Source: Niebla homalea
Lineage: Eukaryota > Ascomycota > Lecanoromycetes > Lecanorales > Ramalinaceae
Direction of reading: 5' to 3'
DNA: 64,000 nt
Assembly (NCBI GenBank): GCA_019925105.1
Contig: JAHGAU010000006.1
Coordinates: forward strand, 1,612,001-1,676,000
A program made the position numbers and the translations under genes. Positions within the stretch are counted from its first letter, which is position 1; every line of letters begins with the position of its first letter. This document shows, piece after piece, positions 1-64,000 of the stretch. Below the pieces are notes generated by a model. That model searched no databases, was not told the DNA's origin, and was given only the letters and a program-made list of their open reading frames with translations.

Positions 1-350
1 GGCGGGACTTCAGGTCCCAGAGAGCGATATCAATACCTGCAAGGGCGGACATCAGGACGGGACCGCCGCGGTAGAAGCCCAGACGGTAACATGTCTGCCA
101 GATATGCTCAATTGCGCTAGATGCGGCATGAGCTCAGTGGATTACGATCTACGGATGGGTACTACGGTGCTTACTCTGCATCATAGCCTAGGATTCGTCC
201 TCTGAGGGCATCAAGACATCCTTCCACTGCTTGAGTGTGTCCTTCGAGCGTAGCTTCACCCCAGCCAACATTTCCTCCTTTGTCACATATTTTCACGAAG
301 AGCCATCGTGGTAGAACTCTGAAATGCTCTATGTTTGTTATTTTTGCCAT
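1..350 (-). CDS. D-galactonate dehydratase-type enolase-superfamily enzyme (5' part; cut by window edge)
   Basis: This is the N-terminal part of a mandelate racemase/enolase-superfamily sugar-acid dehydratase; that family removes water from an aldonate to give a 2-keto-3-deoxy acid. Exon 1 is 175-350 (ATG at 350-348) and exon 2 runs from 116 off the left edge, around a 58-nt intron (117-174, GTAAGC..CTAG). Readable motifs are [44 protein letters not shown] and [10 protein letters not shown], in the order found in bacterial DgoD. The barrel with the metal ligands and catalytic residues lies outside the window, so activity cannot be judged. The motifs do not resemble the LGD1/GaaB-type L-galactonate dehydratase of fungal pectin catabolism. 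The family is secure; the substrate is inferred from DgoD likeness. Confidence 0.85.
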
Positions 351-1403
351 GACTTTTTCAGCAATAGCAAAGTGAGCTCGGGATTATTTTTTTCGAGTAA
401 GGAGATGCTCATCAACTGTCTTCAGTACAAACTTGATCTTGGGTTGATATCAATATAAGGTAACGACGCATGAGTGCGCAAGCGCAAACCGAACCCAAAA
501 AATCTTGATGCAACAACAACAAATGGCAGGAACTTCAGTCATATCAACCGGTGCGAAAGCGCAGGACAGGAAAATTTCAAACAGCACCTGAGCGAGAAGA
601 TAAATTGCAAAGGACCATGATATTTATGCCTTGATAGCCGCCTGATCGTCAGCCTTTGCTATGCTGTTCCTGCGTCATACCTTCAACCCACCCAGAATAG
701 GCGACCTGATAACCTCTTTTCCCGACGATGAAAGCGTTTATGAGCTTGGGGCTTGCAGTCGAAGCTTCACCAATGGATCGAGAACGCGGAAGAGAGGAGA
801 AGCTGAAGCCATTGTAAGGTTGATACCTAGACGGTATACCCTGCCTCGGATAAGAAGAAGGATCGTTTGATCCAAGGCTTGAAAACCGATTACACGATGG
901 CCACCCAGGGGCGCTAAGAGCGGCTCTTCAGGTGCCTCGGGGTCCGCCTGGAAGTCAATTTAGACGTCAATTTTAGGGGGGCCAAGTACCAAGACCCCGC
1001 CACTCGGCGGATCGGCAATTGGTGCAGTCTAGAACCAGAAAGTGCAAAGGTATGGGCTGAGCAAGCTTGACATCAGCCTGATAGATGTGCTTGCATATCT
1101 GGTCGCCCTTTCAAGTATGCTGTAACGCATCAGCATAATCAGGAGTATAGTTGCCAGGCTTGCAAACAAATCCAATACACGATTACTCACCTGGCGCCAT
1201 TGTCTCTCAACAATCCCCCGGATCAGGAACATTGCTGTCAAACCTCAATTAATGCAGTACCTTTTGTCATCTTAGCCTGAAACAGAGCTCGTGGAACGGT
1301 CTAGGCTTGGACCTTCAGTGGCCATCCGTTGCAACACGTTGGTCGATAATTGTTGGGGCTTTTTATTCATAAAACCCCACATTGACTTACAACCACGGAC
1401 AAT
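351..1403. other. intergenic, divergent promoters
   Basis: About 1.05 kb between two divergently transcribed genes. Short ORFs here (for example 661-870 and 1029-1241) have no recognisable motifs and no conserved-frame support. I see no repeat, tRNA or transposon signature. Confidence 0.5.
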
Positions 1404-3448
1404 ATGCCCGAGTCGAGGAACAGCTTTCCAGTGAGCATTGCGGGACTCCCTTCTCGAATTCTCGCATCTTACTGATCCCTGTAAAGAGACGAGACCTGCA
1501 GCTCCATCCCACCAATGAAGCTTACCTTGACCAATTAGCCAGTGGTGTTCTCACGAGCCCTGTACCAGACCTAGCGTCCACCCTGACGACCCAGGCGGAG
1601 CAAGATGCCGAAGACGATAATCTGAGCTTCCTAAGAAGAGAAACCGATGCTGCCGAAGACGCTGAGCGTCCTGATAGTGCCTGGTGGCAGTCCAGCACCG
1701 AAAACCCGCCCGGAGCCGTTGGTGATGGGAGACGGAATAATACCTCCGCTACAGCTCGCCGATATACGCCTGATCAATTACGTGAGCTTAACGAACTAGA
1801 GGAACGTGCTCGGGAAATAATCCATCAGGAATACCGCCGTGGGAGTACCAGTATTTCTGATCCTGTGGAGGACGAGGTGACAGTGCAGCGTACTACAGGG
1901 CCCTCGGAACTTGGAGAGTCATCACCTTCTACGGAAGAAAGGAGCCTGAGGGAAAGGCTAAGAATCCGTCGATTGCGCGATCATTTCGCAATGCAGCCGT
2001 CAGAAGGATCTTCAAGACACCAAGAGTACGCTGAGGCCCCTCTTCGCCACCCGTCACGGTTCGTGGAAAATGGCATGGCTAGCTCGCCATCCTCAGGTGA
2101 ATCATCTCTGCGGACGACCGCATTACTTCAGGCCGTGAGGCGAAACACTACCATGTCGCGTGATACTCGGAATCACCTGCAAAGGTATATCCTCGATCGC
2201 GAGAGAGGCGACCACGAGACAGAAGAGGGAGATTCGCAAAGGACCAACTTCAACTCTCCACACCTTTCGCCAAGTCAGAGAAGACAGATGTACCGGGAAA
2301 GCGTAATGCGGACGGATCGTAGATTGGCCGAGCTTGATGCCCAGCAGCGGACACATGAGCTGGAAGAGCAAAATCGTGAGAATCAGCAACCTTCGAGACG
2401 AGTGCGAAGAATAGTTCGGCATGAGCTTCACCATGGATCAGCGCCCACGCCTACTACAAGTGGTCCCGCCGAAAATATTGTGAGGTATCTGGAATCACTG
2501 AATCTCTGCGAATCCAATGCGGAAAGACAGGATGCGGCGGAAGAGAATGGCCTGAGCCCGGAGGAGCTTTGTCCACATAATGTCGATGACTTTTTACTAG
2601 ACACGACCGTCATCTCCTCTCCACCCTCGAGCTCATATCTACAGGCTGGGAGTCAGTTGTGCGGGAAGCAGCATGGTATGCCCCCTAAAGATGTCGACAG
2701 AATGCTAAGGCCATTCATGTCATCATCCACCATAACAGGAATGCCTTCCAACATATCAGGAGTGCCCTCCACTCCGTGGCGCAACGCCGAGGCGCCGTCG
2801 GCTCTGAGTATGGACCCCGTGTACAGAGATATGTTACGTCTTCGAGAGGCCCATCGGATACCGGAAGATAAATGGCCTGTCAAAGTCACGATCCACAATG
2901 TTGATTACAGCAACATGTCACTGTCCGGCACGATGACGGCATTTGATGTCCCAGACAGGACATCAGCGACGAAGAAATCTCGAATTGTCACATACCTTGA
3001 AGGCGAAATCATTGATTTCAAGAAGCATACTCTGAGGACCAAGAATTTCCTGTCAGACTCTAGGATCGACGCGCATTACTGGCGAAAGTTGCCACCTTTC
3101 AATGTAATGACAGATGAAATGACAATGGCTAAGAGTCTGCTAAGCAAAGACTGGCTGGAGGAGTCTTTGATGCAGAAGTGGGTTTTGATGAGGTGGAAAG
3201 GTATGATTCAAGCTCCAGATTGTCTTGTTGAACCTATTACTGAAGGTCTGTTTGTAGAGAAACAATTTATCGCCCCTTTAGACTCACAATCTCAGCTTAC
3301 CATCAGCGGCTTCTACTATATTTCTATGAACAGATCCAATGGTGAGGTTGAGGGTTTGTACTACGACCCGAAAAGCACGCCCTATCAACACCTGTCCCTA
3401 AGACCGGACCAGAAGTCAAAGACATTCGCAGCTCGCGACTTCATGTAG
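1404..3448 (+). CDS. GID4/Vid24-domain protein with long disordered N-terminus
   Basis: This encodes a predicted 662-aa protein. The C-terminal ~180 residues (about 470-650) form a Vid24/GID4-type beta-barrel: LSGTMTAFDVPD, VTYLEGEIIDFKKHTLRT, DAHYWRKL, VLMRWKG and ISGFYYISMN follow the family order. GID4-class proteins are substrate receptors of the GID/CTLH ubiquitin ligase and bind N-terminal degrons; that role is inferred here. The open frame runs upstream of any in-frame ATG, so I place the start at 1404, followed by a 27-nt exon and a 56-nt intron (1431-1486, GTGAGC..AAAG, branch-like ACTGAT); exon 2 is 1487-3448. Residues 10-460 are Ser/Arg/Glu-rich and probably disordered. Yeast Gid4 is much shorter, so this may be a separate Pezizomycotina paralog. 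Confidence 0.8.
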
Positions 3449-3740
3449 CTGACAGGTCAGAGTTCGATTCTCTACACTGCACAGATCTGAGTTCTTGGAC
3501 GGTTGCGTTTTTCAATCTCGAACGTCTTAGAACCGAGTATGCACGTCGACTTCACCAAAAGAAGAATTTTCGCAAAACTCGCAGCCACGCACAGAGAGTC
3601 ATTGAAGCGGGTAGCAATACCATAAGATAACATTAACAGCCCTGCAATAGATATTCAACACAGTGCTTGAAAGGCAAGAGATCTCGATTGATGCTGCTTA
3701 GTGTTCTCACTTTCCTTCTTCTTCCACCAAGCTGTGTCCT

Positions 3741-4687
3741 TTACTCCTGAGGGTATTCCTCACCACCCTCTTGTTGCTGCTCAGCCATCCTGGCCTGTTC
3801 AGCTGCTTGCTGGGCAGCAACAGCCTTGGCACCATAGTCTTGACTCATAGGTTGGACCACGGTCTGCTCCTCCTTGGGCTCGATGATGGTCACGGAATCT
3901 GGCAATGACTTCTGTGGGCCAGACTTGCCCTCTGGGTCCGAACCACGCATGATCTTGACCTTGATACCCAGGACACCTTGTCTCAAAAGCACGTGGCGGG
4001 TTGCACTGTCAATGAAGTCTTTGGCAGGTTGACCTGAGTGAATCATGAAACCATCCTACGCGCCCATCGTCAGCAATGCATATTTCCTCGTAGCCCCACA
4101 TATCGTGGGGTCAAATCTTCAGAGTCATAGGGCCCTCACCGTGAATTTCATACTCTTCGCCCTTGCCGCCCTCAATTTCCCACTCACAACCACCTCGCAC
4201 CCTTTCGCCCCACTCTCCATAATGAACCTCAACACCCCATAGCAGGCCCTTCGCACGGCCAACCCGTTCAGCAGCTTGTAGCGCAAGCTCTCACACTGCG
4301 CCACGGCGCTCAACCCACGATTCTGCACCTTGGCTGCGTACAGCGAGACGGAGTTCTCGGGGAATTTGAAACGCTTCTGGATCAGGGAGGTGAGTTCCCG
4401 GATGCGGCGGCCTTGCTCGCCCAGGACTTCTTGGGTGTGGGTTGCTCGGATGACTATAATCGACACAATGAGCCATTCGCGTACCTACACTCTCGAATCC
4501 TATTGCTGCATAGGTGGGAGAAGGTCTTACTGATATCAGTGACAGTAGGTGTGACCCGGACCTCAACGCCGGAATACCCTTCCTCGGCCAGCTCGCGCTG
4601 GAAGAACTCGTTGAGTTCCGCGTAGAAGACGCCATCGGCGACGAACTTCCGACGCTTCGAGATGGCGGCGCCAGGCTGTGTAGTCAT
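3741..4687 (-). CDS. RPS3: 40S ribosomal protein S3 (uS3)
   Basis: This is a 261-aa small-subunit ribosomal protein, located at the mRNA entry channel of the 40S subunit. It has three exons: 4531-4687, 4140-4453 and 3741-4055, with introns of 77 nt (4454-4530) and 84 nt (4056-4139); exon lengths sum to 262 codons including stop. Nearly every segment is recognisable: [42 protein letters not shown] (KH loop), [53 protein letters not shown] and TIIEPKEEQ. The C-terminal tail is Gln/Ala/Glu-rich, as is usual in filamentous fungi. It is divergent from the myotubularin gene, 370 bp between start codons. Confidence 0.97.
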
Positions 4688-5057
4688 GATGGCAGTATGA
4701 TGATTGGGATAACCCGCACAAAACGAATTGTCTTGTGCTGTTGTGCGAATGGCCGAAGAGATAGCGGTTCTGTTTGAGAGCGGAGTAGTCAATGTGGGAG
4801 GGTTAGCGCGGTATTTAATACAAGCGAGGATGCCCGCTTATCGATAAGGCAGAGGTGGGGGAAGTTCCGCAGGGCTGATATTGGCTCTTTTGGAGCAAAA
4901 ATTGTCAATTGTTCAATGGAGGAGGAGTTGCTCGGCCGTACATGGCTTAATAGCGTCCCCTTGAAATAGGATTGGCTGCTGTCGAGCTCACTGATGACTT
5001 TGAGTTAATCGAGGAAACTGCCAGCTGCTCCACTTGTTGATTGAAAAAAGGGCCACG

Positions 5058-7534
5058 ATGGCGATGGAAAGAACGCGGATAGCGAAGGTATGGCATCTTT
5101 AACAGTAGCAGGAGATATCATGCTAACATCCCTTAGGTAGAGGAGGTGAAGCTTGTCCGCCGGGGGGAGCAGGTCGAGGGTAGCTTACATCTTACGCCAC
5201 ATCATCTTATATTCTCCCACGTCCCGCCATTCGCAACCTCGGAGCCCTTTCCCAAACCGAAGGAACTCTGGATCACCTACCCCATCATACAGAAATGTAC
5301 TCTTCGGCCGTCGCCGCCGGCATCCCACCTTCCATCTTCCGTGCGTCTTCAATGCCGTGACTTTACGTTTGTATGCTTTTGCTTTGACAGCGAACGGAAA
5401 GCGCGCGACGTTTACGACAGTATCCGAGCATGGACATGCAAACTTGGGCGAATAGAAAAGCTGTATGCCTTTACGTACCAGCCGCAAAGACCAGAGAAAG
5501 AGGTACATGGGTGGGAAGTGTATCATGCAAGGCGGGAGTGGAGCAGACTTGGCATCAGTGAGAAGGGAACGGACAAGGGTTGGAGGATATCAACGATCAA
5601 TACTGACTACTCTGTGGGTCTACTGGGCAAGCATTACGTGACTGCCCCCGCTGACTTCAACTCAGTTCTCCCCAACGTACCCCACACTCCTACCAGTCCC
5701 GTCCGCAATTTCCGACAATACTCTCAACTATGCCGTTAGGTATCGCTCTCGCGGTAGGCTACCAGTCCTGACTTACCTTCACCCCGTCAACAATTGCTCG
5801 ATTACAAGATGTGCACAGCCAATGGTCGGCGTTCGCCAGAATAGGAGCATCCAAGATGAGAAACTCATGTTATCCATATTCAACACCTCGACGGCAATTC
5901 CGGGCGCTTCTCCTCCACCGTCAAGGCCTCGAAGTCCTCAGTCTATGCGCTCAAGTGAGGGTGATTTCACGGAGCCGCCATCTGATCCACCACCCACGGA
6001 TGCCGAAGCGCTCGAGGACGAGATGATTGCTCAGACAGGTAGTGACTCCAAAACAGAGGAACCCAAAATTTACGGTGCTCAGCAGCACAATCTCATTGTA
6101 GACGCAAGACCGACTGTCAACGCTTTAGCGATGCAGGCTGTCGGTCTTGGATCCGAGAACATGGACAATTACAGATTTGCAACCAAGATATATCTTGGCA
6201 TCGATAACATTCACGTGATGCGAAATTCGCTGGACAAGGTAATTGAGACATTGAAGGACTCAGACCTAACACCACTACCTCCCAACAGAGAAGCTCTCGC
6301 CAAAAGTAATTGGCTGAAACATATTGGTGGCTTGCTAGATGGTGCCGGCATCATCGCCCGGCAAGTTGGCCTCCAGCATTCCCACGTCTTGATTCATTGT
6401 TCAGATGGTTGGGACCGCACAAGCCAGCTCAGCGGATTGAGCCAACTTTGCCTGGACCCTTACTACCGAACTTTGGAAGGTTTCATCGTCCTAGTAGAGA
6501 AGGACTGGCTATCATTCGGCCACCAATTCGCCCATCGATCCGGGTTTCTCTCCAGTGAGAAATGGTTCAACATCGAAAACGAACGGATCGGCGGGAGCGA
6601 CCTCCCCGGCAAACCCAGTCTTGTCAACCAAACCAGCGGAGCAGGTCACGCCCTCGAGAATGCTCTCCTTAGCGCCAAGGGCTTCTTCAACAAAGACAAC
6701 AACAGCCGTGACTCCATCAACGCTGACTCAGACGGCGAACTCCAATCCATGGATATCAGCGGCTCCGCCTCACCCCGTAAAGGTTCCTCCAACCACACCA
6801 AAAAGGGCTCCAAGGACGGTGATAAATCCACCACCAAAGTCAAGGAAACCTCCCCCGTCTTCCACCAATTCCTCGACGCTACCTACCAACTCCTCCTGCA
6901 ACATCCCCACCGATTCGAGTTCAACGAGCGTTTCCTCCGGAGGCTATTATACCACCTCTATTCCTGCCAATACGGCACTTTCCTCTACAACAACGAAAAG
7001 GAACGCGTAGACGCCCGCGTGGCGCAGCGCACGAATAGCGTGTGGGATTACTTCCTGGCGAGGAGGCAGATGTTCCTGAATGAGCGGTATGATGGGACTA
7101 TTGATGACCATGTCCGCGGCAAAGAGCGGTTGATCTTGCCCGCGAGTAATGGCTTGAGATGGTGGTTCGAACTGTTTGGGAGGACGGATCAGGAGATGAA
7201 CGGGCCGGTCAGGGTGGGTGCGTTGGTTAATGGGGTGGGAGCGCCAGTGAGTGAGGCGAGAAGACCCGTGATTGCTGGTACGAATGGATCCGCGGCGACT
7301 GCACCAGCTGCTGTGGCTGAGCCTTCGGTCTTGACGGGCGTTGAGACCGCAGATGACGCTATCGGCGCGGGAGCTCCCGCTAATACCCTCTCCAACGGAC
7401 ATGATCAGACTGGCGTGGCTAAGCTCGCTGCTGGGCTGGGAGATCTGGGCGTCGGTGCCGAGGATGGCAATGATGACGAGGGCAACAGCGCGCCCAAGGA
7501 GCTGAAACGTGCCATGGAAGTGGAGATGCAGTAA
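5058..7534 (+). CDS. myotubularin-family phosphoinositide 3-phosphatase
   Basis: This encodes a 791-aa myotubularin, a class that removes the D3 phosphate from PI3P and PI(3,5)P2 and acts in endosome, vacuole and autophagy traffic; yeast Ymr1 is the counterpart. Exons are 5058-5087 (30 nt, MAMERTRIAK), 5137-5613 and 5666-7534; introns of 49 and 52 nt have branch sites TGCTAAC and GCTGAC. A PH-GRAM-like domain occupies roughly residues 10-150. The active-site loop HCSDGWDRT (CX5R, Cys ~414) is intact, preceded by SRGRLPVLTYLHPVN and NRSIQDEKL and followed by LVEKDWLSFGHQFAHR, so it should be catalytically competent. A low-complexity Ser/Lys insert lies near 470-560 and the Ala/Gly-rich tail lacks a FYVE domain. 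Confidence 0.93.
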
Positions 7535-7590
7535 AACATGCAAAAACATAGTCGACCATGGCTCGAGCACTTTTTCCCACGGAGGAGATG

Positions 7591-8200
7591 TATAGATGCG
7601 TTTGTGTAGCGAAGCATAGCGCTTAAGGACAATTCAGATCCTACTGATACGGGTATATGGATCCACTGTATGTATAACATTACTCACACCCTTATCACTC
7701 GCCTTCTGCCCGACGATTCAATCGATAGATAAGCCTTGTATAAAGCAGACTTCAGAGCCCCCAGCGCCATAAGCAAACCCTTATTGGACCGTGATGGCAC
7801 GCCCCCCTTAAAATGGGAAGTGAAGCCTGCTCGCAGTGAAAATGGTACACTCATCCACTCCGACTGACGATGTTATCGACCGCTATTTTCACAGAAAAGA
7901 CGTATAGATACGTTTGTGTAGCGAAGCATAGCGCTTAAGCACGATTCAGATCTTACTCATACGGGTATATGAATCCACTATATTTATAACATTACACACC
8001 CTTATTACTCAACCTCTGCCCGACGATGCAATCGATAGATAAGCCTTATATAAAGCAGACTTACGAGGTCTCAGCGCTACAAACATAACCACACCTATTG
8101 AACCGTGATGGCACGCATCTCGAGGGGGAAAGGAGAAACCCTCTTGCAGTGAAAATGGTACACTCATCTAGTTGCTTGATGGATGGTATCGACCGCTGTA
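7591..8200. repeat. tandem duplication, ~312-bp period
   Basis: Two diverged copies lie head to tail just 3' of the myotubularin gene. Copy 1 is about 7591-7885 and copy 2 about 7903-8200. Shared blocks in the same order include TTTGTGTAGCGAAGCATAGC, CGGGTATATG, CAATCGATAGATAAGCCTT, AAAGCAGACTT, CCGTGATGGCACGC, CAGTGAAAATGGTACACTCA and TATCGACCGCT. Offsets between copies stay at 312-314 bp throughout, which indicates a single duplication with substitutions rather than scattered repeats. Copy 1 probably includes 3' UTR of the upstream gene. No coding frame is conserved between the copies. Confidence 0.8.
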
Positions 8201-9188
8201 GTTTCATGTAGGAGAATGCCCGTTTGTACGGACTGCAGTGAAAGCAAGCAAGCAAGCAATGCTGTTCAAGAGGTGGACCGTTCCGATATGCAGGAGGTAG
8301 GTGGCACTGGGTATGTATTCTTGGATCGATGATGTGGTAATATACCCTCAATCGACCAACCGATCGCTTCCGGGGCCGGAGAGCCGCGTTGTGCCTATCC
8401 ATGATATTCGGGGATCGTGATGGTTCATTGTCGTGGCGTGGAGGAGTTCGATGGCATGCCCGAAAGGGGGGCGCGGAGCATGGAAGTGGGTGGGGTCGTC
8501 ATGTAAGGGGAAAGGGGTTGAGGGGAGAGGGTAGGAGTACCCGGGGGGGGGCGAGCGGATGGATGGGTGGAGGTTTGGGAACATCGTTGTGGGTTTTTTC
8601 GCATGTTTGTATGATGAAAATATAGCGCTTTACGCTATCAGGGAGTTCGTATGGCATTGGTACATACATTGCACGCACGCCATTCGACCACGAGATGGGA
8701 GATCAGGCGTATGAGACAACAGAGTTGGAGAGTTTGATTTATGAATTGTCATTATTTAGGAATGCATTCGACGCGTAGAAGGTCCCTGTTGCGGACGCTT
8801 CAGCTCAAGGCTGGGAACTGAATTTTGAGTATACTAGGTAACGACTGAATAGCATTAATGAATAAGATGCTGGATCACCAGAAATGGTGATGTTTGGCGC
8901 TGAAGACCTCGACTTAGCCTTGGTACTCTCGTAGATGTGGATGAAATGATGCCTTTCCAGTATCAAGATGCAAGAGCCCTATTTCTCAGCCCCACGATTG
9001 GGCTAGGGTTGTGAGAATTTTGCGGTCTTTGGTGCATGCTGCTTTCTTTGATTGATGGAGATGGAGAAATCATGGCTTTGCTCATGCTAAGGTGCCGCAT
9101 GTGAAGGTCCCTCACTTTCGCTGTTTGTATCTGCGCATGTAAGCTTCACATTTGATACCCTGTGTAACGAGGAGCAGCATGCGTCATC
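8201..9188. other. intergenic
   Basis: No gene seen. There is a G-rich stretch at about 8460-8585, including a run of nine or more G. The rest is unremarkable sequence leading to the 3' end of the minus-strand C2H2/WD40 gene. Confidence 0.5.
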
Positions 9189-12090
9189 TCACCTCCAAAC
9201 TCTCACCGTCCCGTCAAGACTGGCTGTTGCGAAAAGGTCCACCGTAGGGTGTGTGTCTATGCCCATGACTAGGTGGAACGGCGTCAACAGTGTGTATGTA
9301 TCAACAAGGCTGCTTTACATTCTTACCATCGTCCGTATGGCCTGCAAGGTGAAACAAAGCCTGTCCGGTTTGGGCATTCCAGGCCACGACCATGCCGCCG
9401 TAACTGCCACTCAGAATAACCGAATCATTTTGGAAAGACGTTGCCGTTACGACATAATCCTTATCAAATGGTCAGCATTGATCGTCAAGCTTAGGGCGAA
9501 ACAGCGGAGATGTCACCTTATGCCCACGAAATGTCCTCAAGACTTCTCCAGTCTGATGATTCCACAGCTTGATTGTTTTATCAAGACTTCCTGTAATCAG
9601 AGACTGGCCATCTAATGTGAATTTTGTAGATTCTACGATTCCAGTGTGCCCATCAGCCCCTCCCAGTGTTCTCAGCAGAGGACCATTCATGCTGAAAATC
9701 GCGATCGTATTGTCCAGCAAACCGACAGCCAGGTATTGCCTGTCTGGGGATATATCAACAGAAGAAGCTTGGTCTGGGCAGGCCAGTGTCAAGAGCAATT
9801 CTCCGTCAGCGATGCGCCATACACGCGTAGTTAGATCATCGCTGCAAGAGATGATCATTGTATCATCAGGACTAATCGTGACTCCGGAAACATAATCTTC
9901 ATGTCCAACATAGTTCCTCAGCAAGATGCATTTGCTTATGTCGTAGAGCTTTGAATGATGTGTGAGATTCCTCTATTCGGATTTTGGAGAAGGCAGAAGT
10001 GACTCACCCGCACCAATTCATCTCCCCAACAGGTTATCAGATATTTCTCGTCAGAGCCGAAGCACAAACTTTGCACATAGTTTGTTGGATCCTTATTGAC
10101 GCTTTCATGCTCAAATCTTGTAATTTCTTCGCCGTTTTCGGATCCATAAACGATCGCAACACGTTCGGCGGCAATGGCCATGTATTTGCCTGATTTTGAG
10201 TATGCCACACAGTCCACCTCACTTTCTTGGTCTGCTTGCCATACAAGCTCAATATCTATCATCCGTGGAATATTTGGATTGAAAATAGCATACCAGCCCC
10301 CATCCTCAGGTAGATCTCGCTTGTCTTTTGATACCTGGTAGCGATCCAGGTCCTCAAGATAGTTTCCAACGTTGTTGAAATCAACGCCATACACTTGAGG
10401 TTTGGTATTGTGAAAATCCGTATCGGAAAATGAGAGCTTCTCTACATCATCCAATTCACCATGACCCGATGGAGCAATTACTGCAGCAGAATCTTCCTCA
10501 CCTGACCCAGTATCCTCCTCTAGACCTGTTGATCTAGGCAAGGCAAAAAGGGCGAGCTGTTGCAGGTGAACGGCCACGTGTTCATTGGTCGCTGCTTTTT
10601 CAGGGCAAATGGGACATTTTCTTGTATCAGCCACAGCAGTTGTTACCGACTCGATGGTCTCTGATTGAGGACCTTGTGTTCCTCCTTGATGATGGTGATC
10701 CATGTGCTCTCGCCATTCACTTTCCGAATACCATGTTTCTTCAAGATGTTCTGGACATTTTCGTCCTGTTCTATGGCTACGTTCTTCATGGGCAACCCAT
10801 TGTTTGAAGGTATCGTATTGCTGATCGCCGTCTTTGCAATCCTGGTACGTGCAGATATACGGTCGTAGATCTCTCAAAACATGATCCCTTTGCAATGCGA
10901 AATCAGTCTGTGTGACCGTGAACTGTCGATTGAACTTACTTCCATGCCTGAGCACGAGCTATGCTTCTGGAACATAGAATATGGCAATATGGGCATTCAA
11001 ATTCTCTCTCTCCTCCGAGCTTTTTCGGAAGCTCAGGGATGTCAACAGAGTATTCAGGTTGCTTGGACAGCCTTACGTAGGTCGAGGTCGATACAACGGA
11101 TCTAGTGTCCTCTAAATTGATTTGTGCACCATCAACTCGTGTTGCTGACGAAGGAATCGATAGTGCAGCTACATCGTATGAAGGCTCAGCTCTCAGCAGT
11201 TCGCCCGGTACCGCTCTAGTCTTTGCAGGGTTTGAAGGTCTTATCAGTTCGAATCGACTGGCGTCTTTCGAAGCAATCTCGACTTTGATTCTATGAGAAC
11301 GCCATTGTTTGAACTGCTGTCTCCGTCGAGTGATAGACTTGGCTAAACGATTGACCAAAAACTTATCTGCCGGTTTCTGAGTTGCTTCTGCGTTGTATTT
11401 GAGGAAAACCTCTTCAACGTGCTTGAAATCAAAATCAGAAAACGCTTCAATGAGGTCGACGCCAGTTTCCCCATCGATCTGCTGGTAATTCCGCGCTTTC
11501 GTGAAACCAATCCTGGTAGCGGGATTTCGAATCTTATAGCCGAGACGGTACAGCCGGTCTATAGTTCTACTGGCATTTGATAGGGCAGTCGCAGCGAGGG
11601 GTTCTTCATCGTAAGTGTCAAAGTCTTCTGAGTCCGAATCCGCATAATCCTCGTTGTCACTGATGTCGCTGTCCGCGGACTTGCCCACGTCTTCCTTCAA
11701 GGCTTGCAAGACTACTCAAGCATAAGCCTAACGTGCAATAGGATGAATGAGACTCAATGGTAACCTACTAATGCCCAGATAATTCTCAAGGTCATAAAGC
11801 GCTTTCTGAGTATACTGATATACCGATGGAGCATCACCGAGTCTGTACTCTAAAGAGCTGTGGCCAGTAGCATAGAGACCAAGATTAGTCGCCCAAAGAG
11901 CGAATCGCTGGCATTCGTTCTCCATGGATGATACATATGTAGTCGCTTCACTTTGTGACGATGTAAACACTGTCAAAGCAGAGAAATTGTCGCGAACTCT
12001 TGATCCAATTGCCACAAGCTGCTCCGGATGCTCCGAAGCCACAGAGCGTGATTCTTGATTAGACATACGGCCTGATGAGGCTTCAAGCAT
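9189..12090 (-). CDS. C2H2 zinc-finger protein fused to a Tup1-like WD40 propeller
   Basis: This six-exon gene encodes 872 aa: exons 11769-12090, 10940-11711, 10008-10887, 9517-9948, 9327-9459 and 9189-9268; introns of 57, 52, 59, 57 and 58 nt, all GT..AG, reading frame closed throughout. The N-terminus (~1-340) matches a common fungal module, with RFALWATNLGLYATGHSSLEYRL and LVNRLAKSITRRRQQFKQW. Next come Cys/His fingers (FECPYCHILC..HVLRDLRPYICTYQDC, then KCPICPEKA). Residues ~550-872 resemble the Tup1/RcoA corepressor propeller: YLEDLD, WYAIFNPNIPRMIDIEL, TNYVQSLCF, DGQSLITGSLDKTIKLWN, FRGHKDYV and a final FATASLDGTVRVW. Tup1's own N-terminal Ssn6-binding helix is absent. The start could also be the ATG at 12066. 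A DNA-binding or repressor role is inference. Confidence 0.85.
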
Positions 12091-12451
12091 TGTGATTCTT
12101 TGGGCCAAGGTGCGTCTGCTTCATGCAACATTAAAGGCCTCCAGAGCTCAATTCGGTAGTACAGTTGCTCTGGTGGTCTCGTGTCTAAGGGGCTGTCTAT
12201 GGAGTCGGCGCTCTGAAACACATCTTTGAGTTGTGAATTGCCTAGCTTCCGGATCGACTTGGATCCATGTCTTCGGACACAAGGTAGGTAAGCGAAGCAT
12301 GAGGGAGGAGAAGGTCTGGATCACATAATCTGCACATCAGGCTGAGCTGCCCCGCCATGCAAGGCTAGGGCGACATTATCTCTGCATGACATGAAAATTA
12401 TCCAGTCTCGAACACAACGTTTCGAAGGTATACCGCCAGATCCATTATGAA
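12091..12451. promoter_or_regulatory. bidirectional intergenic promoter region
   Basis: A 361-bp gap separates the divergent starts of the C2H2/WD40 gene (12090, -) and the 578-aa gene (12452, +), so the two probably share regulatory DNA. An ATG-initiated frame at 12221 on the minus strand would be out of frame with the main exon and is not included. No specific operator is identifiable. Confidence 0.4.
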
Positions 12452-14351
12452 ATGAGTGGCATTGAAGTTGCAGGTCTAGTGTTGGGGGCTGTACCTATTG
12501 TGATATGGGGTCTCGGTCAATACAAGACGACACGCGACATATGGCGTCGTTCCCGTTCCAAGGCCCTGCTCGTAGATCGCTTAGTCGACGCACTTGAAGA
12601 ACAGAGCATGCTCATTGAGATAGATATTCAATTACTCTTGAGAGCTGCGGATTTCGATGATGGCAAGATTTCGGCGTTGGACCATTCTAAAGTCTATGGG
12701 ATACTCCGTGATCAAGAGGTTGTAGAGGCTCTAGCTCGATATCTGGGCCCAGTATACGAGCCATATCATAAAGCTCTGTTGCGTTGCCTGCGAATACTTG
12801 CAGATATTGCCCGGAATATTGGTGGTTTGACTGTGGGAGACCAGTGCAAAGTAAGTGAAAACCTCATGCCTCATGGCTACTGCTAGACGACAACTCGGGG
12901 TTCAAAGTATAGCTCTTGGCCATAAGACGCCAGCGGACTAACACGTAACTTTACAGGACGATGAGTTGCTGCTGTTGAACCTTATCGAAGTCAATGCCAG
13001 CAAAGATCAGTCTTCAATATGGCGCCAAGTGAGCAGAAAAATTGGATTTGCTCTCAAGAAAGAGGAACTCGATGCCCAAATCTCGGAGCTGAATGCGTCG
13101 ACAAATATGCTTAGTAGGCTTCGAATCAATGGCGATCTGTTGAAGGATGAGATACCTCAGGCTTCGACCTCGCGAGCGACGGATAAGCTCGTCAAGTTTC
13201 TCAGCCAAGTGCAGAGACACACCGAACATCTGTATACCGCTATTAGCAACAAATTCTCAACAGGGTGTCATGCCTCCCATCGAGCACAGCTACACCTCGA
13301 AGACCGATCGGCCCCTTTGCAAAGGAAGCAGCCCCGTGTCCAATTCCGAATCAGAATCGTGCCACTTTCGGGCTCCACTACCAACGAATCATGGCATTAC
13401 GCCGAAGTGGAAATCTGCAAGGATATCCATATGAGAGGCGACTTGGATCTGTAAGCAAGGTCGCTTCCTCCTGCATAGCCAGAACTTGATGTTCATGTTA
13501 AATCTAGGTCATTGACGCGAGGCTTAGAGAAACGGTCCAAGATTAGCTTTCAGTTGCCTGAGCCTGAAGAAGATCTCGAAGTGACCAAAGTCCAAGATCT
13601 TTGTGCAACCATGAGAAGAGCCTCGTCCGATCAACAAAAAATGAGGCTTCTTCTCTCCGAGAGTGGAGGCTTACATTCCGAACATCTCCAAGTCTCTTCA
13701 GCTATGCACGAAGAAGCATCCCATGTTCCAAAGGACTGCATCACCCTTGATCGAATCATCCGGGAGGCACATACTGACAGGGCGTTATCGAAGAGATGGA
13801 CGTGGAATCAACGAATGCTTCTGGCCTATCGCTTGGCATCCTCCCTCTTGGAGTTCCATACCACACCCTGGCTTGGTGAGTCCTGGACAAAGCAAGGGAT
13901 CCGTTTTCTCCTTAGTCCGAATCAAGGGGCCCCAGAAGATACAGCGGTCCACTTCGATGCCAATGAACCGTTCATCACGCACGACTTCCCACCCAGTCGT
14001 GCAGATCATGGCCACAGAGCGCCGAGCGCCAAAGCGGCACTACTTGAGCTTGGCATTCTGCTGCTCGAGATATGGCATATAGCCTCTATCGAACAGTACG
14101 CTGCCGATGAAGGTTTGGCCTGTGAGAGCACGTATGGGGCACGATACGACTTGGCCCACAGATGGCTCCAGGACACTGCTGAGAATATACTGCCATTTTA
14201 CGCAGATCCTGTGTGTAGATGCATCGAAGGATCATTTGCGAGTGACTCCCCGATGTTCGATTGGAACGACCGACAATTCCAGAAATCAATCTGTGAGAAC
14301 GTTGTGAAACCTCTGTGGGACAATTGCTCAGGAAAAAAGACATATGATTGA
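12452..14351 (+). CDS. fungus-specific protein with DUF7580-like C-terminus
   Basis: The predicted 578-aa protein has exons 12452-12850, 12957-13450 and 13508-14351; introns are 106 nt (branch GGACTAACA) and 57 nt, and the frame closes. The N-terminus (MSGIEVAGLVLGAVPIVIWG) has the hydrophobic first helix typical of a large Pezizomycotina family. The C-terminus shows WNQRMLLAYRLASSLLEFHTTPWL, then AKAALLELGILLLEIWH, the signature I associate with the kinase-like DUF7580 domain. Some members of this broad group occur in incompatibility and cell-death gene neighbourhoods; any such role here is speculation. No catalytic kinase motifs are visible. It is divergent from the C2H2/WD40 gene. Confidence 0.75.
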
Positions 14352-14688
14352 GCATTGTGAAAGCTTCTTAGCCTAGCCTGGTCTTTCACGGAGGCTGTCG
14401 AATCAAGTGGGCCAGATAGACACCCACAGGAATCGTCATGAATGAAGGAGTAGCCTTTGGAAGATACACCCGTCCATGCCCATATTATTGTACCTTAGTT
14501 CTGAGCAGTCACCCATGCTTAGGGAGCGGCTCGGGGTCGCTCCCGCGGAACCTGGGTAGAATATGTCTTAGGTTGTTATCACTCATATTGTTGTAGCGCA
14601 AGTCAATCCTCCATGACTCCTCACTCCTTAATCCTCACTGTTACAACTTCTCACCACCAGTTCCCATTGCTGAGGCTCTCCGTTCATC
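14352..14688. other. intergenic
   Basis: 337 bp between two genes on the same strand; pyrimidine-rich close to the downstream start codon. Nothing else seen. Confidence 0.4.
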
Positions 14689-15980
14689 ATGATACATTCT
14701 TCTAGACATCAGTCACCTCCCCCCACCACTCAACGCACCCCCCTCTGGCTTGACTGTGACCCAGGTTAGCCCCCAGATCACCCGGTACTTCTCCTCTTCC
14801 CGTTCGCCATCCTTTCATCCCAACCTCCCACCCTAACCTCTCCTTCTCTCCCATCACACAGGCCATGACGACGCCTTCGCACTCCTCCTCTGCCTCCACC
14901 ACCCCCACCTCCACCTCATCGGCTGCTCCACCGTCCACGGCAACGCCCCCCTCACCCACACGACCTGGAACGCCCTCTCCATCCTGACCGCCGTCGGCTC
15001 CCCCGACATCCCCGTTTACCCTGGCGCCGAAAAGCCGCTCAAGAGGAGCGCTGTACACGCGCCGAATTATCACGGCGAAACCGGACTTGATGGGACGAAG
15101 TTGCTGCCTCAGCCCCTTGGGAGGGCAATGGGGGAAGATACGGCTGTGGAGGCCATGAGGGATGCAATCACGCAGGAAAGCGGGGTTTGGCTAATTGCAA
15201 CGGGGGCGTTGACGAATATCGCGGAACTGGTGATGAGACATCCGGAGGTCGTGGGGAGGATTGAGGGGTTGAGTATTATGGGGGCTGTGTGGGCGATGGG
15301 TTCACGGCGGCGAATCTGGGTGGGGAGAGCAGGAGGGGGAATTGGACTGAGTGGGCGGAGTTCAATATTTATGTGAGTGGTTCCCTTGTTCCCCGTGGGA
15401 AGGTGGTAAAGGGGGCAAGAGGGGAGCTGACGAGAGACAGTGCGATCCTGAAGCTGCAGCAATCGTGTTTGAGAATGAGGAGCTGGCGAACAAGACGACG
15501 CTTGTGACTTTGGATCTGACGCATCAAGTCATTGCTACGGAGCGAGTGAGGGAGAAGCTGCTAAAGACACAGATTGACATAGGCATTGGGAGGCCACAGA
15601 CACAGCTAGCCAGGGACTTGAGACCGCTTTTCGATGATCTGCTCGGCTTTTTTGCAGCAACGTATCGCAAATACTCTGGGTTGATGGAAGGTCCGCCATT
15701 GCACGATCCCATCGCTGTTGCTGCAGTCCTCAACCAGTCAGAGCTCGCCATCGACGATGGGGGCGGGGAGAGATGGGACCTGCGTATTGTGACAGAGGGA
15801 GAGCATAGTGATGATTCGCAGAAGAGGGGCCAAGTCGGCCGGACGATTGTGACGAAGAAGCAAGCAGGGGCCCCTGGTGTGAGGATCCCCAAGGGAATGG
15901 ACGTCGAGCGCTTCTGGCAATCGATCGATAATGCACTCACGAGCGCAGAGGCACAACTGTTGGCACAACAGACGGGCTGA
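14689..15980 (+). CDS. inosine-uridine-preferring nucleoside hydrolase, with a -1 frameshift
   Basis: This is an IUNH-family enzyme that hydrolyses the N-glycosidic bond of ribonucleosides for salvage, like yeast Urh1. Exons are 14689-14764, 14862-15372 and 15441-15980 (introns 97 and 68 nt). The N-terminal metal-binding motif LWLDCDPGHDDAFALLL is restored exactly across the first splice. Other motifs are STVHGNAPL, LIATGALTNIAEL, NLGGESRRGNWTEWAEFNIY, CDPEAAAIVF and LHDPIAVAAVL. In exon 2 the frame changes at the G-run 15280-15284 between LSIMG and VGDGFT: five Gs are present where six would keep the frame. No intron fits there. Either this is a true inactivating deletion or a homopolymer sequencing error; all else is intact, so error is plausible. 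About 375 aa if in frame. Confidence 0.85.
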
Positions 15981-16039
15981 AATTTATGTCCGCACGCTTC
16001 TCGGATCTCACGACTCAATCAACTTCATGCAAGTATCGC

Positions 16040-16471
16040 CTACCGACGCCCTTCGACTAAGATGATGTGGTAGCCGAAGCTACTCTTCACTTCTGCAAAC
16101 TTCGGATTCGCCACCGTGCTAGGTTCCAGCTCGTAAGCCGCCTTCTCATAGCTGGCATCGAGCGAGCCGCGTGTCTTCCACCCCAGGCTGCCTCCTTGTC
16201 GCGCCTTGTCCTCCGAGAATTCACGAGCGACCTCGTCGAATTTGGCTCCGGAGTTGAGCTTGGCGAGTGCCTCTTCCTTCTTGGAATGTTTTTCGCACTG
16301 GTTCGTATTAGAAGGAAATTTGATTGGGGCCCGAGCGAGACTCACCAGGATGTGTCGAGTGTTGATTGCAGTGGCAGGTTTCAACTTGCTGCTACCGCTA
16401 GCTGCTTTGTCAACTTTGATGGAGCCATCTTTGGCTTTGTTCTCGCCCTTCCCTCCCTTTTTGGGCGCCAT
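16040..16471 (-). CDS. parvulin-type peptidyl-prolyl isomerase (Pin4/Par14 class)
   Basis: The 127-aa protein comes from exons 16346-16471 and 16040-16297 around a 48-nt intron (16298-16345, GTGAGT..CCAG) that is itself open in frame and would be missed by ORF calling. The basic Lys/Gly-rich N-terminus (MAPKKGGKGENKAKDG) is typical of Par14/Pin4 and precedes a parvulin domain: TRHILCEKHSKKEEAL, FDEVAREFSEDKARQGGSLG, FAEVKSSFGYHIILVEGR. These enzymes isomerise X-Pro bonds without phospho-specificity; human PIN4 has been linked to ribosome biogenesis and chromatin. It is convergent with the nucleoside hydrolase, 59 bp between stops. Confidence 0.93.
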   Translation of the reverse strand: MAPKKGGKGENKAKDGSIKVDKAASGSSKLKPATAINTRHILVSLARAPIKFPSNTNQCEKHSKKEEALAKLNSGAKFDEVAREFSEDKARQGGSLGWKTRGSLDASYEKAAYELEPSTVANPKFAEVKSSFGYHIILVEGRR

Positions 16472-16810
16472 TTGGGCAAGCTCATGGATGCATGTTCAGC
16501 ACCTGTCGAGTGAAGCCAGCCAATCTGCCCCGCACCCACGAAGAAAATGGTGGGGCCACGCTAGACTCGATCTGGTCTTCATATCAAAAGCTCAGAAATC
16601 GAAGAAGGCCTGGCATATCGAGACAGGGTCACACGGCTACCGGAAGATCACCGAGTTAGGTAGCTTTAAACCTTCCATGTTTTTGTCTACAAGCTACTTT
16701 AGATCTCTCGCAAAAAGGACCCGGTCCTAGTTTGCCATACTCGGCTTCAATCATGATCGTCTGACAACTTTCTCTGAGCTCTTCCGACATCCCCAGCTGT
16801 GTTTCTCGAT

Positions 16811-17755
16811 TTAGGTGAACTTCCTCACGAAATAAGAATCCCTTTTGGAAAACCATCCATACGGTCCATATAATCTTGCGGTAGCCTCTACCTCCTCTGC
16901 TGGTTGTGACTCCGGGATCCATGTTGCCAGAGAACCCCAAGAGCGGTCCTCGAATTTAGGCTTCCAACCCCTCGGTTCTGTTGGACGCCAATGCCGGCCG
17001 ATGTACTTTAGGTCCAGCTTTCGCACCTTTCCATAGAGAAGACCACTACGAGCAATCATATCCAAGTACCCTGCTAGAGCTGCGACATGAGCCTCTTGCG
17101 GAATGACGGACTGAACTTTGGCCAAATCCTCCGTGTCATCGGGCACCCACCAAATGCACGCTGGCCCTTCCTCAGGATCTGGTACGTACTCGATGGTGAT
17201 TGTGCGTAGGTGCAAGGGTTTCCACCTTTGGTCATCACCCCCTCTTGCTTCCAACAAAGGGCCATGGGCTAGGAAACGAGCAAGCAGCTCTAGAAAAGCC
17301 AGCGTGATAGCTCCGATGCCACCATTGCCGTGCCAAACACCGGAGAGGCGTTTGCTCGTTCTGTAGTCCATATGGAAAACGACTTTCACATCCTGAATGA
17401 ATTGAGGTGGAGTTGGAAGGGCAAGCCAAGTCGAATACGCGTAGTGCCAATTTGCATAAGAAGTTGTATGAACGTCCAAGACTGAAGGAAAAGCGTGCGA
17501 GGCAAAAAGCTTGCGGACTTCAGAAGCTATCTGGCGGTTGGTACGGAGTAAGCCGGAACTGGAAATGGCCACTGGCTTGTCTTCGTACTGTAGGGTGGCA
17601 CGCTCATCTTCTCCAATTTGCCTCTCGGGGCGCGTAGACAACACCTCGTCAATTGATTGCGGGGGCTCTTTCTGTTGATGAAGCACATGGATATATATCT
17701 CATCACGCAACTCGCGAGGCAGATCCAGCAGTGCTGAGCTGCCTCTTTTTGTCAT
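16811..17755 (-). CDS. hypothetical protein with F-box-like/2EXR-type N-terminus
   Basis: An intronless 314-aa protein. It begins MTKRGSSALLDLPRELRDEIYIHVL, the F-box-like opening (LPxELRxxIY) common in fungal proteins, followed by LLRTNRQIASEVRKLF, typical of the same group. The rest (VKVVFHMDYRTSKR, LLARFLAHGPLLEARG, DLKYIGRHWRP) contains no motif I can assign. Many proteins of this type are annotated as F-box domain proteins, but an SCF adaptor role is unproven. The start ATG at 17755-17753 is the first in frame. Confidence 0.7.
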   Translation of the reverse strand: MTKRGSSALLDLPRELRDEIYIHVLHQQKEPPQSIDEVLSTRPERQIGEDERATLQYEDKPVAISSSGLLRTNRQIASEVRKLFASHAFPSVLDVHTTSYANWHYAYSTWLALPTPPQFIQDVKVVFHMDYRTSKRLSGVWHGNGGIGAITLAFLELLARFLAHGPLLEARGGDDQRWKPLHLRTITIEYVPDPEEGPACIWWVPDDTEDLAKVQSVIPQEAHVAALAGYLDMIARSGLLYGKVRKLDLKYIGRHWRPTEPRGWKPKFEDRSWGSLATWIPESQPAEEVEATARLYGPYGWFSKRDSYFVRKFT

Positions 17756-18004
17756 GTTTGCTTGTGAGGTGGTTGTTGGTATTTAGTCAACCAACCTGAT
17801 AAGCCCCTCAATTAGGCACCACCCATTGCGAGATTGACGCAACTTTATGACGCAAAAACATCCGGGACCCAGTGTGCAACAATTTTTCGTATAAGAAACT
17901 GGATTGACACTTCGACCAACATTCAACGAATAGCGATCTACAAGACGAGACGACGAAGATACTTCAATTACTTACCCTGACATCCACCCGAGCAGCGTCC
18001 GAAG

Positions 18005-18613
18005 ATGAAGAAAGAGCACGAGCAGTTCCTCTATGATACTTATCCCAGCCTTTACAGCGAACGCGATCTCGACATGACGCAGACCTGTATGTGCTGGGGA
18101 ATCGCAACTGGCGATGGCTGGTATGAGATTTTGCGTAAAATCTCACAAGATATCACGGACATCATAGAACGCAAGAATTTGGACCCACGATTCTACTGCT
18201 TTACACAGGTCAAGGAGAAATTCGGAGAGCTGCGGATCTACATGGGCAGGTCTGACGAAGACATGAAGCAAGCGATCTGTCGGGCTACGGAGGCTTCGAT
18301 GACAACGTGTGAAGATTGCGGCAAGCCGGGGCAGATGTACCGTGAAGGTTGGATGCGGACAAGTTGCCACAATTGTCAAAATGTATGGAGAAGGAGGAGG
18401 AAGCTGCCTTTGACATCTCCGGAATTTGACACTCCCAAAGCTGAAGCTGAAGGTGAAGCTAGTTCCCCTATTGAGATTGATGAGGCGGATGATGATGAGA
18501 AGGTGGAGGGGAAATTGGACAAATTCTTGAGTAGAATACAGTCGAGGCCAAGCTACCAATCCGTAGAAGGTCATGAAGACAATCAGTCTACCATCATTAA
18601 TGTATCAAGATGA
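18005..18613 (+). CDS. small protein resembling a bacterial/phage family, with acidic fungal tail
   Basis: An intronless 202-aa protein. Residues ~5-130 follow a pattern I know from short bacterial and prophage proteins of unknown function: MTQTCMCWGIATGDGWYEIL, then TQVKEKFGELRIYM, then a Cys cluster CEDCGKPGQM..GWMRTSCHNC that probably binds one zinc. The last ~70 residues are acidic (IEIDEADDDEKVEGK) and look like a eukaryote-type disordered extension. Lack of introns fits horizontal origin, but so do some native genes. Function is unknown. The assignment rests on memory of the motif pattern; a search would settle it. Confidence 0.7.
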   Translation: MKKEHEQFLYDTYPSLYSERDLDMTQTCMCWGIATGDGWYEILRKISQDITDIIERKNLDPRFYCFTQVKEKFGELRIYMGRSDEDMKQAICRATEASMTTCEDCGKPGQMYREGWMRTSCHNCQNVWRRRRKLPLTSPEFDTPKAEAEGEASSPIEIDEADDDEKVEGKLDKFLSRIQSRPSYQSVEGHEDNQSTIINVSR

Positions 18614-18929
18614 TCCTTCGGAACATGCACTTCTAGACTTGATCAATCAGTTGCCGATGTTGTCGTTTTTCTTCCTTTCCTTGAGGACAATGCTCCGGCT
18701 AGCCCAATACCCCACAAAAGCCCGCCCCTGGATGGCTGTACCACCGGCTCCGATTGATGCCCGGAACAGTAAAGCGTCACGTCTCTAAGTGCGGGTCTGC
18801 GCCAGGAACGAAGATCCCCGCATTAACTGATCGGGATGGATTGAAGCTCTTTCTTGCTTCTCCACCTCCCCCAGACATCAGCTTTGAGTTCTTCATTGAA
18901 CTCATCTGAGATATTTCCCTTTCTGAAAT

Positions 18930-21529
18930 ATGCATTGGCTTCTCAAGGCCGTCGCTGCTGGCTCAGCGCTGCTTGATGCTGCGGGCGCATCCAAGCTCAC
19001 ACCGCCTGTCGTTCCATTGACAGTCCGCAACCCATACCTCAGTACATGGCTGGGTGACGCCCGCATCTCGCCATGGAACAAATGGCCTATGTTCTGGACT
19101 GGCGAAGAAGTATAGATCAATCTATCGAGGATAGAATAGTATGCTGATGTCATGCAATGATAGATTGGGTTTGGAGTCCTGGCTGCCGTACCTGACAGTG
19201 GCCAAGTCTACCCCCTCTTGGGGCGCCCGCATGATTCCCTTCTTCCGCCTGAAAGAAAAGACGGCTACAATCTCTCCTTCTGTACATATGTTGGCGCGAC
19301 ATTCGATGCCTCTACGACAAACCTCACTTACCATATTCCTGCTCCCGCTCTTACCAAGTCGGCCAAGCCACTCGAGGTCATCCTGTCCTTTCTCTCACCC
19401 ATTACGCCAACATCTACACTTCGACAGTCCATACCAGCCTCATATTTCACTGTGCATGTCTCCGGAAACTTTGCCGTTGATATCTATGTGGATGTCAATG
19501 GACAATGGGTAAGCGCTGACCGTGGCGCTACCGTGACTTGGGACATGGCGCAACAGGACCTTGGACACGGCAAAGGATTGAAGACATGGAGGGTCAGGAA
19601 GGAGACAGAGGCACTGCTGTCTGAAGATAGAGACCGCGCTGAATGGGGCACCCTTCATTTTAGCGCTCCCTCGGTGAATCTCAATCGTCCTCAAGCATGC
19701 CCGCTTGCTAATAAGATTAGGATGTCCGTCACGAATCAGGGACTTCAGGTTCGCTGCGCCCACGCTTCTCGCGGACAGGAACATTGCAGAACATCATCGA
19801 CGATGACTACCGAGGCATCATGGACGATGAGCCCGTGTTCGCCTTTGCGAAATCGTTCTCCCCCAATTCTTCGTCTTCTGCTTCAGGCTCGAGTAGCAAC
19901 AGCATCACTTTCACCATCGCGCATATTCAGGACCCCGTTGTACAGTTTGCTTCAGCAAGGGGTCTCACCTACATGCGACCACTGTGGGCATCCTGGTTCT
20001 CAACAGTTGAGAAGCTCTTGACCTTCCATTACTTGGACTTCCACAACGCCGAGAAGCTGGCTGCAAACTACTCTTCGCAGCTCGAAAAAGACGCGTACGA
20101 ATCTGGCTCCGATGATTATGTAGACTTTGCTGCGATGACTGCCCGTCAAGTCATGGGAGCTACCAGCTTCTCCGGAACGCCTGACGACCCGATCCTGTTC
20201 ATCAAGGAGATCTCTTCCAACGGCAACTTCCAGACTATCGATGTCATATTTCCAGCCTTCCCATTCTTCTTGTACACGAACCCACGTTGGCTAGCCTACA
20301 TGCTCGAACCACTCATCGAGCACATGCTGAGCGGCCAGTACCCAAACAAGTACGCCATGCACGATCTTGGAGCTCACTTCCCGAACGCGACAGGCCATGC
20401 CGATGGCAGAGACGAGTACATGCCTGTAGAAGAGTGTGGCAACATTTTGATTATGGGTCTTGCCATTGTCAACAGCTTGGTCTACGACACTGACGTCCCT
20501 GCTGGCTCTGTTTGGGCCAGCCTGGGTAGCCAGAACTTTGATGCCGATCCAGATACCAGCGCTTTCTCCCTGACCAGCCTTGAAGAAAGAGACGGGATCA
20601 TCGGTCTGGACGATTCTTGGGGTGGCTCCACCAAAGGAGTTGAGCAAGCCAAGAAGTGGGTCAACCGGAGCTACAGGCTGTGGAAGCAATGGACAGGCTA
20701 TCTCGTTGAATATTCCTTGGAACCAGAGAATCAACTTTCGACCGACGACTTTGCCGGCCCGCTTCAGCTTCAAACAAACCTCGCCCTCAAGGGCATCATC
20801 GGTATCAAAGCAATGAGCGGTATCGCAGCGTCCATCGGCCAGATGGCCGACTTCAAGGAGTTCAAGAACATCTCTGAAACCTACATCGCCAAATGGACCT
20901 CCTATGGCATCTCCCGCGACAAGACTCACGCCCTCCTCTCCTACGATTGGTACGGCAGCTGGACGACCCTCTACAACCTCTACGCCGACGCCCTTCTCTG
21001 CTTCCACCTCGAAGGCACCGCCCTAGACCCCATCGCCCCCCCTTCTTCTCCCGTGGCTGCCTCCAAATCCGAGCCGGGCTTCGTGCCCTACCAGGTCTAC
21101 TCCCTCCAATCGAACTGGTACCACGCCGTCCTCCAGACCTACGGCCTCCCCCTCGATTCCCGGCACTTGTACACCAAGTCCGATTGGGAATTCTTCGCCG
21201 CGGCAGTGACGTCCAAGTCCGTCCGCACCGAAATCCTGGAAGCGAGCGCCAAGTGGGTCAATGAAACGTCTACTGATAGACCAATGACCGATCTTTTTGA
21301 CACCGAAGGCACGGGCGGGTTCCTAGGGGCGTATTTCATGGCGAGGCCGGTTGTGGGCGGGCATTTTGCGTTCTTGACGTTGAAGCGGGCGTGTGGCGGA
21401 CGGGCGGAGGAGGGATTGAGGTTTTTGGAACCGAGTGCGGCGGATAAAGTCGTGGAGGAGGAGGACGGGTGGGAGATTGTTTCGGGGGCTGAGGAACAGA
21501 CCGAGCAGGTTGTTCTGGGGGAGCTGTAA
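18930..21529 (+). CDS. secreted GtaA-type glutaminase (DUF5127/DUF4965/DUF1793)
   Basis: The 832-aa protein has exons 18930-19109, 19164-19673 and 19721-21529 (introns 54 and 47 nt; the second has branch GCTAATA). The start gives a signal-peptide-like MHWLLKAVAAGSALLDAAGA. After it come PLTVRNPYLSTWL and WPMFW, typical of fungal glutaminase A, then VRHESGTSG, DPVVQFASARGLTYMRPLWASW, YMPVEECGN, GIIGIKAMSGIA, YNLYADALLCFHL, DSRHLYTKSDWEFFAAAV and ARPVVGGHFAFL. GtaA-type enzymes are described as extracellular or wall-associated and release ammonium from glutamine. Substrate and activity are inferred from family. It is somewhat longer than A. oryzae GtaA as I recall it, owing to a Glu-rich C-terminal tail. 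Confidence 0.88.
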
Positions 21530-22216
21530 TTCTGTGAGCAGATGGAAGAGGTGGGGGATCGAGAGGTTGTGCGGATGGATGGACAGCATTATCTTCGGGA
21601 AATCAAGATTGATGATGTGGATGAGCTGCTGTACAGGATGTTCAATGTTGTACGTTTATGAGGGGGAAGAGTGTATATCGACGAAAGGTCAAATTACCGT
21701 AAGTACTCGAGGTATGAGAAGAACAAAGCAAAATGTATGAACACTCTCTCATTGTAAGCAGCCAAAGCTCTTCTACTATTTCGCTCCTGCTACTACTCTA
21801 CGTACATCATTGAACAAACCAGCATGCACAGCAATATCACCGCACCTGCCCCGAGTTTCTGCTAAGCAAACTCGCCACACTTGTTTGAACTTGCTTAAAA
21901 GCACTTCCCTAGCCCGCGCCATACGTGCAAAGAAGCTGAAAGCATTGGTAAACTCATAGCACATGAAAAAGAAGCTGAAAGCATTGGTAAACTCATAGCA
22001 CATGAAACCACATCGATCCTATTCAGGAACCCAACGACAGTTGAAATAGCACTGATCCTTCGTCCCCTCATCCGTCAGCCCTGAGGCTCGCTTGTCTTTT
22101 CGTCTGTGCTGGTTCTGCATTGCACGTTAATCATGTCATTTCTGGGCCTGTTCCATCCATATCGTGCCACCTTTCCTGGTGGTTAATTCAGTCGGAAAGG
22201 ATGGATTGTAGTTCGC
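21530..22216. other. intergenic between convergent genes
   Basis: About 690 bp between two 3' ends. The only structured element is the 39-bp tandem repeat at 21930-22007. Short ORFs here lack support. Confidence 0.4.
21930..22007. repeat. 39-bp perfect tandem duplication
   Basis: Two adjacent identical copies of a 39-bp unit (21930-21968 and 21969-22007), each containing AGCTGAAAGCATTGGTAAAC. They lie in the convergent intergenic gap and are probably a recent replication slippage product. Confidence 0.9.
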
Positions 22217-24389
22217 TCAACGCCGCTCTTTGGGCCGAGCAAGCATGTTGAGCCTCGCCAGACTCATTCCTCCTTTCTTCGGAGTCGTCGCACCACCAGC
22301 GCCTGTCATCCTTCGCTTAGCGGGACTTTCTGTCTTCGTCATCATACGACTTTTCTTCTGAGGACTGCCGGACATCGTCTTCTCTGGCGCTTCGCTCGCG
22401 GTCCGCAATTTCTTCTTCAGACGGCCATCGTCCTCATCGCCAGCGTCGGCTTTGTCAAGGTCCATACCTTGCGGATCGATGTTCTCGATGTCAGATTCAG
22501 TGTCAGGATCAGGATGCTTGCGCTTCTTGTTGCTGAGACCGTGGGTGATTGCAGGCGCAGGGATGAAAGGCGTGGAGTCGTAGGCGCCGGGCATTGTGGA
22601 TGTGGGGACACCGCTAGGACGAACGGGGCGGATGGTTCGGGTGCCATTGGGGCTGGTGAAGCTGACCGGGTTGTTGTTGGCGGCATTGGCAGTAGGGGTG
22701 TCTTGGAAGGAGACATTCGTGTCCGCGCGGAACGTGAAGTCGCCCGGTCCTGCTGAGGAGGTAGGTGGTGCTGGGGCAGGGGTTGCGGCTTTGGGGGATT
22801 TGCCGCGCGTAGTGGTGATGAGGGGTGAGGCTGTGAGGTCGGGATAATTGATCGGCTCACTACTATGCTCAAAGTCAGGGAGACCGGATTGAGAAGAGCT
22901 TGATTGGGGGCGCGGTAAGGCTTGCATCGATTTGGATGTAGGAATCTTGGATGGTGAAGTAGCAAGGTCATGGCGCGATTTTGTGCTATTCGAAAAGTCG
23001 ACACGCTTGATTGTTGGATTATCTGGCAAGCTCGGCAGATCCTTGTCGACGTTGGCTTGAGGATGAGATATTGGTAGATGAGTCCCTGCTGCAACTTTGG
23101 TAGGATCATTGGAGAACCTGGGTTGAGCGCGATGGAGAATGGACTTCATGTTGCCTCCGAGCTTGGCCCATGAACCAAGCCGTTTGTTGCTTGGCTCCGT
23201 CTGTGGGACATTTGGACTGGCGAGCGTACGAGTAGACTGTGATCGATTCAGGGACGGGATCATACTGGTCTTCAAGCTTTTCACACTCGCTGAACGGGCT
23301 AAAGAGGACTTGGTCGGTGTGGTGACAGCAGAAGGAAGACTGTTCAGAGGAACCTTGGTAGTCGTAGTATCGTCCCGAGAACTTGGTCGAGCAGCAGATG
23401 TGTCGTGATTCAGGTCTCTTCTTGCCCGCTTACTTGGTGAGGTATTCTCCAGCCTGTCGTTGCCGGTCTCATCCAATATCTTGGAAGATTTTGAATGAGG
23501 AAGATTACCAAGCGCCTGCAACACTCATGAAATTAGCCTTTGACGAAAGGATTTGACTGAATGGCCTTGCGTACCTGATCAAGCCCTGCCTTCGATGGAC
23601 TTCTCTTCAGTGATGTTTCAGAAGTTCCCTGAAGCTTGTTCTTCCAGGTTGATGCATGATTGGCGATTGAATCCATCTTCTTGAACTCTTGTCTATGCAA
23701 GTCACTGAAGCGGCCGGACTTGCCTTTTGCTTTTTTGATCTGTCTTCCACCTACACCGAACAATTGCTTGGCTTCCTCATCGCTCGTTTGCTGCTTCTTC
23801 TGCTCCGCCATCATTTGGGCCTTGATCTTGGCTGCTTCTACTCGCACGCTGTCCATGATCTTTCGTGCCTCGGAGCTGAGATCCGAATCTGGTTTTTCAA
23901 AGCTAAAGTCAAATGTTGATGATGTGCGAGGGGCAATGGAAGGCCTTTTCGAGGGTGTAGCGTTTGCAACCTTGGAGGGCGATCGAGGCAAGCCACTGCC
24001 CGGATGCGAGCCCAAAGGCTTTGCGATTTGAGACGGCTTCATGGTATTGAGCTGAAAATGGTCAGGACGTATCTCGCTTCTTGGTGGTAATAGATGAGAC
24101 GTGTGTTGCGGAGTCGATAGGGCGGAGGTAATAGAGCCGAAGCGTGCAGGATTCGGGGCAGTGTTAGGCGCTGCTGGAGAAGAGATTAGAGCGTCAATTG
24201 TAGCCTGAGCTCCCTGCGGTGACTCGTCCCGCTCAAGCAACGACGAGAGCTTAGTTGCGACAGGTGTGGCATGGATTCGAGCCTGACATTTGGGTGAGCA
24301 AGCACGCTTCACGGCAATCCTTAGAACCTTTCTTTACTCACGGGAGTAGATGGCCCAGCGATACGGGACGAACGCCTCCGGGAGGCCAT
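22217..24389 (-). CDS. disordered basic nuclear-type protein, function unknown
   Basis: The predicted 684-aa protein has exons 24342-24389 (MASRRRSSRIAGPSTP), 23575-24282 and 22217-23515; introns are 59 nt each and the frame closes. It is rich in Ser, Pro, Lys and Thr with many SP/TP sites, suggesting intrinsic disorder and phosphorylation. Readable segments are LSSLLERDESPQGAQATIDALI, a probable coiled coil around SEARKIMDSVRVEAAKIKAQM, and a basic C-terminal tail with several KKK/KRR clusters (KKKLRTAS, SPAKRRMTG) that look like nuclear localisation signals. I recognise no domain and do not assign a function. The 288-bp divergent gap to the branchpoint-bridging protein gene suggests shared promoter DNA. 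Confidence 0.75.
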
Positions 24390-24677
24390 GGCTACCTCAA
24401 GCTAGGTCAATGTCGGAGTGAAATCGTTTTCTGTGTCTGGACTATCTTGACTGTGTATCTATTAGATATATCTAATATGACGATTTGTTTATTTTGATAA
24501 TCAGCGGGCACTATTCCGTAATCGCTGCTAGACCCCTTTCCCATTTAGGTTCTGAGAATTAGTCATCAAGAACATCCGCGCTAGACTCCATTTTTCAACC
24601 TCGAATCTGTCCCTGATTACCTTAATCTTGCCCATGTTCTATCTGTTTGAATCACTCTGGTATCGGCAGTGTGCAAG

Positions 24678-26919
24678 ATGGCTTGGCGTAATCAAGGCAT
24701 CACAGGTTCGAACAACATCCCTTTAGGGACTCGACGTCGGTTTGGTGGAGAAAGAAGCGACTCTGCAGGAGTTGATGATGGAGGCTACCAGCCCAGCCAG
24801 CCATCAAACGGCTATGCTGACGGTGGCTTCAAACGAGGCCGAAGCCCTGAGCGAGGTGAATCTCCCTCTTGATCCCTGAATCATGGATGTTATCGATATG
24901 GTCATACACTAACATCACCACAGCTGAGCCTCTTGCAGATGGGGAGAAGCGTCGAAAGAAAAGGAATCGTTGGGGCGATGCAGCGGAGAACAAGGCCGCT
25001 GGCCTGATGGGTCTGCCTACAATGATCAAGGCCAACATGACTACAGAACAGTTAGAAGCATATACATTGCACTTGCGCATTCAAGAGATCAGTGAAAAGC
25101 TAAGAATCAATGATGTGGTGCCAGCAGATGGTGACAGGTGAGTCTCCTTTCTTCTACGCCCTGCCAGGTGCAAAGCTCATGGCGACCTACAGATCTCCCT
25201 CTCCGCCACCGCAGTATGACAATTTTGGTCGTCGTGTCAATACGCGCGAATATCGTTATCGCAAGCGTCTTGAAGACGAGCGTCACAAGCAGATCGAAAA
25301 GGCGATGAAGATCATCCCAAACTACCATCCGCCAGCTGATTACAGGCGCCCAACTAAGACACAGGAGAAAGTCTACGTGCCAGTCAATGACTATCCGGAA
25401 ATTAACTTCAGTATGATAACTAACCCTATCCTAACCCACCGCCCTTGCCTGCATCTTTCCTTGACCTCAATGCTTGCGATGTTCTTCAATGAATGTCCTT
25501 CTCATGTAACACTAACCCCTAACCTCTTGCCATCACCGTTCGTTTGAAAGATTCAAAGACTAACACTTAGCTCGCGCTGCTCTACTAAAGTTGGACTTCT
25601 CATCGGTCCTCGAGGCAACACCTTGAAGAAGATGGAAGCAGAGTCTGCGGCCAAGATCGCTATTCGTGGCAAAGGCTCCGTCAAGGAAGGAAAAGGTCGA
25701 TCTGACGCCGCTCACACAAGCAACCAGGAAGAAGACCTCCACTGTCTGATCATGGCAGACACCGAGGAAAAGGTCAACAGGGCCAAGAAGGCTATTCACA
25801 ATGTTATTGAAACAGTGAGTATGGTGGGTCCATTTGGAAGAACTGTCGGCTGACAATTATCAGGCTGCCTCTATTCCAGAAGGGCAGAATGAGCTCAAGC
25901 GCAATCAGCTTCGAGAGTTGGCTGCTCTCAACGGCACCCTTCGCGATGACGAGAATCAAGCTTGTCAAAACTGTACGTCTGCTCCCCCTTTCCCATGTCA
26001 TGGCAGCTAACAATCTGATAGGCGGCCAAATTGGTCACCGCAAATACGACTGTCCTGAGCAACGTAATTTCACTGCTAACATCATTTGTCGCGTCTGCGG
26101 TAACGCAGGCCACATGGCCAGGGATTGTCCAGACAGGCAGCGCGGTGCCGACTGGCGCAACGGACCTCCTCAACAAGGCGGGCCAACGGCTGGTCGCATC
26201 GGTGGAGGGGACGCAGTTGATCGGGAGTACGAACAACTCATGCAGGAGCTGTCTGGCGGTGCCCCCAGTGGGGAGCCTCGTCAACGCATTGAAGGCGGTC
26301 CAGGAGGCTACGAGAATGGTGATCGGCAAGGCGGCTATGGAGGGGATCGCGACGTCAAGCCATGGCAGAAAGGTCCGACTGGTGCCCCTGCCCCTTGGCA
26401 ACGCGGTGGAGAGGATCGTCGCAACGATTACAACAACCAAGGCGGTGGATCTTCTGCCCCTCCATGGGCTCGTGGTGGCAACGACAACTACGGCGGCTAT
26501 AATCAAGGTGGCGGCTACGGGGGTCCCCCCGGCGGAGGATCAGCACCATGGCAACGACAGGACAATGCGCCTCCTCCACCTCCATCAGGCGGCGATCAGT
26601 ACGGTGGATATGGCGGATATCCAGGGGGTTACGGCAGCGGCGGTGGTGGCTACGGTGGCCAGCAAAATATGGGACCACCTCCTGGCATGGGTGGCTCCGG
26701 TGGCTTGGGTGCCCCTCCTGGCCTGGGTGCGCTGTTCCAGAACTACGGTGCGAATGGCTCCAATGGTGGTGGTGCCCCACCTCCACCTCCTCCGGATGAT
26801 GCTCCTCCTCCACCGGTAAGATATCGCCCTTGCAGCTTGTATTGATGGGCCGAAATGACTGACTTGCTTCACAGCCGCCAAGTGATCAGGCACCACCTCC
26901 TCCACCCCCAGGTGCTTGA
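24678..26919 (+). CDS. MSL5: branchpoint-bridging protein (SF1/BBP)
   Basis: This is splicing factor 1, which binds the intron branch site in the early spliceosome. The 593-aa model has seven exons: 24678-24855, 24924-25137, 25193-25410, 25591-25814, 25864-25972, 26022-26815 and 26875-26919. Introns are 68, 55, 180, 49, 49 and 59 nt. In order: [48 protein letters not shown], a KH-QUA2 region with [16 protein letters not shown], two CCHC knuckles ([14 protein letters not shown] and [14 protein letters not shown]), and a Gly/Pro/Tyr-rich tail ending in proline runs. The third intron is much longer than the others. The last exon is only 45 nt. Confidence 0.96.
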
Positions 26920-27633
26920 TACTGATCCAAAGCAGATAGTTGTGGCAGGCTGATCCTGCAAGGGGTCCAAGGGCATCTGCATGATGAAGTTTGGAAGGCC
27001 CGATTGTTGACGTATCATTGCTTGATATCGTCGTACGTCTCAGATTGTGATCTTGTTGAGCTTGGCTTAGGTACTGCTAATTAGGAGTCTCGCAAGCATG
27101 CATATTGCCCGAATTTGTGTTCTTTGTTGATTGAAAAGGTACCGTCAATACCAGGAACCTTGTCAACCGTCCCGCGGTAGGCATTCGTTCGCTAGTACAC
27201 TTACCCCACACGTTGGGTAGTTGGAAACAGCAGGGTCTTCCACCGGAAGATTCCACCAGCCACTGATTGATAGGAAAGACGTCCGCGAAAGAGAATATTC
27301 TGGAATGGGTAGGACAGCATCTGATTGGTCGGGAAGAAGCTCCGAAGCTAAGGACCAACCTCCGTAGCTCAGGACCGACCTCCGCGCACAGCTGGCCCTA
27401 GCGGCGGAAAGGGCTCCGATCACGCATCATTGACCAATGGATATGCGATTCTTGTGTGACTTACATGCGAATTCTCTGGTATGACGTTGTGAAACGTCGA
27501 TCAAAGCCTCGAGAACGTCGTCCCTCTTATTTAGCTCATCGCGTCCCCTCGCCGTCATGTTCAGTCAAAGCTAGTACATTGCCTCCTGGCAACCTCAGTT
27601 CCTTCCACAACTTCAGTCACCGCATACCTTGAC
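26920..27633. other. intergenic, promoter of Zn2Cys6 factor
   Basis: 714 bp. It contains a short imperfect direct repeat at about 27346-27390, where an AGCTMAGGACCRACCTCCG-like unit occurs twice in tandem. This may be a regulatory site. No gene seen. Confidence 0.4.
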
Positions 27634-30090
27634 ATGGCCCGTCCAAGGGTCGATCCTGACAAGAGACAGCGCACTGCTAATGCCTGCAATTCCTGCAAGC
27701 GACGAAAGCAGAAGGTGGGTCCTTCCTGTAAATTCCTGCCCCACTCCTACCCCCACGATTCGTCGAGAAAACAACAATGAGAAACAAGGATGGAAGCTGA
27801 GGCGCTGCAGTGTGATGGCAAGAGCCCCTGTGCAACATGTTCGAAGCGTCGATTCGACTGTGAATACAATTCTGCCGACTCTGACCATCACTACCCCTCC
27901 GACTCCTCGCCCTCCCAAGCTTCTAACAACAAGCGACGCTCCAGCTCTGCCCGTCAGAATGGTTTCAGCTACCAGAATGGCACCCCTGGTTTGAGTCAAG
28001 ATGATCCACCCAAAGTTGAAGGCTCATTCGATTCTCACGGTGTCGAGTGCTATCAGTCAGACCAAAAGCAACCGTCAATCATGGATGGTGGCAAGACCAT
28101 TGCACCCTTCTATGATGCGTCAAACGAAGCAATGAGGCACGCTCCGGACATCAAACTCCCAAATGATAATGCTTCGAGCAAGTACGATGATGATGAAGAG
28201 GTCGACAATCATACCATGACTCGGATGTTAGACGATGGCACAGGTCGACTCATTTATATCGGAGACTCTGCCACAATCTCGTTCCTTCAGCTCATAAGGA
28301 TGATGGTTGAGACCACTGCCGGCCCTTCTCCCTTTACCCAGGATCCTGCTCGGCATCAGATGGTGGAGGCTCCCTTCTCAGAACCGCCCAGCATGAATTC
28401 TCTTCATTTGCTTCCCGACAAAAAGACGACTTTGGTTCTTGTGGAAGCCTTCTTCATCCAGACCTACGGGATCATGGAACTGTTTGATGAGCCATCATTT
28501 CTCCAAAAGCTGGACGAATGCTTTTCAGATCCACTCTCGATAGACCATATCTGGCTATGTAGTCTGAATCTGGTCCTGGCTATTGGATGCCGCCTTGCTA
28601 CTCCTGCCGCTGGTAGTGAAGAGGAACGAATCATCAGTAACTTACGTGAAAAACATCCCAATCAGTCCGAAAGATTCTATTATACCGCCAGGAGTATCAG
28701 CAACCCTTTGGCTGGTTTCGAAGAGCCGACTTTCTGGTCGATCCAAGCTCTTACCATGATGACCTTCTATTTTCTCGTGCGATCTAGGCAGAATACAGCA
28801 TGCGCTTATCATGGCATGGCGGTGCGATCAGCTTATGCTCTTGGCGTCCACCGCGAAGAGACCCTCGGCATATTTTCCCCTCGAGAACAAAAGGCGCGTC
28901 GTTGTGTCTGGCGTTCTCTTTATATCCTGGACGGTTTCCTTGCTGTCTCACTTGGTCGCCCGGTCGCTATTGCTCGTGAAGATAGTTGTCAATCACTCAG
29001 ACCACCTTATCATACCTTGAACTCTCAACATCTATGCTCCGCTGGAATGGAGGCCAGCGTTCGCAGCGGTCACGTGATGGGGAGCATTCTCTGCACCATC
29101 TATCAGCAAAGGAAGATATCGGTCAAACAGGCGCAAAGACTGGCAGATGAATGCAAAACTTGGCCTGAAAATCTTTCACCAGACCTACATTGGCGACAAG
29201 CTTCTCCAGATAATGTCAGACAGGCGGTGGCAATCTTGCATGCCAATATCTCTTACTGTCATTCCATCCTCCTCCTCACACGCCCATTTTTCCTATATCT
29301 GCTCAGCAACGAGATCCAACGAACACGCCTCAACGCAGCAATACCAGCTCCCCGCCGTGAGAGTCGAATGATGCAGTTCTCGGACGCCTGCCTGATCGCA
29401 TCTACCCATACTATCGCTCTTGTCTATCAAGCATATCAAGGAGGCTACCTTGCCCGGCTCAATCCGTTCCCCACCTACGCCACTTTTGCCGCAGCCATCA
29501 TCATCTTTGCCAATGAGTATGCAAGGCCGTTCACTAATTCCGTCGCCCGGCAATGTATGCTGAATGCCATCACCATTCTCCAATATTGTGGGGAGGGCGA
29601 TCCTCAAGCGCAACATTCGACGACTATCTTGAAAGACTTCCTGGATGTCATTCATGCTCAAAATAATCCCAACATGTTGGGGATATCTTGTGACATCCCC
29701 TCTCAACCACAGTACCAAATTTCGACCAGCCCTTTCAACACACCTCTACCGACATCATCTGTACCTCAGACGAGTCCCTCTATGTCACAATTCCTGCCTC
29801 CCATAAATGGCTCAATGCCCTCGAAGAACGCCTTCACTGATGTGGCAGAGGGTCAATCTAATACCTTGGCACCCACGGCAATGTACAACATAGATAGCTT
29901 CTCCGGCTTACTCGATATGCAGAACACAGTCCTACCCACTCGCAACGATCGACGGTCTTCGCTCTCCGACGAAGATTTCAATTTTGACACGCTCTGGGAC
30001 TGGCCATCCAACTCGCCTCTGCAATCACAAGGAGTCAATGGACTTGGGCCAAAGACTGACGGTGTGGACTTTGGGGTCAATGGAACTTGA
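27634..30090 (+). CDS. Zn2Cys6 fungal transcription factor
   Basis: A 786-aa zinc-cluster regulator. Exon 1 (27634-27714) ends inside the DNA-binding domain and exon 2 is 27811-30090, with a 96-nt intron. Splicing joins CNSCKRRKQK to CDGKSPCATCSKRRFDC, giving the canonical CX2CX6CX5CX2CX6C binuclear cluster at residues ~17-45. The middle-homology domain (fungal-specific transcription factor domain) covers about 210-500: FFIQTYGIMELFDEPSFL, LAIGCRLA, SIQALTMMTFYFLVRSRQ, HGMAVRSAYALGVHRE, RRCVWRSLYILDGFLAVSLGRP. The C-terminus is Ser/Pro/Gln-rich with acidic aromatic patches (DEDFNFDTLWDWP), plausible activation domain. Targets unknown. Confidence 0.94.
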
Positions 30091-33000
30091 AATATTCTAG
30101 TCGGAACTTACGACTCATTCTCCAGACAATTATTCCCGCCATCTCTCTGAATGAGAAAATGAGCTCTGACCTCGGTGATGAGGTTGCTCTTGGTTTGACG
30201 TTGACGAGCTCCAACACTGTCGCTGGAGGCTGCTATAGCTTGTACCAACAGGGGCTTCAGGCACCAATTTCAACATCCCAAGTAGCCCGCTTCTATCGCT
30301 AATTCAGGGCCAAGAAACGACAATCACGATTGATCACATGCTACGAGAAGCATAAATACGCACGGAGAGGTGGGCGCTTGGTGTTGTTGAGCTTCAAGTT
30401 GAAATACCCCAAAGATGTTGAATTGCGCAGGGTCACATCTTCCCTAGTATCATTATGTCCAACTATAATCATGAAACACCCTCAAACTGTTCATTAAAGC
30501 AGTATTTTGTGCTCGTAAGACCTCCCTCTAATGATCTGTTTCCTTTCGCAAACCGCAAAAGCGGGTCTTCCGCATTACCCATCATCATCCCCCTCTACCT
30601 GTTGTCTTTTGCTTCTCCGAGACCGATTCTTCCCTTTCCGGGAAGCAGCTTCATGATGCTTTAAATTGTATTCCCAAACACAGTCCACCCCCCCTTTTCA
30701 TATTGCTTCATGAATCAAGCTACTACTCTATCTGAATACGTCAACACCCTCACTCTCCAACTCCATTTACCACACCCGCCCGCAATGCTTCGTACCAAAA
30801 ACTCCAGTACCCCTGCTGAACCAAGCCGCAAATGTAGATCAAAAATACTGTTCTGGTCACAAGAAACCCCCACCTCCCCCTCTAGCAAAAAGCTCGCCAA
30901 GGGCAGTGAAGTTGTCTTCGACCTCCCCCCCCTCCCCTACCCCCCTCGGCTCGCTCGCTCGCCCTCCCAAACATCCACGCCGTCGCCACCACCGCCACCC
31001 TGTGGCCCGCATTGATTTACCTCCTGGCGCGAGAATCGATTGCAGAGGCCGCCAAATCAGGGATGCGGCGATGGATGGTTGGTGGTGTTGCTGCAGCTGA
31101 TCGAAATTGGTTGCGGGGGTATGTACGTGCAGGCTTTTTTTTGGGGAGGTAGCTGTTCATCAAGGACAATGACGTAGAGGATTTAATGGAAAAAGGGGGG
31201 GAAAGGTCAATGAGTAATGACATGAATGAGGGATTTGTTCTGACGGTATGGGATTCGATGGCGCTGCTGTTGAAGGGGGAAACGAGGCGTTGTGGAAGAT
31301 GGGGAGGGATTACGCTGGTGTTTATGGACGCTGCGTTTGTTGACCGAGGGGGGGAGGGGGGTTATCTTGGGGGATTTGGGGGAGGATTGGTGGGGTGTGA
31401 GAAAGGCGGGGAAGAAGGGGAAGAAGGAGGATCAGAGGACGGAAGCAGAGGATGGGAGCAGAGGAAGGGAGAAGAGGAGGTACACTGGGAAGAAGGGGAA
31501 GGGGAAAGAGAAATTCGATACGGATTTGCCTTTGAGAGGAACGAGCCCGTGAGGCCGAAAAGAAGCACTTCCATAGTAGGCTGAGGGGGCGACCCACATA
31601 AGGCATCTAATGACGGCGTGGGATTCGGATGATTGCTCTTGAGCTGAGAAAGTTTTCAGAGAGCAGAGCAGAGCAATCTATTGACCGATGCTAAGGAGAG
31701 GAGGTAAATGACTTCTCCTTGCACCGATGGAAACGCTGACTAATATACGCTCCTCTTAGCTGGTAATGTCACAGACGCAATTATTTCAAGAGCCGGCATT
31801 CGTTTAATCACTCGGTCCTCGTTGTTGGTCTAGCTCTACAACTGCCCAAATATTATACCAGGCTCTGCACCTACTATATGACCACGTTTCGTCTCTTTGA
31901 ATGAGCAGGTCAATGATAGGTATCCTCCTTGTCACAACCTAAAGATGCAGAGCCACAGTAGCTAACAGTGTCTATATGATGGTACAGATATTGAAGCATT
32001 TGCTCCTTAGCCATTAATTGGACTTTGGAGGCTCTGAATATCAATGGTGTTGTCATGGTGACATGTTCCTGCTGTGAGGTAATCGAGTGATCCCATGAGC
32101 CAAAAACTTGCGAAATATTCATCCTTTTCGCAATGACTTTATTCAAGGCCTTAGGGGTTGAATACAATTCATGAGGAAACTTAGTTTGAGATCTGTACAG
32201 CTCGCCGAAAGGTAGTTCGGGAGTTGAACGGGATGTGGTCGATGCGTAAGGCCGCCTCCGGAAAAATGGGATTAGACACATTGTCCGGGGTTTGATGCAA
32301 GTCACTCAGTTGCAGAATCAGCCAGGCCTCAAGAGCCTTCTACGGAGTCACGTAGGGCCCAGACACAATATGACCGCATGATTGGTAGTTAGGGCAGCAC
32401 AGGGGTGTCTGGGGGTTCCGAAGAGCTTTGCCAGAATAAAACGTACACAGGGATCTCCTACTGCCACTTTTAATTGAAAAGCTTAGTGAGTAAGCGCAGA
32501 TCGACATGTCGATCTTTGCAAATTATTCAGACCATAATGCCCTGTCCTTCTTGTTGTTCCTCTTCGCGCATGAGCCTCTCAATGGTGCCCAAGTCTTACA
32601 AACAATCATGAAATCCTCCACCTTTTCGAACAGGACCAAACAAAAAATGCCATCAACTGCAGAAAGTATCGTTCGTTGCTGTTGTTAGATGAAAAGCATG
32701 GTTTGATCGTCCCTGGTGGTCCAAGAGGATCGCTTCGCAAGGGGGCTTGGCGCCATTCCGGGGGGACGGCTGCATGCCGAGAAAGGCTATTTGGACGACG
32801 CCTGCTTGCGACATCATCTCATCTATCTTTGTGTAAGTAGGTGACGAAAGAGCGTTGTCTCAGTTTAATATGGATGAAAATATGGGGATAATAGATATAT
32901 GCCCTTCCAATTATTGCTGTTCAACTCTCGATGACGACAGTGATGCAGTCAGCGAGGCTACTCTGTACCAAAGGTGTGCTTTGAGCTTCGTGTTTGAATG

Positions 33001-33564
33001 CAGGCATGATGTGTTGGATACCTGTGTAAACAGTGAAAATTTTGTTGCGCAAATTTGTAGCTTGGATCATTCTATGATCATTGAGTGCGGATGCTAAAAG
33101 AGAGGTCGGCTCAATCGACAATGCTGCTCAGGCTTTGCTGCAGATAAGTTTTGATGCAAAAGGCGATTGGGAATCATGCTGCAGTAGCATATCCACAACG
33201 TGAGTGTTTGATAGGACTTACCGAGTGCTGTCAGCCGATTTTCAGTTTTGTCCAACGTTCTTCTACCTTGGTCGCCTAGTAGGACGGCGCGACGCAATTG
33301 GTGTCAAATCTGAATCAAAACACGATCTTCCTAGACGATGGCCATGTCACGATGAGTGGGGCTAGAAGGTAAAAGCAACGATGTATATTCCGGGGCTTCA
33401 GTCGACCAAGCATGCCCAAGAAAGGCATAAGTATCACTGAAGACCGATGCAACGACCTTCCTAACAGAAGCAATTTTTCCTGGATTGAGAAATAATGGTC
33501 ACTAAGTTGTCGCAGCGGGGTCTTTGGGCTTGAGCGAACTTTATTTCGTTAACATTTGGTTTGC
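30091..33564. other. gene-poor intergenic region
   Basis: About 3.5 kb with no gene I can support. 31150-31560 is strongly purine-rich on the + strand (runs of G and GA), which creates spurious ORFs on both strands. A 33-bp block at 32768-32800 recurs perfectly at 40833-40865. The rest is AT-richer and looks like decayed repeat DNA. Confidence 0.45.
32768..32800 (+). repeat. 33-bp dispersed perfect repeat, copy 1
   Basis: Identical to 40833-40865, same strand; the match extends to 40 bp with one C/T difference. It starts GGCTGCATGCCGAGAAAGGC. Weaker similarity (GGCTTGGC followed by a CC-TT block) precedes both copies, so these are probably remnants of one longer decayed element or gene. Confidence 0.8.
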
Positions 33565-33830
33565 AAAAAAGAAATATAAAACAAGCCGCTCGGCGGGATC
33601 GAACGATGGCTCCCTCAATTTCCATGGCTCACTGGATGAGACACCAAAAAAGAACTTCACCCCCGAACGAGGTTCCAAATTAGGGGACGTGTCCAAGGCA
33701 GAGCCTAAGATCCGGCACCCTAGCATTCACCTGTTGTCCCGGAGGAGAGCTGGGCCACTCGGCAGGGTTGCGCTGGAAGATTAAGATTAGCCAACAAGAA
33801 TACCACTTGACCACGGGCTAATAACTTACA
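33565..33830 (-). ncRNA. tRNA-like Pol III-type unit, copy 1
   Basis: On the minus strand there is an A-box-like TGGTCAAGTGG (33803-33813), a B-box-like CGTTCGATCCC (33595-33605) and a T6 run (33565-33570). ATATATAT lies upstream at 33865-33872. Sense TAAGTTATTAGCCCG precedes the A-box. The boxes are ~200 bp apart, far more than in a tRNA, and no acceptor stem or cloverleaf forms, so it is not a normal tRNA. An internal T6 (TTTTTTGGTGT) lies between the boxes, shared with copy 3; transcription could end there with the B-box downstream, as in yeast SNR6. It is divergent from paralog A, ~450 bp from its ATG. That it is an RNA gene is inference. Confidence 0.4.
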
Positions 33831-34045
33831 CCCCTGCGTGACGGGATCAACTTTTTATTATCAAATATATATCACAGACCGCAAGCTCTGTTCAAAAAAC
33901 ATTTGACTATGCAATGCACCACCACGCCAGCCCTTGTCACCTCCTTTATCATTGCAGAATAGCCAGAGCTGTAGATCGCATGTGGGCAGACTCGAATTTT
34001 GGAGTGCTCAGCCTCTCAACCCTCGACAGCAGGCTGGCCAAAAAA

Positions 34046-34060
34046 GGGTTAGCACCACTT
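34046..34060 (+). promoter_or_regulatory. TTAGCACCACTT motif upstream of paralog A
   Basis: The sequence AAAAAGGGTTAGCACCACTT ends at 34060, about 230 bp before the ATG of paralog A. It is nearly identical to the block 255-265 bp upstream of paralog C, and its TAGCACCACT core recurs upstream of paralog D on the minus strand. Confidence 0.5.
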
Positions 34061-34287
34061 TTTCTTGCATCATGATGCACAGAAACCTTCAATAACACAA
34101 TCTTCAGCTCCTCTCTTCAACATTTCCACATCTTCCATGCTGCTTCGTATCCTTCCGGTCAGGCAACTCCTATCATCCTATCACTGATCTACTTTCTCAT
34201 TGTCGTGGGATCCATTTAGCACCATCTGACTTTTGAATTTCTTCCTCACCTCTTTTCCTTCCACCTCACACTCGAATATCTGCCACA

Positions 34288-35606
34288 ATGCCTCGAGCCT
34301 CGAAGAAAGCCCACAAGCAGGGTTACAAAGCGGCATTGAAAGCCCAAGGCCATCAAATCCGCAAGAAGATGCGCAGGGAAGCGAAGAAAATGCTAGGTCC
34401 TAACCATCCAGAAGCAAAAGGTAAACAAACCCCGCCACTGATTTCTGCGCTGTCGGCGTACACCCTCATGTTTCACTTTGTATTTTCCTGAGTCTCAAAA
34501 TTGCCCCTATGCTTACGCTCCGCCCAGACATCCCGCTCCAAAAGAGTAAGGAGTATAAACAAGCTGCCCTCATCCGCCGATACGGCCCAGGATCCGATCA
34601 ACACTTTTACAAGGAGCGCAAGCAGGATCGGCGGTGGATAAAAGCATTAATCGAGCGGCGTGATCGAGACCGACCGAAGGATCCCAACGACAGGGACACG
34701 TTCTTTCGCCAGACCAGAGCCAGGCCTCATCAGGAAGTTGAGGATCCTTTACTTGAGAATGCTGAGGCATTAGAGAAGACTTCGGGGGCCGTCGCAGCTT
34801 TGTTCAAGAGACTGGCTCGCGAGAGAGCGGAGGCAATAAAGGAGCGTCCACCTCATAATGGGGTTGACCTTGTGGAGGACTGGTGGGGAAAGGGGCCATT
34901 CATGTGGGGGCCGTTCAAAGAACCGGTGGGAGAGTACACAAAGAAGGAACTGGCGGCGATCCATCAAAGATTCCAACCTTATGAGAGCAACGAAGAAGGG
35001 GAGATGGAAGAAGACGAGGAAGTAGACATGGAACTTGAGACCGAGGGGGAAGATGAAGAGGAATGGATCAAGCAAGTTGAGCGCGACGACGAAGGCGATA
35101 TGGAAGGGGAAGTGGCAGAGGACGTGGAAGTAGACATGGAACTTGAGACCGAGGTGGACGATGAAGAGGAACGGGTCATGCAAGCCGAGAGCAACGACGA
35201 AAGGGTCGTAGCTATTTACAGCGACGAGGAGGGGGTCATATACATTGACAGCGACGTGGAAGACGTCATAGAAAGTGAGAGCGACGAGCAAGGGGAGATG
35301 GAAATAGACGAAGGAGGAGATATCGAAGATTGGACCGATGGGGAAGATGACGATGAAAGGGTCACCGAAGAAGAGGACGAAGAAAGTATGGAGGTTGAGA
35401 GCGAGGAGGAAGGTGAGGAGGGAGGTGTGAGCATTGGGGGGGAGGAGGAAGGCCACCGAGATGAAGAAGGGGTACGGAGGCGACAAAACTCCTGGCCACA
35501 GGTTGCGGGTCTCCTAGATAGCGGAGAATTGGTCTTCCAGTCGATCGAGAGCGCGGGAGAAAATAGGGCGGCTGGATCGAAGGACGAACCTATCTTCATC
35601 TCTTAA
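34288..35606 (+). CDS. DWWG-family paralog A, basic N-terminus and acidic C-terminus
   Basis: The predicted 403-aa protein belongs to a four-member local family I do not recognise. Exon 1 (34288-34420) encodes a basic 44-residue start (MPRASKKAHKQGYKAALKAQ); a 107-nt phase-1 intron follows; exon 2 is 34528-35606. Family motifs are RKQDRRW near residue 75 and VEDWWGKGP near 160, separated by LFKRLARERAEA. From ~185 on the protein is extremely acidic (Glu/Asp), with a 36-residue internal duplication (VDMELETE twice; DNA repeat 35019-35045 and 35127-35153). No signal peptide or membrane segment. The bipolar charge suggests a nuclear or nucleic-acid/histone-associated role, but that is speculation. 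Upstream and head-to-head is tRNA-like copy 1. Confidence 0.7.
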
Positions 35607-37557
35607 AGATCTGTTACCATATTCAAAGATCCCGCGTGCCAATATGCTTCGTGGAGGTATGGAAAGATTCTTTCACCAACTTAATGAAGTCATCTAGATG
35701 GGGTTAGAATCCTCAAGGGCTCTATAAATCTCTCCGTTCTATTACTGCCACGCTCTCAGCGCCTTTGATACCATCACCTTTGCCGTGAGTTGATGGTATC
35801 GGTACTCCACATCGTTATGAATGTGCCCTGCGGAAGCCTTCAAACCACTCAGAGCTCATCGAAGCAAAGACCCATTTGTTATGACGCGGAGCAAAGCCTC
35901 CAATTGAGGACCTCGATACCCAAGCCACCTGTAGAAGCTCACTGCATCTGAGATACCTGTGAAAGCCGTCTACAGATGTATACACTGCTGCTACGTGAGC
36001 TGGTCATTTTCTAAGAAGCATGTATATTGAAGTTATGCACAAAGCGGTGGCAGGGATTTGGGAGTCATATACAATGCATCACCTGGTGCTTTGAAAACAA
36101 TCATTCAGGTGAGGCTTTTGGTCAGTATCGTGATCATAAGTGCATTCAAATTCCTTCACGGCATTCAAGACAGCAGGACTATACTCCGAAAGCCTTTGAA
36201 GATCCACCGGCCCTTCTGATTCAATCAATCAGAGATCTTCCAACACTTGTTAGATTAGAGTATTCTCGTGATGATGACCAGAATTCTTTCGAGACTCATA
36301 TAAGCACATACGTCTGCGCCATTAAATTGAAGCCAAGCACTTCATCGAGGGCTTGTATGGTCGTGCCCCCCTGTGGAAGCCTTCTACAGATGGTTACACC
36401 TTCGCTACCGGGACCTGCCACTATCAGATGAGCCGTGCAATTCGAAGTACCCACAAAGCAAGGCCACCAAATCATAAGTCGTCTGCAATGGACAGCTCTC
36501 ACTCAGTCATGCCCATTCTCTAAGTTCAATACAGTGATCCTCGTACTCTGTGCTTCGCCTTAGACAAAAATTAACGTGACGCTTCAAAAGTACCTTCTAG
36601 GACTATCGGGCATGTATTTTGTGACTCAAATCGCTAGCCGTTCAGTATGTTCATTAGATAAGATCAGCAGATACTATGCTACAGCCCTCCAGGGTCTTGA
36701 ACGATGATTGGCAAGGCGTCAGAAGTACTTTTCAAGCACGCCGTTATATGCTCACTAATGGTCTCTCATGCAATCAGATCGTATCAGAGAAGTCTAAGGA
36801 CGAGGATATATCAAAAAGACTCTTAACAACCTCCAGATATACGTTTGTAATGCACTAATCCGTGCTTCTTCAAGAGGTAAATTTCGTGTTGTGCCATCGC
36901 CTAGCTACTGGGCTTTTCCTGATACATCAGTCAATAGTGCGTTTCTGTCTGAATTACCCTCATCCATCCTCATTGTTTAACGACACGTTGAGCGCCAGCG
37001 AGGTCTCTTCCCGCAGATCGGTCCGGAAGAGGGTCTCTGCACATTACTGTTAGTCTGCACGTTGCACGAGAAGACTGATGGATGGGGATAAGATCGGTGA
37101 GTGCGACTTGTTAGGCTGGTATGAGGATGACGGGGCCATGATGAGTAGTCATGAGGGATTGAGCCGGATTCCCAGCGATACGGCTGTCCAATCAATCACT
37201 AGGGATCCATTCTATGGATGTCAAGATGCTGTTTAATCAGTGATGAGGCGTGGCGAGAACAAAAGATGAGTTGTATAAGAAATCCAAAGGACCAGTCCAT
37301 GCAGGATTAGACCTCCTAGATGAGAACTTTCCACTTTATTGTATATTTCCAGTCTTCGATGTACTATTGGACAGCTCAGTGACTTGTGCATGAGATAGAG
37401 ACTTTAGTAAAGCGATCAAATTGAACTTCTGTGGAATGGTGGTTGCACGCGAGAGACTCGAGAACGAAGAAAGCTGAAAGAGAGGCATAAAGCTTTAATC
37501 ACCACGTATCCCTGCTGTTCCACGCTTCAAACTTCAATTCATGTGTTCGCCTCCCAG
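35607..37557. other. gene-poor intergenic region
   Basis: About 1.95 kb between paralogs A (+) and B (-), which converge. There are weakly similar blocks around 35950-36040 and 36370-36440 (both with GAAGCC-TCTACAGATG), probably decayed repeats. No supported gene. Confidence 0.4.
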
Positions 37558-38239
37558 CTACTTCATCCTCAGAGGCAGATTGCCCCAAACCTCCCCAACC
37601 GCTTCACCATCATCAATAGCAATACCCTGTCCCTCCTCCTCTCCGTCTTCTTCATACTCTTCTTCCCCAAGTAGGCCACTCTTTTCCCCGCCAGGTTCAT
37701 CTCCTGCCACGGAGTGGCCCGGGCCCTCCATCTCCGGCCCCTTTCCCCACCAATCATCAATGTCTACATCCAGGTTCTTCTCTCCCTTCATCTGCAGAGC
37801 CTCCGCCCTCTCTCTGAATGCCCTTGCAAACAGGTTCTTGACCACCGGGCTTGCCCCGTTCCCATTCAACTCTTGCAGCAACTCTTCATCCGACCTCAGC
37901 TTTGTAAGCTTCATAAACGCCTTTCGGTCATGGGACGAATTGGGACGCCCCGGGTCATAGCGCAGGATCAGGGCATGGCACCAGCGGCGGAGCTGTTTGC
38001 GGCGTCTGAAAATACGGTGTTGCGCTTCTGCAGCGCCGGGTATGTAGGATGGGTCTGGGGAGGGTCTGTCAGCATTTGATCTTCATAAATGGGCCAGCTC
38101 AAACGAGCGGGTAAACCATACCGGCAGCCATTCTCTCAGCAGCTATGCGGTCCCTCCTGCGTTTTTTCCGGCGCTGGTTGTGGCCGACGGCTCTGGCAGC
38201 GAGGATTTCCTGGTGGCGTTTGCTGGGCTTGCGGGACAT
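37558..38239 (-). CDS. DWWG-family paralog B (short member)
   Basis: The 204-aa protein has exon 1 at 38122-38239 (MSRKPSKRHQEILAARAV.., very basic, 39 codons), a 67-nt phase-1 intron (38055-38121; GTATGG..CCAG), and exon 2 at 37558-38054. The family core is clear: RKQLRRW near residue 58, LRSDEELLQELNGNG, VVKNLFARAFRERAEALQMKG and IDDWWGKGP near 137. The acidic region after the core is short (GEEEYEEDGEEEGQG), so this member lacks most of the tail seen in A, C and D. I found no tRNA-like unit at the equivalent upstream position, and the shared upstream motif is degenerate (about 38475-38495). It may be the most decayed module, although the coding frame is intact. Confidence 0.65.
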
Positions 38240-39265
38240 CGTGATGCAGCTTAAAGATTTATGTCAAGGCTGAAAACAAACTTCGAGGTAGTAAGAAGTT
38301 TTACAAGAGGTTGAGAGGTGTAGATGGCTAAATTGTGCCAGCTCAAAGGCGAGAAAGGATCTTTGATGGCTGCGAATGATTCACTAGCCAGTGTGACTTG
38401 CCGAGCGGATCATTTGAGATAAAAGGATGTGTTCTGGCTCTCAGAAATTTTTGTGTCATGGCTCACGGCTACGAATGATACTAAGCCCTTCCTGGCCGGG
38501 TTCATCATTGTTGAGGTAAATTCACAATGTATGATGAATTAAGGTTGCAATGACTCCTCAGAATAGATAGCGTAGATCTTAATTAGACGAGCCTTGGAAA
38601 AGCGTCAGGTTGAGTCATAGATAGCAAGACAAGGACGCGTGAGGTCTTACTGTTCCCAGCGACAAAGCATACTTCATCCCGTACACCACTTCAAGAGAGC
38701 TAAGATTAAGACTTACTGACCGGTAAAGCACATGACTACTTATCCAAAAGTCAAAAGCCAAAAGTCTTATATCAAGACCCAAAATTATGATAGGGCATTC
38801 GCAGATAGCTTCTCAATTTTTCACTTCTTCGTGGCTTGTGTACCCTACCGTAAATCTCACCAATGGTCCAAGAGCCTTGCTTTGAGATCTAATTGTTGCG
38901 AAAAGGCATAGCTGCTAGAGAAGATGTGTCGTAGCTCCCCCCTTCTCTCCACGAGGGCTTTCACAATCTCAACCTTTATCATCTGCACCGGTCTCCACGC
39001 CTGGCCCCCCGGATTTCCGGTTGCTGGCCGAAATGCCAACACCTCCTCTCCAACCTCTATGCGTTTCCACCTGCTCGGACTCATGCCGTCTCTACCTTCC
39101 CTCCCGCCGCCGTCATCGTTGCCGCGATGAGCCCTATTGCGATCCGGCAGGCTCAGTCACTTCTGGCAGGAAAGAAAGAAGGACGACGCTGTTGTCTCGT
39201 CTCCACATCTCCGCGATGCTGTGATTACGTGATTAGGGTCTCCCCCGATTTAGCGCGTCAAGTGA
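38240..39265. other. intergenic upstream of paralog B
   Basis: About 1 kb. The minus-strand segment near 38475-38495 reads GGGCTTAGTATCATTCGTAG and aligns loosely with the TAGCACCACT motif of the other paralogs, followed by the shared GTAGCCGTG/ATAGCCGTG. No A-box/B-box pair was found. Confidence 0.35.
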
Positions 39266-40432
39266 CTAGTTGAGGAACCCTTCAACATCCGGGAATACTG
39301 CGAGATTGATGACGCCACGCCGACCATCCTCCGGCAGCATGGCTGGGCGATGGTTGTGCTCGCGACTATAGACACAGGTCAGCTTGGCCCTTATGACCCT
39401 TTGCCGGATGTCCCCTTCCTCCTCGCCCTCTTCTTGCGTGGACAGGGCCCTCTTGTCACGTCGCATTGCTATATCCAGTGGTGGCAGGCTGATCGGTCGC
39501 CCCGAGGAGTTGGCTGCGAGGTTTAGGCTGGCGTATCTGATCTGCCGTAGATGGCAGGGAAGGTTTTTTGAGGAGTGCATCAACGTCGGTAACCCCAATA
39601 TTATCGCAGGAGATTATGTTGTTCGCCGCAGAGGCCGTCCAGAGCTGGCCGCGCTTCGGGCTCGAGGCATACGACGGCTCAAGGGGCACAGCTTCCGCCA
39701 CAGGTTGGAGAAGTCGCCGTGGGGAGGTTTGAATGTGGCCAGCAGCCTTACGACTGCATTTGCATCCACTCATGGCTCTCGTATTCCCCTTCTGCATGTG
39801 CCTACGTTGGGTCGACATAAAAGGTGGGTGTATGGAATGGTGAAGGTCTCACCTGCTTGTGCCTCGCTTGCCCAAGTTCCTTGAACCGGGGAGCGACAAC
39901 TTCCTTGAAGCGGATCGATGCTTTGAACGCATCTTCCGCCAGCCCCAGCGAGGTCCATGTCTACGCGTTACTGGCGTATTCATGGGCAGCACAAACCCCT
40001 TCGGCAATCTGGGTGGAGATGCCTTTAAGGATTTGGAAGAATGTTGAGATGCCTTGGGCATGAGTCTCGGGCGCGAAGGTGTCCAGGACCTTTGCCACAA
40101 TCGCGAGATTGCGTGCAAACAAGAGGTTGCTCTCAACAGGTTCAACTCCAAGGCCACTCCGCCCATGCTCGCCCCCTTCCTCCTTTCTCACACACGGTGA
40201 GTAGATCAAAATTGGTCATGACGGATTCCTGCTTCCCCGCGAGACATACAAAAGTCGACGTTGATCCTGATGGAACATTTTTCCCCGACCGATATCTGAC
40301 TCCTTTCTCGCGTCTGGGTGCGGACGAAATAGTGGTCATCAGCATGAAATCGTCAGATTGAGATTGACTCAGAGTACACTCACCAATATCAAATGGAGAT
40401 ACGTTCAAGATCGACCCGCGGAAACGCAGCAA
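39266..40432 (-). pseudogene. possible decayed protein-coding gene
   Basis: Several minus-strand segments read like fragments of one protein broken by stops: LNVSPFDIGE near 40400, YRSGKNVPSGSTSTFVCLAG near 40280, then FARNLAIVAKVLDTFAPETH to EYASNA, a stop at 39961-39963, and in the same frame LGLAEDAFKASIRFKEVVAPRFKELG down to ~39855. Beyond that only out-of-frame pieces continue. I cannot name a family. It could also be a multi-exon gene I have failed to model, or chance open frame. Confidence 0.25.
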
Positions 40433-40832
40433 GGCACAGGAGCAAAGGAAAGAATCGGGCGCAGGTGGAGGAAAAGCACGAGAGCATCGAGAGAGATGAA
40501 AGGGAAGAGAAGGCGGAAAGGAAGGCAGCAGTTGAACTGTATAGTATTTATCAGCCTGGTAGGCGGTGTAAAACGGTCGGAAGTATTTGAAAGATGTTCC
40601 ATCAAAAGACTTGGCTTTTGCGGGCTTTGGGTAGTAAGTCCACCACCACTCCTCAAAGGGCGGCCACTAGTCTACTGTCAAACAAGGTTGTCGCAGGCTG
40701 ATGCACCATCTGAAATTGCAAGTTGTTCTCAGAACGGAGCGCATAGCTTGCTGATGGTCCGCGTTGTATGTATGCGAGGCCGAATCAGGCATGCCGGTCG
40801 CCTTGGGAGAGGCTTGGCACCGTTAAGGAATG

Positions 40833-40865
40833 GGCTGCATGCCGAGAAAGGCTATTTGGACGACG
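40833..40865 (+). repeat. 33-bp dispersed perfect repeat, copy 2
   Basis: The second copy of the block at 32768-32800, 8 kb away and on the same strand. In one frame both read LHAEKGYLDD, which may be a trace of a common coding ancestor. Confidence 0.8.
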
Positions 40866-41810
40866 TCTGCTTCAATACCATCCTTGCTTTCTTGATACTC
40901 GTGAACACCGGGAATCTCCATCGCTGTATCTGTTGTACAACCGTATCAACATAGCGTCGATGTCTGCATGCGTCGGGGTCTTTCCTGTCAATGACAGAAC
41001 GAAGCGGTGGCAATTTGAACTTGGTACGAAAATCAAGATGCGGCGTGAGCGGCAGCTCAAAACTCCTTCAAGTCCTTCCCGTAATCTTTGCGACGATATT
41101 TCCATTTTAAATCTGGCATAGGCTTGTTGGCTTTAGTTGTTCGTGATAGCTGCATGTGGATGGTGATGACTGACCAACATCGGAGACTTGCACCGGGGAT
41201 AATGCCAAGGCATGTCGCAGCATCCGCTTTTGCGAGCGAGCTGTATGATTCTGAGCCATTGGGCCTGATTGGTACTGATGATGACGCCGATGGAGGCTCG
41301 ACTGTGCTCATGAACCTCTTTAAACATGACAATGAGATGGGAGAACGGCCTCCTGGAGAATCTTATACCTTATACGTGACATACGAAACCTTTTGCCGGA
41401 TCGCGTTGGAACTCACGCTCATGATTACTCCGAAACATACTTTAAATCCTCGGAGGGCGGTGCAGAGCGTCTATTCCATCCCAGAGATTTAAGACCGTCG
41501 CTTTGGACTCCCAATTCGTACATCGTGAGCCTCGATGACGACGCTGTTGATTTTCAGCGGGGACTAAGTATTGCGTTTGAGATTCATAGAGGCGCAGAGA
41601 GAAAAGTGTTGGAGAGTCCCGTTCACTCAAAAAGGTCGATGTGTCACTGGAGCCCCGCAGGTGAGAAAAGTGCCCCCATTCAACGTTTCTCTGCCAGAAA
41701 GTAGTTCCTCAATATTGAAGAGGAGTCAGAGGGGAGATGACAGACATCATTGACCTGCATGATGGAAATTAGCCGGCAATACGAGATTCTGATTTCGCAA
41801 AAAATCTGTG

Positions 41811-42095
41811 AAAAAATGTGGCACTTGTGAGAATCGAACCAACGACATCCGAGCCCTACGGGACATACAGTCGACGGTAACATTGACGCTCGTGAGGCAA
41901 GAGACCAAAGAGCTCAAGATGCAAAAGGGTAGTACCTACGGGGCCAAGAGTAGGGCGTAGAAGAGTTGCTCTGCGAACAGAAACGCTGTGAGGCACATCT
42001 CGGTCAGCACAAATACTCATGACCCAGCCGGAAGAGGTACTACCCACACGAGTTAGCGAACACTTTACCACTTGACCACGGGGTGACTTAACTTT
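41811..42095 (-). ncRNA. tRNA-like Pol III-type unit, copy 2
   Basis: On the minus strand there is an A-box-like TGGTCAAGTGG (42068-42078, identical to copy 1), a B-box GGTTCGATTCT (41830-41840) and a T6 run (41811-41816), with ATATATAT upstream at 42131-42138. Sense AAAGTTAAGTCACCCCG precedes the A-box. The internal part contains an 11-bp perfect inverted repeat, AGGTACTACCC at 42035-42045 against 41928-41938, so the RNA could form a long stem-loop. The 3' block GATGTCGTTGGTTCGATTCT is close to copy 3. The unit is divergent from paralog C (~650 bp from its ATG). It lacks a tRNA acceptor stem; an RNA gene is inferred, not shown. Confidence 0.42.
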
Positions 42096-42474
42096 AAATT
42101 TTCTCAAGTTGGAAACACGTGGTTATCATGATATATATCTCTCAATATCCTGGCATCTTCGTACTACTCACAAGCGAGCAAGGCAATGATGTAAGCACCT
42201 TCACTGCATCATAGAGCATGATTAAATTTCGTCCAGGCACACTCGGTGTATCTCGAGAGAGGGCGCAGTTCATCATAGTATCAACTCAATGTTCAAAATC
42301 CATGCTAGCACTGTCAAGGCAGTGGAGAGAAGCTCGAAATTTATGCAAGCCTTTCCAGCGCGTGATATCGTGAAATGCGAGCGACATGCATAGTGTATTG
42401 CAAGGGCTGTCTTGGGTTGCTATGGCTACCAGGACGTGACAAAAGTGAGTATATTTTAATACAAAGTCCTAAAA

Positions 42475-42490
42475 GGGATTAGCACCACTT
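42475..42490 (+). promoter_or_regulatory. TTAGCACCACTT motif upstream of paralog C
   Basis: AAAAGGGATTAGCACCACTT ends at 42490, 255 bp before the ATG of paralog C, and differs from the copy upstream of paralog A by one inserted A. Such a match between otherwise dissimilar upstream regions suggests a functional site or recent common ancestry. Confidence 0.5.
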
Positions 42491-42744
42491 CCAGCCTGGT
42501 CATTTGTTGCACGGGAGACAGCAAATTTTCTCCACTTTCGTTATTTTGAAGTACGTCCCGTATCCTACTACAGTCATCAATTGCGTAGGCACCATTTGTA
42601 CGATCTTGTATACGCTCTTTAGAATCGCCTCTGGCCCTGTGCTAGCAAGTCATCGTTTCCGACACTGTCAGTTCCTTCTGCCTGTGCTGTTGAGCTTCCG
42701 AACGCAACTGCATCTTTGCGATCAGCCGTAATTCGATCAAAATA

Positions 42745-44091
42745 ATGGCTAGAATCCGCAAAAATCACCACAAGCCGCAGTCAAGCATCCTTCCAATGGG
42801 TCATGGCCATCGCTCCGGTCAAAAATCGCTCAAAGAGTCTGAAAAGTTTGTTGGAGGTAATGATATGCATTTGACCTTCGCATCATTCCCATCGCGGCTT
42901 GTTAAGCTCTTCGCACATTCCGTTCTAAATCAAAACTGACGGTGCCACGATTTTACCCTAGAAACCCGACCCTGCATGACAGATCTTCACGAAGTCTCTA
43001 TCTCGACCCACAATAACGCTTCTCTTTCCAATAGGCGACGAAGAGCAGAACGTCAGCAGGACAGACGCTGGTTTTACGATATAATGAAACGAAAGGATTT
43101 CATGAAGCCTACAAATGTGCGACAACAGAGGCATTTTGTCAAGTTATCGCAGCTCGGATCCGATCAGGAACTATTGGTTGAGTTGGACTCTGATCGAGTG
43201 TCAAAGGAAGTCAAGAATTTATACGGCCGGGTTCGTTTCGAGAGGGGCCGAGCTATTGAGCTTCACGGAATGCCAAGCCCAGGAAAGACTATCGACGATT
43301 GGTGGGGCGATGGACCGTATGTGATGCCACCTAGGCCAGCGGTGACTATAGAGGAGGAGGAGCAAGAAGACGGCGAAGAGATGGAGGAAGACAAAGAAGA
43401 AGGCGGAGATGAAGAGGATGGGTTAGATTATGACGAAGAAGAGGACGAAGAGCATGATTACGCCAGAGAAGGGCAAGATGAGGCAGGAGAATGCAGCGAA
43501 GGAACCGAGGACACGGAAGAAACTCAGCTAGACCATGACGAGCTTCGCAGACTTGCTTATGGAGAAGATTGGGCGTCCCAAACCCCTGTCCTACAGAACC
43601 TTGATTTGATGACCGGTTTCGAATCAAAGGAGGTCGGTTCGCCCCTGCCAGGCTACGAGTACCTGGATTACAAGGATCCGGCGCCACCATGTCCCAGAAT
43701 AGAGGGAATAGTGTGCGAGTCGGATTCCGATGAAGTGGGCAATGAGAGAGAAGGAGAGGAAGAAGCATGGGCTGAGGAAGAAGCATGGGCTGAGGAAGAA
43801 GCATGGGCTGAGGAAGAAGCATGGGCTGAGGAAGAAGCATGGGCTGAGGAAGAAGCATGGGCTGAGGAAGAAGCATGGGCTGAGGAAGAAGCATGGGCTC
43901 AGGAAGAAGCATGGGCTCAGGAAGAAGCATGGGCTCAGGAAGAAGCATGGGATGATGCACAGATGCTGGAAGATGCAGCCCTAGAGGAAGTGCAAGCCGA
44001 GCCAAAGGTGACAGAGGTAAACGGGGATCCAAAGACGCCTGAGGCACAGAAGTCGCCGCAGTGTTCTTCGTGGTGGGAGAATCCCTTTTGA
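42745..44091 (+). CDS. DWWG-family paralog C with AWAEEE tandem repeat
   Basis: The 413-aa protein has exon 1 at 42745-42856 (MARIRKNHHKPQSSILPMGH.., basic), a 105-nt phase-1 intron and exon 2 at 42962-44091. The core motifs are RQQDRRW near residue 67, LGSDQELLVELDSD, VKNLYGRVRFERGRAIELHG and TIDDWWGDGP near 148. An acidic region follows, then DWASQTPVLQNLDLMTGF and GSPLPGYEYLD, which match a segment in paralog D. Ten consecutive six-residue units (seven AWAEEE, three AWAQEE) follow at ~255-320, from an 18-bp DNA repeat. The C-terminus returns to ordinary composition (CSSWWENPF). Function unknown; no signal peptide. It is head-to-head with tRNA-like copy 2. Confidence 0.7.
43762..43950 (+). 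repeat. 18-bp coding minisatellite (10 units)
   Basis: Near-identical tandem units GAAGCATGGGCTGAGGAA inside paralog C. The first seven carry GAG and the last three CAG at one codon (Glu to Gln), so the variant has spread as a block. Such arrays often vary in copy number between strains. Confidence 0.9.
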
Positions 44092-46255
44092 ACTTTATCA
44101 ATATTGGGCATTGATTTTCAATGCTGTCATTATACATTATAAGAACGCAGATTATCTATGAGCCAAGCTCAAGTATAGCTCTAATAAGTCCAACAAGCAC
44201 TGAAACCCCAGGGACCATACTGACACACAAAGTACTTTTCGGATGATTCAGTCCTGAATCTTGGAGACCTCGATAGGGTACTGATGCCCTCCTACTGTGG
44301 ATCATCAGCGGCAATACTACCTCGTGACATAGTCCTTGTCCATACAGATAGACTACCGACCATTTCCATCCAGCATGTTCAAATAGTTCCGATAAGCCCA
44401 GAGACACTAAAGCTCTAGATACGCTGTCGAAAGTATCCAGTGGGTTCGTCGAGTGACTCAGTCCCCACAGATCATGATCTCATAAAGATTCTGATGCTCC
44501 TTTTGCAAGAAGTTTTGTCTCTACAATCAAAAGAAAACGTTCCGAATTCGAGTTAGTTTTCATGTCCTACACAGCCAAGTCGTGTTTGGTTCCGATTGAT
44601 TTGCTATGGGTACTATAGACCTAGTCGCAACGGAGAATTATTCAATGTCGCCTACATTAGCAGCTTCCATCCTATTCATTTGACAGCAGCCTCTTCACAA
44701 AGTACGTAAGCCTTTACAATCTTACGGCACGGTATCACATGCCTAGACGATGGAGAACACGAAATACGCCTACCAAGATCATAGGACATACCGTCTCAGT
44801 ATGGGTTGGTGGAGTTGGAAAGTACTTTTGGTTGTGCTAGGGAAGCCTTCCTCCAATATCGTCTCAGACTTAATAGAACTGACCATCTCTCGAGATATCA
44901 GGAGATGACTAGCCAGACTGTGCATGTCTAATACATAGCCACCACTGGAATTGTTGCGAGGACTACAGACAGGCAATGTACCTGCATGACTTGGTTTCAA
45001 GAGATACAATTCGTTGGGTAGTGATGAAGATACCTGAGCATAAGTGATCTATTGGAGAATCCTCCATGCCATTACCTCAGCTACTGGTCCATCGGTCCTT
45101 ATGCCCCTCCCCGCCCCCCTCTCCCTCCCTCTGGGGGATGCTGAAATACCAGTGTACGAAGTTCAGTCGTGATAGTGCTCTAGTAGCCAACGTATTCACA
45201 CAGTCTTCCAGGATGACGATCCCGATAGGGTTTGATGGCAGGACTGTTAACAGGGGGGCTAAAGGTGTCTCGATCGACCATTTCATGTGTGGGCCGTACA
45301 ATGGGAAAATGTAGATCCCTTGTAGCTGCCAGCATACGTAGATCGCATTGTCCGATGGAGGAAGCGTTCACTGATCACTATTGAAGCATCATGAGCGATG
45401 GATCACCTGTCAAAAGCCCTCGACGCGATCGACCGCAAAAGCCCCTTTTCAAGGATCTTTACTGGGATCCTTACGACGACTAGGCTATCAATTTGGTATT
45501 TTGAGCTGCATCAGGTGCCTCTCCAGTCCAGGGTGCAACAGCGAGATCATCTCTACTTTAGCAGTCGCTGCCAAGCTCCTGAAGACAGCTTGTTCCTAGC
45601 GATACCTCAGTCGATTGATGATCGGCTACTTGAACGGCCCCAATTCTGGTTGAGTCCCATGGCTATACCGGAATTTCAGGTCTCAAGAGCAAATTGCTGT
45701 TAAAAATAGAGCACGTTGAGTTACAGCTGAGTACGCTGGGGTGATCCACGCAAGTGGCTTTGTTTTTCGAGGTCCGCATTAAAATTCCTCGAGTACGCTA
45801 AGAGCCTGGTTTTCATGTATTACTCCTAAGAGATAATACTTTATGCGCCAAGATGTTTTTGGGAGGCCAAGCCGGTTGCCAGCAAGCTCTTAGATCCTGG
45901 GCTAGAATTTATCATATGGTCAAGAGCTTTGTGCTTCAAGGATACCGAATCGATCATAAAACGGGTCTGAGCGTTCCTCATGGTAGTGCAGACCTCGGTA
46001 TATATACTCCACAGCTGAGTCAATGATTACATTGCATACACAACCATAGTTCTGAGTCTAGCGGGGTCCAAAGGGCAACCTGGAGCGCTTCCACATTCCT
46101 TGTTTATTGACTGAATCGGGTCTGGGATACACTAATACAATATACAACTGTGATGCTGGTGGTGGATTTCGGTGCTGCATGACACTCGTGTGGATACTGG
46201 AGACGAACTCTGCAACACTGTCAAACACAAGAACGACTTGGGAAGGCACGCCAGG
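44092..46255. other. gene-poor intergenic region with diverged tandem repeat
   Basis: About 2.2 kb without a supported gene. Segments starting near 44169 and 44379 align as diverged copies (TCAAGTATAGCTCTAATAAG against TCAAATAGTTCCGATAAG; later GATTCAGTCC against GACTCAGTCC, and CTGATGCCCTCC against CTGATGCTCC), an offset of roughly 210-215 bp. An ORF at 45398-45703 has no recognisable motif. Confidence 0.4.
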
Positions 46256-47068
46256 ATGTCGACCACGGAGTATGTGGGAATCTCGAAGCTGATGGGACTT
46301 TCAAATTACGCATCTTGGCGTGTGGACGCTGAAGCATCCCCCATCTTGGCTGGCATTTGGGACGTTGTTAAGACAAATACGATTTCAGCAGTCACGACCA
46401 TTGAACCGAATCCATTGGAGGAGTCATTAGCCCAAGCAGATGAACTTCCTAGACTTAATAAAGAGGTTCAGGACAGGTACGACAAAGCATGGGCTATCCT
46501 CATTCTCACGATCGACCATCCTGTTCGTCAGCATATCCGTTCAATCCACAATCCTTACCTTATTTGGAAGAAGCTGGAGCAGCTTTACGGATCTGGGTGC
46601 ATGATAGAGCGAGAGACCAGGCCGTTTGTGATCTGTCTTGACTAAACTCATCCAAATTTGCCAGCTTGCATGAGTATGCTCATGAGGTCAAATGATATCA
46701 AGAATAATCTTGTCGATATAGGAGCACCCGTACCAGATTGGATAGTTGTCATGTTCTTCAAATTGGGTCTTGACAGGATGTATGGCCCATATGTATCAGC
46801 ATTGGACCAAGCGCCAAAGGCCAAGGGAGCCGAGATGGATGTCGATCAGCTCACTGTTGCTCTTGTTCAGCACGGTTGTCGCATGAGAACCCAAGATGAG
46901 GCCGTAAATCGAGGCAGGCTCGAGTCGAGAACCACAAGAAACAGGATAAGCGGAAGGGAGGCAAATAGAATGGGAATACAAGATAGAACCGATGAAAAAG
47001 ATATCTGCACAATCAGAACAAACACTTGTGAGTTCGACATCTTGGTTCTTGTAGATATCAAGCAATAA
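46256..47068 (+). mobile_element. Ty1/copia-type retrotransposon gag relic
   Basis: The frame from ATG 46256 reads MSTTEYVGISKLMGLSNYASWRV-like sequence, then KAWAILILTIDHPVRQHI and NPYLIWKKLEQLYGS, the gag/UBN2 pattern of Ty1/copia elements. A stop at 46643-46645 interrupts it, after which the same frame continues with LVDIGAPVPDWIVVMFFKLGL and DVDQLTVALVQH to 47068. The expected CCHC knuckle, protease, integrase and reverse transcriptase are not seen downstream, and no LTRs are evident, so this is a dead internal fragment. Confidence 0.75.
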
Positions 47069-48225
47069 TGTGGATCAGGCCTTGGTTTCGATGGGCTCTG
47101 GCCCCTGCTGCCATAGCCTTGAGTGATCTTCTCTTACCCGTTTTGGTTTCTGGTGCGAAGAGCCTAGACTAGATGTTTGCGGATCAAGGGGGAGACTTCA
47201 GTAACTCATCGTGACCGCAAAGAACATAAAAAATTATTACACAATAGCGATTGTAGCGGGTTACATCATACCACTCTTTCAAATTTTGAATCGGTAGCCT
47301 CCGTGCTCTCTCATCTCACACCCCTTTGGACCTTTAACACCATCAATTGCAAAAAACATCGATACGGAGACGTTGACGGGATAATCAAGACCGAGCGATC
47401 CATTCATCATTACCTACAGGATACACCGACGTAGCGACCACCTCCGTATCAAGTCCTGCGGCGGCACTGACCAACAACGTATCCACTTTTTCAACGGTAC
47501 GAAAGGTTCTCCCCTGGCCCGATCTGGAGGCCTGCCCCTCCTTGCGCTCTTTCGTCCTAGGCGCCTTCAATGGTATGCAGATCGGCATGAACCGGCTGGG
47601 CAGGAGACCAGGGTTTTGTAGTCTATCTGGTGGGGCCTGGTCCTTAACAAAGCACACCGCGATAGCTTACGAACATGTATTAGGAAGACACGTCGAGGCT
47701 TCGAATGATTTAAAGATGTGGATTAGCATGTTCATCTTATTCAGCTCCGGCTGTAGATCAACGGCTTAAATGTGTAGGTCGAATTCAGAAGATGGCAGAG
47801 TAACATCAGCCAGTTAAGACGTGACCGGGAAGTACTTTTGATGACAAATGATGGAACAAGGCTCGGGTGCAGTAGTTATTTATCTCATATCCAATATTTA
47901 GTCGATGGGTACTGGTATTTATCACATTGCCGAAGACTGAAGGATGCAGTCAGGCGTTTCGTGCCCTTCTATGGTCGTTGATTTAGTGTATCTTGGGTCG
48001 AGATTAGAATTTGGTATTATTGATGTACTTCATCCACAAGTGGACATGGAGTGAGGTGGTTTAACGGCGTAATTTAGAGGTGTTGGAAGCAATCCCTAGT
48101 AGGATTGTCGTGCTCAGGATCCATAGAAAGAAAAACCTTTGCAGGCTGAGCTCCAGCAACTTCTGAGAGAATGCAGTGCATGCATTGAGCTCGAGCATGA
48201 GTAGAACAGACCTTCGGCCCCTTGA
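47069..48225. other. intergenic, probable decayed retroelement sequence
   Basis: About 1.15 kb. Short frames at 47385-47660 (-) and 47177-47434 (+) give no clear copia protease or integrase motif. I see no LTR. Nothing else supported. Confidence 0.35.
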
Positions 48226-49439
48226 TCAGAAGTCATAGCTGATGATCTGATCTTCCGGCGTCCTGGGCTCTTCGTTCAACTGCCCAGTCGCCAAGTCTCT
48301 CAGACCTCTCTCCTTCGGCTTCATTGACCTCCATCCCCTGGATTGCTCTCCCGCTACCTCAGGGTCCTCTTCCTCTACCGTTGTCTCAGCTTTTTCCTTG
48401 ACCCTTGCCTCCCCCTCCTCCGCCGTGCCTGCAGCCCTGTTGCCGTCGTCCCAATCCATTATCTTGGCATTCAGTTCCTCCTCTCTTGCCAGCACGTCAT
48501 CTTCAAACCCCCGTGTCATCTCTTCCGCGTCCCCCTCTCCTGACGCACGATCGTCTTCGTCGCCCGGTTCCTCAGCTCCTACGTCGTCCAAGCCCGGCAG
48601 CGGCAGCGACGCACCAAATTGCATCGTCGGAATTGTTGCTACCTCCTGGCCATGGATCAATGCAGTGTGGTTCGCCCAATCAGGCCCCTTGACTACCTCA
48701 TCCTCTGGAGGTTCGTAATATGCCTCATAGGCCATATCGAGACCCCCTTCCTCTGGTAGGTCGCCTCCCAAGATCCATGCCTTCTCTCTGCTCCACCATT
48801 GCTTTGCAACATCTGTGTCGCGAAGGCCCTGCATCTTGAGGGCCTCCTTTCTTTCGAAGAGCAGTATGATGTATAGCCGCTTTGCATGCCGTAGGACTTC
48901 ATCTTCGTTGAGGGCTTCGTGTATTTCCTCAATGGTTGATGACTTGGAGATGCGCGTGAAAGCCTGCCTTTCACGTTCGGTAGGCAACAGCTCACCACCC
49001 CGCACGATCCGGTCTTCGAGCCAGCGTCGATCCTGACGCCGATTTGTTGTCCAGTCTTGTTTGATTTGTTGTTCGGACTTGTGCTTGGCGCCAGCAACAG
49101 CGTAGAGATTCGACATCTTGAGAGGGTAGTCTGAGAGAAACGTGATCAGACCATGATTGTAAGTGTTGAAGGCTGCACGTATGTTGTGAAGCAGATGGAC
49201 AGTGTTCGTAAGACACCACAAAAATGGTTGAGGCTGTTGCGCAAGATACAGAGAAAAAACCACATACCTCCCACGACCTTCTTGCTGGCATTCCGGACTC
49301 TTTGACGTCGCCGATACTGGTGCTTTTTGACCCTTGTAAAAAGGCTCTTTTGAGCGGTAGCTTTACGGCTGCGATGAGGCTTGTTGTTAAGAATCGCGGT
49401 CACGGCTTTGCGCCAGGCTCGAGAATCAACCCGTGTCAT
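48226..49439 (-). CDS. DWWG-family paralog D (divergent member)
   Basis: The 358-aa protein has exon 1 at 49268-49439 (MTRVDSRAWRKAVTAIL.., with a strongly basic end, YRRRQRVRNASKKVV), a 137-nt phase-1 intron and exon 2 at 48226-49130. RRQDRRW near residue 87 is intact, followed by SSTIEEIHEALNEDEV and FERKEALKMQG. The DWWG motif is altered to AKQWWSREK near 168, at the same ~81-residue spacing as in B and C. DWANHTALIHGQEVATI and ASLPLPGLDD match paralog C. The acidic C-terminal half ends in RTPEDQIISYDF. It faces tRNA-like copy 3 head-to-head (~780 bp). Function unknown. Confidence 0.68.
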
Positions 49440-49707
49440 GGTAGACAAACGGTCAGGATGTAGGAGGAGTTGAGCGATTGGCGGCTCGAATCGAGTGCAC
49501 GATAATGGATGAAATCGGAACGTGTGCAAGGGGTGGTTGTATTATGACAAGGACAGTAGGATATATTTTTAGTTGGCAGTCCAAGTAGTGAGGGATGTTT
49601 TCAACAGAGATGGACTGGCAATTTCGAAGCTAGGACAACAACAAGAAGTGGGGAACGAGAGGAAGCGCAGATGTGTTATCATTTATACATCATGTGAGCA
49701 CGGCTAT

Positions 49708-49722
49708 GAGTGGTGCTAGCCG
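49708..49722 (-). promoter_or_regulatory. CTAGCACCACT motif upstream of paralog D
   Basis: On the minus strand GCGGCTAGCACCACTCATAG lies about 270-280 bp upstream of the ATG of paralog D. It carries the same TAGCACCACT core as paralogs A and C. The adjoining ATAGCCGTG is echoed upstream of paralog B. Confidence 0.45.
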
Positions 49723-50218
49723 CATCTGGCATTGACACATACGCAACAGTCTGCCCTGCAATTACCCTGGCAACGACACAATGGAGTCTGCCTTGATGAG
49801 CCTTATCCGTACTCGGAACTTCGAGGAGTCTTCTAATGTCTTTCAATGTATCAATCAAGACTCTGCCACCAAGAGAAGTGTTTCAAAATCGTTGTTGGGA
49901 GGTAGATATGTGCTTCGAGCACGACGTAGTTCAATCCAGGCGTTAACTTGGGCCGCTTGTCAGAGCCTCAGAGCTATTTGGGGATATCAGACTGAAATGA
50001 AAGGTTGTTGTGTTGTATGATTCACCTTGGCGGTTTGAAACACCCAGATGTACTCTCCACCAACGCATAGGTGCTTTAGCTGTTCCACGCATCACTATCA
50101 ATGATAGGCCTCAAGCCTTTATGCATGGTCATGCAGGAACAAAAGTTTATAGACTGGTTATGGCTAGGATGAGTGCGCCCTAATTTAGGCTCCCGCGATA
50201 AGGTATATATTTCAAAAT

Positions 50219-50480
50219 AAAGTTCGGGAGATCATGGCGGAGTGGTTAAGTACCATGGCTATGCTTCCACTCCGTAACAAGTTGCTCTGAGGGCTTCCAG
50301 AGTATGTGTACATGACAGGCGCGTGTAGTCATCGCTCGGGAGGGGCCCCTCCTGGGGTCGGTCCTGTACATTTGACTTTGAGTTCCGAGGGGACGCTTAA
50401 TTTTTTGGTGTTTTCTGGCTTTCCCATGTCACTGTCGCCGGATGTCGCTGGTTCGACCCTCACAAGAGTTCTTTTTTTTT
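50219..50480 (+). ncRNA. tRNA-like Pol III-type unit, copy 3
   Basis: TATATAT at 50204-50210, sense AAAGTTCGGGAGATCA, then A-box TGGCGGAGTGG (50235-50245), B-box GGTTCGACCCT (50450-50460) and a T9 run (50472-50480). A 14-bp palindrome GGAGGGGCCCCTCC lies at about 50340-50353 between the boxes and would form a strong hairpin. An internal T6 followed by GGTGT is shared with copy 1; GATGTCGCTGGTTCGA and CTCACAAG are shared with copy 2. The unit is divergent from paralog D. It lacks cloverleaf pairing; calling it an RNA gene is inference. Confidence 0.42.
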
Positions 50481-52325
50481 GCAACAGAATTTTTGCAAAA
50501 ACAAAACCCACCTAAAATTCAGTCTCCAGGTCCGACATAGCAGCACGTTGGAATCTGCTTGCCATGGCTCTGTGTCTCAGAAGGAAGGCTTGTCTTGTTG
50601 TAAGAAAAGGACATGGGTATTCACGCTGTCTTTGAGGTCTCGGTGACACATGTTCCTCTTCAAGTGACTTCGACCTACCGTCGATCTGTCTTGACTGCGG
50701 TCTCACTCATTGAGATCCCGATAATCACAATGGCAGAGGCTTTGGATGTGCACCTCAGCAAGGACACCAAACTTGAAACGACTCGTATCTGCTGCAGCAG
50801 AAATACGACTTTAGCATAGTCTCATACTTTGTAGCGATCCATCCAAATAATTTGGGCTTTGAACAGACCACCCCGAGTCCTCTTCTCTATGTCACCACTA
50901 CCGCTTTGGAAGGCGTCGATCAGCACTACCATACCATGCAGACCAGCGAGCGACAGACTCGATGATCATTAAGTCAAGGTGTCTTGGGTGCTCAAGCACC
51001 AGCTCATTCGTTTCGCTAAAGCTTCGGAGCAACAATGGATATTCATTGCCATCACCCGTCCTTGGGCGTCTTCAACATGAACTTCCTCAGAGACAAGCAT
51101 CGACGCTCGTCGAGCCCCAACAACCCCAATTCATCGTACTGGAACGATGCCGCAATGACCCTGCCGACCCAAGCTCTCCAGACATGCAGGAGCGACGAAA
51201 ACACAAGATTGGCCCAAGCCCAAGCCACCAAACTTCATACTCATCAGTCAGTCGGATCATCACCTCCAATCACCCACATCCATCCAGCTTTCACGACCGT
51301 GTACTGCCATCCGCCCTTCTTCCATCGAATACTCCAAACTCAGCAGCAGATGTCGTCGTCCAAAATAGCCTTTTCAAGCCATACCCGCTCGGCTGCCCCT
51401 TCCCTATTCTACCGGTGACCGCAACGGCGCCAAGCCACCAACCAGCGCAAGCGAGCGCATCCCTGATTCCGGATGTCCTCCCAATGCGACAGCAACGACG
51501 GTGCGCGCGCGCGCGGGTTTTGGAGAATAAAGAGGTGTGTGGGACGATATGTTCATTGATGACCATGACGACTGTGGAATCTGTGTGCCGATGGCAAGGT
51601 AGTGAGGGTTTTTTTTTTGGTTGGGAATAGGCTTCACGTGGAAGGGAGGGGAAAACGGATTGCACCATCATCTTCCAGCTTGCAGCCGCGGTGCTGGCCC
51701 GGTGGGACTAGAGAGTAGAGTACTATTGTTAGGAGCAGCATCCAATTAGCAATCTTCTCTACCCCGTCAAAACCCTCCAGGTATATACCGTATCTATCAT
51801 TATCTCGATCTTTCCTGCGCAGAACTTCCATACACATCATCATCACTTGCATAGAAATTATCAACTCTTGGAAATATGTAAAGTGTGTGTGTGGATTGAG
51901 AGGTACAAGTACTCTCTGCTTTTTCTGTGTCCAAAAGCATGTTTTCCTGATGATATCCCGGTATTCGCTGTGAATAGAAGCCGTCGTTGTGAGAGTACCC
52001 ACGTTTGCCAGTTTACTTGCTTTGCTCCTTAACAAGGATTGAGGCGTGGATTCTCGTTGAGTTGTCGGGGAGGGGAAGGCATCTTGTGCCGAAAGGGTGA
52101 GGGAGGCCGTGTGCGCGGTAATGGGTAGGTCCGTCAGCTACCAGGTGACTTTTCTCCAGACATTGGGAATACGCGCTGAAGCTTAGGAAGGCAAGGGCAT
52201 TGAATTACACGGAACAGTGCAGAATCTGGGATAACAAGACATTTGGATTACTATTGATACAAATGGCGCTTCCGAACATGGACCGGCATGTTCGGAAAGC
52301 CTCTCCATCCAAGTGTCCAGGTGAA
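50481..52325. other. intergenic; one doubtful ORF at 51035-51418
   Basis: About 1.85 kb. An ATG frame at 51035-51418 (127 aa, with NFLRDKHRRSSSPNNPNSSY) overlaps a longer frame at 50962-51630; neither has a recognisable domain and only one at most can be real. A (CG)n run occurs near 51505-51520. No other feature is supported. Confidence 0.3.
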
Positions 52326-53893
52326 TTACTCCTCGAGCCCAACCTTCCTGCTCACGACCGTCTTCTGCCCATTCGAGCCCCCAATCCTCGCCTTCCCACT
52401 CCTCCTCCTCTTCGTCTTCTTCTTGCTTTTCTTATTACACGTCCCGCTGTTACTGCTGCCACCAGTCCCACCTGTTCCGGTAGTAAGCGTGCTGTTTCCA
52501 TCATTCCCTCCATCAGTGCTGCCAGTACCGGTGCCGGTGCCACGGGCCCTGGCCATGTAGCTCTTGAAGCCATTGGTACCGCTGCCGATGCGGCCCTGGC
52601 CGGGGATGGGGGAGCCTGATGCGGTGGTGCCTGTGCCGGTGCCAGCGACGCCAGTAACAGTTGCGCCAGTACTCATGTTTCCCGCGGCACCATTACCGAC
52701 AGTGTCTGAACCAACGGGGTCAGAGCCCACAGTATCCGTGCCACTGCCCCCGCCAAACTTGGCCACGAAGCACTGTTTCATGAGCGGGACGTCGTTTCCG
52801 CTGGCATCCAGCAGACTTAATGCGTAGCTGGCGGGGAACCCGCCGGCCGACCACGCGGTCCAGCCGAGATAGACGTCCGAGTTCTGGTTCAGGAAGTCGA
52901 GCGCCTCGCAGACGTACGTCAGGCAATTGGGATCGGTGCCGCCACCACCCAGCTCGGTCACCAGGGCTTGGCGCTTGTTCTGGCGCAGGAAATCGAGGGG
53001 AGGTTGGAAGCCGTCGCTGATCTTGTTGGAGATGCAGCTGGTGGATGTACCGCTGCCGTCGTCGAAGTAGTTGTGGAAGTCGTAGATCAGGCCCTCGGTG
53101 TCGCCACCGGGGTTGGTCACATTAAGAAGGGCGGCGGCAGAGCCGTCCGAGACGGAGGCGCCGGGGGAGTCCCAATCATTGCCTAGATAGACACGTATCT
53201 TTAGGGGGTTTGACTTTTTCTGCGCGAAGGAGGACATGATGAGCATGAGCATAGCGCTTACCTGGTAACAAGATCATTTGGGTAGTGGCTCCGGCGTTTC
53301 TGATGGCGGTGACGGCTGCTTGGACGGTCTCTGCCCAGGGGCCGATCTGCACCTCGTGTGGTTCGTTCATAATACCCATGATGACTTTGGCATCACCCTT
53401 GTATGCTGTGGCAAGCTGACTCCAAGTGTTTGCGAAATCTGCATTGCTGGGACCACCCTGACCAATGATCTGATTGTTCCAACGGGCATAATTGTGTATG
53501 TCGATAATGCAGTGGACGCCTAGTTTGATGCACGATTGCACAAGACTGTCGTAATACGTGAAATGGGCCTGGTTAAGTGGACCGCCCGGTGTGTCAACCA
53601 AGAACTCCCAACCAATAGGTAATCGAAAGATATTCTGCTTGTCGGCGCTGACAAAATGTTGCATTTGTTTGTCACCACCATTGGTGGGGTCTTGACTGGC
53701 CGGATTGCATCCACTGCCCTGTTTGAGAGATGTCAGATGTGATGGGATGCTAATGAGGTTCCAGAAAGAGACTCACGTCAGTACCACAGCCAAAATCAAA
53801 ACCTGCGATGTTGACTCCAGCATACTGGCATTGTGCAAACGTTGAAGTGATACTGGATGCAATGGAAAAGACGGTGAGTAGTCGTGAAAGCAT
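52326..53893 (-). CDS. secreted GH5 endoglucanase (cellulase) with Gly/Thr/Ser-rich tail
   Basis: A 476-aa secreted glycoside hydrolase family 5 enzyme that cleaves internal beta-1,4-glucan bonds in plant cell walls. Exons are 53777-53893, 53262-53718 and 52326-53182 (introns 58 and 79 nt). MLSRLLTVFSIASSITSTFA is a signal peptide, followed by YAGVNIAGFDFGCGTD, NIFRLPIGWEFL, CIIDIHNYARWN, MGIMNEPHEV (acid/base Glu, ~158), IYDFHNYFD, LVTELGGGG (nucleophile Glu, ~268) and YLGWTAWSAG. Both catalytic residues are present. After ~310 comes a Gly/Thr/Ser-rich linker with no cellulose-binding module but a basic patch (KKSKKKTKRRRSGK). Confidence 0.92.
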
Positions 53894-53920
53894 TTTGCCT
53901 GCAATATGCTCTCGAACAAT

Positions 53921-53949
53921 GCTATGATGCTATGATGCTATGATGCTAT
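53921..53949. repeat. 8-bp microsatellite (GCTATGAT)n
   Basis: About 3.6 copies of GCTATGAT, starting 28 bp upstream of the GH5 start codon, in the 5' UTR or core promoter. A length-variable site is possible. Confidence 0.85.
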
Positions 53950-55446
53950 TCTCCCAGAGATGGCACCCTAACAACTGGTTATGTATCAAAGAGAACGGCA
54001 GACGGTCACACTTAACAAAATTCATTCAACGAGGCCCCCAAACGGCAAGACAACGAATGGCACAATGATAAAACCAATCATTTACAGAGTCAACTTGACG
54101 ATAGGTTCACGGGCGGCAAGAGCTCGAAGAAATGAAAGGTGTGGGACGGCATCGTGCAAGCCAGGTGGTATCCAGCCCGCTCAACAAACAATTCGAAACG
54201 AAGACCGCGTTGGTCTCTTCGTGGATGCAGCATCCATTCGGAAACCTTTCCCGCCCTGCCATTCGTCCATAGGCCGTTCCCTGTACCTGAATTTGTGTCA
54301 AAGGAGATCTTTGGGGATATGTTAGCATTGGAATAGGGGCATTGGAGGCTCGGCAGATATGGTTTCAATTTGCCGCCGACCTTGAAACGCTTCGCATCTC
54401 GGACACAAATCCACGAAAGCTTCGGTCTATCGTGCGATCTTCGTACGTATCGCTGATCAGATTCAGGTATTGGATCGTCATAGTTGACCATGGCGCTTCC
54501 ATCATACCGTCATTCGATCCCGTTTCTGGGACAGTCAGAATCCTTGGGTATGAGCTTGCAACAAGTCACAAGACCACAGAGGATACAGCATGTCCGCAAT
54601 AAAATATGGATTCATGCATTGTATGCCTTTCGCATTTGCTCCCACGAAGCGGTCATCCAAGGATCAGGATGCAATCAGTGCCAGAGCCCAGTCAAATCGT
54701 TTCATGCATGCTGCCTTTGCTTAAAACGAGGGAATAATCTGCGGCTTATCTGGCTCCCCGTCATAAGCTCTTTAGCGAATCGTTACAGATTGCACGGGAA
54801 GACCGAGCTTTGTACATGGGCCTACTACTGAGCTCCAAATATAGATTCGTCAATCAGATATCACAATGCAAGCACGGCAAAACGGACATCAAACGCCCTA
54901 GCATCCTCTCGCTTATTGTCATCGCTGTCAGAGAGTAAGACATACTGTAAATTGGGACGGGCGTACCTGTGAGCCATGTACGGATACAGCGGGAACACTA
55001 TGGACGAGATCTTGCGACTGGCCTTCGGTTCGGATTGTTGTTTTGCCGATTGGTCAAGCAGCAAGAGTGAAACATTTGGACGTCCACTGCAATACAGTAA
55101 ACGCCCTTCATAACGACCCACTGAGTTGATTAATTGTATGGAGGGTTCACTAAATTGACAAAGTCCTTTGGAACTTGCTACCAATTCTAGCAACCTCTTT
55201 CCACTATACGTCTGACTGAATCCAAAGATCCAGCACGAGGCCGCTGGCGATTCAACCAAATCAATCATTCACCGTAGACGAGAACCGGCCACAGCTCTCC
55301 GCCACACATGTAGAGCTACCCCGAGAATCTTCGCCGCCCCATGTAGACAACGCCCATACCCACTTCTCCATATCCTCTCTTCAAAGTGGCCTATCCTTAT
55401 CCAAATCTCCCCAATCTCCCCCCAACCCTCTCATACGCCCCCCATT
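53950..55446. other. intergenic
   Basis: About 1.5 kb between two minus-strand genes. Short frames on both strands (for example 54090-54491 and 54861-55268) show no domain. Nothing supported. Confidence 0.4.
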
Positions 55447-56110
55447 TTACTTCCCCATCCTCACCCCTTCCAACACAGCCTTGGTATCCGCCTCCTGGCC
55501 CAGCAACCCCAAATTCCGTATCTGCCCAATCTTCGGCGCGTTCTCCCTCGGATGCGCCGCTTCCGCCCTCCGGTATGCTTGCTGTATCATTCGCGTTCTC
55601 AATGCCTGGTGGCCGCGAGCGAGCGTTAGCGGGCACAATATCGAAAGGAACGAGCGCACAAGCACAGCGTAGCGTAGCTCGTCAAGTAGCGAAGCATGTA
55701 GCGTACGCAACCTATGCATCGAGCTTCGACGATAAACAAGAAAAGGGGGGGGGGAAGCGAGCGAGCGAGCGAGCCAGCCCGACAACCCGTCCCGTTGCGT
55801 GCACTCGCCACAAACGTACCTCTTTCCGATGATGCAGGCATTCCTCGTAATCCTCGAGCTGCGGTAGACATTTCTTCGCGCCGGAGACGTCCTCGGAGGA
55901 GGTGTTGATGACGTAGCAAGCCAGCATTTCTTGCCAGAAGGGGAAGCAGCGCGATTGCCCTGTTTGATGAATCGTACTTGTCAGTTGTCCGGGTTTGCGA
56001 TTGGGAGGGCACGTGGAGAGAGGACGGTAGAGAGGGTTCTGGGGAAGAATCGGTGATGAAGACGGTGGGGGCAGGAATTTACCTCCAGAGAGGCCGTAGC
56101 CTGAGGCCAT
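55447..56110 (-). CDS. mitochondrial complex I 15 kDa subunit (NDUFS5 type)
   Basis: A 108-aa accessory subunit of NADH:ubiquinone oxidoreductase, on the intermembrane-space side. It has three exons: 56083-56110 (28 nt), 55820-55959 and 55447-55605, with introns of 123 and 214 nt. Twin CX9C motifs are complete: CFPFWQEMLAC and CLPQLEDYEEC, as expected for Mia40-dependent import. ECLHHRKE joins ALRTRMIQQAYRRAEAAHPREN across the second splice, then NLGLLGQEADTKAVL closes the protein. The match spans the whole length and there is no cleavable presequence. The 214-nt second intron is long for this window and contains GCGA-type simple repeats. Confidence 0.92.
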
Positions 56111-56531
56111 GATGACGGGGAGCGTGAGTGTGGGAAGGGACGTAGGCAATGGAGGTTGGAAAGGTGGACATGGACGCTTTTTCCTTGCGGAACTTCTGTC
56201 GGGTAATCTTCGGCGGCTTGGTAGAGCTTATATCAAAATCGAAGTTCATATATTCTATTAATAATACCTATGGGTATATTCATATTAGTGCATTTACGGA
56301 ACAAATGAGTAAGACTGGGGGGCTTCAGGGTATTGATATTGATAAGAATACGTACAGCTGAAGATTGATTATGCGAGTTTTGGTGCTGATGCAGATATCT
56401 CTCATTCGCTTGATGATGCATTGCCAATCGCGGCGCTGGAAGTATGCCACAAACGCCAACACCTCGCTATGCTTTCAACTCCCTGATCCAATCCCTGATG
56501 CCAGCGCTGCCTCGGCTGCCCGTGCAGTGGG

Positions 56532-59500
56532 TCACATTTTCATCGTCTTCAGAAAACCTCCCAAATCGAACTCCTCTTCGTACCCTTTCTCGTCCCAGAG
56601 CTCACCGAGATCATCGAGCCAACCCTTCTTGCCCTTCTCTTTAACCTGCCCTGTCGTCGCGTCCACCATCTCTTCCTCCCTGCCTTGCTTCTCTTTGTCT
56701 ACAACATTGTTCGAGGGAGGTGGTGGGAGTGCGGCTGCGGATGAAGGGTCAGATGTAGATATGTTGAAGAGATCAAGGATCTGATCAGTCTCCATAGTGG
56801 CGAGTCCAGCATTCTGCTGATTAACGACCGTCGAAGCAACATCGATCTTGAAGCGCTGAAGACTGTAGGTAAATGTGTCAGCAGTCGTTCTCATAGGATG
56901 AATTGGCATAGGCGACGAGCTTACTTCAAAATTTTCTCTTCTAATGTCCCCCGCGTCACCAGTCGATAGACATTGACCACCTTTTTCTGTCCAATGCGAT
57001 GCGCTCTATCCATGGCCTGCATATCTTTCTGGGGATTCCAATCGTGTTCAACGAAGATGACAGTGTCAGCTCCTGTCAGATTAAGCCCCAGGCCACCCAC
57101 AGAGGTCGTCAAGAGTAAGCAATCATAGCTGGGGTCGGTATTAAATTGATTGACAATGCTCTGGCGCTTGTTGGCTTCGACGCTACCATCTAGACGGAGG
57201 TACTGCACGCTCGGCAGTAGATCACGCAAGACGCTGTTGGCAACAATGTCGAGCATCTCCTTCATCTGACAAAAGATCAATGCGCGATGTGGTGAGACAT
57301 ATGTATTGTTCGTGGAAGGATCAGTACCAATACCACAATCGACGAGAAGGTCACGGAGCGCGGAGAGTTTTGGAGCATTGGAAACATCCTTGAGTGAGGT
57401 ATGTTTCTTAGCCAGGGCGCCTTGAATGCTAGAATACTGAGGGTGAGTCTCCTTGACGACAAGCGAAGGTGAATTGCACAACTTGCGCATATATTGCAGG
57501 GCTTGAAAGATGTGCTGCTTCGCTTCCTTGGAGTCGCTGCCAGCTTCAGCAGTGATTGTCTTACGCTCCTTCTTGGCAAAGTCCTCAAACAGCTGCTTTT
57601 GAAGGTCTGATAAGTCGCAGTAGTAATTTTGGATGATCTTGGGTGGAAGATCAGCCAGAACTTCTTCCTTGAGACGGCGAAGAAGGAACGGTAAGACCTG
57701 TTTATGTAAGGCTTCGATAGCGAGCGCGCCGGCCTCTTGTTCCTTTGACGAGGATTTGGCGTATCGACTTGCAGCGATGGGCTTTGCGAACCGATCCAGG
57801 AAGACTTTCTCTGTGCCTAAGAAGCCGGGCATGAGAAAGTCAAATAGTGACCAAAGCTCAAGGACGTTGTTCTGAATCGGGGTACCAGAAAGTATAAGTC
57901 TATGAACGCTTTTGATCCTCTTCACAGCCATTGAGGTTTTGGCTTTGGGATTCTTGATGAGGTGACCCTCGTCCAATACACAATAGTTCCACTCCATGGG
58001 GGCAAGTAAATCGATCTCATTCCGACAGATGTCATATGAAGTGACAACAATGTCAGTTTTGCCGAGCCTACTTCTCAGATGAGCCCTATCTTGTGAGGAC
58101 CCTACATAAGCCAGGCAGGACAGGAACGGCGCGAACTGTAAGACTTCTTGCTGCCAATGCCCTGAGAGCGTTGGTGGGCAGACAATGAGCGAAGGAAGTC
58201 GACGGGCGTCTGAAGCTTGGGTCTTTGCATACTCCTCTGCTCTTATATGATGGTCGCTGGCAACGATGCAGATTGTTTGTAGAGTCTTGCCCAGACCCAT
58301 ATCATCACAAAGTACTCCGTGCAGGTGGTAACGATTAAGGAACGCGAGCCAATTGACGCCCTCTTGTTGGTAGGATCGCAATTCTGCTTTGATCGCCACT
58401 GGTACTTCAAAAGGCTCAACTTTCTTGAAGTCGAGCATCTGCGATATGAATTTGCGCTCACGATCACGACCTTTGAGTAGATTCTCCGAAAACCCAGGCG
58501 GATCTGGGATGCCAGCTTCAAGAGGGACAAGCTTGACTAAGGTGGCAAAAGTAGTTGTGGCTATTAGTCGAATGTCGTTGTCGGAATCGCTCATACGACC
58601 CAGCACAGGCACCAGTAGAAAGATGACATATGGTAGGATGTTATCCTCCATGACGTGAATCAAATGATAGACCACCTCGATGACGCCTTGACGAAAATGT
58701 AGGTTGTCTGAACTGGCGTACGGAAGAACCTGCTCAACGAGCATAGTCATTCCCTCAATCTTCAAGATGCTACAGATCGTTGCAAAGCACTTTGCCGCGG
58801 CATATCGAAAGACCGATAAGTCATGCCTCAAAGCCTTCACGATGAGTGGCATCATGCTGATGATGAATGGTCTCAATTGCTCATGCAAACTGGGAACGAG
58901 AGCACGAAGAACCGAAAGCGCATCCACAACATCCTGTCCGACGTTCTTCCGCTCATCAATATCCATAGAGTCCCCATCGCCAAGCACTCGATACAGAGGA
59001 TCAGCAATCTTGGACTTGAGCACAGGAGCTTTGGTGAATAAATCCTGGCCAAACAGGTTAGAAAGCTGATCTAGCGCTTCTTTTGTTCCCCGTCGAGTTA
59101 TGCGTGCGGCTCTGGCCTCTTTCTCGTAGAGCTCGGTACTAGCATAGTCCTTACGATCTTCCTCCTTGTGAAGCGATAAGATGACGTCTGTTCTCGACGA
59201 ATTGACATCGTACTCAGGCGTTTCAGATGTGTCCATGCAATAGAAGCTTGTGAGATTACTTGTAATCTTGTCAGCAGGGCCGCGCTTTTGTGCTGTAGCG
59301 TAATATTCCAAAAGAGAGGCAATCGAGCAAGCTGAGCGCTTTTGAAGATCCACGTTCTGTTCCATCTTAATACTGTCCATGATGCTTTTTATGAGAATGC
59401 TCGGCTTTCTTGGGATCTCTCCAATCACGACAATGGCGCCCGCAACGGCAGCCTTGATTCGCATGTCCCTTTCCGCTTTGACCTCTTTAGCCTCCTCAAT

Positions 59501-62451
59501 CGCTTCTTTTGCAGCCACCTGCGCATCGCCAAGTAGCTTGGTTGAGAGCATCCTATTCGCGGGCGTGAGGCTCTTTTTCAGACGGTCAAAATCTGTTGAT
59601 ATCAACGACTCTGCGTTAGCGATTGAGAAAGCGGTGGGCCCTGCCCCCACATCTCCTTGGACAACGACGGCCAAAGCGGGTAGTTTTGCCGGCTGTACAT
59701 GACCATTATCCCGGAACGCGTTCAGAAGATTCTGACACTGGCTCCGCACAATCTTCAGGTAGGGAAGTATGTCAGCATAATTTTCGGGGCGATCAGTTTC
59801 GAGGATGTCAGATAGGTATAGGAGCATATCGGGAGTGGTGTCTAGATTCGGCGCTGAGGCTCGAGCGTATTCTTCGAGCAAGAAACCGGCGCTCATTTGC
59901 GTCGATGAGTAAGGAGATTTGAGACCCTTGATCAGTCCGCTGAAGAGACCGTATCGGTCTTCACTGGCGGCATAACGCGAGAGTAGACCCCCCAAAGCTT
60001 TGGCGGCGCAGATTCGAGAGCGAATGAGTGTTTCGGAGCTGACGAGATCTACTTCCCCTGAAATCATATGACCATCCACGTTATGGGAGGCTGACGCGAT
60101 CTCCTCATCCTTCCTGTCGGATCTCTTCCTCTTCTTGACAAGAGGCTCACCGTTTGTCTTTTGCGATTCAGATGGCGGAGGTGGACCATACAGTTGACCA
60201 GAAGGTTTCATTAGTCGATATAATTCCATGGGTAATGGATTTCGAGACGTGCCGATTGGATGTAGAACCAGAGCTAGCATATCTTCTCCGTACTGCGTTA
60301 ATGCTTCGTCCAAGCTACTACCACTCGACGCAAGGCTGTTGACTAAAGTTTCGAAAACGTCCAAAGACATTTTCAGATTGAGGTCGTTTCGCTCGACGAG
60401 CAAGTTCTGATAGACAAGTCGCAGGATGCGTCCGCTTGCCCAGCCACTTGTCACGTCGCTCTTGATGTGAAGAAAAGTTTGCAAAGCACGAAGGACTGCC
60501 AGTCGGACTGTCGTGATCGTATGTCTCAGGAATGGATATAGTCGTGGGACCAGTTGTGCAAAAGACTGTTCTTCATCTTCCATTGCATTTTGTTGCATTG
60601 CGTCAAGCACTTCCGGAAAGCTGCAAAGCTTGGCCAAAAGATCCATCACGAAACCCGTACTAGCACTCAGATCATCACGCAGGTCTGACAAGCAACCCCA
60701 AACGATGTGGACGAGGTTTGGGAGAGCATGAGGACGAAGGTCCACGAATTGTTTAGCAATCGGCGTCAACGTTGCGGCGCTGACAGCCCGGACATCATCA
60801 TCGTAATCTGCAAGCCCCTTCATGACAGCTTCAACGACTCCATCCATGAGTTCGCTCTCTCGGTCAAGGAGATCGCTGCGGACAGCAACAAGATACCGCA
60901 GGCCGGTCATACCACCATGACACACTTCCCAAATTCGACTCGGGACAGCCAGATCGGTCTGCATTACCATGCGGTACAGCACCGTGTAAATGGACCTCAC
61001 CTTGAGAGGGGTAAGATGCACCATGAGAGCTCCCAGGGTTTGACCAATGGTTTCTCTGATAGGCGCGACGACATTGTCCGAGATGTAGTCACCAAATCGA
61101 TCCAGAATGAGGACGCAGCATAAGCGACAGGCTAGATCGTCCGCCCATGCAGAATTCAGGTCATCATTCTCATGCTTCCGTTTTCCGGACTCGCGCCCAG
61201 CACCTGCACCGTGAACGCGGACAACTTCCCGCAGACCCATTGCCGCACCATGTCGAATCTCCCAAGCGGGATCCAGTAGATCAGTCACCATGACCTCACA
61301 AAGACGTTCAAATGGCCATTCGAGTCCCATTTCCTCTGATGCAGTCTCTATCATCGACTTGTCTGGAGCAATGTTCTTCAGACCTTTGTAATCCGCGACG
61401 ATGGTTGCAGACTCGTCAACGTTGGTCCGTTTGAGAGAGAACATATCATCTTTATCGTCTTCGTCCATTTCAGCTTTGACTCCTGACTTCATACCGAAAG
61501 GCTCCGAGGCAGGCGTACTAGGCGCGTTGACACTCGACCTGCGGCTTGCTAAGTCCACGACTCGCACCTTACTGGCATTTGACTTGGCATCCAATTTCTG
61601 CTTCCGCTTCAATTGATTCAATTGTCGTTTACTGAGACCAGCTTGATCTCCGCCTATTTGAGCATGATTTGACGGGGGTGACGTCGCGCTGAAAGCAGCC
61701 GGAGATTGTAGCTCGTCCTCTTCCAAGATCACATCCTCCGAAGCGATATGTTTGGGCATGGATGGCGGGGATCTCCTTCTGTCAGTAGATCCAGGCTTGA
61801 TGTTCATTTCCCGGATGATTCGGGAAATTTGCTCGGGTACATGCGGCCCCCGCAAGCCCAGTCGAGAGAAGGCGGAGCGTCGCTTGAACTCAAGCTGGGT
61901 GGCAGGATCTTGAGATGCGACGAGATCATCTTCTTCTCTGCTACCACTGGCGACAAGTTTGATTCCGTTCGCAATGACGGCTGATATGTCCAAGGTGTCG
62001 AGCTGTAGCAGCTGTTCATCTCGAACATCATGTGGAGTTCCATGAAGAGCTGCGTCGCCGTCAACCTTGATTTCGTCCTTGACATTGCCCTCATCGTCAG
62101 CATTGGGTTCAAAAGGGTTAGTATTCTCTACAATGCAGCCGAGCGCCTTTGCGGCGGCAGTGCGAACATCCCAGGATCGATGGCGAAGGTAGGGTACGAT
62201 GCGGGCGAGAAGGTTGAATAGCTCATCCGAGTGGGCTTTCTGCACGTCGCCGAGCTGTTGCGCAGCTGTGTTCCGAATGAGCTGGGTACTGCCTGTTTCA
62301 AGTAGCCTGAAAGGGGTCACATGAGTACGGATCAAGTCTAGTAGAGGCTTCGGACTTACTTGACTAAGCGGTCGAGTCTGCACGTGACGAAAAATCAGTC
62401 ACATCTTCCAATCAGAAGTTCATGCCAAGCTTTCGCTCACCTTGACGCCAT
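56532..62451 (-). CDS. MOT1: TATA-binding-protein-associated Snf2 ATPase Mot1/BTAF1
   Basis: A 1913-aa Swi2/Snf2 ATPase that removes TBP from DNA. Four exons: 62441-62451 (11 nt), 62360-62377 (18 nt), 56925-62306 and 56532-56862; introns of 63, 53 and 62 nt. Splicing the two micro-exons gives MASRLDRLVKLLETGSTQLIRNTAAQQLGDVQ, split here as MASR, LDRLVK and the rest, the usual Mot1 start. HEAT repeats fill ~1-1250. The ATPase domain has DDMGLGKTLQT (~1345), the Mot1-type DEGH box LDEGHLIKNPKAKTS (~1454), LSGTPIQNN, and RAHRIGQKK (~1782). The last exon begins NLQRFKIDVASTVVNQQNAGL. All motifs are intact; essential in yeast. Confidence 0.96.
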
Positions 62452-63693
62452 GCCCTAGGCTTCAGAATAATTCTCGAGGTTTGGAAAGCTTCATCCAATT
62501 GACTTGCACGTTAATAGAAGGACTCGCCTTTAAGGTTGGTTGGGTATAGCTCGAAAGCTGGTGAGATGATATGGACGCGAATGGGCGTCTTGAAAAGGAT
62601 GCAGATGCATTTTCAATAACAAGCATGCATCATCATCATCATCATTATCAGTTCATACAAGGTGGTCACTGCATCATTCACTTCTCGCTGGTGTCGCGTT
62701 CAAGCTTTGGTCACGATAATAATGGTGAATGATTCCGTAGGGCTGAGAAACGGGCAACCAGTTGAGATTTGGGAATTTTGGGGTTTGGGGGGTCTCGGGG
62801 TCAAGCCATGGTTTTATTTATGCGCGCTGTGTTCTGGCCTCTCCGCGAATCCCTGTCACGCTAACGGCAGCTAGTGCGGGACAAATGCTGCCACTTTGTG
62901 GATTTGCATGATTTGTGGCCCAGAAAGGAGATGACTGTGACAGCCCTAAGCCTTGGAGCGAGCATGGTGTTGCAAAGGATCGAGCATATTCAATACCATC
63001 CTGCTCCATGTCCTTTGTCTCAGGCCAGAGATGAGTGTCGTCGAGTGCTGGCCATCAGTTTGTTCCGCTTTCCGAGTTCGGAAGGCGCTGTTTCATTGAT
63101 GGGTGGCCTCGTCACTACCATCATTCAACTACTTTTGGATCGACATTGTGTATGGAGCGCAAGGCGGCCAATCAGCTGATGAGTCACGGCAACGATGAGA
63201 GATATCTTGTAGGACTTACAATGATTTTTCTGACAGATGGGGGCCACACGTTTCCTGGATGCTGCTCAGTGGCGTCATAGAATATTTTGTGATTTGGGCA
63301 AGTCAGAATGAGGACCAGCCAAAATCGAAAACCTAGAGTCTTAGAGATCTTCTGGTACCTGGACTGATATCCGGACAGCAACTTTCTAGATAGACACTTC
63401 CGTAAAAGCCCCAGATACCTCTAGAATGATGTATCTGTTCCGTGCGCTGCCTGGCGATACAACAGATCCAAAGCGGCTAGCGCGAGATGGCATCCTTGCG
63501 CCCTCCGCTTCAACACAGCCCAAATGTTTGAACTTCGAAGCTCCATCCGCACCCGCCTTTCGCCAGATCGCCTCAGGCGTAACGAAGATGACCACAGAAA
63601 CAATGTAGGAAGAGCCTCGCGAGTAGTGGAAGTCTGATGCTTCTCTCTGCGCTTATGCTCTTCACAAGGCTGGTCATCGCCTGAACCCTCAGA
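62452..63693. other. divergent intergenic region
   Basis: About 1.24 kb between MOT1 (-) and the kinase gene (+). There is a short (CAT)n run at about 62627-62645. No RNA gene or repeat family member recognised. Confidence 0.4.
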
Positions 63694-64000
63694 ATGGCCG
63701 CCGCTTTCCAAAGCCCGGCTTTCCCTTCCTCTTTCGCTGCGCCAGGAGCATCCATTACTGCTGCGTCCGCGCCTAGTGGGACCTTTGTGCCTGGCACCAA
63801 GGTACAGGTTGGGGCCCATCGAGTTATAATCGAGAAGTACCTGTCAGAAGGAGGCTTTGCCCATGTATACGTCGTCCGGCTCCCGAGGCCTATCAACGGG
63901 GAGGAAACAGCTGTCCTCAAGCGCGTGGCAGTCCCTGATAAAGAGACTCTGGCTACAATGCGGAACGAGGTAGAAACAATGAAGAAATTGAGAGGGCGCC
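63694..64000 (+). CDS. Ark1/Prk1-type (NAK family) protein kinase, 5' end only
   Basis: The first 102 codons of a Ser/Thr kinase, cut by the window edge. A Ser/Ala/Pro-rich leader (MAAAFQSPAFPSSFAAPGAS) is followed by GAHRVIIEKYLSEGGFAHVY, the distinctive glycine loop of the Ark1/Prk1/Akl1 group, then AVLKRVAVPDKETLATMRNE with the VAIK-type lysine, and VETMKKLRG. These kinases phosphorylate Sla1/Pan1-class endocytic adaptors and regulate cortical actin in yeast. The catalytic loop lies outside the window. No in-frame upstream ATG competes closely. Confidence 0.88.
   Translation, partial: MAAAFQSPAFPSSFAAPGASITAASAPSGTFVPGTKVQVGAHRVIIEKYLSEGGFAHVYVVRLPRPINGEETAVLKRVAVPDKETLATMRNEVETMKKLRGR

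Follow-up and report, generated by a model that had tools for sequence, protein, structure and literature searches.

Several noncoding RNA genes of fungi, for example those of the RNase P RNA leader and of SRP RNA, carry an A box, a B box and a T-run, and the Pol III-type units described below are like them in promoter layout and rough size class but unlike them in having no Rfam match above chance and no significant fold. A second point of comparison is provided by the tRNA genes of yeast, which serve as chromatin boundaries and need their A and B boxes to do so (PMC7990762). With these genes our units share an A box, a B box and an AT-rich upstream Pol III element beside protein genes; they differ in that they are not recognised as tRNAs, have boxes 208-238 nt apart, are partly related to one another and were seen in this cluster only, and any boundary activity on their part would be hypothetical.

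The locus lies in a window of 64 kb (the whole stretch of DNA that was analysed) from an assembly of 50.6 Mb in 52 contigs, and two aspects of it stand out. The first is a protein family without a recognised domain, known from this genome, Ramalina farinacea and a few further sources. The second is a repeated layout in which a protein gene stands back-to-back with a tRNA-like Pol III unit that tools do not call a tRNA, an arrangement that has persisted although much of the DNA around it diverged. Should TFIIIC bind the units, or should they be transcribed, the locus would offer a small natural experiment on the influence of Pol III elements over adjacent genes, or else a new kind of RNA-protein pair.

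A family of four genes without a recognised domain

Genes A-D are open, as ORF and splice models, at the coordinates of Table 1 and follow one common architecture: in 4/4 of these predicted models a basic exon 1 is followed by a phase-1 intron and a D or E codon that opens exon 2. All four introns are GT-AG and 67-137 nt long, the last base of exon 1 being G and the first base of exon 2 being A throughout. A CTNAC branch-like site lies 12 (A), 14 (B), 22 (C) or 29 nt (D) from the 3' splice site, and the intron of gene D has a second site, CTTAC, at 78 nt. The 3' splice sites are to be taken as predictions, since at least one alternative acceptor per gene keeps the frame open. The codon bias is no more than weakly coding-like (z 1.4-2.2).

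Table 1. Coordinates of genes, Pol III-type units and noncoding elements in the window
Feature	Position	Strand	Details
Pol III-type unit divergent to A	33578..33877	-	TATATA; A box TGGTCAAGTGG from 33813 downward; B box CGTTCGATCCC from 33605 downward; T-run
Pol III-type unit divergent to C	41811..42144	-	TATATA; A box TGGTCAAGTGG from 42078 downward; B box GGTTCGATTCT from 41840 downward; T-run
Pol III-type unit divergent to D	50200..50480	+	TATATA; A box TGGCGGAGTGG (50235); B box GGTTCGACCCT (50450); T-run
Gene A exon 1	34288..34420	+	44 codons plus 1 nt; net charge +12
Gene A intron (predicted)	34421..34527	+	phase 1; GTAAAC..CCGCCCAG; CTTAC branch-like site
Gene A exon 2	34528..35606	+	helical core with KERKQDRRW and DWWGKGP; acidic tail, end DEPIFIS
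Gene B exon 1	38122..38239	-	net charge +11
Gene B intron (predicted)	38055..38121	-	phase 1; 67 nt
Gene B exon 2	37558..38054	-	core with RRKQLRRW and DWWGKGP; short acidic tail
Gene C exon 1	42745..42856	+	net charge +6
Gene C intron (predicted)	42857..42961	+	phase 1; two acceptors further downstream also frame-preserving
Gene C exon 2	42962..44091	+	core with RQQDRRW and DWWGDGP; acidic tail with DWA/LPG block and 18-bp tandem repeat
Gene D exon 1	49268..49439	-	net charge +18; partly present in degraded copy on contig C41
Gene D intron (predicted)	49131..49267	-	phase 1; acceptor 42 nt upstream also frame-preserving
Gene D exon 2	48226..49130	-	core with RRQDRRW and QWWSR; DWA/LPLPG block; C-terminal EPRTPEDQIISYDF
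Upstream element of A	34038..34060	+	contains TTAGCACCACTT; begins 250 nt before ATG
Upstream element of C	42468..42490	+	contains TTAGCACCACTT; begins 277 nt before ATG
CTAGCACCACTC upstream of D	49708..49719	-	10-mer TAGCACCACT exact
Conserved noncoding block, A side	32744..32829	+	includes 40 nt with 98% identity to C side
Conserved noncoding block, C side	40811..40893	+	counterpart of A-side block

With the predicted introns spliced out, the six pairwise core alignments score 127-205 (z 15.7-31.7) at 27-38% identity, and in each pair none of 1000 shuffles reaches the score. Searches of the genome with gene C core as a query recover B (7.4e-17), D (8.9e-9) and A (4.5e-7); with A, B or C as a query all three other members are found, and with D as a query C and B are found and A is missed. 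All four window genes carry the core signature QxRRW, ERxxA and WW, and the residues E, R, A, W and W are invariant across 15 aligned family sequences; fragment P0012, outside that alignment, has RW in place of WW. Genes C and D additionally share a second block (DWA..T, LPLPG), whose score of 64 is above the best of 2000 shuffles (55; 0/2000 as high). Their C-terminal match PKTPEAQ/PRTPEDQ is equalled by 1/2000 shuffles, as is the match score of their whole tails.

Profile searches of the family proteins against Pfam and NCBIfam returned nothing over cut-off, and a PDB sequence search gave no match. Membership in DUF5694 (PF18950) is not supported: only gene D matched, at 15.6 bits against a gathering cut-off of 27.5, and the sub-threshold matches were confined to one of seven members in one set and one of 15 in another (E 0.03-0.04). 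A literature search for OHK93_006021, the R. farinacea relative treated below, or for QDRRW found no paper. We conclude that A-D form a real, hitherto unnamed protein family, here called the DWWG family, without a recognised domain and with intron position and phase in common.

The predicted structures are helical in their core. In the D-type model, pLDDT per ten residues is 77-90 over exon 2 residues 21-90, with helices at 7-43, 51-61, 66-74 and 80-99, and past residue 110 it is mostly about 50 or lower; the A-type model is concordant (helices 3-18, 23-43, 52-63, 73-82 and 86-105; mean 72). Fold searches with these models found no convincing relative, and a link to RbcX-like or other known helical folds would be conjectural. 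The tails are acidic, with net charges of -77 (A), -11 (B), -83 (C) and -33 (D). Domain searches recognised no nucleic-acid-binding domain in the family proteins, and from the combination of basic exon 1, helical core and acidic tail we predict that they are nuclear proteins which may contact RNA or chromatin.

Much of this had been anticipated by the first-pass annotation, which proposed four two-exon genes with a phase-1 intron and no known family, a second block in C and D and acidic C-termini in A, C and D, all to be checked by core alignment and by profile and structure searches. The four-gene family is borne out by 6/6 core pairs, the intron arrangement recurs in every predicted model, and the shared motifs, the C/D block among them, proved significant. 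The tail charges agree with its description of the three C-termini, and neither the sequence nor the fold searches brought up a convincing match to a known family.

Pol III-type units head-to-head with three of the genes

The window was scanned for an A box TGGYNNAGTGG followed 30-400 nt on by a B box (C/G)GTTCGANNC and by TTTT within 60 nt, using a general box consensus and after the units had been spotted by eye. Exactly three units were found in the 64 kb, all divergent (head-to-head) to A, C and D, with a B-box class that had been broadened to let in the A unit; GGTTCGA alone returns two, those of C and D, and an earlier scan with a different A-box pattern had returned the A and C units only. 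The A boxes lie 475 (A), 667 (C) and 796 nt (D) from the start codons and are preceded by TATATA at 58, 59 or 31 nt; 3/3 units thus combine an upstream TATA-like element with both boxes and a T-run. Complete units were absent from 200 dinucleotide shuffles of the window and from four other loci of the same genome (37.5 kb in total, two of them overlapping by 0.5 kb).

The units are partly interrelated. Those of C and D are alike at the 3' end over 54 columns and those of A and C at the 5' end over 43 columns, 0/500 shuffles reaching the score in either case, and the best matches of both pairs lie at the ends and not in the body. End identity amounts to 17/17 nt for A/C and 21/24 nt for C/D, and each end occurs exactly twice in 50.6 Mb (A/C, 17 nt with up to one mismatch; C/D, a 24-nt pattern with three free positions and up to two mismatches). 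The likeness of the A and D units is not significant, its score being reached by 19/500 shuffles, and the 2.4 kb upstream of gene B contain no such unit; both observations speak against the role in cis that is discussed below.

Given their tRNA-like A and B boxes, the units might be tRNA genes with long introns that lie near the family by chance, and some matches of the tRNA model in the genome are of a length that leaves room for introns (up to 126 nt). We regard this as very improbable. At its standard threshold, ARAGORN does not call the units tRNAs even with introns of up to 1000 nt allowed, and when much relaxed it returns 113 candidates over the window, about noise level, none of which equals a unit as drawn. 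Among the at least 53 matches listed for the genome-wide tRNA model (63/2585 candidates scored) none falls in the window, and by inspection the expected acceptor-stem pairing is absent in all three units, that of A having 4 bp, one position off. Across the 50.6 Mb the same model places at least 49 loci over cut-off, with 15 on a single contig, and compared with these tRNA loci three tRNA-like promoters within 17 kb look like a marked excess.

The units could also be one half of a two-component ribonucleoprotein, in which each would yield an RNA of roughly 250-280 nt bound by the adjoining basic protein, both partners diverging together. Several features point in this direction: the divergent pairing in three of the four genes, the terminator-like T-run besides the B box, conservation that extends past the boxes over the 43 and 54 columns given above, and the basic exon 1. 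A consensus fold of the three units has 37 pairs, 19 of them with both sides changed in at least one of the three sequences, which favours an RNA role if anything, although it is given little weight because the three units hardly align. Against such a module stand the absence of a unit at gene B, the lack of an Rfam match above chance for the whole stretch or for the D and C units separately, and the finding that no unit folds better than its own shuffles (z +0.92, -0.98 and -0.89; 100 shuffles each). On balance we think an RNA-protein module unlikely.

Upstream elements and the duplication of A and C

Between unit and start codon, genes A and C have TTAGCACCACTT in common, whose 15-nt context occurs only twice in the genome. 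The 10-mer TAGCACCACT is found at similar distances upstream of three genes, at -238 (A), -265 (C) and -279 (D), and gene B has a 15/23 match to the longer element at -256. The argument for this element is carried by position and not by count, since the 12-mer alone, with two mismatches allowed, gives four matches in the window against 3.94 expected by chance.

Offset by about 8.07-8.46 kb, A and C form an old collinear duplicate pair that has retained an 86-nt noncoding block; the first 31 nt of its 40-nt portion are found in the genome only at this pair (up to three mismatches). Little of the DNA flanking A and C is still alignable. When the upstream sequences of A (811 nt) and C (966 nt) are used for DNA searches of the genome, they return only themselves, with no repeated flanks.

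Such a history raises the possibility that A-D are a plain orphan family of intracellular proteins with an unrelated role and that the units were carried along in old segmental duplications, since duplication accounts for a common position without function and has preserved the noncoding block as well. We consider this possible but doubtful. The unit ends are near-identical, whereas the proteins have fallen to the core identities given above and the flanking DNA mostly no longer aligns, which suggests constraint on the units; local gene conversion may be an alternative cause.

Degraded copies and relatives elsewhere

Within the 50.6 Mb, own-genome searches place intact family members in this cluster only. 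Degraded copies lie outside it: pieces of the C type on contig C7, of the D type on C41 and of the A type at two sites on C3, 7.3 kb apart. The D-type copy has exon 1 sequence and then exon 2, an order that supports assigning exon 1 to the gene. We also asked whether the copies lack the intron, as retrocopies of a spliced transcript would, and obtained no support for this: for the A-type copy on C3 the exon 1 score of 20 is reached by 242/300 shuffles and the spliced form scores 124 against 120 unspliced, and for the D-type copy both forms score 118, although its exon 1 part scores 78 (0/300 shuffles).

Degraded copies on three other contigs and fast divergence are what one would expect if the genes were remnants of a mobile element or conflict system. 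In addition, five ORFs outside genes A-D between 35.6 and 48.2 kb were scanned against Pfam, a check of part of the stretch that the first-pass annotation called gene-poor. One of them matched at E <= 0.01; this fragment of copia gag, at 46154-46645 inside the cluster, stays under the curated cut-off. The confinement of intact members to this cluster, the single-copy upstream DNA of A and C and the lack of a Pfam domain in any member argue against such an origin, which we judge improbable. The first-pass annotation had recognised the family at this locus and missed the head-to-head units, the TAGCACCACT element and these degraded copies.

Protein searches matched 3 of 2610, 6 of 7994 and 8 of 7996 scored candidates, in overlapping sets and with scoring in the latter two covering the candidates that share most words, and yielded at least 12 distinct relatives among the candidates scored. 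By reading the sequences we assigned seven to the D type (P0001-P0005, P0010 and P0012), four to the A type (P0006, P0007, P0009 and P0011), one to the B type (P0008) and none to the C type. P0007, the one relative with a named source, is OHK93_006021 of the lichen-forming ascomycete Ramalina farinacea (Lecanorales); this uncharacterised A-type protein, with no Pfam domain listed, has 52% identity to the exon-2 core of gene A and carries QDRRW, ERAEAI, DWWGKGP and a C-terminal PIFI. On the strength of this relative, the genome studied here is probably that of a lichen fungus as well. Gene D aligns with P0001 over 342 columns at 48% identity and with P0003 over 241 columns at 54%.

A tree of 14 rows, built from the cores of genes A-D and from the 10 relatives that remain when fragments P0002 and P0012 are excluded, groups sequences by type, with bootstrap/SH-aLRT values of 100/99 for the D type, 93/94 for the A type and 80/88 for the B type, the D branch alone passing the strict support mark of the tool. 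Branches are long for gene C, P0011 and P0008, and gene C is set nearer D (81/86), contrary to the noncoding kinship of A and C. Source contigs are of equal size for P0005 (D-type) and P0008 (B-type; 5468), for P0006 (A-type) and P0010 (D-type; 16102), and for P0003 (D-type) and P0011 (A-type; 9141), from which we infer that the cluster is present in other sources too. As A-, B- and D-type relatives cluster by type and occur in pairs, the duplications likely predate this species. This refines the lineage-specific expansion suggested in the first-pass annotation.

C-terminal peptides are retained by type. PIFI(S/F) is found in gene A, P0006, P0007 and P0009 and is absent from P0011, which ends early; KTPE/RTPE is found in D, P0001, P0003, P0004, P0005 and P0010 and is absent from fragments P0002 and P0012, and gene C has PKTPEAQ.

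A possible role in cis and the genomic setting

The explanation that we tentatively judge most likely is that the genes encode unnamed proteins, predicted to be nuclear and to bind RNA or chromatin, and that a divergent Pol III-type unit acts in cis to keep the upstream region open. We prefer it because promoter elements are kept, the units match best at their ends, and folding does not go beyond that of shuffles; the fold results and end-located matches fit a role as promoter elements rather than as RNA, and the boundary function of yeast tRNA genes offers a precedent. TFIIIC and Pol III would occupy the three units, each of which would hold open the region shared with its gene and might in this way shield or co-regulate that gene within a repeat-bearing stretch. 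On the protein side, the basic exon-1 peptide and the helical core would touch nucleic acid, and the acidic tail, which the structure models predict mostly with low confidence, might tune binding and display the type-specific C-terminal peptide.

A more far-reaching version, a two-component system specific to lichen fungi in which each basic-helical-acidic protein stands head-to-head with its own Pol III RNA and the two are duplicated and diverge jointly, strikes us as unlikely. The genes around the cluster look fungal and include a GH5 cellulase, a Zn2Cys6 regulator and a MOT1-like SNF2/HEAT/DUF3535 protein.

Additional sequence features

Between the regions upstream of genes A and C, described as collinear old duplicates, the paired noncoding blocks are 78% identical over 86 columns, with 40 nt therein at 98%, and the first 31 nt of this high-identity stretch match the genome, at three or fewer mismatches, only at this pair. 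The tandem repeat of gene C encodes repeated EEAWAE/EEAWAQ. The gag fragment, positioned between genes C and D, scores 23.8 bits, under the Pfam cut-off of 27. Among the degraded family copies elsewhere in the assembly, the one resembling gene C occurs twice in succession. With the genome-wide tRNA model, 63 of 2585 candidates were scored, so the loci above cut-off number at least 49; contig C49, possibly mitochondrial, carries 15 of these.

Positions of the additional features
Feature	Position	Remark
Noncoding block pair	32744-32829 and 40811-40893	A side and C side
18-bp tandem repeat	43756-43953	Inside gene C
Copia-type gag fragment	46154-46645	Retrotran_gag_2 match
Degraded A-, D-, C-type copies	L024-L027	Contigs C3, C41, C7
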